This document shows, piece after piece, positions 1 to 44,734 of a DNA stretch of 44,734 nucleotides (the stretch's first letter is position 1; every line of letters begins with the position of its first letter). Position numbers and translations under genes: made by a program. The stretch is from an uncultured Spirochaetaceae bacterium (GTDB lineage Bacteria; Spirochaetota; Spirochaetia; Sphaerochaetales; Sphaerochaetaceae), in assembly GCA_944389145.1 (NCBI GenBank), contig CALXLH010000029.1, positions 1 to 44,734 of the forward strand. Reading direction: 5' to 3'. The notes beneath the pieces are model-generated. The model ran no database searches. It was not told the DNA's origin and saw nothing but the letters and a program-made list of their open reading frames with translations.

Positions 1-22
1 TTTGGATAAAAAAGCGGAAAAG

Positions 23-75
23 GCCATGAAAGATCATGGCTGCGGGTCAATACCGAGACCTCAAAGACCCGCATT
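23..75. other. two tandem hairpins at left edge
   Basis: Two perfect inverted repeats stand in a row: GCCATG/CATGGC (23-28 with 35-40, loop 6) and GCGGGTC/GACCCGC (42-48 with 66-72, loop 17). A terminator hairpin follows directly. They may be the 3' end of a structured transcript that begins left of the window. I do not recognise a known RNA family. The rest of 1-181 shows nothing else. Confidence 0.35.
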
Positions 76-96
76 CTGCATATTCATGCAGCTTTT
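76..96 (+). terminator. Rho-independent terminator
   Basis: CTGCAT (76-81) pairs with ATGCAG (86-91) around a four-base loop and is followed by CTTTT. It would end a plus-strand transcript entering from the left of the window. Confidence 0.5.
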
Positions 97-181
97 CATT
101 GTAGACCTGAGTTTTGAAAAAAGCTCTTTAAAATTGCAAACGTTAAAGACATCCTGACAAATATCTTAATCCTTGTTTTTA

Positions 182-210
182 TTGACAGTTTATCGCATAT
201 TTGTTAAATT
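182..210 (+). promoter_or_regulatory. sigma-70 promoter of the alcohol dehydrogenase
   Basis: TTGACA (182-187), a 17-base spacer, then TAAATT (205-210). Transcription should begin near 217, only about three bases before the ATG at 220, so the mRNA may be leaderless. Confidence 0.7.
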
Positions 211-219
211 CCCGCCTGT

Positions 220-1437
220 ATGAACAGGGTGAAGAAGATCTATTGCAGGATATTCCAGGAAGCGTTCCATATCGCCATTCCATTCCTTCCGTACAGGAAG
301 CCCAGGATTCTCAATGGCATGGATGAGCTTCCTCGGCTCTTCCTTGACAAGAAGATAGATAGCGTGCTGCTCGTGACAGACAAGTCGATCAGAGGCTTCG
401 GTCTCACCAAGCCTCTTGAGGATGGGCTCAGGAACGCAGGCATAAAGGTCGCGGTCTATGACTCGACCGTCGCCAATCCCACGACCGACAACGTGGAGGA
501 AGCCAGGCAGCTCTATCTTGCCTCCGGATGCGAGGCGATCATCGGCTTCGGCGGAGGCTCCTCGATAGATGCGGCAAAAGCTGTCGGAGCAAGGATCGCG
601 TATCCTAAGAAACCCCTTTCCAGGATGGAAGGAATACTCAAGGTCCTCCGAAGGATTCCATTGCTGGTAGCAGTTCCGACCACAGCTGGAACGGGAAGCG
701 AGACTACCCTGGCTTCCGTCATCGTCGACTCCGGGACACGCCACAAGTATCCTATCAACAGCTTCCCTCTCATACCGCGCTATGCCGTGCTCGATCCAGA
801 GGTAACGCGCACGCTGCCGCAATCAATCACGGCAACCACAGGCCTGGATGCGCTGACGCATGCCGTTGAGGCATTCATCGGACGTTCCACGACAAAGGAT
901 ACCAGGCGAGATGCCATAGAGGCGACGAAGCTGATCTTCGCCAATCTGGAGAAAGCCTACAGGGATGGCAATGACATGGATGCAAGACGCGCGATGCTCA
1001 AGGCAGCGTTCCTTGCAGGAAGCGCATTCACGAAATCATATGTAGGATATGTCCATGCGGTCGCACACTCGCTAGGGGGAAGATACAATACCCCGCATGG
1101 GCTGGCAAACGCCGTCCTGCTGCCATATGTCCTCAGCTACTATGGCAAGAGCGCGTGGAAGAAGCTTGCGATCCTGGCTGATGCGGTGGGCATCAAGGGG
1201 AGGGATGACGAGGAAAAGGCCATGGCATTCATCACGGAGATAAGGAGGATGGAGCATGAGCTTAGGATTCCGGAGACGCTTCCAGAGATAAGGGAAGAGG
1301 ATATCGAGGAGCTATCAGGATATGCTGACAAGGAAGCCAATCCGCTCTACCCCGTCCCGATGCTGATGGATGCGAAGGAGCTTGAGGTGTTCTACAGGAT
1401 GGTTGCCGCAGAGCATAGAATCACGGCAACGGCTTAA
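220..1437 (+). CDS. iron-containing alcohol dehydrogenase
   Basis: NAD(P)-dependent group III (metal-dependent) alcohol dehydrogenase, a cytosolic enzyme interconverting alcohols and aldehydes or ketones. It is 405 residues, a usual length. The dinucleotide-binding GFGGGSSID motif is near residue 110, TTAGTGSE near 154, and a metal-binding histidine region (GLDALTHAVEAF, then HAVAHSLGG and HGLANA) fills the C-terminal half. The N-terminus (KIYCRIFQEAF, then LPYRKP) is longer than in Fe-ADHs that start directly with the Rossmann fold; I recall similar N-termini in spirochaete and clostridial homologues, which supports the 220 start. No Shine-Dalgarno precedes this ATG, and the promoter lies right on it. 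The gene is monocistronic and closed by a strong terminator. The substrate cannot be read from the sequence. Confidence 0.93.
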   Translation: MNRVKKIYCRIFQEAFHIAIPFLPYRKPRILNGMDELPRLFLDKKIDSVLLVTDKSIRGFGLTKPLEDGLRNAGIKVAVYDSTVANPTTDNVEEARQLYLASGCEAIIGFGGGSSIDAAKAVGARIAYPKKPLSRMEGILKVLRRIPLLVAVPTTAGTGSETTLASVIVDSGTRHKYPINSFPLIPRYAVLDPEVTRTLPQSITATTGLDALTHAVEAFIGRSTTKDTRRDAIEATKLIFANLEKAYRDGNDMDARRAMLKAAFLAGSAFTKSYVGYVHAVAHSLGGRYNTPHGLANAVLLPYVLSYYGKSAWKKLAILADAVGIKGRDDEEKAMAFITEIRRMEHELRIPETLPEIREEDIEELSGYADKEANPLYPVPMLMDAKELEVFYRMVAAEHRITATA

Positions 1438-1460
1438 AGAAGAAAGATGCAATGAAATAT

Positions 1461-1492
1461 GCCTGCTGGCCGCAAGGCCGGCAGGCTTTCTT
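1461..1492 (+). terminator. terminator after the alcohol dehydrogenase
   Basis: GCCTGCTGGCC (1461-1471) pairs with GGCCGGCAGGC (1476-1486), with one T-G wobble and a GCAA loop, followed by TTTCTT. It lies in the convergent gap before the AAA ATPase stop. Confidence 0.75.
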
Positions 1493-1526
1493 ATCCAGAT
1501 AACGATCACCTGCAGGATCCGATCCG

Positions 1527-2621
1527 CTAGAGAGAAGGCCTGAGCGCATCAAGATAGCGAGTATCAGGCATGGCGCATATCACTCCGTTCCTGACTGCAT
1601 TGCGCAGGTTATCGGAAGCTTTCTGAACGAACCGGTTTGCATATGAGACGGCTATCCTGCCATCCTCCCTGACGAGGAAGGCATATGCATGCTTTGGAAG
1701 GTCAAGCTCCATGATGGCCTCATTATGCGTGGTGAAGAAAAGCTGCTCATCGCGCCTGAGAAGGGAAACCATCATGCGGAATATGCTGATCTCGATGGAT
1801 GAATGGATGCACGAGAAATGCTCATCACAGTAATAGACACCAGGATAGCCATCCATCATCGCAGCGAGGAACAAGGCAATCCGCACGCCTTCCCTAGTGC
1901 CGCTTGATAGTATCTCAGGATTAGTAATGACACCATTCTGCAGGATTATCTCATTGCCGGACTTCACGATGACGAACCCGGGATCCTTCATTCCCTCAAG
2001 CCGCCTGACACCGCTTATGGCCGGATCAAGCGTCCGGAGGACAGCATTCAGCGCAGCAAGAACGGCATCATCGCTTATATCATGGCCCTTGCCACCGGCG
2101 ATCAGATCTGGACAGGAAAAGCACCAGCCGATACGCTCTACCCGGTCAAGTCCGGAATCAAGCTCCATGATCGTGCGGCCCTTGGCATCAAGCCGCCTTG
2201 AGCAGCTCTGATAGGAATCCCTTGCCAGTATCCTCTCGGAATCACAGGAAACCACATGCCTGCGCTTTCCGCCAGGCTGCGGAATGATATCGAGACAAAC
2301 ACGGTTGAGCTTGCGTTCCTTCACGATGAAATCGATCGAGAAGGAAGCTGGGCGCGAAGGATCGCCGATCATCTTGTCAATCAGGGCGAAGTCCTTTTCC
2401 GAGATGAAGCCTAGTATATTCATCAGAGCCTTGCCAAGAGTCGTCTTGCCTGATGCGTTGGCTCCCATCAGGACACAGACCCGCTTATAACGGAAATTCG
2501 GATATCCCTCCAGGAACTCATCCTGCAAAAGAGACCTGACCGCCCTCTTCGGGTAGCTCATATCGATCTCGAATCCTTCAAAGGCATAGAGGTTATCGAG
2601 GGCAATCCGCATTATGATCAT
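1527..2621 (-). CDS. AAA-family ATPase (AAA_15/AAA_21-like)
   Basis: Predicted soluble ATPase related to the SMC/RecF-like AAA_15/AAA_21 group often called ATP-binding proteins. The Walker A motif GANASGKTT is near residue 55. A Walker B-like segment (VYYCDEHFS) sits in the C-terminal half, followed by an H-loop-like FFTTHNE. An in-frame ATG lies at 2633, but the start at 2621 is preferred: GGAGG (2627-2631) lies five bases before it, and the promoter predicted at 2638-2666 would start the mRNA near 2631, leaving no room for the longer form. No nuclease or toxin partner is adjacent. Members of this family occur both in defence systems and alone; nothing here decides which. Confidence 0.8.
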   Translation of the reverse strand: MIIMRIALDNLYAFEGFEIDMSYPKRAVRSLLQDEFLEGYPNFRYKRVCVLMGANASGKTTLGKALMNILGFISEKDFALIDKMIGDPSRPASFSIDFIVKERKLNRVCLDIIPQPGGKRRHVVSCDSERILARDSYQSCSRRLDAKGRTIMELDSGLDRVERIGWCFSCPDLIAGGKGHDISDDAVLAALNAVLRTLDPAISGVRRLEGMKDPGFVIVKSGNEIILQNGVITNPEILSSGTREGVRIALFLAAMMDGYPGVYYCDEHFSCIHSSIEISIFRMMVSLLRRDEQLFFTTHNEAIMELDLPKHAYAFLVREDGRIAVSYANRFVQKASDNLRNAVRNGVICAMPDTRYLDALRPSL

Positions 2622-2637
2622 AGCATCCTCCATCTGG

Positions 2638-2666
2638 ATATTACTTCTATATTAAGAAGCAATCAA
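2638..2666 (-). promoter_or_regulatory. sigma-70 promoter of the AAA ATPase
   Basis: On the minus strand, TTGATT (2666-2661), a 17-base spacer and TAATAT (2643-2638). The predicted transcript begins about ten bases before the preferred ATG at 2621. Confidence 0.6.
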
Positions 2667-2702
2667 CATGCAATTGATGGATATTAATACGCGATATCCA
2701 GC

Positions 2703-2738
2703 AATTATCTAATATAATTTATTTATAAATAGATAATT
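2703..2738. promoter_or_regulatory. perfect 9-bp inverted repeat in divergent spacer
   Basis: AATTATCTA (2703-2711) and TAGATAATT (2730-2738) flank an 18-base AT-only spacer. The repeat lies between the divergent AAA ATPase and thioredoxin genes and could be an operator. It is AT-rich, so chance is a real alternative. Confidence 0.35.
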
Positions 2739-2887
2739 ATATAAACCAATCCAGCAGTACATAAGATGAATGGTAATCTTGATTATGGAAGAAATGGACA
2801 TGCAGATGATATATTATGTATGATATCATCACGCTAGTGGCAATGATTACGACGATCATCGTCATGCATGCCTGGAAGGAGGACGGA

Positions 2888-3421
2888 TTGAACGGCAGGA
2901 GACTTACGCAGATAATAGCGATACTGATAATAGCAGTGATCGTCATTGGCATATATGCGATTAAGAATGGAGGAAAGGAGGAACTTCAGGGGGCGATAGA
3001 CACAAGCCGTGGAATCGCGCAGGAGGGAATCGTCCCCCTTGAGATCTCATCCTTCACCCCTGAGATGATAACCGGAAGCGATAAGCCGATGCTCATAGTG
3101 CTAGGAGAATCCTGGTGCCAGCCCTGCCTGAGGATGATGGATGACCTGAGGGCGCTGCACAGGGGACAGGATGATGTAGAGGTACGGTACATCGATCTTG
3201 GAGAGAACCCTGCAGCCCTTGAATACTTCCCGGTACGCGTGACCCCAACCATCCTCTTCTTCCTGCCAGAAGGAAGGCCGTTCATGCCGCCAGAGGATTT
3301 CCCCATCTCGATGATCCTCTATTCATCGCGCGATACGGGGGAGCACGTATTCACGGTCCACGAAGGATACCTTCCCCGCACAGACCTGGATACGCTTGTG
3401 GAGGCACTTAGGGATGCTTGA
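2888..3421 (+). CDS. membrane-anchored thioredoxin-fold protein
   Basis: Predicted thiol-disulfide oxidoreductase anchored by one N-terminal membrane helix (about residues 8-24), with the thioredoxin domain outside the cytoplasm. The active site WCQPC places cysteines at residues 77 and 80, and the cis-proline loop is VTPTILFF. The preferred start is TTG at 2888: AAGGAGG (2876-2882) lies five bases upstream, and the protein then begins directly before its anchor. An ATG at 2816 would add 24 residues but has no ribosome site. The stop overlaps the start of the CcdA-like gene by eight bases. The natural reading is a redox pair: CcdA carries electrons across the membrane and this protein passes them to exported proteins. 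Confidence 0.8.
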   Translation: MNGRRLTQIIAILIIAVIVIGIYAIKNGGKEELQGAIDTSRGIAQEGIVPLEISSFTPEMITGSDKPMLIVLGESWCQPCLRMMDDLRALHRGQDDVEVRYIDLGENPAALEYFPVRVTPTILFFLPEGRPFMPPEDFPISMILYSSRDTGEHVFTVHEGYLPRTDLDTLVEALRDA

Positions 3422-4097
3422 CGGAATACTCAGCACGCTCAGCTCGTTGCTATCCGATCCGATAGCGGCGCCATTCGCGGCATTCGCGGCAGGTATCATC
3501 ACCTCGATAACCCCATGCTCGCTGTCCCAGATACCGCTCGTTCTTGGATACGTCGGCAAGGAGGCAAGCACGGCAAAGGCCTTCAGGCTCTCCCTGGTCT
3601 ATGCCATAGGATCGGCGGTCACATTCACCGCATTCGGCATTGCGGCATCCCTCCTGGGAATACTTCTGGGAGCGGCATTCGCCTGGTGGTATGTGATCCT
3701 CGGCATCGTGATGCTGCTGATGGCGCTGCAGATCTGGGGCATCATCAACATCGCGCCATCGACATACCTTGCCTCAAGGAACACGAAGAGAGGATACCTG
3801 GGCGCGCTTATAGCGGGAATCATCGGAGGCATATTCTCCTCTCCCTGCTCGACTCCCGTGCTCGTTGCCCTGATAGCCATGATCGCCGCCACGGAGAGTA
3901 CCGCTGAAGGAGCATTCCTGATGCTGCTCTATTCACTAGGATGCACGGCTCTTGCCGTAGTGCTGGGATCATTCCCTTCAGTGATCAGGAAGCTCGGAAA
4001 GAACGATACATTCAGGCTCATATCGAGGATACTCAATATCTTCCTGGGCGCAGGAGTGTTCCTCATCGGTCTCGTGCTGCTCTATCTGGGACTCTGA
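3414..4097 (+). CDS. ccdA: CcdA/DsbD-type transmembrane thiol transporter
   Basis: Polytopic membrane protein of the CcdA (DsbD beta-domain) family, which moves reducing equivalents from cytoplasmic thioredoxin to the outside. The two redox cysteines are visible in the family motifs TPCSLSQIP (residue 35) and SSPCSTPV (residue 145). The 228 residues with about six hydrophobic helices match the family. The start at ATG 3414 overlaps the thioredoxin stop and has GGAGG (3400-3404) upstream; an in-frame ATG at 3396 would lie within that site. The gene converges on the next minus-strand gene with no spacing at all: its TGA ends at 4097 and the opposite stop begins at 4098. Confidence 0.85.
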   Translation: MLDGILSTLSSLLSDPIAAPFAAFAAGIITSITPCSLSQIPLVLGYVGKEASTAKAFRLSLVYAIGSAVTFTAFGIAASLLGILLGAAFAWWYVILGIVMLLMALQIWGIINIAPSTYLASRNTKRGYLGALIAGIIGGIFSSPCSTPVLVALIAMIAATESTAEGAFLMLLYSLGCTALAVVLGSFPSVIRKLGKNDTFRLISRILNIFLGAGVFLIGLVLLYLGL

Positions 4098-4550
4098 TCA
4101 CAGCCTGACAGGCTCTGCTATCTCATCGAAGGAATCGAGGACAAGAGAGAGGAGGAAAGAGATGATCTCATCCTCGTCATCGCTCCCGAAATACGGGCCA
4201 AGCGTCTCTCTCTCGCCGTTTCCGTAAAGCATCACCCGGCGCTCTCCGTAGAAGCCCCTCACGCCGTAATCAGCCTGAAGCTCCTTAAGCGGCGTGCCGA
4301 TCAGAGGAGCCATGGCCCTGAGATCGTCGCATTCGATCGTTGCAGCGAAGATATACCGGCCGCCATGAAGCACGCTCACGGAATACGGCACATAGACCAC
4401 TGCCAGCGGAGAGACAAGCTCAGGCCCCTTCTGAAACCTTATCTCCAGATCCGCAGCACAATAGCGCGAAGCAACAGCCGAATCCGGCACCGGAATCGTA
4501 TCGAAATCACCATCAAGCAGGCTTGGAGCCTTGGTCCTGTCTACTATCAT
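4098..4550 (-). CDS. hypothetical protein
   Basis: I do not recognise this 150-residue protein. It is soluble, has no signal peptide, and is rich in acidic residues near the end (FGSDDEDEIISFLLSL). A central segment (GVRGFYGERRVMLYGNGE) looks like paired beta strands. Its start codon overlaps the stop of the YihY-family gene as ATGA, so it is probably translated as the last gene of the lipase-yihY operon. A GGAG element lies about eight bases upstream of the ATG. Confidence 0.6.
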   Translation of the reverse strand: MIVDRTKAPSLLDGDFDTIPVPDSAVASRYCAADLEIRFQKGPELVSPLAVVYVPYSVSVLHGGRYIFAATIECDDLRAMAPLIGTPLKELQADYGVRGFYGERRVMLYGNGERETLGPYFGSDDEDEIISFLLSLVLDSFDEIAEPVRL

Positions 4551-5803
4551 ATCCTCTCCAGAAGGTTCTCGATCGTAACGTTATCGAGGTCGGCAGTCCC
4601 CTTGCGAAGGAAATCCACGGCAACGGCCTCTCCGATCGTCTCTATATCCGCGCTGCTGGCGTTGCAACCGCCATAAAGCACCATCAGGACATCCTTGAGG
4701 CTTATCTGATCCAGCGGCCGCGCCGGAACGAAAGCCGTCCTGGTCGTATTCGTGGAAAGCACCATCCTAGCATCCTCGAAATCAGAGATATACGAGTTGA
4801 TCGTGGCAGATGGTACCCCTATCTTCCTCATCAGCTCCTTCATCGTCATCGCGCCGCTTCCCCGCCGGTACTTATCTGCGATCAGCAGGAGCATGTTCAC
4901 CGCTTCCGTGATCTGCGATACAGGTGACTGCATATGCCCCATCAGAAGCGTCTTATCAGGACGGAACTGGCGCACATAGACCAGCTCCGCAGAGAAGAGG
5001 ATGATGAACCAGCAGACAAAGAGGAACAGAAGCAGGATCAAGAGCGATGCCAAAGAGCCATAGATCACTGAATAGCTCACCATGGATCGGGTTATCATGC
5101 TGAATGCATTGGTCGTTATCAGCAACGCCACGGCACCGGTAGCCGCCCCCACAGCCGCAGAAGCGAAGCGCACCTTGGCGCTGGGCACCGCCTTATACAG
5201 AAGGAACAGGAAGAGCCATACCACGGCAGCAGGAAGGATCGATGAGAAAAGTATTCCGCGCTGCTGCTCTATTCCTATGGCGATGCGTGAGAGCATATTC
5301 TGCACCATGCTCTGCATCGCGAACGACGCCGCGATCATGAACGCTCCGACGATAAGGAACGTAAGGAACGTCGTAAAGCGCCTCATCGTCCCGGAGGTAG
5401 GCCTGGTATGGAATATCGTGTTGATAGACACATAGATCTTATCTACCAGAAGGATGCCGGTAATGATGAATGAGACAAGCCCCACGACTCCAAGGCTCAT
5501 GGCATTGCTTGAGAACTGCTCCAGATAAGCCACCAGCTCAGCACCGGTCTGCTCTCCGAAGGTGTCCTGGAAGATCATGGCGATAAGGCGCATGAAAGGC
5601 TGGACAACGCCGAAGGCAGACAGGAATGCCAGAAGGAACGTAAGGCAAGGTATTATAGCGATAAGAGTCGAATAGACCATCCCTGACGCCACCATCGTTA
5701 TATTATCCCTACCCGTTCCCCGGAAGGCGAGCATCACGACATGGAAATAATCAGACCACCATGCGATGAACCTATGGCCGATATCCGCAGCCTTATTCAT
5801 CAT
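4547..5803 (-). CDS. YihY/UPF0761 family inner-membrane protein
   Basis: Integral membrane protein of the YihY (formerly BrkB/RNase BN) family. The N-terminal 280 residues hold about six hydrophobic segments with family-like features: ASGMVYSTLIAIIP early on and SVIYGSLASLLILLLFLFVCW late. The C-terminal 130 residues are soluble and resemble a winged helix (MTMKELMRKIGVPSATINSYI), as in longer members. At 418 residues it fits the long subfamily. The molecular function of the family is not settled. The start overlaps the 3' end of the lipase-like gene by 11 bases, and its own stop overlaps the next start as ATGA. A second ATG directly after the first is better spaced from the GGAG site. Confidence 0.85.
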   Translation of the reverse strand: MMNKAADIGHRFIAWWSDYFHVVMLAFRGTGRDNITMVASGMVYSTLIAIIPCLTFLLAFLSAFGVVQPFMRLIAMIFQDTFGEQTGAELVAYLEQFSSNAMSLGVVGLVSFIITGILLVDKIYVSINTIFHTRPTSGTMRRFTTFLTFLIVGAFMIAASFAMQSMVQNMLSRIAIGIEQQRGILFSSILPAAVVWLFLFLLYKAVPSAKVRFASAAVGAATGAVALLITTNAFSMITRSMVSYSVIYGSLASLLILLLFLFVCWFIILFSAELVYVRQFRPDKTLLMGHMQSPVSQITEAVNMLLLIADKYRRGSGAMTMKELMRKIGVPSATINSYISDFEDARMVLSTNTTRTAFVPARPLDQISLKDVLMVLYGGCNASSADIETIGEAVAVDFLRKGTADLDNVTIENLLERI

Positions 5804-6716
5804 GCTCTCCGATTGCCTCCAGGATGAAAGCGCCCATGGTCTTCTCTACGACATCCCTGTCCAGCTCATTGAGTATCTCATGACGATCATCAGGAAGAAG
5901 GACAAGGCGGACGTCTTCGATCCCGGCCTTCTTATAGAGCTTGTGGACCTTCATCAATCCCTTGCCATAGCCTCCGACAGGATCCTGATCCCCGGATATA
6001 AGCATGATAGGAATATCCTTCCTGATACCAGAGATCATCGAGGCATCGTTAGCCTTCTCGATAAGCGTCAGGAGGTCATGGTAGAAGCCAGAAGAGCAGG
6101 TAAAGCCGCAAAGCGGATCATCCTCATACTTCCTGACCTCCTCCTTATCGCGGGAAAGCCATCCGAAGCTTCCCTCTCCAGGAAAATGCCTGGCATACGA
6201 GCCGAACGCGATACGTTCGAACATCTGATCAGGCATCTTCGATCCAAGCTTACGCGAATGATGCGATGCGAGAGCCTTGCCGAACCTGCCTACCAGGCCC
6301 TGAGAGGCTCCTGTACCGCATATGATAGCGGCAGAGAACGCAGAGGAATGTTCTGAAAGCACGATACGTGCGATGAATGACCCCATCGAATGGCCGAACA
6401 GCATATGAGGGAGCAGCGGATAGTCGTTGGATATCGCCTTATCGAGCTCCCAAGAATCATCAACGACAAGCCTCCAGCCATCCTTCTCGGCGAACCAGCC
6501 CTTCTCATCCTCTGCCTTGGTAAGCCCATGCCCTCTATGATCCTGGGCATAGACGGCTATGCCAAGCGAATTAAGATATTTCGCAAACCGTGAATAGCGC
6601 AGGCTATGTTCAGCCATGCCATGGTTTATATGAAGCGTTGCCTTTGCCTCAGGTACATCCCAGACCCTATAGAATAGTTCATGTCCATCGCTGAGCATCA
6701 GTTTGCGCTGTTCCAT
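5793..6716 (-). CDS. alpha/beta hydrolase, monoacylglycerol-lipase-like
   Basis: Serine hydrolase of the Hydrolase_4 (lysophospholipase/monoacylglycerol lipase) group, probably cytosolic. The nucleophile elbow GHSMGS places Ser110; GDQDPVGG (near 242) supplies the acid, and RHEIL near 279 the histidine. The early motifs HGMAEHS and DHRGHG are typical of this group. At 307 residues it has the usual length. It is the first gene of an operon with the YihY protein and the small hypothetical protein, suggesting a link to membrane lipids, but the substrate is unknown. A promoter and a GAGGT ribosome site precede it. Confidence 0.85.
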   Translation of the reverse strand: MEQRKLMLSDGHELFYRVWDVPEAKATLHINHGMAEHSLRYSRFAKYLNSLGIAVYAQDHRGHGLTKAEDEKGWFAEKDGWRLVVDDSWELDKAISNDYPLLPHMLFGHSMGSFIARIVLSEHSSAFSAAIICGTGASQGLVGRFGKALASHHSRKLGSKMPDQMFERIAFGSYARHFPGEGSFGWLSRDKEEVRKYEDDPLCGFTCSSGFYHDLLTLIEKANDASMISGIRKDIPIMLISGDQDPVGGYGKGLMKVHKLYKKAGIEDVRLVLLPDDRHEILNELDRDVVEKTMGAFILEAIGEHDE

Positions 6717-6734
6717 AAGAATACCTCTATTTCA

Positions 6735-6763
6735 ATATTAGTTTGCTTTTCATCGAATGACAA
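6735..6763 (-). promoter_or_regulatory. sigma-70 promoter of the lipase-yihY operon
   Basis: On the minus strand, TTGTCA (6763-6758), a 17-base spacer, TAATAT (6740-6735), about 18 bases ahead of the lipase ATG. Confidence 0.65.
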
Positions 6764-6875
6764 TGAGACTATCGCAGTACGGCATGATCGACCTGATCCT
6801 TTCTCCATTTCCTGTTTGATGGAAAGACAGATATCCATCATCATGCCAATCCATATCCTGCCGCAACATAGTGAC

Positions 6876-7160
6876 CTACTCTCCAGCCTTTCTCACATTG
6901 CTGTGAGCCTGAGGATGGAGCTTCTTCTCACTCAAGACACCGTATGGTGTCAGTATCAACGAGCTATCCCCGCTAGCCCAGCGGTTCAGGATGTCTTTAC
7001 CCTCATCCAGCAGGTTCCTTGTCGCATTCTTGTCCCGGTCATGATTTGTACCACAGGATTTGCAGGTCCACTCCCTGTCTGAGAGCCTTAGGCCATGGTT
7101 CACATCATGGCAGATCTCCTACATTCCTCTCCGCCTTTCGTTCCGCTTAGATGATGGAGA
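6876..7160 (-). pseudogene. tnpB (IS200/IS605 OrfB) C-terminal remnant
   Basis: The minus strand encodes the C-terminal zinc-ribbon end of a TnpB protein: [12 protein letters not shown], then [10 protein letters not shown] (the third RuvC aspartate region), then a tail ending near 6876. In the same frame upstream, SPSSK (7160-7146) matches the PSSK that normally precedes the first zinc CxxC pair. Between the two, that pair is disrupted and an in-frame TAG stands at 7119-7121. The N-terminal 300 or so residues with the other catalytic acidic residues are missing. This is a dead fragment, not an active nuclease. The rest of the 6717-7292 gap holds only the lipase promoter and no other gene I can support. 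Confidence 0.75.
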
Positions 7161-7292
7161 CTCCAGGAGGTAAAGGTTGAAAGATCGCATCCTGTAGCTT
7201 AGGATTATCATCAGGAGAACGCCGATGACGGAACCTCCTAATAGCGATCCATCTCAGTCCGCAGGATATGATAAGGCAGGGAGTATCTGGAT

Positions 7293-7787
7293 ATGCCATA
7301 CCTAATAACATCAGACATACACGGCTCGCTGGAAGGACTGGAACTCGTAAGGAATGCCGCATCACGGCTGAAAGCGGATGGCATCATCTCTGCTGGAGAC
7401 CAGTGCCCATCATCTCCCGATCCGCTATGGAGCAGGCTGATCGCAGTAAGAGGCAACTGCGATAGGTTCTATGAATATGACTGCATACCGTTCCCTCCGA
7501 TATCAAGAGAGATGAGGATATATGGAAGGAACGTAATCATAACCCATGGCGACAGGCTATGCGCTGATGATTTCAGCCTGGAGGCAGGAAGCGTGTTCAT
7601 ATCAGGTCACACCCATGTGCCTGAGCTGCGAAAGGAAGGAGATGCCTATCTGGTCAATCCAGGATCGCCTTCCCGCCCGCGATCCTCTTCCGGGCCAACG
7701 GCAGCACTCCTTGAGGAAGACCGCTTATCCCTTCTCTCCCTTCTCGACCTGACCATCTTCTCCAGCCTCTCCTTCTCCTTCTCATAG
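7293..7787 (+). CDS. YfcE/MJ0936-type metallophosphoesterase
   Basis: Calcineurin-like phosphodiesterase of the YfcE/MJ0936 family, cytosolic and two-metal. All family motifs are present in order: SDIHG (residue 7), GDQC (35), GNCD (near 53), THGD (near 84), GHTH (near 104), then NPGS. At 164 residues it is slightly short. The domain ends around residue 150 and the last 15 residues are serine-rich. Those residues lie in DNA that also encodes the C-terminus of the opposite-strand AOR-like gene: the two reading frames overlap tail to tail by 142 bases. A purine-rich AGGGAG element precedes the ATG. Confidence 0.85.
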   Translation: MPYLITSDIHGSLEGLELVRNAASRLKADGIISAGDQCPSSPDPLWSRLIAVRGNCDRFYEYDCIPFPPISREMRIYGRNVIITHGDRLCADDFSLEAGSVFISGHTHVPELRKEGDAYLVNPGSPSRPRSSSGPTAALLEEDRLSLLSLLDLTIFSSLSFSFS

Positions 7788-9316
7788 GCTTCGACAAGCT
7801 GGGTATAAGGTACGGTACGGGCATCGTCGATAGCACTCTCCGGATGCAGGGTGAATGCATCTGGAAGCCTTGACGGGCCTGATGAAAAGATATCAAGCAG
7901 CATCAGGCCTCTCTCCTGAAGTTCTTTCCCCTTCCTTCCATAGGCCCTGAAAAGTCTGGAAGCGCCATAAAGCAGCAATGGTACACGATAAATGAATGAT
8001 GGCAGCCTGCTCCACCATTGAGAAACCACGCCCATCGGAGAGAATCCCTCAGAGACAAGCGCAAGCGAATACACAGATTCATAGAGAGCCATCAGGGCAG
8101 AAGCCCTCACGCCAAGCGGGGCATGAGGCATAAGCACGGATGCTGGAAGACGCAGCGGAAGCTCGTAAGCAGCGGCTATCGCCTCCGGAAAGGAACCCCT
8201 GAGATCAGAAAGTACCGGGAACCCCGATGCCGTCATCACGGCTTCTGGGATGTCACGAAGCGTCACGCTCAGCTCTCCGCTCACTATCGCTCTGATAGCC
8301 TCTATCGCGCTCTCCCTCGTCCATCGGCCATTACGGCCCATAGCCGCAAGCATCGCACCGACCGTAGCAGAAGATAGCCCAAGGCTGCGAGTCTCATCTG
8401 CAATAGCCGCTACATCCTCAGGAGAGAAGAAGCCTAGGTTCGGCCCCAGAGCCATCGTCTCCTCCCATGTCGGAAGCATGGAGTTGTCATCACGGCGCCG
8501 CGCACAGGCAAAGTAGCAGTCCTGACAGGACTCAGGGTACATCCCGTACTTCTCATTGAAGGCCTTTCCATCAAGGAAATAAGCTCTGGGATCGAAACGC
8601 CTTGAATAGCATTCCACGGGCATCGCGCCGAGGCGTAGATACGCGTCAATGAAGCGTCCTCCACCTTCCCGCCTCATGGACTTAGACCATCTTGAACGCT
8701 CAAGGCGCCGCCTTGCCTTCTTCTCCTCCTTTCCGCTTCCGAGGTGATCCTTGCGAGGGAATGTCGGGAAGGATATCCCCTTTATGCCCTTCTTACTGAA
8801 AAGATACCCTAATCCCTCTCCTGCGATCTCACGTCCGCCGGACTGCAATGAGGAGAAGATGATTCCCTTCTCTGCGGCTGGCCCTATAGAGAGGAATGCA
8901 TCATTGATGCCCTTCCTGGCCTTTTCCTCAAACTCGGAAGATCTCATCATGGCATACCCGGAAGCATCAGAGCATTCCGCGCCATCCGATCCGACAGATA
9001 TCCATGAGAGCCTGCTGCACGATCCCTTGATCACCATTGCGTCATACCCCAGGCACCGCAATGACAGCCCAGGAGGAAGGGATGATATCGTCAGGGCAAT
9101 CCTATCAGAGATCGGAGAACGATATATGATGGAGAAGACAGCCGAGCCAGAGAAGCGGAGGCTTGCATCCGAAGGGGATATGATAACTAGCGGAAGTGAT
9201 GCCTCATGCTCCCTGTAGAGGGAAACACCCAGCTCGATCCCGGTCAATCCGGGCCCCTCCACCCTTGTATAGCTGTCTTTATCGAGATCTGCCAGAAGGA
9301 TAGCCATAAGGAACAT
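7646..9316 (-). CDS. aldehyde:ferredoxin oxidoreductase-like protein
   Basis: Resembles the tungsten-dependent aldehyde:ferredoxin oxidoreductase (AOR) family along its length: an N-terminal GPGLTG region, a CQDCYFAC cluster motif (residues 264, 267 and 271) and DETRSLGLSSATVG, the counterpart of the usual D-x-x-GLD segment. The family's fourth cluster cysteine, near the C-terminus, is absent: no cysteine follows the CQDCYFAC cluster. It may therefore be a divergent or inactive member. The open frame extends back to a TTG at 9427, but AOR-like sequence begins at MAILLADLD, so ATG 9316 (or 9307) is preferred; neither has a good ribosome site. The arginine- and serine-rich tail overlaps the YfcE gene on the other strand. 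It lies downstream of the sulfatase, beyond a hairpin. Confidence 0.7.
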   Translation of the reverse strand: MFLMAILLADLDKDSYTRVEGPGLTGIELGVSLYREHEASLPLVIISPSDASLRFSGSAVFSIIYRSPISDRIALTISSLPPGLSLRCLGYDAMVIKGSCSRLSWISVGSDGAECSDASGYAMMRSSEFEEKARKGINDAFLSIGPAAEKGIIFSSLQSGGREIAGEGLGYLFSKKGIKGISFPTFPRKDHLGSGKEEKKARRRLERSRWSKSMRREGGGRFIDAYLRLGAMPVECYSRRFDPRAYFLDGKAFNEKYGMYPESCQDCYFACARRRDDNSMLPTWEETMALGPNLGFFSPEDVAAIADETRSLGLSSATVGAMLAAMGRNGRWTRESAIEAIRAIVSGELSVTLRDIPEAVMTASGFPVLSDLRGSFPEAIAAAYELPLRLPASVLMPHAPLGVRASALMALYESVYSLALVSEGFSPMGVVSQWWSRLPSFIYRVPLLLYGASRLFRAYGRKGKELQERGLMLLDIFSSGPSRLPDAFTLHPESAIDDARTVPYTQLVEAYEKEKERLEKMVRSRRERRDKRSSSRSAAVGPEEDRGREGDPGLTR

Positions 9317-9362
9317 TATACCCAAATAGGAAAAAGAGGAAAGCAAGGCATCATTCAGAAAC

Positions 9363-9396
9363 ATGACAGGGCAAGGCCGAAGCCCTACCCTGTCAT
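9363..9396 (-). terminator. hairpin after the sulfatase gene
   Basis: ATGACAGGG (9363-9371) pairs perfectly with CCCTGTCAT (9388-9396), with further pairing around a CGAA loop. On the minus strand it is followed by GTTTC, a weak T tract. It probably ends or attenuates the tct-sulfatase transcript before the AOR-like gene. Confidence 0.55.
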
Positions 9397-9416
9397 TGGA
9401 TGGCACAGACTCATGA

Positions 9417-10862
9417 TCACTTAGCAAGATCAGGGATAGGAGAGAACAAAGCCGGATGGAAAGTCCTCAGGAACTCATCCTTTCCACCATATGTATCCAG
9501 CAGTCCTTCCTGTGCATTCCGGGCATCCTTATCCACCGCTTCAGGATCCACGATAGTCCGTAATTCCTTCTCCAGATCAGAAAGGATCCCAGCATACCCT
9601 GCCTCTCCGGAGATATCCCTGCATTCATCTGGATCAGATGCCAGATCGAAGAGCTGCGGCCGTTCCCCAACATAATGGATATACTTGAAATCTCCTTTCC
9701 TTATCATGAATTCAGAGGTGTACATCCCGAATGCCATGTACTCGGAATATACAGCACGCTTATCATCGTATGAGGCAGCAGCGATCTCAAGCAGCGATTT
9801 CCCTGGCTTAGGCTTATCCTTGTACTTCGCCTTCAAGCCAAAGCAATCGAGGACAGTCGGGTAGATATCCACAAGGGAGACCGGGGTCCTTACGACCTCG
9901 CCCCTGACGATACCTGGTCCGCACATGATCATCGGGATACCTACGCTACCCTCATACATCGTCGATTTGAAGAAGAAGCCATGCTCCCCCATCGTGTCAC
10001 CATGGTCGCTGCAGTATATGACAACGGTATTGCGATCAAGTCCAGTTCTCCTGAGAGCCTCCATTACGATTCCTATCTGGGAATCGAGGAACGAGCAGAG
10101 CGCGTAGTATACCCTTATGGCGTTACGCTTCACGCTATCTGGAAGATCAGACTGGCAGCAATACCTCCTGTAATCATCCAAGACAGGATGGTGCGGCCAC
10201 TCAGTCCTGTCGAACTGCACAGGAACAGGAAGAGCAGATGGGTCTGGATACAGCTTTTCGAACTCCTCCGGTGCGATAAGAGGAAAGTGCGGAGACACAT
10301 AGCCCAGCATCAGGGCAAATGGCTCAGCACTCCCGGAATGCTCCTCCAGGAACGCCTCTGCCCTCTTCGACACCTCTCGATCGAATCTGGTATAATCCGA
10401 TTCTCCGAAACGGGCATCCTCAAGGGCCTTCCTGAACTGCGGCCTCGATATCTCCTTGTCTCTTATCGCGCCATAGATATCACCTACACCATCCTTTATG
10501 TGGAGAGGTATACGCTGATCAGGAAATCCCGTATCAGGCGTATCGGACTTGAAGTGAAGCTTTCCTATCGTCGTCACATCGAATCCGTTCTCAGTCAGGC
10601 ATGTTCCCCAGCTTCCAACCTTCCCATCATAGCCGAATGCGTTATCGTAGTATCCGAACTTAGAGGCATAGTCACCGATCGCCATCGAAGCTCGCGCAGG
10701 AACGCATACAGGACATGAGGAGTATGCATTCTCAAATCTCGTACCATTCTCAGCCAGGGCATCAAGGTTCGGAGTAATGGCAGCCTTGTTTCCATAGCAC
10801 CCAAGCATATGTCTACTGTGCTGATCGCTGAAGATCAGAAGCAGATTAGGTCTGTCACTCAT
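9417..10862 (-). CDS. sulfatase (type I, formylglycine-dependent)
   Basis: Sulfate-ester hydrolase of the alkaline-phosphatase superfamily, about the size of choline- or aryl-sulfatases (481 residues). The signature C-V-P-A-R places the cysteine that becomes formylglycine at residue 53. Metal ligands are visible at SDQH (residues 12-15) and in SDHGDTMGEHG in the middle of the protein. No signal peptide is seen, so it should act in the cytoplasm. Its ATG overlaps the tctA stop as ATGA, so it is translationally coupled to the transporter. The simplest inference is that the transporter brings in a sulfated organic acid or alcohol which this enzyme desulfates. No formylglycine-generating enzyme is encoded nearby. 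Confidence 0.88.
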   Translation of the reverse strand: MSDRPNLLLIFSDQHSRHMLGCYGNKAAITPNLDALAENGTRFENAYSSCPVCVPARASMAIGDYASKFGYYDNAFGYDGKVGSWGTCLTENGFDVTTIGKLHFKSDTPDTGFPDQRIPLHIKDGVGDIYGAIRDKEISRPQFRKALEDARFGESDYTRFDREVSKRAEAFLEEHSGSAEPFALMLGYVSPHFPLIAPEEFEKLYPDPSALPVPVQFDRTEWPHHPVLDDYRRYCCQSDLPDSVKRNAIRVYYALCSFLDSQIGIVMEALRRTGLDRNTVVIYCSDHGDTMGEHGFFFKSTMYEGSVGIPMIMCGPGIVRGEVVRTPVSLVDIYPTVLDCFGLKAKYKDKPKPGKSLLEIAAASYDDKRAVYSEYMAFGMYTSEFMIRKGDFKYIHYVGERPQLFDLASDPDECRDISGEAGYAGILSDLEKELRTIVDPEAVDKDARNAQEGLLDTYGGKDEFLRTFHPALFSPIPDLAK

Positions 10863-12355
10863 GCAACCCTCCCCTGTCTCACCTTCTTCCTGACAGCCAT
10901 ACCGATCTTGAGAGCGACGAGCAGAATGGTTATCACAAGCACCGTACCGGAAATCGGCCTGGTAAAGAAATTCCAGAACGAACCATATGCAGACATCATG
11001 CCACGCCTGAAGTTCAGCTCGATGATCGGTCCCAGCACGAAGCCAAGCACTATCGGAGCCGCAGGGAAATCAAAGCGGCTGAGGCCATATCCCACGATAG
11101 CAAAGAACAGGATGGCCCATACATCGAAGATCCTGTTATTGACAGCGAATGCACCAACGCTGGCAAGGACCATGACTACCGGGAGCAGGATGTTCTTCGG
11201 TACCTTCAGCATCTTGAGGAACACAGGAAGCCCGAAGATCTGGATCAGTATCATTATGATATTCGACACGATAAGGATCGCGAACATAGCATATATGACA
11301 TTAGCGTGCGTATCGAATAGAAGCGGTCCTGGCGTTATGCCCTGCAGCATGAATGCAGCAAGAAGCATGGCTGTTCCGGCATCTCCGGGGATTCCCATCG
11401 TAAGCAAAGGGATCAGAGCACCACCAGAAGTCGCGTTGTTAGCCGTTTCTGATGCAATCAGACCATCTATGCAACCTGTACCATAGCGCTCAGGATGCTT
11501 CGATGTCTTCTTCGAAACAGAGTAAGCGATAAGGTTCGAAATAGCCGCCCCAAGACCCGGAAGTATGCCTATTCCCGTACCGATGAGGGAGGAGAGGATG
11601 AAGTTCTTGAACTGTTCCTTGAACTCCTTCCATGAAATCCCAAGGCCCTTCGACTTATAGTTAAGCGGCTTCATGTTCCCAGCATTCGGATTCGATGCGA
11701 CCTTAAGCACCTCTGCAACAGCATAGACACCAACCATCAGCGGCAGAAGCTGGAAGCCGCCATCCAGCGCGGATATGCCGAATGTATAGCGTCTTACCGT
11801 ATCGATAGGAGCCATTCCAACAGTCGTAAAGAGAACGCCTACAAGCGCAGAGATCATGCCTTTCACAGGAGACTTTCCTGAAAGTGATGAGATAAGCAGC
11901 AATGAAAGGATGCCGATCGAGAAGTACTCCTCATAGCTGAACTTCAGCGCCCACTTGGCCAGTATAGGGGAGATGAGAAAAAGGGCAAGAAGCGAGAACA
12001 TTCCACCAAGGAAGGAATACAGCGTGCCTACCCTTATCGCTCGTCCTCCCTCCCCTCGAAGAGCCATCGGATGACCATCGAATGTCGTTGCAACCGAGGC
12101 TGGCGTGCCTGGGATATTGATCAATATGGCTGTGATCAGACCTCCAGAGATCGATCCGATATAGATACCGAGCAGAAGGGACATTCCGTCGATTATTCCC
12201 ATGCTATACGTGATCGGAAGCGCAAGCGCTATTCCCATCGAGGATGTCATTCCAGGACTTGCGCCGAAGAAGATGCCAAGGAACGTACCGATGAGGCAGA
12301 GCATCATCGTCATAGGATTCAATATCTGGGCAAATCCCATTATATAGTTTTCCAT
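10859..12355 (-). CDS. tctA: tripartite tricarboxylate transporter, large permease TctA
   Basis: Large membrane subunit of a TTT-family secondary transporter, which works with a periplasmic TctC receptor and the small TctB. At 498 residues with about eleven hydrophobic segments it matches TctA. Family-typical segments include FGASPGMTSSMGIALALPITY near residue 30, the glycine-rich ISGGLITAILINIPGTPAS near 70, GTGIGILPGLGAAISN near 260 and a second MGIPGDAGTAMLLAA. It lies eight bases after tctB and overlaps the sulfatase start. The transported acid is unknown; the sulfatase coupling hints at a sulfated one. Confidence 0.93.
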   Translation of the reverse strand: MENYIMGFAQILNPMTMMLCLIGTFLGIFFGASPGMTSSMGIALALPITYSMGIIDGMSLLLGIYIGSISGGLITAILINIPGTPASVATTFDGHPMALRGEGGRAIRVGTLYSFLGGMFSLLALFLISPILAKWALKFSYEEYFSIGILSLLLISSLSGKSPVKGMISALVGVLFTTVGMAPIDTVRRYTFGISALDGGFQLLPLMVGVYAVAEVLKVASNPNAGNMKPLNYKSKGLGISWKEFKEQFKNFILSSLIGTGIGILPGLGAAISNLIAYSVSKKTSKHPERYGTGCIDGLIASETANNATSGGALIPLLTMGIPGDAGTAMLLAAFMLQGITPGPLLFDTHANVIYAMFAILIVSNIIMILIQIFGLPVFLKMLKVPKNILLPVVMVLASVGAFAVNNRIFDVWAILFFAIVGYGLSRFDFPAAPIVLGFVLGPIIELNFRRGMMSAYGSFWNFFTRPISGTVLVITILLVALKIGMAVRKKVRQGRVA

Positions 12356-12363
12356 ACTCCCTC

Positions 12364-12897
12364 CTAGAACCAGCTTGCCTTCGGCAATATGAGATTGAAT
12401 CCCGTATTGAAAAGGTAATAGATAAAGACGGATACAAGCAGAGACAGAACCGCATAGAATACGAGTCTCTTCCGTGAAGGCTTGCCATCACCCATCAGGA
12501 TCATCTGCGAAAATAGGTAAAGTACAGTAGAGATGCTGAACCCGATACCATCAAGAAGCAGGCAATACAGGCCGAATGACACCAGTACCAGGAGCACCTT
12601 TATCGCGCCCTTGCGAGAAGTGTCCTCTCCTGCATTCTCCGCTTCCTCTCCCTTCTCCATGAGTGTCTTCTCAGACTCATCCTTAGGAGCTGCCTCGCTT
12701 TTCTTAAGCGACAGAATGCCTGTCACGACGATATAAAGCGAAAGCGCCATCATCAGGATCCCTATTATCTGGGGAAACATCCTCGATCCGACAACCCTAT
12801 CAATGAATGTGAGGTTTATCGTGAACGAAAGTGCAAAGTACACCAATCCGACAACGAAAAGGAAGCTGCCGGATATAATATCCTTATATTTCTTCAT
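12364..12897 (-). CDS. tctB: tripartite tricarboxylate transporter, small permease TctB
   Basis: Small membrane subunit of the TTT transporter: 177 residues, four hydrophobic segments, with a charged cytoplasmic loop rich in Glu and Lys (about residues 65-95). The sequence GSRMFPQIIGILMMALS near residue 37 is typical of TctB. It sits between tctC and tctA. An 80-base gap containing a strong hairpin separates it from tctC. Confidence 0.88.
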   Translation of the reverse strand: MKKYKDIISGSFLFVVGLVYFALSFTINLTFIDRVVGSRMFPQIIGILMMALSLYIVVTGILSLKKSEAAPKDESEKTLMEKGEEAENAGEDTSRKGAIKVLLVLVSFGLYCLLLDGIGFSISTVLYLFSQMILMGDGKPSRKRLVFYAVLSLLVSVFIYYLFNTGFNLILPKASWF

Positions 12898-12938
12898 AGC
12901 TTACCTTTGGCTGAACAGCCAATGATCAAATAGATGAA

Positions 12939-12969
12939 GGCAGGCCCATGGCGCACTCACAGGCCTGCC
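12939..12969 (-). terminator. intercistronic hairpin between tctC and tctB
   Basis: GGCAGGCC (12939-12946) pairs perfectly with GGCCTGCC (12962-12969). On the minus strand it follows the tctC stop and is trailed by TTCATCTATTT. It probably acts as a partial terminator or RNA stabiliser that keeps the receptor more abundant than the permease, a common arrangement. Confidence 0.55.
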
Positions 12970-12978
12970 CGGCTTATC

Positions 12979-13977
12979 TTACATCGAATAATGACTTTCA
13001 AGGAGCTCCTGATACTCCACAAGCCTTACCTTGCAATCCTCGAAGTATGCAGGCATATCCTCAGGGGCGATATACGCAACGGCATACATTACGGCATCGG
13101 CATCAGCCTTGAAATCAGGATCGTTGCACATCTCTTCAAGGGCAGAGGAGAACTTCTCGATGATATATGGATTGGTCCCCTTCGGGAAGAAGCATCCGAA
13201 GTACTTGTCGACTATGAAGTTGATTCCCTGCTCCTTCATCGTAGGAACATCAGGATATGCATCATACCTCTCCTCATTGAAGAATCCGAGGATATGGAAA
13301 TCACCGGAGGCTACATAATCCTTCACCAGCCCTACCGGAGCCTTCATGAAATCGATATGATCGCCCATCATCGCCGCAATCTGATCTGATACCGCACCTG
13401 CGTCGATAAGCTGGAAGGAGACATCCTTCTCTTCCTCGATCATAGCGATGACAGCAGTATCGTTCGTCGCGATTTCAGTACCGAACTTAAGTACGCCAGG
13501 CTGTGCCTTGGCAGCTGCGATAAGCTCATCAAACGTCGAATAGTTCTTTGAAAGAAGACATGTAGAGAAGACCTGGAACGGTATGCCGCCGCAATCGAAC
13601 GCATCATAATCGAAATCAGTCGTTCCCTGTATCTTATTAGTGAGGAGGGCCTCATGAGCTACTAGGAAGGTATATCCATCGGGCTTTGCCGTCTTAACGT
13701 TATTGGCAGCTATGCTTCCAGCACCGCCTGACGTGTTCGTAACGACGAAGGAGGTCCCGAAATACTCGCTCATGTGCTTGGCGATTATCCTCGCAGCCGT
13801 GTCGATACCACCTCCGGCATTCGCACCTACGATGATCTGAACCGCACTATTGGGCCATGCCTCCGCCTCAGCCCTTAGAGTCGCATCGTCAACGACCGCC
13901 GCTTCCTTGCTTCCACCTGCGAAAAGCATCGATACGGAAAGAAGCAGTGATATGGCGACAATAGCTAATCTTTTCAT
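12979..13977 (-). CDS. tctC: tripartite tricarboxylate transporter receptor TctC
   Basis: Periplasmic solute receptor of the Bug/TctC family: 332 residues with a signal peptide (MKRLAIVAISLLL...) ending at LFAGGSKEA, a leader end I associate with spirochaetes. There is no lipobox cysteine, so it is probably soluble or anchored by its uncleaved leader. The family motif VGANAGGGIDTAARII begins near residue 50 and NTSGGAGSIAANN near 82. It is the first gene of the tct-sulfatase operon, with AGGAGGAG directly before the ATG, its own promoter at 14062-14089 and an operator-like repeat in the leader. Confidence 0.92.
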   Translation of the reverse strand: MKRLAIVAISLLLSVSMLFAGGSKEAAVVDDATLRAEAEAWPNSAVQIIVGANAGGGIDTAARIIAKHMSEYFGTSFVVTNTSGGAGSIAANNVKTAKPDGYTFLVAHEALLTNKIQGTTDFDYDAFDCGGIPFQVFSTCLLSKNYSTFDELIAAAKAQPGVLKFGTEIATNDTAVIAMIEEEKDVSFQLIDAGAVSDQIAAMMGDHIDFMKAPVGLVKDYVASGDFHILGFFNEERYDAYPDVPTMKEQGINFIVDKYFGCFFPKGTNPYIIEKFSSALEEMCNDPDFKADADAVMYAVAYIAPEDMPAYFEDCKVRLVEYQELLESHYSM

Positions 13978-14010
13978 AACTCTCCTCCTCTTTTTTCTAT
14001 TTTAGAAATA

Positions 14011-14041
14011 AGTTCTATTAAACTTACTAATCAATAGAACT
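14011..14041. promoter_or_regulatory. candidate operator of the tct operon
   Basis: AGTTCTATT (14011-14019) and AATAGAACT (14033-14041) form a perfect 9-bp inverted repeat with a 13-base spacer, so the arm-to-arm distance is 22 bases, two helical turns. It lies just downstream of the predicted tctC start site. The adjacent ROK repressor is the obvious candidate to bind it. Confidence 0.55.
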
Positions 14042-14061
14042 ATCAACCTACCTTTTTTCTG

Positions 14062-14089
14062 ATTCTATCACACATACTTATTACGTCAA
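14062..14089 (-). promoter_or_regulatory. sigma-70 promoter of tctC
   Basis: On the minus strand, TTGACG (14089-14084), a 16-base spacer and TAGAAT (14067-14062). The start site should fall near 14055, leaving a leader of about 78 bases that contains the inverted repeat. Confidence 0.65.
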
Positions 14090-14128
14090 TCGAAAAATGT
14101 ATCGGATTATAACAAGCCTATAAAATAA

Positions 14129-15325
14129 CTATGCAAGTTCGATGATATGATCCAGCACCGTAGATCCGGCTCCGATCATCAGGGAATGAGAGAAGCTGCC
14201 ATTACGCCTGAAATCCACATCAAGCCTGGCAATGCTTAGCCTGTCCAGGACTGAAGCCGTCGCAACATCGTAGTAACGCTTGGACTTCTCAGGAAGCAGC
14301 CCCGCAAGGATGACAGTCTCAGGGCTGAACATCCTGATGCAGTTTGCCAATCCGACGCCAAGCATGCGAGCAGCATTGTCAATGATTGCCGAAGCTGCCT
14401 CATCGCCGGCATCAGCGGCATTGCATACCTGCTCTATGCCGATACTGTCAGGATCCGCGGATATGGATGTGCCACGGCCTCTCTTGACCTCCTTCCGGAA
14501 AGAATCCAGCACGGCAGGGATCGAGGCATAGCAATTAAGGCACCCGTACTGTCCGCACCGGCATCTGGGACCATCGTAGTCAATGACCATATGGCCAAAG
14601 GCATCCTCGGCAAAGGGAGAATCTCCTATTATATCCCCATCCTTCATGATGACTGACCTGAGGTTCATTCCGCATCGGACATACAGCATGCTTCTGGAAT
14701 GCCGGCCCTTGCCGTAGTTATACTCCAGCCTCGCAGTGGCATTCATGCCCTTCTCTGCAAATATGGGAAGTCCAAGTCCTGCCTTGAGCCTGTCCAATAT
14801 AGGATAATCCTCCCACTCCTCGCTCATGTACTGGATTATCGGGCGATAAAGCACGCCATGCTCATTCCTTATCGAGCTGAAGACGCTGACGCCGGCAGCG
14901 AGGAAATCCGCAGATGATACGCCTAATCTCATGCAGAAGTGGGTGAAGCCATCTATTATCCTGCTGATGACCGAGTCAGGAGTATCATTCTCCCTTATAT
15001 CAAATGAGTCCAGGATGCGGACATCGAGAGACATATCAACGACTGCCATCTCGCAGTATATCGTCGATATATCGACGCAGAATATAAGATATCTAGCACT
15101 GTTCAGCCTATACAGAAGTGGCCTTCTTCCTCCAGAGGAATCAGCAACGCCGCTCTCTACAAGCAATCCCTTATCGCACAGCTCTGAGACATACTTCCCA
15201 GCAGTCGAAGGACCAAGATCCATATAACGGCATACGTCGGCCTTTGTAACGGCATCATGCCTCAATATGTAGGACAGTGCCGTCTTAGCACCATCAGATA
15301 ATCGCAATTCCTTCAAGCTGCACAT
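14129..15325 (-). CDS. ROK-family transcriptional repressor
   Basis: NagC/XylR-type regulator: 398 residues with an N-terminal winged helix-turn-helix (about residues 8-60, TKADVCRYMDLGPSTAGKYVSELCDKG) followed by a ROK sugar-kinase-like fold. The ROK zinc motif is visible as CRCGQYGCLNCYAS near residue 255. It lies immediately upstream of, and in the same direction as, the tct-sulfatase operon and is its likely regulator. A -10 element lies only eight bases ahead of the ATG, so the mRNA may be leaderless. The inducer is not deducible; ROK regulators usually sense sugars, which would suit a sulfated sugar acid. Confidence 0.88.
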   Translation of the reverse strand: MCSLKELRLSDGAKTALSYILRHDAVTKADVCRYMDLGPSTAGKYVSELCDKGLLVESGVADSSGGRRPLLYRLNSARYLIFCVDISTIYCEMAVVDMSLDVRILDSFDIRENDTPDSVISRIIDGFTHFCMRLGVSSADFLAAGVSVFSSIRNEHGVLYRPIIQYMSEEWEDYPILDRLKAGLGLPIFAEKGMNATARLEYNYGKGRHSRSMLYVRCGMNLRSVIMKDGDIIGDSPFAEDAFGHMVIDYDGPRCRCGQYGCLNCYASIPAVLDSFRKEVKRGRGTSISADPDSIGIEQVCNAADAGDEAASAIIDNAARMLGVGLANCIRMFSPETVILAGLLPEKSKRYYDVATASVLDRLSIARLDVDFRRNGSFSHSLMIGAGSTVLDHIIELA

Positions 15326-15333
15326 ATGCTGGT

Positions 15334-15350
15334 ATTATACCCCGATCGGG
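15334..15350 (-). promoter_or_regulatory. -10 element and palindrome at the ROK gene
   Basis: A consensus TATAAT (15339-15334) lies eight bases before the ROK ATG. Directly upstream, 15341-15350 is the perfect palindrome CCCGATCGGG, placed where an autorepressor could block RNA polymerase. No good -35 element is seen: TTGCTT is 20 bases away. Confidence 0.4.
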
Positions 15351-15369
15351 AAAAGAAGGAAGCAAGGAC

Positions 15370-15768
15370 ATGATCAAAGGAAGATCATATAATGGCATCA
15401 TGACAGATCAGCAATGGGCTGAGCTGGAGGCAAGGCTATCACGCTCGGCGTTCAGATCCCGCTTCCATCTCTCAGATAAGGATAAGGCATATGTCCTCAG
15501 CAAGGGTCTTGATACCATAGAAATCCATGCAAGGGAATTCATATCAAAGAGGCTTGCTCCGGCAGAGATAGCCAATGACGGCAGGCAGACTCCGATGAGA
15601 GGCCATCCTGTTTTCATTGCCCAGCACGCTACAGCCTGCTGCTGCCGCGGCTGCCTTGAGAAGTGGCACCATATCGCTAAGGGCCGCGAGCTTACCGCCG
15701 ATGAGCAGGAATACGTGGTATCTGTAGTCATGCGCTGGATCTGCAAGGAATCCACTTCTTCACCTTGA
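15370..15768 (+). CDS. DUF4186 family protein
   Basis: Small cytosolic protein, 132 residues, recognised as DUF4186 by its conserved blocks: FRSRFHL, LAPAEIANDGRQTPMRGHPVF and the cysteine- and histidine-rich QHATACCCRGCLEKWHHI. The closely spaced cysteines (CCCRGC) and histidines suggest a metal site. Its function is unknown. It is divergent from the ROK gene with 44 bases between the starts. The first ATG (15370), with AAGGA-type bases upstream, is used; a second in-frame ATG at 15400 would match shorter family members. Confidence 0.85.
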   Translation: MIKGRSYNGIMTDQQWAELEARLSRSAFRSRFHLSDKDKAYVLSKGLDTIEIHAREFISKRLAPAEIANDGRQTPMRGHPVFIAQHATACCCRGCLEKWHHIAKGRELTADEQEYVVSVVMRWICKESTSSP

Positions 15769-15828
15769 TTCCACCTGAAATCCACCAGTGATTTGCAAAT
15801 CCTTATATACGGAGGTTATCATCTAGGA

Positions 15829-17484
15829 ATGGATAGTATCTTCGTAAGCATCGACGGAATAAGGAAGGAGGCACCGAAAGGTTCGAGGATCATAGACCTG
15901 CTTCCAGATGTGCCTGAGCGTTCATACGCGTCGAACCCTGTCGTGGCGGCTACGGTAAACGGCATCGCACGCTCTCTCGCAGAACGAGTCGAGGGCAATG
16001 CTGATATAAGAACCATAAGGCTATGCTCCAAGGATGGCCGCCGTGTCTATCGCAAGAGCCTATGCTTCCTGCTCAGCTATGCCTCTGCCATGATAGCGCC
16101 AGAGCGCTCCCTGATAATCGGCCACAGCCTCGGAGATGGCTATTACTTCCGTTATCGCGAAGGAGAGAAGCCCGATGTGCAGAAGCTGGTCGAAACGATG
16201 AGGTCAGCCATCGAGGCTGATCTGCCGATAGACATCGTGGAACTCACCTCGGAAGAGGCGCTCGCATACTCGGAAGGCCGCGGATTAAGAGAGACTGCAC
16301 AGCTCCTTGATACGATAAACGACGGTTCATACCGATTCGCGCGCCTCGGAAGCTGCATGGAAGTCTACTATGAGCCTTTGCTCCTGTCCGCAGGATATCT
16401 GGAACTCTGGGAGCTGAGGAGCTACGAGGATGGACTCCTGCTGAGATACCCACAGTCCAGAAGCCCATTGCAGATCATGCCTTTCCAGGATAACCCCCGC
16501 CTCTTCTCCGTATTCCAGGAGAACAAGCGCTTTGCGAGGATACTCTCCATCGAATCACTGGGGGACCTCAACAAGAAGATAGCAGAAGGGACGCTCTCCG
16601 AGACGATAAGGCTCTCGGAAGCATTGCAGCGTAAGCGCATATCAGATATAGCCACAGATATCAGGACAAGAGGAACGGTCAAGGCAGTATTCATCTCCGG
16701 CCCTTCATCGTCAGGAAAGACCACATTCTCGATGAAGCTCACCGATGAGCTGAGGGCCCATGGCTTCGAATGCATGAGGATATCACTGGACGACTACTAT
16801 CATGAGTCAGCCATGATCCCTCTCGATGAGAACGGAGAGAAGGATTATGAAGTGCTGGAATCACTCAACCTTCCGCTCCTTCGGGAGCAGATAGGCGCGC
16901 TCCTCGACGGGAAGGGGGTGCATCTGGCCTGCCACTCATTCAAGGAAAAGGCAACCAGGTTCTCAGCAGAGGAATCAAGGATGAACGACAGCACCATCCT
17001 CATAATCGAAGGCATCCATGGCCTCAATCCTGGCCTCCTGCCCGACTTTCCCCATGAGAAGGCCTATAGGATATACATATCGGCACTGACGCAGGTGAAT
17101 CTCGACTCAAGGTCAAGGATAAGCACCACGGACAACAGGATACTCAGACGCATGGTCCGCGATAACCGTACGCGAGGGCTTGATGCGGTTGAGACGCTCT
17201 CAAGATGGCCAAGCGTGGAACGCGGGGAGAAGAACAACATCTTCCCATATCAGAACAATGCCGATGCCATGATAAACAGCTCGCTTGAATATGAGCTGGC
17301 GGTGCTTGCCCCGCTTGCAATACCGCTGCTCCGCTCAGTGAGGAGGGACACGGGAAGCGCATACACCCTTGCAAGGCGGCTCCTGAGCTTCCTTGAGCTC
17401 ATATATCCTGCACCAAGCGGGGACGTGCCACCGGATTCGATCCTCAGGGAGTTCATCGGCGGCTCGATATACGGGGCACTCTAG
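15829..17484 (+). CDS. uridine-kinase-like nucleoside kinase with ThrRS-like N-terminus
   Basis: Two-part cytosolic protein of 551 residues. The first 60 or so residues resemble a TGS domain and the next 180 the second additional (editing-like) domain of threonyl-tRNA synthetase, including a GHSLGDGYYFRY variant of the usual HSxxH site. The C-terminal half is a phosphoribulokinase/uridine kinase fold: P-loop GPSSSGKTT at 291-299, the family DDYYH motif, and IIEGIHGLNP as the Walker B region. I recall this fusion from spirochaetes and Firmicutes, where it is annotated as a nucleoside kinase. The start at 15829 (MDSIF) is chosen because the longer frame begins at a TTG upstream of GGAGG (15811-15815). 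Its stop shares the bases CTAG with the opposite gene's stop. Confidence 0.85.
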   Translation: MDSIFVSIDGIRKEAPKGSRIIDLLPDVPERSYASNPVVAATVNGIARSLAERVEGNADIRTIRLCSKDGRRVYRKSLCFLLSYASAMIAPERSLIIGHSLGDGYYFRYREGEKPDVQKLVETMRSAIEADLPIDIVELTSEEALAYSEGRGLRETAQLLDTINDGSYRFARLGSCMEVYYEPLLLSAGYLELWELRSYEDGLLLRYPQSRSPLQIMPFQDNPRLFSVFQENKRFARILSIESLGDLNKKIAEGTLSETIRLSEALQRKRISDIATDIRTRGTVKAVFISGPSSSGKTTFSMKLTDELRAHGFECMRISLDDYYHESAMIPLDENGEKDYEVLESLNLPLLREQIGALLDGKGVHLACHSFKEKATRFSAEESRMNDSTILIIEGIHGLNPGLLPDFPHEKAYRIYISALTQVNLDSRSRISTTDNRILRRMVRDNRTRGLDAVETLSRWPSVERGEKNNIFPYQNNADAMINSSLEYELAVLAPLAIPLLRSVRRDTGSAYTLARRLLSFLELIYPAPSGDVPPDSILREFIGGSIYGAL

Positions 17485-17795
17485 TCGGCGGTCTCATAGA
17501 AGGTCCTGGTATCGACAAGGATATCAGGATAGGCCATGATCATCGTCATGAGGCGCAGGGCCGGGCCTGATGGGGTGTTGGTACCGGCCTCCCAGGCCTC
17601 CACTGTCTTATCAGAGACGGAAAGGAGCTCCGCGAACATGCCGACCGACAGGCGAAGACGCACGCGGAGACCTCGGATCTCCTCCGAAGAGAAATCACGC
17701 GGCTTCACGATCTTGAGATACTTATTGCGCCTGGTAAGGACACGCTTCCTGGGATAGAGCGCATCCTTCACCATATCGGCATAGGCGCTGATCAT
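17481..17795 (-). CDS. XRE-family helix-turn-helix protein
   Basis: Predicted DNA-binding protein, 104 residues, with a C-terminal HTH (about residues 38-90): LRVRLRLSVGMFAELLSVSDKTVEAWEAG followed by TPSGPALRLM, typical of the HigA/NadS-like XRE group often seen as antitoxins. No toxin gene is adjacent. Instead its ATG overlaps the nifU-like stop as ATGA, so it is co-translated with the iron-sulfur genes and could regulate them. Its stop codon shares the palindrome CTAG with the convergent kinase gene. Confidence 0.75.
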   Translation of the reverse strand: MISAYADMVKDALYPRKRVLTRRNKYLKIVKPRDFSSEEIRGLRVRLRLSVGMFAELLSVSDKTVEAWEAGTNTPSGPALRLMTMIMAYPDILVDTRTFYETAD

Positions 17796-18403
17796 TTCCC
17801 GTAGATATGCAGGAACTCGTTAAGCTCGTCCAGGATCTTCGAGCGGCACTTGCCACAGGCAGTACAGCAGCCAGTGGCTTCCTGCAGCTCCTCGAACGTG
17901 CGGACCTTATCGCTCTTTACAAGCTCCTCGATCATATGGTCGGTAACTCCCTTGCACTCACAGATGACCTTCGCCGTCGTCCCCTTGAGCGTATTCTCAA
18001 TGCCATTGCGGTCAAGGTAATCATCAATCGCGGCACGCAGGGCCTTATCTCCAAGGACCGAGCAATGGAACTTATGCTCAGGAAGCCCTCCAAGCGCGCC
18101 AGTGATCATCTCCGGCGTTATATGATAGGCTTCCTCAAGGGTCATCCCGATAGCCATCTCGCTCATCATCGACGTTGAGGCGATTGCCGAGGCGCAGCCA
18201 TAAGTAAGCCACCTCAGGCTCTCTATGCGCCCATCCTTCACCTTTATGCCGACCCTCATCTGATCGCCACAGGCGAGGGAGCCTACCTCTCCAACTCCAT
18301 CCGGAGCGAAATCCTCGCCCTCCTTCCAGAGGTTACGAGGATTCATGAAGTGATCCTTTACCGTATCCGTATATACCCACTGGGCCATGAAGCTATCAGC
18401 CAT
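17792..18403 (-). CDS. nifU: NifU-like Fe-S cluster scaffold with BFD-like domain
   Basis: Scaffold on which Fe-S clusters are built with sulfur from the upstream cysteine desulfurase. It has 203 residues. The IscU-like N-terminal domain carries the three scaffold cysteines in SLACGDQM, TYGCASAIAS and HCSVLG. The C-terminal 60 residues form a BFD-like [2Fe-2S] domain with C-x-C (ICECKGVT) and CCTACGKC. The Nfu domain of full-length NifU is missing. It starts one base after the desulfurase stop, with AGGAAGG upstream, and its stop overlaps the XRE gene. Confidence 0.88.
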   Translation of the reverse strand: MADSFMAQWVYTDTVKDHFMNPRNLWKEGEDFAPDGVGEVGSLACGDQMRVGIKVKDGRIESLRWLTYGCASAIASTSMMSEMAIGMTLEEAYHITPEMITGALGGLPEHKFHCSVLGDKALRAAIDDYLDRNGIENTLKGTTAKVICECKGVTDHMIEELVKSDKVRTFEELQEATGCCTACGKCRSKILDELNEFLHIYGK

Positions 18404-18404
18404 A

Positions 18405-19574
18405 TCACGCCTTCCTCGTACTCATCTCTCTGATTCTCTCTATGATCGGAGGAAGCTTCTCGAGTACGTAATCGACATCCTCCATCGTATTATACCTTCC
18501 GAATGAGAAGCGCACGGAACCATGCGCCAGCTCAACGGGAAGTCCTGCGGCAAGCAGTACATAGCTAGGCTCAAGAGAGCCTGTGGCGCATGCAGAGCCT
18601 GTGGATACCTCTATCCCCTCAAGATCAAGATAGAGTAGTATCGACTCCCCTTCTGCCCTAGGGAACGAGACGTTGAGCGTACCCGGCAGGCAGAGAGACT
18701 CATCATTGGAGCCATTCACCACGACATCGGGGATCCTCTCCTCGATACCGTGCCTGAGCGCCTCCCTCATGGCCCATAGCTTATCATGCTCCTCCTGCAC
18801 GGAAAGCCGTGCCAGCTCAGCCGCCTTGCCAAGCCCGTAGATCGCCTGGTTGTTATAGGTGCCGGCTCTCATGCCGCCTTCCTGATGTCCTCCATGAACG
18901 AAAGGAGCAAGAGGCACGCCCTTCCTTGCATAAAGCACACCTATTCCCTTAGGACCATAGAACTTATGAGCAGAAAGCGAGAGATAATCCACGCCCAGCT
19001 CATTCACATCCACAGGTATCTTGCCGATTGCCTGCGTCGCATCTGTATGCATATAGGCACCTTTCGCATGAGCAATCGATGCTATCTCCTTCACAGGCTG
19101 AATCGTCCCTGACTCATTGTTTCCAAGCATCACCGACACGAGGCAGACATCGCTATCGATAAGCTTCTCCATCGCCTCGAGATCCACACGGCCTATCCTG
19201 TCCACAGGACATAGATCGATGCTATAACCCTTCTTCCTCAGGTACTTCACCGTCTCCATCGAGGCAGGATGCTCGATAGTCGTAGTGATGATCCTCCTCC
19301 GCTCGCTGCCCTCATCTATGCGATCACGGAAGACGGAGAAGACGGTATTGTTGCTCTCCGAGGCTCCGGAAGTGAAGATCACCTCATCCTTTCCGGATCC
19401 GATCAGCTCCGCTACCTCTCCCCGGGCCCAATCGATGCCGCTCATTGCCTGACGGCCCAATGTATGCATACTTGAGGCATTACCATATAATCCATCGTTC
19501 TCATGGATGAAGGACACTACCTCATCTGCCATGCGGGTAGTGCCATTATTATCAAGGTATACGTATCTGTCCAT
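18405..19574 (-). CDS. nifS: cysteine desulfurase (NifS/IscS type)
   Basis: Pyridoxal-phosphate enzyme that removes sulfur from cysteine for Fe-S cluster and thio-cofactor synthesis. It has 389 residues, a normal length. The N-terminus YLDNNGTT is typical; the PLP lysine is Lys204 in SLSAHKFYGPKG; the persulfide-carrying cysteine is Cys329 in STGSACATG. It heads a three-gene unit with the NifU-like scaffold and an XRE protein. Confidence 0.93.
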   Translation of the reverse strand: MDRYVYLDNNGTTRMADEVVSFIHENDGLYGNASSMHTLGRQAMSGIDWARGEVAELIGSGKDEVIFTSGASESNNTVFSVFRDRIDEGSERRRIITTTIEHPASMETVKYLRKKGYSIDLCPVDRIGRVDLEAMEKLIDSDVCLVSVMLGNNESGTIQPVKEIASIAHAKGAYMHTDATQAIGKIPVDVNELGVDYLSLSAHKFYGPKGIGVLYARKGVPLAPFVHGGHQEGGMRAGTYNNQAIYGLGKAAELARLSVQEEHDKLWAMREALRHGIEERIPDVVVNGSNDESLCLPGTLNVSFPRAEGESILLYLDLEGIEVSTGSACATGSLEPSYVLLAAGLPVELAHGSVRFSFGRYNTMEDVDYVLEKLPPIIERIREMSTRKA

Positions 19575-19591
19575 AAACCTTCCTCACACGT

Positions 19592-19620
19592 AAGGTATTA
19601 GCTTTAGCCCCTATGGTCAA
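19592..19620 (-). promoter_or_regulatory. possible promoter of the nifS operon
   Basis: On the minus strand, TTGACC (19620-19615), a 17-base spacer and TACCTT (19597-19592). The -10 is poor, but the element sits in the only gap before nifS and its -35 overlaps the end of the upstream gene. Confidence 0.35.
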
Positions 19621-19925
19621 TCAGAGACGGGAAGTTCATCTTCCACTATCATGGGCCTGTCGTGGCGCAGCCTGATATGATGGCGCCGGGCCCACTCGAT
19701 ATAAGCACATGATGGCGGCAGGGACGTGCCGATGATCGCTGTCAGCGGAGTTACCTTCGTACATTCGGAACAGATATCGAAACGCTCATCGTAGACAGTG
19801 CAGAGCCGTGTCCCGGCATCAAGGAAGGAACATGGAGAAGAAAGGTCAACGACAACCTGATCAGGATAGATAGTACGGGAGAAGCAGCAGAGACCGCAGC
19901 GTCTGCAGATACTCTCCCAGCTCAT
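19617..19925 (-). CDS. YkgJ-like cysteine-cluster protein
   Basis: Small protein of the zinc/iron-chelating (YkgJ/YcgN-like CxxCxxCC) family, 102 residues. The N-terminal motif CRRCGLCC is at residues 7-14, with further cysteines at CSF, LCTVY, CSEC and SCAY, which together could bind a metal ion. Biochemical function is unknown for the family. Its start overlaps the surE stop as ATGA, so it is the last gene of the galactokinase-like/surE operon. Confidence 0.8.
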   Translation of the reverse strand: MSWESICRRCGLCCFSRTIYPDQVVVDLSSPCSFLDAGTRLCTVYDERFDICSECTKVTPLTAIIGTSLPPSCAYIEWARRHHIRLRHDRPMIVEDELPVSD

Positions 19926-20659
19926 ATCTCAAGCCCTGCCATCGCAGGAGAATAATGGGGAAGCACATCGACGAGGGTAACGGCTGCACGTCCTGACTGG
20001 CATATCTCGAAATCAGCCCGGTAAGGCCCCTCCGCCCCCTGGCGGTTGAAGCCGCAACCCCTGATCTCAAGCTCCTTTACCATGCCATCGTCAGAGACAA
20101 CCACCACATCATCCTCATAATGCACGAAGCCTATGCCACCCTTCTCCGCCTCTCCTGTAAAAGAGGAGGGAACGTTGATATTCATGAATGTCATCGGAGG
20201 AATCTGAGAGGAAAGCCTCTCAAGGTTATCAAGAAGATAACGCGCCGCAGCGTCGAACGTATCGAGCCCACAGCCATCCTCGGCAGAGATCGCAATAGCC
20301 TTCATGCCATAGATGGCAGCCTGACGCGCAGCGGCACAGGTGCCGGAGTATATGATATCCGCAGAGAGGTTATATCCCCTGTTTATGCCGGAGACTACAA
20401 GGTCTGGGACCGAAGGGAAAAGCGAACAGCGATGGCTGTAGATGATGCAATCAGCAGGAGTACCTGAGACATGGAAGCGTCTCGGACCATGTTCCGTGAT
20501 CCTCACGCGCCCCCGTATCGTCATCGAATGGGACTTGCCGCTCTGCTCGCTGTCCGGAGCCGCGACAGTCACCTCATGACCTGCGGAGGAGAGCACATCA
20601 TCAAGGACCTTTATCCCGATGGCGTCGAAGCCATCATCATTAGAGAGAAGGATCTTCAT
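19922..20659 (-). CDS. surE: 5'/3'-nucleotidase SurE
   Basis: Metal-dependent survival protein SurE, which dephosphorylates nucleoside monophosphates. At 245 residues it is typical. The N-terminal NDDG at residues 7-10 supplies the metal-binding aspartates; SEQSGKSHSMT near 38 holds the conserved serine; VSGINRGYN near 90 holds the asparagine ligand; GTCAAARQAA follows. It overlaps the galactokinase-like gene by 20 bases at its start and the YkgJ-like gene by four at its end. Confidence 0.93.
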   Translation of the reverse strand: MKILLSNDDGFDAIGIKVLDDVLSSAGHEVTVAAPDSEQSGKSHSMTIRGRVRITEHGPRRFHVSGTPADCIIYSHRCSLFPSVPDLVVSGINRGYNLSADIIYSGTCAAARQAAIYGMKAIAISAEDGCGLDTFDAAARYLLDNLERLSSQIPPMTFMNINVPSSFTGEAEKGGIGFVHYEDDVVVVSDDGMVKELEIRGCGFNRQGAEGPYRADFEICQSGRAAVTLVDVLPHYSPAMAGLEI

Positions 20660-21818
20660 CCAGCCTTACCAACCTTATACCGCGTGAAGGCACATACTCC
20701 CTCATGATAGGATGGAATCCGAATATCCTCTCGTATTCCTCCAGCTGTGCCCTATACTGTTCTACAGCCCCGTTTTCTATCAATGCCACAAGCGTCCCGG
20801 ATATCCCCACGGATATCTCAGTTATCCCCTTCACGCCAGAGGCCTCGAAGCCGCGCTTGACCAGCCAATCCACCTCCGGAGACGTAAGATCGGCAAGCTC
20901 TGAGAGATTGCGCTGCTCTGCTGCCATGATCTTGCCGAACGCCGTGGCATCTCCGTTCCTTATCGCATCAAGTCCCTTCCTGGCGAAGGCAGAATCCTCT
21001 GCAACGAAGCTGAGCGCCCTCTTCAGATCCTCAGGAAGAGGAAGATGCAGATGGCGGATACCCCACTCCGAGAGCGAACGGAGCTTCTCGCCTATCGGCA
21101 GGGATGGCGCAGCCATCTTCACGGCCTTGACGCAGTTCTCACGGAAGATGTCGACCTCCCCTGAAAGCTCATCCTCAGGAAGGGAGCAGTCTATGAAATA
21201 TGAACCTATGCCATTCTCCGCCACGAACGGATAATCATATGAGCTGTAATCATAGCTCTCAAGATCGAAGAATATGACCTTGCCTGGCTCAGAGGTAAAG
21301 AGCGTCACGAGATCGCGCAGCCTTGAGCCATACCGTGTCATGAATCGATTTACGCTGAAGCCGAGCCTCATCATAGCATTTGCGTCAAGAGAAAGCGAAT
21401 AAAGCGAATTAAGGCCATATACCATGCCTGACACGATGGCTGCGGCGATCGAAGGAGCATCGGCGACTGCGCTCTGCCCCTTGAATGTCATATCGAATCC
21501 CTTGATATCGAGCTCTGCCGACAGCATGGCCTGGCACACCGCCTTGACGATGGAGGCCCACTTGTCCTCCTTGCGCTCCTTCAAGGCAGAAAGCTGGAAC
21601 TTCTTGCGCTCTCCACGCGTGGCATTGAAGACTCTTACGGCATTATCATCACGCCGTGTCAGCGCGACCCTGAGACCGTGGCTGTTCGTGCTGGTAAGGG
21701 AGAATCCCTTGCAATACTCTGCGAATGCACCTAGAAGCGTTGTTACCTGAGGAACCTCTACCTGTACATCCGGCTCCACGCCATATTCACCCTGATGCGC
21801 CTTTGCTGTGCCTTCCAT
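20640..21818 (-). CDS. degenerate galactokinase-like (GHMP) protein
   Basis: The 392 residues align by eye with galactokinase from end to end, but the catalytic motifs have decayed. The signature usually reading GEHTDYNxG is GAFAEYCKG (residues 30-38). The ATP loop, usually P-x-GxGLSSS, is GQSAVADAPSIAAA (114-127) and lacks both the glycines and the serines. The third GHMP motif near the end is reduced to SVGISGTLVALI. It is probably a pseudo-kinase with a sensing or scaffolding role, unless it has a new chemistry. It is the first gene of an operon with surE and the YkgJ-like protein, with a promoter at 21838-21867. Confidence 0.7.
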   Translation of the reverse strand: MEGTAKAHQGEYGVEPDVQVEVPQVTTLLGAFAEYCKGFSLTSTNSHGLRVALTRRDDNAVRVFNATRGERKKFQLSALKERKEDKWASIVKAVCQAMLSAELDIKGFDMTFKGQSAVADAPSIAAAIVSGMVYGLNSLYSLSLDANAMMRLGFSVNRFMTRYGSRLRDLVTLFTSEPGKVIFFDLESYDYSSYDYPFVAENGIGSYFIDCSLPEDELSGEVDIFRENCVKAVKMAAPSLPIGEKLRSLSEWGIRHLHLPLPEDLKRALSFVAEDSAFARKGLDAIRNGDATAFGKIMAAEQRNLSELADLTSPEVDWLVKRGFEASGVKGITEISVGISGTLVALIENGAVEQYRAQLEEYERIFGFHPIMREYVPSRGIRLVRLDEDPSL

Positions 21819-21837
21819 TGATACACCCTATATGAGG

Positions 21838-21867
21838 ATTATATGGAAATGAACGCAATCTTTGCAA
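21838..21867 (-). promoter_or_regulatory. promoter of the galactokinase-like/surE operon
   Basis: On the minus strand, TTGCAA (21867-21862), an 18-base spacer and a consensus TATAAT (21843-21838), 19 bases ahead of the ATG. Confidence 0.6.
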
Positions 21868-21911
21868 GCGTAAGAAAAAGCCAGCCCCTCTCACATGGAT
21901 TCGACAACCAT

Positions 21912-22571
21912 TCAATGCTCATCACAGGATTCAATCACATAATCCTCGATATTAAGCTCTCCAATGGCTGAGCAATGCCTCCGGCAGGCAGCCTCCGCCA
22001 TCGCCGCGTTCCGCGTAGCCAAAGCCTCTACCCACAGCCTATGCTCCTCATATGACTCGGCCTTTCGCCATTTCTTGCTTCCATAGCGTGCTGATATGAT
22101 ACTCATGCTTTCCCACAAGGATTCTATATACTCAGCAAGAGTCTTATTCGGATTCATTCCTGCCACTGTCAGATGGAACTCTCCATTCCAGTCATAATAG
22201 CTGTGAATGTCCTCATCACTGACAGCTCTCTTGCCCCTCTCCATAAGCTCATTCAAACGTTCAACCTGCTCATCTGTTATAATCGGAGCAAGCAATCTTG
22301 TAGCTACAGATTCAAGTTCGCTTCTTATCTGATGCAATTCCTTTAGCTTGTCATGATTATAGGTAATGACACGAGCACCAACATGAGGGATCAATTCTAC
22401 GAACTTCTCCTGCGCAAGTCTGATCAGCGCTTCTCGAACAGGCATCGGAGATACCTCAATCTCCTTTGCCAGATCGGCAACGACCAAACGATCGTCAGCT
22501 TTGACACGGCCGCTAAGAAGCATCTTCTTTATCGCCTCGTAGGCATAATCTGCTTTAGTAAGGTAGTTCAT
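21912..22571 (-). CDS. GntR-family regulator, FCD (FadR-like) subgroup
   Basis: Transcription factor of 219 residues: an N-terminal winged helix (VADLAKEIEVSPMPVREALIRLAQEKFVE...) and an all-helical FCD ligand domain with the metal/ligand pattern D-WNGEFHLTVAG, then EEHRLWVEALATRN and a late C-terminal RRHCSAIG. FCD regulators typically sense small organic acids. The start at 22571 is chosen because AGGAAGGAGG lies directly upstream; a start 36 bases earlier has none. It is divergent from the TRAP operon and is its likely local repressor. Confidence 0.88.
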   Translation of the reverse strand: MNYLTKADYAYEAIKKMLLSGRVKADDRLVVADLAKEIEVSPMPVREALIRLAQEKFVELIPHVGARVITYNHDKLKELHQIRSELESVATRLLAPIITDEQVERLNELMERGKRAVSDEDIHSYYDWNGEFHLTVAGMNPNKTLAEYIESLWESMSIISARYGSKKWRKAESYEEHRLWVEALATRNAAMAEAACRRHCSAIGELNIEDYVIESCDEH

Positions 22572-22638
22572 AGCCTCCTTCCTCTGAATATAAGATGGTA
22601 AAACCAACCCCCAAGGTCAAGATTTTATCAAATCATAT

Positions 22639-22652
22639 ATCTTATATAAGAT
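22639..22652. promoter_or_regulatory. 14-bp perfect palindrome near the gntR promoter
   Basis: ATCTTATATAAGAT reads the same on both strands. It lies in the 300-base divergent region 22572-22873, about 70 bases ahead of the regulator's start codon, where an autoregulatory site is expected. The half-site ATCCTAA (22660-22666) of the TRAP repeat lies just beside it. Confidence 0.4.
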
Positions 22653-22798
22653 TATTCTTATCCTAATAATCATAAAATGCAACACCAATCTGCAAAATGG
22701 ACAACAAGATCTGCAAGACGATATTGAAGATTAATAATTTATAATTAAAGCAATTATCTTAATAACGCATAAGCCGCGGAGTGCAACGTCTTTTTATG

Positions 22799-22826
22799 TT
22801 GACTTTGGGAAAGCGTGTGGTAATAT
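22799..22826 (+). promoter_or_regulatory. sigma-70 promoter of the TRAP operon
   Basis: TTGACT (22799-22804), a 16-base spacer and TAATAT (22821-22826). Transcription should begin near 22833. Confidence 0.7.
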
Positions 22827-22831
22827 CGGAA

Positions 22832-22860
22832 TTAGGATTTTATCAAATATCAAATCCTAA
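22832..22860. promoter_or_regulatory. candidate operator at the TRAP operon start site
   Basis: TTAGGATTT (22832-22840) and AAATCCTAA (22852-22860) are perfect inverted arms around an 11-base spacer. The repeat begins at the predicted start site and ends one base before the AAGGAGG ribosome site, so a bound repressor, or a hairpin in the RNA, would block expression. Confidence 0.6.
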
Positions 22861-22873
22861 AAGGAGGTTAGGC

Positions 22874-23980
22874 ATGAGAAAGGCGTTATTAATCCTTCTG
22901 GCCGTGATGATGGTACTAGTCACGACATCATGCACGAAGGATGCCGAGGATGAAGGAAGCACTGCATCCACTACGGCAGCGGTATCAAACGTCGATTACT
23001 CAAAGGAAAACTGGTGGGATGATGCGGAATGGACAGAGGATTTCCACCTGACATTCGCAACAACCGCTAACCCAGGCTCGGGAAGCGGCATCGCCACGGC
23101 AAAGGCCATCGAACTGATAAAGGAAAGATCGGATGGCCACCTTGTGATCGAGCAGGTATTCAACGGCGCATTAGGAAACGAGTCCAGCACATTCGCCCAG
23201 TGCATGGAAGGATCAGTGGACATGACAGGAGCATCGGTGGGCACCGTATCGATGTATGTCCCACATCTTGAGGTATTCACGCTGCCATTCCTCATTGATT
23301 CCTACGAGCACGAATGGGCAGTGATGCAGTCGGATGAATGGAAGGCAATCAGGCAGAGGACAAGCGATGAGCTGGAAGGTGTCACGATCGTATCGATGAC
23401 AGAATTCGGCATGAGGGGATTCGGTACTGTGGACAAGCCAATCACGAAGCTTGAGGATATCAAGGGAATGAAGATCAGGACGGCAGGCAATCCTACCATC
23501 GACCATGCCCTGCAGCTCGTCGGAGCGAATCCTGTGAGTGTTGCATATACTGATACCTACACAGCCCTTCAGAACAAGGTCGTAGATGGAGAGGAAATAA
23601 ATGCAACGTCCATCTCGATGCAGAAGCATTATGAAATAGTGAAGTACTTCACCGAGATCGGGTTCTATCCCTACCTCTCCTTTGCACTCATATCGAACGC
23701 AACCCTCGACAGGATGCCTGAGCATTATGGACGTCTGATCATGGATACGTTCGCAGAGACAGATGAGTATTACATGACCGAAGTCATCTATGACTGGGAT
23801 TCAAGCTGCACAGAGGACTGCCTTGCGAACGGTATGGAGTTCGTGACGGTAGAGGATAGGGATGCCTGGGTCGAGGCGATGGCTCCGCTCTATGAGGAGA
23901 CTGCGGCACAGGATCCCATGTATGCGGCCTTCATAGATAAGGCGCTGGAGCTCAGGAACAATAGTACGGAGGCGCAATGA
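22874..23980 (+). CDS. dctP: TRAP transporter substrate-binding lipoprotein DctP
   Basis: Extracytoplasmic receptor of a TRAP transporter, 368 residues. It has a lipoprotein leader with lipobox TTSC (cysteine near residue 20). The DctP ligand region is clear: KIRTAGNPTIDHALQLVGANPV, with the arginine that usually binds the substrate carboxylate, followed by TALQNKVVDGEEI. The start is ATG 22874, six bases after AAGGAGG (22861-22867); a longer open frame upstream has no ribosome site and would bury the leader. It is the first gene of a seven-gene operon. Confidence 0.93.
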   Translation: MRKALLILLAVMMVLVTTSCTKDAEDEGSTASTTAAVSNVDYSKENWWDDAEWTEDFHLTFATTANPGSGSGIATAKAIELIKERSDGHLVIEQVFNGALGNESSTFAQCMEGSVDMTGASVGTVSMYVPHLEVFTLPFLIDSYEHEWAVMQSDEWKAIRQRTSDELEGVTIVSMTEFGMRGFGTVDKPITKLEDIKGMKIRTAGNPTIDHALQLVGANPVSVAYTDTYTALQNKVVDGEEINATSISMQKHYEIVKYFTEIGFYPYLSFALISNATLDRMPEHYGRLIMDTFAETDEYYMTEVIYDWDSSCTEDCLANGMEFVTVEDRDAWVEAMAPLYEETAAQDPMYAAFIDKALELRNNSTEAQ

Positions 23981-24492
23981 TAAAAGGCTTTCACAGATTC
24001 GCGATTATCTGCAAGAAGGTAATCTCATGGATCGCAGTCGCTACCGTAGCTGCGATGCTTGTGATCATGTGCATCGAAGTAGTACGCAGATATCTTTTCG
24101 GGAAGACATTCATATGGTCAGATGAGATCATAAGGATACTGCTGGTATTCTGTGCCTATTTCGGAGGAGCTACAGGCTACTTCGATCACAACCTCACGTC
24201 ATTTGATATGGTGATAACAAGGCTGAGCAAGAGAACCAACGATATCCTTAAGCTTATAGTCAACGTTGTCATGCTGGTGTTCTTCATCATCCTGCTATAT
24301 CTGACATACAAGAAGATCATCTCTCCATCGGTAGCGAACAGCGTAAGCACGTCGACAGGACTTTCGGGAGCATTCCCCTACTACGGGATATTCACCGGCC
24401 TGATATTCATGACGATCTTCACCATCGACTTCTTTCCCGGTCTCATATCGGCAGTAGTCCATGGCAAGGAAGAGCAGAAGGAGGCATCCTGA
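23977..24492 (+). CDS. dctQ: TRAP transporter small permease DctQ
   Basis: Four-helix membrane subunit of the TRAP transporter, 171 residues. The conserved segment EVVRRYLFGKTFIWSDEIIRILLVFCAYFGG (residues 30-60) is the DctQ hallmark. Its ATG overlaps the dctP stop as ATGA, and its TGA shares a base with the dctM ATG. Confidence 0.92.
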   Translation: MIKGFHRFAIICKKVISWIAVATVAAMLVIMCIEVVRRYLFGKTFIWSDEIIRILLVFCAYFGGATGYFDHNLTSFDMVITRLSKRTNDILKLIVNVVMLVFFIILLYLTYKKIISPSVANSVSTSTGLSGAFPYYGIFTGLIFMTIFTIDFFPGLISAVVHGKEEQKEAS

Positions 24493-25778
24493 TGTTAATA
24501 GCAGCTATTGCATTCGTGGTACTCCTGATCATCGGCGTACCAATCGCATTCGTACTTGGGATAATGGGATCGATCCACACGATGAGCCTGGGAAATCCAG
24601 CATTCAACCTTGTGATAATCCAGCGCCTCTTCGATCAGATCAACAATACGTCGCTGACATGCCTGCCGTTCTTCATACTCGCAGGAGAGATAATGAACGC
24701 AGGCGGCGTGACGAAGAGACTGCTTGGGTTCATTAGGGAGCTCATAGGCTGGCTGAAAGGTGGAATGGCTTATGCTACCGTCATCATCTCAGCGATCCTG
24801 TCCTCGATACTGGGAAGCCCGAACGCCGTATGCTCGATGCTCTGCGGCGTGCTTGTCCCTGAGCTCAGGAATGATGGATATGACGATGAGTTCACAGGTT
24901 CTCTCGTAGCAGCCTCATCCATCCTTGGACCGATCATCCCGCCAAGCACATCATTCATCATGTACTGCATGCTTACGAATACATCGATCAAGGCGATGTT
25001 CGTAGCGGGAATACTTCCAGGCATACTCCTTGCGCTCATGTTCTGCGTCCTGATAGCATTCTATGCCCGTAAGCGCGGATACAAGAAGAGCGTGGATCGT
25101 GCGAACCTCGGAAGGCTGGGAAGGAACTTCATCACAGCACTGCCGGCCCTTTTGGTACCCGGTGTGATCATGGGAGGAGTCATTGGAGGATTCTTCACCG
25201 CGACCGAATCGGGAGCTGTCTCCTGCGTATGTGCGATCATAGCATCGATCATATACCATGAGATGGACTGGAAGGCCATGCCTAAGGTATTGCTGAAGTC
25301 TGCCGTAGTCGGCGGAGGAATACTCCTGATGATATCATTCGGAGGAGTCATCGCATGGAGCATGACAAGAAGCGGAATCCCTGCCCAGCTCACAGCAGCC
25401 ATCACATCGATTACGGAAAGCCGCGCGCTCATAACGCTGATCATACTGATCATACTCATGATAGGCGGATGCCTTCTCGATAACGGAACGATGGCAATGG
25501 TATTCAACCCAGTGCTATTCCCGCTCGGCATGGCCATAGGCTTCGACCCGGTGCATTTCGGAATCATGTTCTCATGCATGCTTACGATCGGATACATCAC
25601 GCCGCCTGTAGGCGTAGTACTGTTCGTCACGTCCAACATCGCAGGCATTCCGTTCCGTAAGCTGTGCAAGCAGATCTGGCCATTCGCCATCGGGGCCATC
25701 CTGGTCATATCAGTACTGTCATTCCTGCCCGAGGATATCGTTCTCTGGCTACCAAGACTCACAGGCTATTCAGGCTAA
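24492..25778 (+). CDS. dctM: TRAP transporter large permease DctM
   Basis: Large channel-forming subunit of the TRAP transporter, 428 residues with about twelve hydrophobic segments. Typical features are PFFILAGEIMNAGG near residue 58, SSILGSPNAVCSMLCGVLVPEL near 100, GPIIPPSTSFIMYC near 140 and GYITPPVGVVLFV near the C-terminus. It is translationally coupled to dctQ by a one-base overlap. Confidence 0.93.
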   Translation: MLIAAIAFVVLLIIGVPIAFVLGIMGSIHTMSLGNPAFNLVIIQRLFDQINNTSLTCLPFFILAGEIMNAGGVTKRLLGFIRELIGWLKGGMAYATVIISAILSSILGSPNAVCSMLCGVLVPELRNDGYDDEFTGSLVAASSILGPIIPPSTSFIMYCMLTNTSIKAMFVAGILPGILLALMFCVLIAFYARKRGYKKSVDRANLGRLGRNFITALPALLVPGVIMGGVIGGFFTATESGAVSCVCAIIASIIYHEMDWKAMPKVLLKSAVVGGGILLMISFGGVIAWSMTRSGIPAQLTAAITSITESRALITLIILIILMIGGCLLDNGTMAMVFNPVLFPLGMAIGFDPVHFGIMFSCMLTIGYITPPVGVVLFVTSNIAGIPFRKLCKQIWPFAIGAILVISVLSFLPEDIVLWLPRLTGYSG

Positions 25779-25793
25779 CAAATAGGAGGAAAT

Positions 25794-26174
25794 ATGGAAA
25801 TACTTGAAAATGGAGTAATCATCGGAAACTACAACAAGGAGAAATGGACCGTCGTAAAGCCCGGAATCGAGAAATTCGAGGTCAGCGGAGGAAACCTCAC
25901 CCTTTGCTTCATGAGGATGCATCCTGAGAAGTGCGGAATGTACGCGCCTACCCCATCTGGCCACAGGCATAAGGACGTGGAACAGCTCACGATAATGCTC
26001 GAAGGCCATGCAACGGTCATAATGGATGGAAAGAGATTCCCCGTGAGGAAGGGCAGCCACTGGTATGCGGCACCCGGCATCGATCATGGACTTGACCTGA
26101 GAGAGTCACCGGAAGGAGTGACAATACTGCAGATATTCCCCTCCCCGACCCATCCAGAGCTCATAACGGTATAA
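25794..26174 (+). CDS. cupin-domain protein (first of two)
   Basis: Single-domain cupin, 126 residues, cytosolic. Cupin motif 1 is present with metal ligands in GHRHKDVEQ (residues 60-68) and motif 2 in PGIDHGLDL near residue 96. Such proteins bind a metal and a small acid or sugar acid as isomerase, dioxygenase or sensor; the activity here cannot be told. AGGAGGA lies directly before the ATG, 15 bases after dctM. Confidence 0.85.
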   Translation: MEILENGVIIGNYNKEKWTVVKPGIEKFEVSGGNLTLCFMRMHPEKCGMYAPTPSGHRHKDVEQLTIMLEGHATVIMDGKRFPVRKGSHWYAAPGIDHGLDLRESPEGVTILQIFPSPTHPELITV

Positions 26175-26184
26175 GGAGACTGCC

Positions 26185-26955
26185 GTGACTAACAATGCGA
26201 TGGTGAGGAAGCTGAAGGCAGGGAAGCCTGTATTCGGAACATTCGTCAAAGTCAATGAACCACGTCTCATAGAATGCTTCGGACATGCCGGATTCGATTA
26301 TGTGATATTCGATGCAGAGCATGGTACGTACACCTTCCATGAGCTGGAAAACATGATCAGGGCTGCTGATATATCTGGCATGAGCAGCGTTGTCAGGGTT
26401 CCAGACTGTACCGAGTATTCCGTGCTGCATGCGCTTGATGTAGGAGCAGGAGCAGTACAGATTCCTAGCCTAAGGGATGCAGAGGTTGCCGGCTATGGAG
26501 CATCGTTCTCGAAATACTATCCGCTTGGAAGGCGGGGCATGTGTACAGATCAGAGGGCGAACGATTATGGATTCGGCAGCAATAAGGAGTACTTCAGCTA
26601 TGCCAATGAGAACACTCTATTCATAGCCCAGGTCGAGACAGTGGAGATGGTAGACCATATAGAGGAGCTTTGCAGCATAGACAGGGTCGATGCGCTCTTC
26701 ATCGGCCCAGGCGATCTCTCGCAGGCGATGGGGCATCCCGGAGAGGTAAGGTGCAAGGAAGTGATGGATGCGATAAAGCATGTGACGAGAGTCGGGTTGG
26801 AACACAAGAAGATTGTAGGAACGATCGTGTTCAATCCAGATGAGTTCGCCAAATTCATCGAGATGGGAATGCTGTACATGTCGATTTCCACCGACATGTC
26901 GATATTCAAGAAAGCGCTGAAGGATATAGCCACATCCTTCGACAAGTACCGCTGA
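26185..26955 (+). CDS. HpcH/HpaI-type class II aldolase
   Basis: Metal-dependent aldolase of the HpcH/HpaI family, 256 residues, which cleaves hydroxy-keto acids to pyruvate and an aldehyde (or runs in reverse). The active-site residues are in place: DAEH (43-46) with the catalytic histidine, Arg71 in VVRVP, and metal ligands Glu151 (QVETVE) and Asp177 (GPGDLS). The start is GTG 26185, with AAGGAG upstream. Standing between two cupins in a TRAP operon, it probably performs the carbon-carbon cleavage step for the imported acid. Confidence 0.88.
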   Translation: MTNNAMVRKLKAGKPVFGTFVKVNEPRLIECFGHAGFDYVIFDAEHGTYTFHELENMIRAADISGMSSVVRVPDCTEYSVLHALDVGAGAVQIPSLRDAEVAGYGASFSKYYPLGRRGMCTDQRANDYGFGSNKEYFSYANENTLFIAQVETVEMVDHIEELCSIDRVDALFIGPGDLSQAMGHPGEVRCKEVMDAIKHVTRVGLEHKKIVGTIVFNPDEFAKFIEMGMLYMSISTDMSIFKKALKDIATSFDKYR

Positions 26956-26972
26956 TATCAAAGGAGGAAAGG

Positions 26973-27425
26973 ATGTCAAAGAAAGGTATAAATCAGATAG
27001 TCGTAGGCAATTTCTATAATTCAGAGGAGTACTACTGCCCCAATCCTGAAAAGAAATTCGGGACCATGAGGTACTTCTTCACAGGGGACAACTGCTCAGT
27101 AGCATTGCATATGATACCAGCAGGAGCACCGCAGGCTCCAGAGCATCATCATGTACATGAGCAGTTTCTGCTCGTACCGCAGGGAGACGGAAAGGCAATC
27201 GTCGATGGCGTCGAATACGATTCAGAACCCGGCTTCTTCGCCTATTGCCCGTCAGGAGTACCTCATGGATACAATGCATCCGAGGCGACGTACTGCTGCT
27301 GGAACCTCGATATCTTCTATCCTGAGAGGCTGGAGTATGAGAAGGATAACTATTTCCGCCTGCTCGCTCAGGGCAAGAAACCGATGGAAACGCAGATCAC
27401 GAAGGATACCGTGGAATTCGTATAA
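26973..27425 (+). CDS. cupin-domain protein (second of two)
   Basis: Single-domain cupin, 150 residues, not closely similar to the first one. Motif 1 has the metal ligands in EHHHVHEQFLLVPQG (near residues 48-62) and motif 2 in CPSGVPHGY near 93. The histidine cluster suggests a bound Fe, Mn or Zn ion. An AAGGAGG site precedes the ATG. It may act on the product of the aldolase or on the substrate before cleavage. Confidence 0.85.
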   Translation: MSKKGINQIVVGNFYNSEEYYCPNPEKKFGTMRYFFTGDNCSVALHMIPAGAPQAPEHHHVHEQFLLVPQGDGKAIVDGVEYDSEPGFFAYCPSGVPHGYNASEATYCCWNLDIFYPERLEYEKDNYFRLLAQGKKPMETQITKDTVEFV

Positions 27426-27434
27426 GGAGGCAGC

Positions 27435-28328
27435 ATGAGGGATCTTCTTGAAGGATATGTGGACATACATGTCCATAATGGTCCGTCCAATGTCCAGAGG
27501 CTCTTCAATACAGGAGAGTTCGCGATAGAGGCAGACAAGGTTGGCTGCAGGGCGTTCATCACGAAGGATCACTACTTCCCATCGATGATGACCGCAATAC
27601 AGTCGAATTCCCTCCTGGAGGGAAAGGTCAGCACAAAGGCCTATGGAAGCATCATACTCAACAACAGCGTGGGAGGGATAAACCTCAAGGCCGTTGATGC
27701 CGCAGTTGCCCTAGGAGCGAAATATGTGTCGCTTCCGACGATATCGGCAGCGAACCATATCCGCTACTATGAAGGACGGCAGTTCATCGGAGCCAAGGGA
27801 ATGCTCGTAGACGAGACACCTATCCATGAGCTGGATGAGAACGGGAATCTGACACAGGAAGTGGAGGATCTTCTGCAGTTCATATCCAAGCTGGAGAAAC
27901 CGCCTATCCTAGCGACAGGCCATGGCTCCAGGGAGGAACAGGATGCAGTGGTAAGGAGAGGCCGCGAGCTTGGAGTACCCATACTCGTGAACCATCCTTA
28001 TTACGGATTCGAGGTACATGCCGAGGATATAATCCGGTGGGCTGGGCTTGGAGCATATATAGAGCTGACAGCCATATCGTTCCTGCCGGGTAAGAAGACC
28101 GCGGCTGATTTCGTAGGCAATCACGACTTCCTTCAGAAGCTCTTCAGCAATATACCGGTAGAGCAGTTCGTCGTCGATTCGGATATGGGGCAGAAGATCT
28201 TCGAATCCCCCGTAAACGGCGTCTATACGTTCCTGAAGATCCTCATGGATGAATACGGGTTCAGCAAGGATGAGATAGATACGATGGCGAAAAGAACGCC
28301 AGCAAAGCTGATGCATCTTGACGACTGA
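27435..28328 (+). CDS. DUF6282 / amidohydrolase-like protein
   Basis: TIM-barrel hydrolase-like protein, 297 residues, that I place in DUF6282. The N-terminal YVDIHVHNGPS (residues 8-18) carries the H-x-H metal pair of the amidohydrolase superfamily, and FITKDHY, ILATGHGS and LVNHPYYG hold further histidines. No reaction is established for this family as far as I know. It ends the seven-gene operon, nine bases after the second cupin and before a strong bidirectional terminator. Confidence 0.75.
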   Translation: MRDLLEGYVDIHVHNGPSNVQRLFNTGEFAIEADKVGCRAFITKDHYFPSMMTAIQSNSLLEGKVSTKAYGSIILNNSVGGINLKAVDAAVALGAKYVSLPTISAANHIRYYEGRQFIGAKGMLVDETPIHELDENGNLTQEVEDLLQFISKLEKPPILATGHGSREEQDAVVRRGRELGVPILVNHPYYGFEVHAEDIIRWAGLGAYIELTAISFLPGKKTAADFVGNHDFLQKLFSNIPVEQFVVDSDMGQKIFESPVNGVYTFLKILMDEYGFSKDEIDTMAKRTPAKLMHLDD

Positions 28329-28349
28329 CTTGGATCAAGCATGAAAGAC

Positions 28350-28377
28350 GAAGCCGGGCGAATCAAAGCCCGGCTTC
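28350..28377. terminator. bidirectional terminator between DUF6282 and rpmE
   Basis: GAAGCCGGGC (28350-28359) and GCCCGGCTTC (28368-28377) are perfect 10-bp arms with an 8-base loop. Pyrimidine-rich tails lie on both sides, and the hairpin lies between convergent genes. Confidence 0.75.
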
Positions 28378-28398
28378 CTCTCTCTGGATATCGAACAC

Positions 28399-28605
28399 TC
28401 AGTTCGTAGTCCTGTTGTACCTCTTGTTGAAGCGCTCGACACGTCCAGTGGTATCGACAAGCTTCTGCGTACCCGTGAAGAACGGATGGCACGCAGAGCA
28501 GATCTCAACGTGAAGGTTCTTCGACGTGGACTTCGTCTTTATCACATTGCCGCATGAGCAATGGATCTCCTGCAAGGTGTACTCAGGATGGATGTCTTTC
28601 TTCAT
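28399..28605 (-). CDS. rpmE: 50S ribosomal protein L31
   Basis: Ribosomal protein L31, 68 residues, zinc-binding (C+) form: Cys16, Cys18, Cys36 and Cys39 in HCSCG and EICSACHPF. The C-terminal VERFNKRY is typical. It lies 52 bases after rho. GGAGG precedes the ATG. Confidence 0.95.
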
Positions 28606-28633
28606 CTCATTTTCCTCCGGTCTATGTAATATC

Positions 28634-28648
28634 GCCTGCTTTCACAGG
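28634..28648 (-). other. small hairpin in the rho-rpmE gap
   Basis: GCCTG (28634-28638) pairs with CAGGC (28644-28648), loop of five bases, between the rho stop and the rpmE ribosome site. It may be an attenuator or an L31 leader element. It is too short to be sure. Confidence 0.3.
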
Positions 28649-28657
28649 CAAGGGACC

Positions 28658-30448
28658 TCATGCCATCCTCGCCGGTGTATTCATCGAGTCGAGGAACTCC
28701 TTATTGTTGTTTGTTTTCCGCATCTTGTCAATTATGCTCACGGACATATCCATATCATCGAGATTGCCGAATGCCGTACGCAGCAGATAGACACGAGACC
28801 TCACATCCTCAGCGAGAAGAAGATCATCGCGCCTCGTACCCGACTTCTTGATGTTTATGGCCGGGAAGCGGCGGTTATCGGCCATCTTCCTGTCAAGGAC
28901 GATCTCATTGTTTCCAGTGCCCTTGAACTCCTCAAAGATAACCTCATCCATCCTGGATCCGGTCTCGATGAGCGCTGTCGAGATGATCGTCAGCGATCCT
29001 CCCTCCTCGATATTCCTGGCCGCTCCGAAGAACCTCTTTGGCTTATGAAGAGCGTTTGAATCGACGCCTCCGGAGAGGATCTTTCCCGATGCAGGGACTG
29101 TCTGGTTGTACGCGCGGGCAAGGCGGGTGATCGAATCAAGCAGGATGACGACATCCTTCTTATACTCCACGAGCCTCTTGGCCCGCTCTATCACCATCTC
29201 TGCAACCTGCACATGATGCTGGGCCTGCTCATCGAAGGTGCTGGCTATGACCTCTCCCTTTACGTTGCGGGTCATATCAGTGACCTCCTCAGGCCTCTCA
29301 TCGACAAGCAGCACCATCAGTGTGACCTCTGGATGGTTCTCGGTTATCGCATTGGCGATCTTCTGCATCAGCACTGTCTTACCTGTACGAGGAGGAGCAA
29401 CGATGAGCGAACGCTGCCCCTTGCCGATCGGACAGAAGAGATCGACCACGCGGGTGGACAGATCGGAAGGCACGCTGTCATGCACCGTCTCAAGCCTTAG
29501 CCTCTCATCTGGGAAGATCGGGGTGAGGGAATCGAACGGAGCGCGGACCTTCGCCATCCTCGGCTCCTCGTCATTGACCTTCAGGACCCTTATCACGGCA
29601 GCGCTCTTCTCACCTTCCCTTGGAGCCCTTATCTGTCCGAGGATGAAGTCACCGGTCTTAAGGCCTACCGCCTTGATGATCGATGCGGAGATATATACAT
29701 CCTCCGTTCCTGCAAGATAGTTATTCACCGCATATCTCACATAGCCGAAGCTTCCATCCTGAAGGATCTCCAGCACTCCCTCGACGAAGAGAGCGCCGCC
29801 TGACGCCGAATGAAGGCGCAGCATCTTGGCAATCAGATCCTGCTTCCTGCAGTCAAGGATCACATCCTCCGGAATACCTGCCTCTCTTGCGCGGGCTCTC
29901 AGCTGATCAAGCGGAAGAGCCGTAAGAAGGGAGATATAAAGCCGCGGAGCATCTGGATGCTCATCTATGTTCACCTCAGGGGGAAGCTCCTCCATTACCC
30001 TGCGGTTCTTGCCGTTCTTCATCCGCTTATCACGATGCGAACGGAAATCGCGATCACCTCTCTCTCCCTGCTGAGGACGCACATCCGCATCCTCCGCAGC
30101 AGGCTGGGCATCAGCAGGAGTCTCCGCCGGAGCATCCGAGGCAGCGATCTCCTCTGCAGGAGCAGCCATTTCCATGCCCTCTTCGGCAGCAGGAGGTACC
30201 TGAACATCCTCGACGGCCTCAGCCACAGGAATCTCAGTCATCTCAACTGGCTCTGATGTCTCATCATCGCTCTTGCGTACCGTTACCTTGGTCCGCTTAC
30301 GTATCGTTATCTTGCGCTTAGCGCCATCGGCAGAGGCAGCGGCCTTCGGCTTCCTGCCTCTAGGCGACCTCGCCGGCTTCTTCTCCGTGGAATCCGCGAC
30401 AACGTCCTCAGATGGAACGCCATCGGTCTCTTCGATGTAATCTGACAT
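28658..30448 (-). CDS. rho: transcription termination factor Rho
   Basis: Hexameric RNA-dependent ATPase that ends transcription. It has 596 residues against about 420 in E. coli; the excess is an N-terminal region of about 150 residues rich in Ala, Glu, Pro, Lys and Arg ([27 protein letters not shown], then an acidic stretch), probably disordered and RNA-binding. The core follows: Rho N-terminal helices near 175-215, the cold-shock-like domain (GSFGYVRYA near 235), Walker A near residue 350 ([11 protein letters not shown]), Walker [16 protein letters not shown], and the Q-loop/R-loop region near 470. It has its own promoter and is followed by rpmE. Confidence 0.96.
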
Positions 30449-30515
30449 TAATTACTCCAGTGAAAATCTCAGCTATTGAAAATGCCTTCTCGGATGAAGG
30501 CCATCAGATATCTGC

Positions 30516-30544
30516 ATGATATTACCATCATGAAAGCAAGTCAA
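30516..30544 (-). promoter_or_regulatory. promoter of rho-rpmE
   Basis: On the minus strand, TTGACT (30544-30539), a 17-base spacer and TATCAT (30521-30516). It leaves a leader of about 60 bases, a possible place for Rho autoregulation. The -35 touches the cinA hairpin. Confidence 0.55.
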
Positions 30545-30570
30545 CGGCACCTGGCGCACCAGGCACCGTT
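30543..30570 (-). terminator. hairpin at the end of cinA
   Basis: AACGGCACCTGG (30543-30554) pairs with CCAGGCACCGTT (30559-30570), with a central 2x2 mismatch and a CGCA loop. It begins one base after the cinA stop on the minus strand. There is little T tract. Confidence 0.45.
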
Positions 30571-30571
30571 C

Positions 30572-31810
30572 TCATATCTCCTTCCAGCCAGAGGCTATCC
30601 GCCCGATATCCTCGCCAGAGACATATGCCGAAAGAAGCAGGAGGGCAGTGACAGCCGCCTTACGCCTTATCGAGGCACGACCCCATGAGGAGAAATGGAC
30701 AGAGATCGCAACGCTCTCCCTGCGAGCGGAGGAGAAACCGAGATGCACGGTTCCGACGCTCTTGCCCTCGTCCTCATCAGGCCCAGCGACGCCTGTAACC
30801 GATACGGAGTAATCAGACCCAGTAAGGCGGCGAACCCCCTCAGCCATCGCTATCGCGCACTCGGGAGAGACCGTTCCCTTCTCCCTGATGACAGACTCAG
30901 GGACGCCAAGCACATCGGCCTTCACCGATGCGGCATAGGATGTGACAGAGCCCAGCATGTATTCAGAGGCGCCAGCCCTCTCGGTAAGAAGCATGGAGAG
31001 AAGGCCACCGGTACAGCTCTCGGCCACGGACACGGTCGAATCGCTACGTCGGAGGGCATCGATAGCCATCGTAAGTGCATCCGCATCTCCCTCGACTATG
31101 CGGTACTCTCCCAGCTTGTCTCTAAGCCTCGCTATGGCCTTATCCCTATCGGCCTTCGTCTTTCCTGAGACATACAGGGAGATCCTGTAATCCTGGAAGC
31201 GCGTTCCCCAGTCCAGAGAGCAATCAGCATCCTCATAAAGCTCCTCAAGCTTTGCCTCAGCGGTTATGAACGAGGTATACTCATCACGCTCGGCCTGCGG
31301 GAGATCGAGCTTATCGCGAAGCAGTGGAAGCACGGACTCATAGAGCATCGGATGCATCTCACGCGGAGGCCCTGGAAGCGAGATCAGGAGCGTGCTGCCG
31401 CCATAGCCATAGAAGCCTGGAGCCGTACCATTATCGTTCCTGATGAGGCTGAAGCCCTCCGGAATCATCGCCTGGCGCGAGTTCGGGCCATAGGCACGCT
31501 CCCCCAGCGTCTCGAGCATATGATTCCAGGCATCCTCGCTACGGACAAGCGGAACTCCAGCCGCAGCCGCGATGACAGGCCGCGTCATATCATCCGACGT
31601 AGGGCCAAGGCCGCCCGTTATGATCACGATGTCATTGTTGCGCATCAGGGCCTCAAGCACCTTCTCGATGCTGCCATCATCAGGGACCTCTACGATCTCA
31701 GAGACATATATTCCCATGTGGGTAAGCTCCCTCGAAAGGAGGGAGCCATGGCTATCCTGGATGATACCGCGGGTAAGCTCCGTACCGATTATGATGAAGC
31801 TAGCCTTCAC
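30572..31810 (-). CDS. cinA: CinA-family protein (NMN amidohydrolase domain)
   Basis: Two-domain CinA, 412 residues. The N-terminal MoCF-like domain (GTELTRGIIQDSHG, then ITGGLGPTSDDMT near residue 65) is the COG1058 pyrophosphatase-like part. The C-terminal domain (VSVAESCTGGLLS near residue 255, then VTGVAGPDEDEGKSVGTVHLG) is the nicotinamide-mononucleotide deamidase part used in NAD recycling. It overlaps lnt as ATGA and is probably expressed from the rpsT promoter. Confidence 0.92.
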   Translation of the reverse strand: MKASFIIIGTELTRGIIQDSHGSLLSRELTHMGIYVSEIVEVPDDGSIEKVLEALMRNNDIVIITGGLGPTSDDMTRPVIAAAAGVPLVRSEDAWNHMLETLGERAYGPNSRQAMIPEGFSLIRNDNGTAPGFYGYGGSTLLISLPGPPREMHPMLYESVLPLLRDKLDLPQAERDEYTSFITAEAKLEELYEDADCSLDWGTRFQDYRISLYVSGKTKADRDKAIARLRDKLGEYRIVEGDADALTMAIDALRRSDSTVSVAESCTGGLLSMLLTERAGASEYMLGSVTSYAASVKADVLGVPESVIREKGTVSPECAIAMAEGVRRLTGSDYSVSVTGVAGPDEDEGKSVGTVHLGFSSARRESVAISVHFSSWGRASIRRKAAVTALLLLSAYVSGEDIGRIASGWKEI

Positions 31811-33495
31811 TTCGACCTCGACCTCAGCTTCTCAACGATCCTCATCACCGCACCGATCGCAAGGATAGCCTCGGAGGCATATACGGCAATATGCGCGAAG
31901 AGGTTGGTATGCGTGACGAAGAACGTGTCAGGATTGCTCTCATGGGTATAGACCGGTACATGATAGAGCTTCCATCCCATCTCGAACGGGACCATCTCAT
32001 CATGTATCGTACCCTCTGGAGTGATAAGGCAGGTTATGCCGCTGTTGGTACCACGGATCATCGACTTCCTCGTCTCCACGCTGCGCAGCGACGCCATCGC
32101 CGCATGCTGCAGCTCTGCAGACACACGCTTCGACCAGTTGTCATTGGTCATGTTGACGATCACATCGGCACCGTTGCGGACGAATCCAGCGCTTATATCG
32201 GCGAATGTGTCCTCGAAGCATATAGGAGTCGAGAACTTAACGCCATCAGCCTCGAAGACCACAGGCTCATCGCCCTGCTCCCACCAGTTGTAGTCATTGG
32301 CAAGAAGGAGATTATAAAGCCAGGGAAGCTCCTCCTCATAAGGGAAATATTCGGTGAACGGCACCAGATGCTGCTTGCGGTACGTCTCCTTTATCTCTCC
32401 CTCATCGAAGAGGATGACGGTATTGTAATCAGTGCGGTTGGTAGAGCCATCCTCAAGGATCGGAGGAAGCGATGGATCCTTGATCACGCCCTCTGGATTG
32501 CCGGTCACGAGAGGAACTCCGAGATTGGACGCGAACGAGACGAACTCATCGACCATGGCGGCCGTCCGCTCATATCCAGAACCCTCGACGGAGTACTTCG
32601 TATGCCAGGCAACAGAGGGAACGAACGCTGTCTCGCTCCAGATCACGATATCAGGATCGGTAGCGGCAAGCGCCTCCAGGGACAGGCGGCGCAGGTTATT
32701 GAAGTTATGAAGATAGGTCGTATACCCGCCCTGCCATGAATCATGGTTATGCTGGACAGCGACAACGTCCCATATCCTGTCGCTCTCCTTGTTCCTCCAC
32801 TCGCTCATCTTCACCCCGCCGTAGATGAAGGTCAGCACCATAAGCACCGCCCAGATGGCAATCAGGATGATATTCGACCTCAGATACGCCATGAAGCCCT
32901 GGGGCCTGCCATAGAGGTAATCCGATACATAGCGTCCGAGAAAGGTCTGAGGAACGATGGCAAGGAATATTATTCCCCAGATTCCCGTGATATCAGCGAT
33001 CTGCACGAATGGCGTGAAGCGATAGAACGCATATGCGATATTCCCGTATGGGATACCTGCGAACCAGCTTTCGGCCAGATAGGCATAAGCGACCCAGATA
33101 ATGGACTGAAAGAACCATCCGAAGCGCCGGAAGAAGGAATCCGCGGCCTTCAGCGCCAGGAACAGCAGGATCATCTCCCCTCCCTTGATTATAGGGATCA
33201 GGAGTATTGCCAGCGCATGGAACCCCTTGAGCCAGTAGGCAAAGAATATGTAGAAGACGAAGCCATAGAGGAAGCCATAGGCCCATACGACCTTCCATGA
33301 GGTATTCCGTATTACGGCGAACAGCGGGATCAGGGCAACGAACGCGATGAGCCACAGGCCTCGCTCAGACATGAAGCCTGGGGAGGCTATCGACAAGGCA
33401 AACGCAGATAAAAGTAAAGCAAGAACCTCAGAACCGATGGTCCTGAGGCTTCTTCTTCGGGAAAAATCCAAAGCATTTCCTTCCAAGGCTGTCAT
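31807..33495 (-). CDS. lnt: apolipoprotein N-acyltransferase
   Basis: Inner-membrane enzyme that adds the third acyl chain to lipoproteins, 562 residues. The N-terminal 220 residues hold about seven membrane helices; the C-terminal part is a periplasmic nitrilase domain with the catalytic triad Glu288 (WSETAF), Lys374 (YRKQHLVPF) and Cys426 (ICFEDTF). The several lipoproteins encoded in this window are likely substrates. It overlaps the HU stop as ATGA. Confidence 0.94.
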   Translation of the reverse strand: MTALEGNALDFSRRRSLRTIGSEVLALLLSAFALSIASPGFMSERGLWLIAFVALIPLFAVIRNTSWKVVWAYGFLYGFVFYIFFAYWLKGFHALAILLIPIIKGGEMILLFLALKAADSFFRRFGWFFQSIIWVAYAYLAESWFAGIPYGNIAYAFYRFTPFVQIADITGIWGIIFLAIVPQTFLGRYVSDYLYGRPQGFMAYLRSNIILIAIWAVLMVLTFIYGGVKMSEWRNKESDRIWDVVAVQHNHDSWQGGYTTYLHNFNNLRRLSLEALAATDPDIVIWSETAFVPSVAWHTKYSVEGSGYERTAAMVDEFVSFASNLGVPLVTGNPEGVIKDPSLPPILEDGSTNRTDYNTVILFDEGEIKETYRKQHLVPFTEYFPYEEELPWLYNLLLANDYNWWEQGDEPVVFEADGVKFSTPICFEDTFADISAGFVRNGADVIVNMTNDNWSKRVSAELQHAAMASLRSVETRKSMIRGTNSGITCLITPEGTIHDEMVPFEMGWKLYHVPVYTHESNPDTFFVTHTNLFAHIAVYASEAILAIGAVMRIVEKLRSRSK

Positions 33496-33806
33496 ACCTC
33501 TTTGTTATCCGTCGTGATATCCCAGACGAAATCCTTGAGTTCCTTTCCGGCACGGAAGAGCGCGACACCATGCCTGTCGACAGACACGACGTCACCAGTC
33601 TTAGGATTGCGGGCCTTCTCACGGCCTTTGCGGATGCGGACCTCGAACGTTCCGAATCCGCGCAGCTCGATTACGCGATTATCCTTCAGGCCATCCTTGA
33701 TCTCCTCGAAAAGCTCATCGATCACCTGATGGATATCAGTACGATTGAGGCCAAGCTTCTGATGGATATTCTCAATGATGGTTGCCTTTGTCAGTTTCTG
33801 ATCCAT
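33492..33806 (-). CDS. HU/IHF-family DNA-binding protein
   Basis: Histone-like nucleoid protein, 104 residues. The core reads ELRGFGTFEVRIRKGREKARNPKTG (residues 47-71), with the DNA-intercalating proline of the RNPKTG arm. A 12-residue C-terminal tail follows the usual end. It lies 29 bases after rpsT and overlaps lnt; a GGGAG site precedes the ATG. Confidence 0.93.
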   Translation of the reverse strand: MDQKLTKATIIENIHQKLGLNRTDIHQVIDELFEEIKDGLKDNRVIELRGFGTFEVRIRKGREKARNPKTGDVVSVDRHGVALFRAGKELKDFVWDITTDNKEV

Positions 33807-33835
33807 GATGTACTCCCTTCAGGATTTATCTGAAA

Positions 33836-34096
33836 TCAGACCATCTTGTTATATGCGTGTGCGAGTCTGCTCTTCTTCCTAGCTGCCGTATTCCTGTGGA
33901 TGATGCCCTTGCCGGAAACACGATCAAGGAGCTTGCAGCTCAGAGCCATCGCCTTCTCAGCCTCAGCCTTATCTCCAGCCGCTACCGCAGCATTGAACTT
34001 CTTGATAGCTGTGCGCATCGTGCTCTTAGCAGCATGGTTGCGAAGGCGGCGCTTAGCCTCCTGACGCTCTCTCTTCTCAACGGACCTATTAGACAT
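33836..34096 (-). CDS. rpsT: 30S ribosomal protein S20
   Basis: Ribosomal protein S20, 86 residues, all-helical and basic, with the typical RRLRNHAAKSTMRTAIKKF and the C-terminal GIIHRNTAARKKSRLA. It is the first gene of a unit with HU, lnt and cinA. GGAGGA lies directly before the ATG, and a promoter with a leader hairpin lies upstream. Confidence 0.95.
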   Translation of the reverse strand: MSNRSVEKRERQEAKRRLRNHAAKSTMRTAIKKFNAAVAAGDKAEAEKAMALSCKLLDRVSGKGIIHRNTAARKKSRLAHAYNKMV

Positions 34097-34141
34097 TTAT
34101 TCCTCCAAACATTTCCATTCAATGAAGTTATCAATCAAACG

Positions 34142-34161
34142 GCTGTCGTAAGGCCGACAGC
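34142..34161 (-). promoter_or_regulatory. hairpin at the 5' end of the rpsT mRNA
   Basis: GCTGTCG (34142-34148) pairs perfectly with CGACAGC (34155-34161) around six bases. It would form at the very start of the transcript from the predicted promoter, leaving the ribosome site free. It may protect the mRNA or serve S20 feedback control. Confidence 0.45.
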
Positions 34162-34169
34162 GCTTAAAG

Positions 34170-34198
34170 AAATTACCACAAAGACAATGGGTAGTCAA
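34170..34198 (-). promoter_or_regulatory. sigma-70 promoter of rpsT
   Basis: On the minus strand, TTGACT (34198-34193), a 17-base spacer and TAATTT (34175-34170), with the start site near 34163. Confidence 0.7.
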
Positions 34199-34217
34199 CA
34201 CCTTATCTGGCAATACT

Positions 34218-34369
34218 TTATTTTTCCACGCAGATGAAGCATCCCGTGTTGCCGAGAACGGGGACGACACGAGCGATGATCCCCTTCTCCATAAGCTCCT
34301 TCACTCAGGCAGCCATCAATCCACTGCTTATCAGAGGCTCTCTGGCAAAGCTAGCGAGGCAAGCCGGAA
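34218..34369 (-). pseudogene. possible gene remnant
   Basis: In one minus-strand frame the DNA reads as protein-like sequence: SFAREPLISSGLMAA, an in-frame TGA (34305-34307), then VKELMEKGIIARVVPVLG and a tail ending at TAA (34218-34220). The tail looks like the end of a real protein, but I cannot name the family. It may be the leftover 3' end of a gene. Apart from this, 34199-34369 shows nothing. Confidence 0.3.
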
Positions 34370-35383
34370 TCACTCCCATCCATGTATCAGGAACATCGGC
34401 TTGATGGCCATGATCTCATCATACTCTTCCTGCGAGACGCTGCAGGAGCCATCGATAGCCTTAAGCTCATCCTTCATGATACCGAATGCCTCATCCCAGT
34501 CAGCGGAACGCCCTTCTTCCACGATCCGCATCACCCTTGCCAGTACCACAGGATGGGCATAATGCGGAGGCAGAAGGAATCCAGGATATCCCTTGATATA
34601 CTCCCCCATCGCCCTTACCGCATCATCCAATCTCCGCAGTATCATACGATGGCTGTCACGTCCGGATGGCATGACGGAAAGCCCGGAGAAGAGAAACACC
34701 AACGCGATACCGAATATGGCAATATAAGATGAATTCCCAAAGCCGTCATTAATCATTGAAAACACTCCATAGGCAGATGCTGCTGCACCGAGAAGGACGA
34801 TTGCCGTAGCCACATAGCGCAGCGCAGGCTTCGAGATATCCTCGGAACGCCTGCGTCTGGAAGCGATGGAAAGCGCGGTATAGAGAGAAGGCTCCTTCTC
34901 CAGGAACAGACGCTCGAGCCTAAGCTCCCTGATGAGCGCCTTCGCATCCTCGCAAAGATCCCTGCTCATCCGGGAAGCCTCTTCCTCCCGCCTCCTCCTG
35001 ACGCGTTCCTCAGCCGCCTCGCTCATGAATGAGAGCCATGGAGCCCTAGCCATCACCGCAGCAAGAAGGCTATCCACGACATCCTCCCTCCCGATATAGC
35101 AGGAGCGCTCGCCTCCCTCGTTAAGCTCGACGACGAGATAAGAGGCAGAAGCGAACGCGCCACGGCCAGAGAAGCCTCCCTTAGTCATCGCGATGCGCTT
35201 ATATATCCTACGGACTGCCTCATACGGAATGTACCTGTGCCTCTCAAGCAGGAAGGTTCCGAGATACACGGCCTTGTCTCCGACTCCTGCCGGTCCGAAA
35301 CGCATTGCCGAGGAAGCATCCCTATCCAGCACGTCAGCAGGGAGGATTGATGATGACAGAGGCACAGGACGGAAAAGAGGCAT
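34370..35383 (-). CDS. hypothetical membrane protein
   Basis: I do not recognise this protein, 337 residues from the ATG at 35383. The N-terminal half is soluble and basic, with a PH-like segment (AVYLGTFLLERHRYIPYEAVRRIYKR) and a charged helix (EEAAERVRRRREEEASRM, an approximate reading of the helical stretch near 125-145). Two membrane helices lie near residues 195-245 (YVATAIVLLGAAASAYGVF and IAIFGIALVFLFSGLSVM). The C-terminal 100 residues are helical. The start at 35383 follows the cstA stop by one base; an earlier in-frame start lies inside cstA. It is the last gene of the long transport operon. Confidence 0.65.
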   Translation of the reverse strand: MPLFRPVPLSSSILPADVLDRDASSAMRFGPAGVGDKAVYLGTFLLERHRYIPYEAVRRIYKRIAMTKGGFSGRGAFASASYLVVELNEGGERSCYIGREDVVDSLLAAVMARAPWLSFMSEAAEERVRRRREEEASRMSRDLCEDAKALIRELRLERLFLEKEPSLYTALSIASRRRRSEDISKPALRYVATAIVLLGAAASAYGVFSMINDGFGNSSYIAIFGIALVFLFSGLSVMPSGRDSHRMILRRLDDAVRAMGEYIKGYPGFLLPPHYAHPVVLARVMRIVEEGRSADWDEAFGIMKDELKAIDGSCSVSQEEYDEIMAIKPMFLIHGWE

Positions 35384-35384
35384 A

Positions 35385-36833
35385 TCAGGCAGAGATCCTC
35401 TTCTTCCTGATGACAGCAAGGAACAGCGAGAGGAACAATACCGCTGCTATGATGCCCGCAGGATACGCGAAGGCGGTCGGCAGCGATAGGCATTCCGGGG
35501 CCGAGAAGAAGTACGTTGCGGAGACTGCTGACATGAAGAAGGCAGGTACTGCAGTAAGCCAGAAGCATTTTCCCTCAAGGAACAGATACATGCTTGCCGT
35601 CCACAGCACGATCATCGCCAAGGTCTGATTTGTCCAGCTGAAGTACCTCCACACGACTGAGTAATCAAGGAAGCTTATGATCAGGCCTGCGCCAAGAAGC
35701 GGCACGCATAGGGCAAGGCGCTTCTTCCAATCGTCCTGATCCAGTCCTATCCAGTCAGCTATCGTGAGACGGGCGGAACGGAACGCAGTGTCCCCAGATG
35801 TTATCGGGCACACGATGACTCCGATCATGGCAAGCGCTACGCCCACACCTCCCATCGTCCTGGAGCAGACATCGTAGATAGCCGCGCTCTGGCCTGAGGA
35901 GAGAGCCGCGGCAAGACCGGTGGAAAGCCCTCCTGAGACCTCATAGATAGCACAGCCGGCGGCTGCCCAGATAAGGGCAATCACGCCTTCGGCGGTCATT
36001 GCCCCATAGAACACGAAACGTCCCTGCCTCTCGCTCTTCATGCAGCGAGCCATCAGAGGAGACTGCGTGGCATGGAAGCCGGAGATCGCACCGCATGCCA
36101 CGGTTATGAACATGAATGCCCAGACAGGCGTCTGGTCGGGATGCATGTTCCTGAATGAGGACCATATCTCCGGAATCGAATAATCAGGATCCGTGAATAT
36201 GCCGAAGATCACGCCAATGGCCATGATGATGAGGCAGATGCCGAATATCGGATATATCTTTCCGATGATCTTATCGATCGAGACGAACGTGGCTATGAAG
36301 TAATAAGCGAGGATCACGATGATCCACATGCGGGTATTTAGAAGGAAGCTTCCCTCATCTGCGCCGGAATTGCCTATAAGCTCGACCACAAGCCCTGCCG
36401 GTCCGACAGCGAACACCGTACCAACCATCACAAGGAGGACGACGGAGAACACACGCATCACATTCTTCATGATCCCTCCCATGTAGATTCCCGTCACCTC
36501 GGATATCGAATAGCCGTCATTGCGCTCGCTGAGCATGCCTGAGAAATAATCATGGACCCCGCCGGCGAATATCGTACCCAGAGTGATCCACAGGAAGACC
36601 ACAGGTCCCCATAGCGCGCCCTGCATCGCGCCGAATATCGGTCCCAGTCCCGCTATGTTCAGCAGCTGTACCAGGAAGAGCTTCCATTCAGGCATCACGA
36701 CGTAATCGACACCATCATCGATACGCACGGCAGGAGTCTCCCTGTCATCTGGGTGAAACACATCCTCCACAAGTCGTCCATAGACGAAATACCCCGCGAT
36801 AAGCACGGAAAGACAGATAACGAAGCTGATCAT
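35385..36833 (-). CDS. cstA: carbon starvation protein A (CstA) family transporter
   Basis: Peptide or pyruvate transporter of the CstA family, 482 residues with many membrane helices; it is the short form lacking the extra C-terminal part of the E. coli protein. Conserved segments include LNIAGLGPIFGAMQGALWGP near residue 60, FAGGVHDYFSGMLSERN near 90 and ISGFHATQSPLMARC near 255. The ATG at 36833 overlaps the stop of the symporter gene as ATGA and has GGAGG eight bases upstream; an in-frame TTG 15 bases earlier is less likely. Confidence 0.92.
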   Translation of the reverse strand: MISFVICLSVLIAGYFVYGRLVEDVFHPDDRETPAVRIDDGVDYVVMPEWKLFLVQLLNIAGLGPIFGAMQGALWGPVVFLWITLGTIFAGGVHDYFSGMLSERNDGYSISEVTGIYMGGIMKNVMRVFSVVLLVMVGTVFAVGPAGLVVELIGNSGADEGSFLLNTRMWIIVILAYYFIATFVSIDKIIGKIYPIFGICLIIMAIGVIFGIFTDPDYSIPEIWSSFRNMHPDQTPVWAFMFITVACGAISGFHATQSPLMARCMKSERQGRFVFYGAMTAEGVIALIWAAAGCAIYEVSGGLSTGLAAALSSGQSAAIYDVCSRTMGGVGVALAMIGVIVCPITSGDTAFRSARLTIADWIGLDQDDWKKRLALCVPLLGAGLIISFLDYSVVWRYFSWTNQTLAMIVLWTASMYLFLEGKCFWLTAVPAFFMSAVSATYFFSAPECLSLPTAFAYPAGIIAAVLFLSLFLAVIRKKRISA

Positions 36834-38416
36834 TTCGGTTGCCTCCAATTACTTCTGAGAACCTTCATATCCAGCATATCAAGCTCGCCGGAAAGCTCGA
36901 CAAGCTCCAGCTGGAGACAGGCAAGGTTGAATGCGGTAGCTACGAATTCGAGGATCACGTTAAACGCGATGGCGATTGCGATGGCCTCATCGGGAATGCC
37001 CAGCTGCGTCATCAGCATCGTATAGCATATGAGCGCACCGCCAGGTATCGGAGGAGCGGCAACCGCCAGCACGAACGTAATGATGATGGCACTCAGAAGC
37101 CATGGCAGCGATATCGGCACGCCATAGACCTCTGCCATGCAGAAGGCCGCAGCAAGGAAGAGTATCGAAGCCCCAGGCATGAACACCACCTGTCCAAGGG
37201 GAATGCCGAAGCTGATGATCTTCCTATCGATGCCCAGATCCTTCTCACAGCACTCGGTGTTCGTTGAGAAGGCAGCGGCAGAGGAGTCGGTAGTGATGGC
37301 TATAAGGAACGTAGGAGCTATCTTGCGGATGAGCAGCATGGGCCTTATGCCCTTCCTCACAGAGACCATCAGGATATATACGATGATGATCACGAGATCG
37401 CCCAGAAGCATGATCGGTATGAACTTGGAAGAACTCATCAATACGCCGAAATCGCTGTCCACGATCATGTTGAAGATGCTCCCGAAGACAAAGAAGGGGA
37501 CAAGGGTGCTGACGGCCTCCATCAGAAGCTGGATGATATAGTCGGCCTGCTCGAAGAATGACGTGACGGTAGCAACCTTCTGCCCAAGCACCACGATCGA
37601 TACTCCAAGCATCACGGCAACCGATATGATCTGCAGTGGATTTCCCTCGGTGAATGGAGTGAAGAGGTTTCCGGGGACGATGCCGAGCAGCATATCAAGG
37701 ATAGATGAGAAGTCAAGCGCATTGCCTCCAAGCGATGAAAGATCGAAGAAAGGCAGATATATCAGCGTCACAAGCACGTTCAGCAGCAGCGTCATGATGA
37801 GGAATCGTGACATCATCAGCTTGCCGATGCGGCCAAGCGTCGCAGTATCTCCTATGCTGCAGATGCCTATCAGCACGGAGCAGAATATCATAGGTCCGGA
37901 TACGGCAGAGAGCAGGCCCATGAACGCACCAAGAAGCGGGGAGACAACCTGGGAAGAGAAGAATATACCGACGCCATCCGGCAGGACACGGCAGAGAAGG
38001 CCGCAGGCAAAGGACAGCAGGACAGCGGCGATGATATACACCATCTGGGAACGCTTCTTCTTGCGTGGCGTGAACGTGATTATATTCCGACCGTTGCGAT
38101 ACTGCCATAGCGGGGCTGCCCCCATGCTCGTAAGGAGGCTATGAAGCACGATGCCCTCTTCCTCCCCATCCTCCTCGAAAGGGTTGAAACGCTCGCTGTC
38201 GAATGAAAGCTCTATCCGCATGCGGCCAAGCCGCCTGATGCATCTTACCCCTGTCCGGATTCCCTCTCCGAAGCGTTCCTGATACTTCAGGAGTATCTCT
38301 TCAGCAGTAAGCTGTATGCGGAGCCTGTTCTTCTCCTCAGCCTTTCCGGCCACGAGGAATGATTCCAGCTCATCATTGATGGCAACTATGCTGGCGTTAT
38401 CAAGAGAAAAGTCCAT
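36830..38416 (-). CDS. dicarboxylate/amino-acid symporter with N-terminal RsbW/GHKL-like domain
   Basis: Two-domain protein of 528 residues. Residues about 125-500 are a DAACS (GltP/SDF) symporter with hairpin regions (SISLPW.. and AAPPIPGGALICYT) and about eight membrane helices. The first 118 residues are an extra cytoplasmic domain that looks like a degenerate RsbW-type histidine-kinase-like ATPase: IQLTAEEILLKYQERFG (34-50) in the place of the N-box helix, RFNPFEE (76-82) in the place of the ATP-lid strand, and a closing WQYRNGRNIITFTPR (104-118) much like the last strand of anti-sigma kinases. The N-box asparagine is not evident. It lies five bases after the PP2C phosphatase and overlaps cstA. 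Confidence 0.8.
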   Translation of the reverse strand: MDFSLDNASIVAINDELESFLVAGKAEEKNRLRIQLTAEEILLKYQERFGEGIRTGVRCIRRLGRMRIELSFDSERFNPFEEDGEEEGIVLHSLLTSMGAAPLWQYRNGRNIITFTPRKKKRSQMVYIIAAVLLSFACGLLCRVLPDGVGIFFSSQVVSPLLGAFMGLLSAVSGPMIFCSVLIGICSIGDTATLGRIGKLMMSRFLIMTLLLNVLVTLIYLPFFDLSSLGGNALDFSSILDMLLGIVPGNLFTPFTEGNPLQIISVAVMLGVSIVVLGQKVATVTSFFEQADYIIQLLMEAVSTLVPFFVFGSIFNMIVDSDFGVLMSSSKFIPIMLLGDLVIIIVYILMVSVRKGIRPMLLIRKIAPTFLIAITTDSSAAAFSTNTECCEKDLGIDRKIISFGIPLGQVVFMPGASILFLAAAFCMAEVYGVPISLPWLLSAIIITFVLAVAAPPIPGGALICYTMLMTQLGIPDEAIAIAIAFNVILEFVATAFNLACLQLELVELSGELDMLDMKVLRSNWRQPK

Positions 38417-38421
38417 ACTTC

Positions 38422-39855
38422 CTACCTATCAAAGCCTTTCCCTGCCCTATATTCCAGGCAGAGCATCGTTATATCATCAGCCTGATCGCGTCCGGCAGTG
38501 AACGATCTGAGGCTATCGACCATCGCTCTGACGATGTTCTCAGGAGATACCGTACCTGAAACAGGAAGCGCCTTTCCGATCCGATCCCTGCCAAAGAGCG
38601 AATCATCGGTTCCGACTGCCTCTGATACCCCATCGGTATAGAGAAACAGCCTGTCACCTGGAGAAAGCATGATCCGGCCTGTCTTGTACACAGTGTCATC
38701 CAGCCCGGCAAGCACGAAGCCCGGTGTCACACGCTCAGCGGCAAACGGTGATCCTGAACGCGATATGAACGGAGGCTCATGGCCAGCATTGGCATACAGG
38801 AATTCTCCAGATGAAAGATCCAGCACGCCTTCGAAAGCCGTGATGAAGAAACCCTCCTTGTCTGATTCCGCGAGAAGCCTGTTCACGATGGTGAACACCT
38901 CGCCGGGAGTACGTCCCGGAATCGTATGGTTCTTTATAAGCGTCTTGCCGATCATCATGAAGAGAGCTGCAGGCACACCCTTGCCGGAAACGTCAGCCAT
39001 CACTACGGCAAGGTGGTTCTCATCGACCATGAAGAAATCATAGAAATCCCCGCCGACTTCCTTGGCAGGCGTCATCGAGGCGAAGATATCGAACTCTTCA
39101 CGGTCAGGAAAAGCAGGAAACGTGGAAGGAAGCACCGAGGTCTGTATCTCGGTAGCTATATCAAGCTCGGCACGGATGCGCTCGGTATCCCTGACAAGCC
39201 TATCCTGCATCGAGACAAGAGCATGGGTACGCCTTGACAGCGTCATTGAGATGAGATGGACAAGCACCAGTATCATCGCGCGAGGCAGATAGTAGAAGTT
39301 GAAGCCACGGACATATATATTGTCACCGGTGGACATATGGCGCCCTATATACCCAAGCCTTTGCGATGCGCTTCCCGGATCCTCGACAGCGTGCATGACA
39401 TTGCTGTCCCATACGCCGATGGCAAGGCCAAGATAGAATGTCACAAGCATCAGCGAAAGCACCGCGAAGGTCGTAAAGCGGGTCACCCTGGGGGAATAGT
39501 AGTGGCATGAGAGTATTATCGGGCAGCTCCAGGCTAGGACCGCATGCATGGTCAGCACCGCCGAGAGCATAGCGATCCCAAGCGCGAAGCACCCTATCAT
39601 CAGGTACTTCGTCTCCTTCCTGCCGTTCATCCCAGCCTTCTCAAGGACAGAAGGAACAAGGAAGAGCAATATGGATAGCGGCATTATCATATTCATCATC
39701 GTCCTGTCGACGATGAAGAACCCCGCTATATTCAGTATCCATATCAGCGCGGCAATGAGGGATGCAAGCCGGAGGCAGGCAGCCGTATAGCGGTTCGCCT
39801 GCTCCTCGTTGAGGTGGAACAGATCACCATGGCCTTCCATATCGGGAGGCATCAT
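38422..39855 (-). CDS. membrane SpoIIE/RsbU-type PP2C phosphatase
   Basis: Serine/threonine phosphatase of 477 residues. About six membrane helices fill residues 28-205, then a short coiled linker ([22 protein letters not shown], an approximate reading), then a SpoIIE-type PP2C domain (about 245-470). Metal-binding motifs are EVGGDFYDF (266-274), ADVSGKG (287-293), YTDGVSEA and DQADDITML. In RsbU/SpoIIE systems such enzymes dephosphorylate a STAS-domain antagonist phosphorylated by an RsbW-like kinase. No STAS protein is encoded here, but both flanking transporters carry RsbW-like domains. The start overlaps the ABC ATPase stop as ATGA. Confidence 0.88.
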
Positions 39856-40958
39856 GATCTCTCCCCTGATATCAGCCGCATCGAGAGCTCCGATGAGTAT
39901 CCGTCCTCATCGATCTCCCTGTATGAGATATCCTCGGCAACGCCCCTGACTATCATCATCGACAGCTCATCGACACGCTCCATCGGATCGAACGGATCAC
40001 CGCTGTAGCGGATACGCACATCAGCGGATCCAGACTCTTCGGAATACTCGGAGAGTATCTGCAGGCAGAAATCATCAGCCATCAGCGGCATTATCGTCTG
40101 CACGCAAAGCTCCTCGAATACAACCTGCATCCCATTTATGAGCCTCTGCGGCATCATATGACGCCTGCCGAACTCCTCAAGGCGGCTGTTGATGCCTATG
40201 AAATCGAAATCCCGCGAGGTTATCGTCTCCTCAAACACCTTGAGACGACGGATGAACTGCCTCGTCCTCTCCTTCCTGGGGTTATCAAAGATCTCCTCAG
40301 GCGTTCCATCCTCGTACACCTCCCCCTGATCCATATAGAACACGCGAGTCGATACATCCCTTGCGAATTTCATCTCATGAGTGACGATCATCATCGTGAG
40401 CCCCTGCTTCGCAAGGCTGCGGATGACGGCCAGGACCTCCCCGACCATCGTAGGATCAAGCGCGCTCGTCGGCTCATCGAACAGCACGATTTCCGGATCC
40501 ATGGCGAGGGTCCGGGCTATTGCGACACGCTGCTTCTGGCCGCCAGACAGCTCATCGGGGAATGAGAGCGCCTTATCAGCCAGCCCCACCATGCGCAGCA
40601 GATCCATGCCCCTGTCATAAGCCTCCTGCCTGGTCTTCCCCAGAAGCGATACGGGCCCCATCATGATATTCTCGATGACGTTCCTGTTCATGAAGAGATT
40701 GAATGACTGGAATACCATCCCCATCTTGCGCCTGACCAGATGGACCTTGCATCCCTTATCCGTGATGGTCTCTCCATCGATCGTTATCGATCCTGATGTC
40801 GGACGCTCGAGAAGGTTTATGCAGCGAAGCAGCGTCGATTTTCCCGTACCCGAAGGCCCGATGATGGAGATGACCTCTCCCTTTCCTATATCGACAGTCA
40901 CATCCTTAAGCGGCGTGACTCCCGGATACTCCTTCCGCAGATTCCTGATAGATATCAT
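39852..40958 (-). CDS. amino-acid ABC ATPase with C-terminal RsbW/GHKL-like domain
   Basis: The first 240 residues are a complete polar-amino-acid ABC ATPase (GlnQ type): Walker [10 protein letters not shown] (34-42), signature LSGGQKQR (near 140), Walker [13 protein letters not shown] and switch VTHEM. Residues 256-368 are an added domain resembling RsbW-type kinases: helix [14 protein letters not shown] (278-291) in the place of the N-box, strand [11 protein letters not shown] (315-325) in the place of the D-x-G box, and a final [17 protein letters not shown]. The N-box asparagine and glycine box are not intact, so nucleotide binding there is uncertain. It overlaps the receptor-permease gene upstream and the phosphatase downstream, both by four bases. 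Confidence 0.85.
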
Positions 40959-42484
40959 TGCATCCTCACTCCTCTTACCACCCTGTTCTTCCGATCAGGT
41001 TCGACCTTTATCTCCACGGCACTGACGATGAGGCTCAGGAGCCACGAGATGATGAAGTAGATCACAGCAGTCGTGATGAGGGGAAAGAACGCGTCATAGG
41101 TACGGCTTCTGATTATGTCGCTCATCTTAGTGAGATCCTGGATCGCTATATATCCAACTACGGAAGTCATCTTAATAAGCGATATGAACTCGCCCTTGTA
41201 CATCGGAAGGAAATGCATGGCAGCCTGAGGAAGGACGACCTTCAGGAACGACTGCGAGCGTGTGAATCCTATCGCCAGCGCCGCCTCTGTCTGTCCCTTG
41301 TCAACGGCCTTTATGCCTGTATGCATCATCTGGCAGAAATATGCTGCGAAATTCAGTCCGAATCCGATGACGCCGACCCATATCCCATCAAGAGACGTGC
41401 CTGCGAATACGATATAGAAGAGGATCATCAGGAGCACGACTATGGGAGTTCCTTGCAGGATACGGACATACACCTGCACGATACCGCGGGCAATCCGGCT
41501 CCTGGTCATCTTCATGAGGCAGAGCCCGAACCCCAGGACCGTACCCATGGCCGTTGCCAGCACGGATATCTGCACCGTTACCCACAGTCCCTGGAGGATC
41601 ATCTGCCATCTGTCCTCCCTGATGAATGTCTTCTCGAAGCTATCGCGGAGCGTATCCCATATGCCGGCCCTGACCTCGTCCCCCCTCACGACCATCACGA
41701 TGCTACCGTAGTAATCAGGGTCTGAGAACTGGATGCTCTCCTTACGTTCCTCTGTGATCGTTATGCAGCTCGCGCCCATATCATAGCGATTGAGGAGACC
41801 GGGAATGAGGGAAGTAAGATCGGATGTCGATATCTCCGGCATATACCCATACTCACGGCAGAAACGGTAGAGGATATCGATCTCGTAACCAGCTACCTCT
41901 CCATCGACCATATAGGTGAATGGCGCGCTTTCGACGCTCGTTCCAACGCGTATCGTGCCATTCTCCCCCGTAAGGCCGGAGCGGTCGATCACCTTCCGCG
42001 ACTCATCGCTGCCGAACCAGATCGAATCAATCTCCTCCAGCGTGCCATCCTTGCGGATCTTGGCAAGGAACTGGTTCATCTCGTTCCTCAGCTTCGTCCC
42101 CATATCGGTCTTGGCAAAGGCAAAGGCATAGTTCGCCTCACCCAGGCTCTCGTCTATATATGTGACCGATGGGAATGTTATCTGGGTATAGCGCGCCAGA
42201 GGCTCATCCGTAAGATAGCCTGCAAGCTGCCCCTGCGACACCAGATATGCCATATCGGCAAAAGCGTTGTAGTATTCCAGTTCCGCTTCCGGGAATGTCG
42301 ATGATGATATCCCATCGAATACCGTGCCGGTCATCACCCCGATGACGGTGCCAGGAGCCTTCATCTCATCAAGGCTATGATAGAGCTGCCCAGAGCCATC
42401 TTCTCCAGAACAGCCGGTGAAAGCAGGAAGGGACAGTAAGGCAAGGAGCACGGCAAGCACCCCTCTCACACGTAATCTATCCAT
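40955..42484 (-). CDS. amino-acid ABC receptor-permease fusion lipoprotein
   Basis: Single protein of 509 residues joining receptor and permease. A lipoprotein leader ends at FTGC (Cys25). Residues 45-158 match lobe II plus the C-terminal helix of SBP_bac_3 receptors ([36 protein letters not shown]). Residues 176-268 match lobe I ([43 protein letters not shown]). The lobes thus stand in swapped order. Residues about 296-500 are an HisM/GlnP permease with the [14 protein letters not shown] coupling loop. AAGGAGG precedes the ATG. It pairs with the GHKL-tailed ATPase downstream. Confidence 0.88.
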
Positions 42485-43193
42485 TCAGTCCTCCTTCTGA
42501 AAGCCATGCGATGAACTCGTCAGTGGTGAGTGTCCATTCAATCTCAACCTCGGAGCCTGGAAGTATGATGAACTCAGTAAGGCCATACTCATCACCTGCC
42601 TCATTCCAGTCATACGTGTATCCAAGGCGTGTCCAAGGATATGCGGAATCGAAATATGACCATATGATGTTCCCGTCGAACCATTCCTCATAGCCTCCAA
42701 GCGCCGAGCCATCGAGGGCCTTGGCATCCATCTGTGCCGCTATATCCGTGACATAGGCGGGACGTATAAGCTCCTCAGGATCGCACCAGAAGGCAGAGAC
42801 ATGGGTATACCCGCTCCCTTCGGGCAGCCCGATAAGCTCCTCAAGACGCAGGATCCAATCCTCAATGCCTTCTCCGTTCTCCTCGTACCAGGCAAGGATC
42901 TCCTTATCGGTGAATGTCCATATCTCGCCGTTCTCAAGGGTATAGGACGTTCCTTCGATATACCTTTCAGGATGCCTGTTCCATGAGAGCATCAGGACCT
43001 TTCCCTCGTCGTTCCAGGTCGTCAGATCGGAATCAGGAACGATCTCGACAAGCGGGAACAGCTCGCTCTCCTCGGCGAATACGGCATCCCTGACAGCCCT
43101 CTCATACGGTCCAGGGCCATCCTCCACGATCGTTGAGCAGGAGGAAAGCAAGGCTATCAGGATCACAGGCAGGACTATATGGCATCTTCTCAT
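42477..43193 (-). CDS. hypothetical lipoprotein
   Basis: I cannot assign a family. It is 238 residues with a lipoprotein leader (lipobox LSSC, cysteine near residue 19). The mature part is acidic and tryptophan-rich (WSYFDSAYPWTRLGYTYDW, DGNIIW) with no membrane helix, and looks like a periplasmic binding or sensor protein. GGGAGG precedes the ATG. Its 3' end overlaps the receptor-permease gene by eight bases, so a role in the same transport system is likely. Confidence 0.75.
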   Translation of the reverse strand: MRRCHIVLPVILIALLSSCSTIVEDGPGPYERAVRDAVFAEESELFPLVEIVPDSDLTTWNDEGKVLMLSWNRHPERYIEGTSYTLENGEIWTFTDKEILAWYEENGEGIEDWILRLEELIGLPEGSGYTHVSAFWCDPEELIRPAYVTDIAAQMDAKALDGSALGGYEEWFDGNIIWSYFDSAYPWTRLGYTYDWNEAGDEYGLTEFIILPGSEVEIEWTLTTDEFIAWLSEGGLNG

Positions 43194-43205
43194 ATGTCAC
43201 CTCCC

Positions 43206-44270
43206 TCAGTATCCGATCGCATCCCTTATCCAGGGACTTGTGACAAGCTCATCGGGATCGCCATATGTCGAAGGGGCGGTATCGGAAAGGCTCTCCCCCT
43301 CTCCGGGAAGATCATCCCGCGTTATCAGCGAGGCGCCCATCTCGATCCACCCTGAGGGGATGCGCTCATACTCATCGGCCATCTCAAGGGCAAGCAGCCT
43401 CATCCCCTGCTCCCCGTTCGCACGGAAATCGGTACACGCAGAGGCAAGCCAAAGGGATCCATCCTCTCCCATGAGGGCCATATCACCCTCCGAGATATCC
43501 ACGGAGACCAGCGGTATGTCCTTTCCAGATTCCATGAGGGCCCGATAGCAGCCACGGCCATAGGCGTCATATGAGGCCCAGATGGCATCTATATCATCCT
43601 CATCGATTCCTTCCAGGGCCTCCTTCATCGCCCTATAGGACGCAAGCTCAGGATCTATCTCCGTGGATGGGGAGACAACCGCGACCGTATCTATCAGGCC
43701 TGCGTCCTCATATGCCTCATAACCCTCATTCCTACGGTCGAATGCCGCGATATAATCAGGAACCCATAGCTTCAGCACCCGCGCAGGGCTCTCATCCGCA
43801 ATCTCCTCGATGATGTAATCCAGGAGTATCGTGGCAAGCTCCCTGTCATCCTGGAAGAACTGCGTCACACCATCTATAGTCTCTCTCTTCCCATCCGGGC
43901 CTATCAGCTCGGTATCGAAGGTGACGATCGACAGCTGAGGATAAAGCAGCCGTACGTAGGATATCAGGCTATAGGAATAATCCCTGCCTCCATGGGAAAG
44001 GAAGAGTCCGTCATACCCCTCTGCGGCAAGTGATCTTACATAGGTGATGAAAAGCGCATCATCACCGCCGGTAAAGTATACCGTACACCTCATGCCAAGA
44101 GCACGGGCTGTATCAACAGCTCCGGCAGCAGCATCCGTGAAGATATCGCTACGGGCCATGTTCAGCACATAAGCGACCTTCTTTCCCTCCACCGGACTGC
44201 GTCCGGAATCCGTAGTAGCGCATCCTGCAAGAAGCAATATAAGGACAGCTACGCCAAGCAATCGTCTCAT
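43206..44270 (-). CDS. sugar-type periplasmic binding lipoprotein
   Basis: Substrate-binding lipoprotein of the Peripla_BP_4 (ribose/galactose-binding-like) fold, 354 residues. The lipobox is LLAGC (Cys17). The pattern KVAYVLNMARSDIFTDAAAGAVDTARALG (residues 30-58), then YDGLFLSHGG, VTFDTE, DAIWASYDAYGRG and IPLVSVDIS follows this fold strand by strand. No sugar permease is nearby, so it may serve as a sensor for the phosphatase/transporter operon rather than as a transporter part. It lies 12 bases before the next lipoprotein gene. Confidence 0.85.
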   Translation of the reverse strand: MRRLLGVAVLILLLAGCATTDSGRSPVEGKKVAYVLNMARSDIFTDAAAGAVDTARALGMRCTVYFTGGDDALFITYVRSLAAEGYDGLFLSHGGRDYSYSLISYVRLLYPQLSIVTFDTELIGPDGKRETIDGVTQFFQDDRELATILLDYIIEEIADESPARVLKLWVPDYIAAFDRRNEGYEAYEDAGLIDTVAVVSPSTEIDPELASYRAMKEALEGIDEDDIDAIWASYDAYGRGCYRALMESGKDIPLVSVDISEGDMALMGEDGSLWLASACTDFRANGEQGMRLLALEMADEYERIPSGWIEMGASLITRDDLPGEGESLSDTAPSTYGDPDELVTSPWIRDAIGY

Positions 44271-44291
44271 ACGTACCCCCGGAAAAGAAGA

Positions 44292-44483
44292 CTACCTGAT
44301 GATTCCCCTGTCTCTTGCAAGGGCCTCGATGCTCCTGTCATAGGCAGCCTCAGCCTCCGGAGAGAAGAAGCAGCCAGGGACTCCCTCATCATGATCACGG
44401 TGATGCGCAACGCAGGCACAGCACCTGCCATGCCTCGGACAATCATAGGTACATGGACATGGCCTGGAGTTATCACAGCTCAT
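44292..44483 (-). CDS. small cysteine-rich protein (DUF6485-like)
   Basis: Short protein, 63 residues, with seven cysteines in a tight pattern: CPCTYDCPRHGRCCACVAHHR (about residues 9-29), then GCFFSPEAEAAYDRS. I recognise this as the DUF6485 type; the cysteines probably bind a metal. GGAGGAGG lies directly upstream of the ATG, which supports a real gene despite its size. It is the first gene of the long minus-strand operon. The 130 bases upstream hold the repeats described separately. Confidence 0.75.
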   Translation of the reverse strand: MSCDNSRPCPCTYDCPRHGRCCACVAHHRDHDEGVPGCFFSPEAEAAYDRSIEALARDRGIIR

Positions 44484-44563
44484 ATCAACCTCCTCCGGAA
44501 GCGATCTTCAGGGTGAAGGTATCACAATGAGGATGATGCCTTTAGCCTCACATATGCCGAATC

Positions 44564-44594
44564 CGATGAATCGTGACTTATCCACGATGAATCG
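44564..44594. repeat. tandem dyad repeats CGAT-GA-ATCG
   Basis: CGATGAATCG occurs at 44564-44573 and again at 44585-44594, exactly 21 bases apart, two helical turns. Each copy is itself an inverted repeat (CGAT/ATCG). They lie about 80 bases ahead of the small cysteine-rich gene and next to the insertion-element end, and could be operator sites of the operon. Confidence 0.5.
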
Positions 44595-44611
44595 ACAACT
44601 AAGACGAAAAT

Positions 44612-44734
44612 CATGACCACGCCTAAAAGACGTGGTTTGATCCGGGGGTATAACCCCTGAATGCAGGCGAGGTGTCTTAAGGCACCTCGCTCTCGCTTCG
44701 TTCAAGCCCTGCATTTTCTACCTGCTACCCCTCG
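44612..44734 (-). mobile_element. right end of an IS200/IS605-type element, truncated by window edge
   Basis: On the minus strand the DNA ends in a subterminal hairpin with arms ACCACG and CGTGGT (44616-44621 with 44631-44636) around a TCTTTTAGG-like loop, then TCATGA. This closely resembles the right end of IS200/IS605 elements. The tnpB gene itself would lie beyond the window to the right. Confidence 0.5.
44616..44734 (-). ncRNA. possible omega-RNA scaffold (partial)
   Basis: Read on the minus strand, four nested stems follow one another: a closing stem ATGCAG/CTGCAT (44709-44714 with 44661-44666), inside it a 10-bp stem with TTAA loop (44667-44676 with 44681-44690, one G-U), then GGGGT/ACCCC (44645-44649 with 44653-44657), and the terminal ACCACG/CGTGGT hairpin. 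TnpB guide RNAs have this kind of layout, ending at the element's right end. An open frame of 68 codons on this strand is judged a by-product. Confidence 0.45.

Follow-up and report, generated by a model that had tools for sequence, protein, structure and literature searches.

The window analysed here, a 44,734-nucleotide stretch from an uncultured Spirochaetaceae bacterium, contains seven open reading frames in tandem on the plus strand (22874-28328), in the order DctP-DctQ-DctM-cupin-HpaI aldolase-cupin-DUF6282, each preceded by a Shine-Dalgarno-like sequence. The series faces a divergent gene for a GntR/FCD transcriptional regulator (21912..22607, minus strand; Pfam FCD 5.8e-26, GntR 1e-15). 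A preliminary description had proposed this arrangement and the lack of a dehydrogenase or kinase in it; all of its reading frames are present with Pfam matches for every gene, and neither enzyme is encoded within the operon. The first three genes encode a TRAP transporter consisting of the substrate-binding lipoprotein DctP (22874..23980; PF03480, 2.9e-57), predicted to be secreted and carrying a lipobox-like TTSC, the small permease DctQ (23977..24492; PF04290, 4.7e-22) and the large permease DctM (24492..25778; PF06808, 2.6e-95; TIGR00786 above cut-off). The solved chains nearest to DctP are 4x8r, 4mnp, 4mmp and 4xfe; sialic-acid binders are well represented among its solved relatives.

The aldolase gene (26185..26955, GTG start) encodes an HpcH/HpaI-type class II pyruvate aldolase (PF03328, 2.5e-27) with the catalytic Arg/His/Asp and the metal-binding Glu/Asp. 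The active site had been described as intact, and indeed Asp-43, His-46, Arg-71, Glu-151 and Asp-177 are unchanged across 12 relatives. The closest relative is GarL. Assignment as a GarL, HpaI or RhmA equivalog was rejected on the NCBIfam cut-offs (145.5 vs 393, 135.8 vs 368.8 and 94.2 vs 441 bits, respectively). The reaction class is well supported, the substrate a prediction.

The aldolase gene is flanked by two cupin genes of the Cupin_2 family (PF07883). Cupin A (25794..26174, 126 aa; 2.6e-7) has the metal ligands His-57, His-59, Glu-63/Gln-64 and His-98, and cupin B (26973..27425, 150 aa; 1.5e-12) has His-58, His-60, Glu-63/Gln-64 and His-98. The two are homologous to each other (hhalign 1.1e-15), and their ligand residues are unchanged in relatives. 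Cupin B carries a C-terminal DIFxPxR signature, which is strongest in this protein and is shared with the C-terminal cupin of a 300-aa alphaproteobacterial protein that is unannotated and missed by Pfam. An AlphaFold2 model of cupin B, built from two sequences (the window protein and its counterpart in the syntenic locus L007 described below), reached a pLDDT of 32, too low to be of use.

The last gene (27435..28328) encodes a clear member of DUF6282 (PF19799, 5e-52; 176.9 bits vs a gathering score of 26.8), a family that occurs in bacteria and haloarchaea. The protein may be a metal hydrolase of the amidohydrolase type and is proposed here as a ring-opening hydrolase. Among 29 DUF6282 sequences Asp-10, His-12, His-14, Arg-22, His-163 and Asp-250 are invariant and Lys-44 and His-187 nearly so. 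In the amidohydrolase superfamily, HxH, two further histidines and an aspartate lie at strand ends of a TIM barrel; as a sequence motif these residues are invariant or nearly so here. Profile matches to dipeptidase and phosphotriesterase chains were weak, as was the one to proteins resembling LigI (E 4.7e-5 and a probability of 68 in hhalign). PPR-protein matches (E 1e-8) were dismissed as a repeat artefact. The AlphaFold2 model, again built from the two sequences, had a pLDDT of 45, too poor to prove the fold, and the weak TIM-barrel matches obtained with it in Foldseek were given no weight. A literature search found no paper mentioning DUF6282, and none treating a TRAP transporter, a cupin and an HpaI aldolase together.

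The operon had been thought to start from a clear promoter, but the 8 promoter-like sites do not exceed chance (10.0 ± 3.1 in shuffles). More telling as a regulatory signal is a 13-mer, GATTTTATCAAAT, that recurs exactly at 22621 and 22836, close to both divergent gene starts, with 0.05 matches expected in the window. At the putative regulator site 1 (22621..22644, plus strand), beside the gntR start, the 13-mer is followed by a partial repeat, forming a 24-nt direct repeat of 79%. At site 2 (22832..22860, plus strand) it occupies 22836-22848 within a 12-bp inverted repeat (TTAGGATTTTAT / ATCAAATCCTAA, 92% complementary), immediately upstream of the dctP ribosome-binding site. Judged from the sequence, the pair may serve as operators. 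The regulator itself reached no NCBIfam equivalog cut-off, the best being phnR (85.5 bits vs 271.5). The claim of a strong terminator is borne out only in part. The element is a very stable, GC-rich hairpin of 10 bp that separates rpmE from the operon (28350-28377; -26.8 kcal/mol for 28340-28390, z -6.6). However, its T-run lies on the minus strand only, whereas the plus strand continues with CTCTCT; the hairpin therefore suits rpmE, the gene on the far side. Rfam, tRNA and tandem-repeat scans over the window gave no matches.

Conserved genes flank the operon, which forms an insertion: they are 6.8 kb apart here vs 0.36-1.5 kb in 36 congeners. A recent foreign origin on grounds of base composition was rejected, as the GC content of 51% and the GC3 resemble those of the flanks; a lateral origin is argued for by the insertion pattern and the patchy distribution instead. 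On the reading preferred here, which is somewhat less likely than not, the operon is of lateral origin, is controlled by the GntR protein and serves to break down a single small carboxylic acid, probably with a ring of the pyrone or lactam type.

The gene set is conserved beyond this genome. Loss of the cupins and DUF6282 from the set in relatives had been named as evidence against the preliminary description; the full set is instead syntenic in a spirochaete of another family (L007, 45-74% identity), the sole full-length relative in a scan of genome contigs, and the cupin, HpaI and DUF6282 genes stay together across phyla. In Alphaproteobacteria, DUF6282, the HpaI aldolase and one or more cupins recur, sometimes with the 300-aa cupin protein. 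On plasmids, 8 of the 11 records have an HpaI gene no more than 5 kb from DUF6282, where 0.35 were expected (P 5e-11, assuming independent records). A chance gene cluster was rejected on the syntenic copy and this co-occurrence.

The DUF6282 tree divides by partner: the GalB-linked rows form one clade (96/97), with the HpaI-linked rows on one side. The branch that includes the window protein has HpaI at 14 of 16 loci and a cupin at 15 of 16. The other, from Spirochaetota, Thermus and Alicyclobacillus, has 4-oxalomesaconate hydratase (GalB) at 8/8, an RraA-type CHA aldolase at 7/8 and cupins at 0/8 loci (Fisher P 1.2e-5 for the cupin difference, the loci being partly related). The two PIG-L neighbours tested in the GalB branch match PDB 5cgz at E 1.8e-55 and 4.6e-45, with the next best at ~1e-7, and are specifically 4-oxalomesaconate hydratase-like. 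In Thermus and L041 alike, the RraA neighbours score above the cut-off for CHA aldolase. In Thermus oshimai a single run reads extradiol dioxygenase - GntR - DUF6282 - GalB - CHA aldolase - oxidoreductase, and three operons of this branch contain tricarboxylate (Tct) transporter genes. By its neighbours, DUF6282 of the GalB branch would stand where 2-pyrone-4,6-dicarboxylate hydrolase, the ring-opening enzyme, is to be expected. Transferring this substrate to the window protein is unsafe because the latter is only ~30% identical to that branch.

On this basis the following route is proposed, to which we give a probability of roughly 0.4. The TRAP system would import a small carboxylate, probably cyclic (pyrone or lactam type), and DUF6282 would hydrolyse the ring, as its partner enzymes suggest. 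The cupins, standing in for GalB of the sister branch, may then convert the enol so formed, by tautomerisation or hydration, into a 4-hydroxy-2-oxo acid, which the HpaI-type aldolase, in place of the RraA-type CHA aldolase, would split into pyruvate and an oxo acid. The route would involve no net redox chemistry and require no oxygen. When such a ring is opened, an enol would be expected to form. GalB acts on the enol form (PMC9942251), and HpaI, DmpG and the HMG/CHA aldolases are described as convergent pyruvate aldolases (PMC5065237). Some points speak against the route: several HpaI-branch loci have additional redox enzymes (DHOD-like, quinone oxidoreductase) that the window operon lacks, the solved chains nearest to DctP include no known pyrone binder, and we know of no cupin hydratase of the proposed kind. 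The preliminary description had already combined uptake, one or two metal-cupin steps, retro-aldol cleavage and the action of a metal hydrolase in a path lacking a dehydrogenase or kinase. That part stands, as one functional unit free of redox enzymes. The order of steps has changed, with DUF6282 first and the aldolase last, because of the GalB/GalC-linked sister branch; and the hydroxy- or keto-acid then suggested is possible, but a cyclic carboxylate suits the gene neighbourhoods better. Gene content, conserved set, partner-specific DUF6282 split and insertion site are backed by data; substrate and activities are predicted.

Other substrates would give the same genes different roles. The transporter could import an (unsaturated) uronate, from which the cupins, in the roles of KdgF and KduI, would produce a 2,5-diketo-3-deoxy acid, with HpaI splitting this directly into pyruvate and a three-carbon ketoaldehyde, and DUF6282 working on a side lactone or product. 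The sialic-acid and glucuronate binders among the closest solved relatives of DctP and the kinship of the aldolase with GarL fit this scheme. Yet the faint likeness of cupin B to KdgF (E 0.03; 0.03-0.05 over the cupin comparisons) is no stronger than that to quercetinase and weaker than that to other cupins, and KduI was not found among the cupin matches. The scheme also leaves the constant partner DUF6282 idle, and the sister branch accompanies 4-oxalomesaconate rather than uronate enzymes, which makes it unlikely. A lactam or other N-heterocycle is similarly improbable. Here DUF6282 would be a cyclic amidohydrolase opening a partly reduced nitrogen ring, which a DHOD-like flavoprotein reduces first in Alphaproteobacteria and which the spirochaete imports already reduced. 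DHOD-like genes directly adjoin DUF6282 in L065, L069, L074, L083 and L089, and hydantoinase/oxoprolinase genes lie close to two related cupins. The window operon, however, has no nitrogen-handling gene, and the GalB/GalC-linked branch indicates oxygen-ring/4-oxalomesaconate chemistry.

The ring could also be absent altogether, with DUF6282 as the hydratase and the cupins as tautomerases or isomerases of an already linear keto acid. LigJ, an amidohydrolase acting as 4-oxalomesaconate hydratase, is a precedent. In Roseomonas, DUF6282 lies close to LigI-like hydrolases, so that it is not everywhere a simple LigI replacement. A second hydratase would nevertheless be redundant at the eight loci where DUF6282 adjoins a GalB-like one, and we consider this distinctly unlikely.

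Returning to ring opening by DUF6282, the sister branch beside known lignin-pathway enzymes suggests a first testable function for the family, namely hydrolysis of 2-pyrone-4,6-dicarboxylate or a related ring, and ties HpaI aldolases, along with a cupin subfamily that takes in the 300-aa protein, to one conserved pathway. In its widest form, which we consider unlikely, DUF6282 would be an unrecognised ring-opening hydrolase family at the head of two routes, DUF6282-GalB-GalC and DUF6282-cupin-HpaI, that converge on pyruvate, the cupins would be a new kind of hydratase, and presumably anaerobic spirochaetes would ferment lignin-derived pyrone carboxylates, e.g. 2-pyrone-4,6-dicarboxylate, via mobile operons. 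If ring opening is correct, anaerobes would gain oxygen-free use of a compound that is also produced as a polymer monomer (PMC10233912).

The closest known system is the lower protocatechuate 4,5-cleavage/gallate pathway (LigI, GalB/LigJ, GalC/LigK). Like the route proposed here, it runs from a hydrolase through a hydratase to a class II pyruvate aldolase, and it is redox-neutral from 2-pyrone-4,6-dicarboxylate; its hydrolase has the amidohydrolase fold, which DUF6282 may share. Homologues of GalB and GalC are physically linked to the DUF6282 sister branch; the window operon, in contrast, lacks LigI, GalB/LigJ and GalC/LigK and has two cupins, an HpaI-type aldolase and its own TRAP transporter instead. 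No GalB-like gene was found in the host genome (G000). Two RraA-like genes lie elsewhere in that genome. The window aldolase belongs to the same family as the class II pyruvate aldolases HpaI and GarL and has the complete active site, but it scores far under the NCBIfam thresholds for the HpaI, GarL and YfaU/RhmA equivalogs and is encoded outside any homoprotocatechuate or glucarate operon. Like the small metal cupins KdgF, quercetinase-type enzymes and ectoine synthase, the window cupins have the His/His/Gln(Glu)/His residues conserved in the Cupin_2 motif, but they match none of these proteins specifically and form their own subfamily with the DIFxPxR signature. DUF6282 (PF19799) is a family without assigned function, and the branch found in the window is the one partnered with a cupin and an HpaI aldolase.

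The seven open reading frames of the operon (22874-28328, plus strand), encoding DctP, DctQ, DctM, cupin A, an HpaI aldolase, cupin B, and a DUF6282 protein, are present with the coordinates, order, and families given in the preliminary description, and each is preceded by a ribosome-binding-like sequence. As had also been claimed, the divergent neighbor (21912-22607, minus strand) is a GntR/FCD regulator. No oxidoreductase or kinase is encoded within the operon. The proposed promoter found no support above chance. Of the proposed terminator, a strong hairpin after the last gene was recovered, although the T-run that accompanies it lies on the opposite strand. The exact 13-mer GATTTTATCAAAT occurs just twice in the window (0.05 copies expected, one mismatch allowed), with one copy close to the start of each divergent gene, and the dctP-side copy is located inside a 12-bp inverted repeat. 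These repeats are likely operator sites.

A search for the same enzyme families together in other genomes had been suggested. The survey of DUF6282 covered Spirochaetota and plasmid records, and loci of one clade are non-independent counts. The full set in the window order was found at locus L007 of Spirochaetales Gx481_bin132, which belongs to a different family, with identities of 45% for DctP, 53% for DctQ, 74% for DctM, 67% for cupin A, 69% for the aldolase, 71% for cupin B, and 71% for DUF6282. At locus L044, from the window's own family but a different genus, GntR, cupin, DUF6282, and DctMQP are present, and in place of HpaI a 2-isopropylmalate/homocitrate-synthase-like protein is encoded nearby. 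An HpaI-type aldolase is encoded beside or near DUF6282 on plasmids of Roseomonas, Agrobacterium, Leisingera, Paracoccus, Pseudosulfitobacter, Mameliella, Microvirga, Parasedimentitalea, Rhizobium, and others. Among the plasmid records searched whole, 8 of 11 have HpaI within 5 kb of DUF6282, against 0.35 expected, the P value being optimistic as the records are partly related. The operon first noticed is real and better supported than could then be known.

Upstream of the operon are a gene that we take to be surE (19922-20659) and a 392-aa gene (20640-21818); downstream, on the minus strand, are presumably rpmE, for ribosomal protein L31 (28399-28605, read in translation), and rho (28658-30448). 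The gap between the 392-aa gene and rho is 355-1466 bp (median 414) in the 36 congeners with both genes on one contig, and 6,845 bp in this genome. The operon is an insertion in this interval: within 20640-30448, operon and regulator split a 392-aa gene/rpmE/rho neighborhood that is otherwise conserved in the genus, and are absent there in the 36 congeners. DUF6282 is patchily distributed (15/139 genomes of the order). The base composition of the operon is near that of its flanks, so its gain would be either not recent or from a similar genome. Elsewhere in the genome, two adjacent open frames of ~527 and ~537 aa (G000:C8:72504-75554, minus strand) have two HpcH/HpaI domains each, forming four aldolase domains in a row as tandem-fused aldolases, ~10 kb from a DctP gene.

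A cupin is found near DUF6282 in 15 of 16 loci of the HpaI branch versus 0 of 8 loci of the GalB branch, in which the partners are GalB and an RraA-type aldolase; locus L067, left out of the DUF6282 tree on account of a gene split in annotation, is tallied with the former. Cupins A and B are mutually homologous (E 1.1e-15). In Agrobacterium, Rhizobium, and 'Roseateles' XES5 the aldolase is followed by one cupin. A conserved family of 300-aa "hypothetical proteins," in which a Pfam scan did not detect a cupin, is represented in the same cluster of Paracoccus, Leisingera, Pseudosulfitobacter, Microvirga, and Parasedimentitalea. The C-terminal half of these proteins can be aligned with the cupins, with both the metal ligands and the DIFxPxR tail matching (hhalign E 9.1e-7 against the cupin A set and 8.4e-5 against the cupin B set), and the N-terminal half reads as a putative second cupin. 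DUF6282/HpaI-linked members of this family in Alphaproteobacteria are L069:9652-10551, L068:3125-4045, L087:5975-6892, L088:8707-9612, and L076:10708-11535.

In the sister branch, DUF6282 occurs with a PIG-L protein in six spirochaete genomes, five of the window's family and one from outside it, as well as in Thermus oshimai and Alicyclobacillus dauci. The PIG-L proteins of the spirochaete locus L037 and of Thermus match 4-oxalomesaconate hydratase (GalB; PDB ID: 5cgz) with E 4.6e-45 and 1.8e-55, ~40 orders of magnitude ahead of the next PDB hit, and the others are close relatives of these two. An RraA-type aldolase is found in 7/8 loci, above the CHA aldolase (GalC) cut-off in Thermus and L041 and matching below it in the other loci scanned. 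In Thermus the DUF6282, GalB, and aldolase genes come after an extradiol dioxygenase, near 4-hydroxybenzoate 3-monooxygenase. The spirochaete operons combine a tricarboxylate (Tct) or TAXI-TRAP transporter with DUF6282, GalB, and GalC, and extra genes vary by locus (nitroreductase in L042, DUF1932 oxidoreductase in L041, TauE in L037). The step before the hydratase in the known pathway is ring opening by the amidohydrolase LigI. DUF6282 shows the residue pattern of amidohydrolases (HxH, His, His, Asp) along with weak profile similarity to LigI-like proteins. The spirochaete operons of this branch may serve to import a 2-pyrone-4,6-dicarboxylate-like compound, open its ring, hydrate the product, and split it into pyruvate and oxaloacetate, a route that would be complete without redox steps. 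Loci L037-L042 and L090 (Thermus oshimai pTHEOS01), with DUF6282, hydratase-like, and CHA aldolase-like genes, are candidates for pyrone-dicarboxylate use in presumed anaerobes, as the spirochaetes among them probably are. A further DUF6282 branch of the same spirochaete family (L045-L048, L053) has a TAXI-TRAP transporter as sole partner and none of the aldolases searched for in its neighborhoods.

The DUF6282 tree groups the window with L007 and L044 (100/99), beside HpaI-linked Alphaproteobacteria (87/80), and separates the GalB clade (96/97) from them. By gene position the cupins occupy the GalB slot and HpaI the RraA aldolase slot, and published work describes the HpaI and RraA types as class II pyruvate aldolases that arose convergently (PMC5065237). 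These correspondences suggest that in the window DUF6282 would be a ring-opening hydrolase, the cupins a hydratase/tautomerase, and HpaI the terminal pyruvate aldolase; reactions, order of steps, and substrate class are all predicted. The substrate need not be that of the sister branch, because DUF6282 identity between the branches is ~30%, DctP is similar to proteins that bind other acids, and a dihydroorotate-dehydrogenase-like enzyme is added in some Alphaproteobacteria. In view of that added enzyme, the substrate may instead be a nitrogen ring. Its gene is directly 5' of DUF6282 in Rhizobiaceae and Paracoccus (L065, L069, L074, L083, L089), unusual company for a catabolic aldolase.

The preliminary description named no pathway that matches the operon, and as far as the tools used reach the window pathway is undescribed. 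With the predicted roles of hydrolase, hydratase, and pyruvate aldolase following import, it would be a variant of a known scheme.
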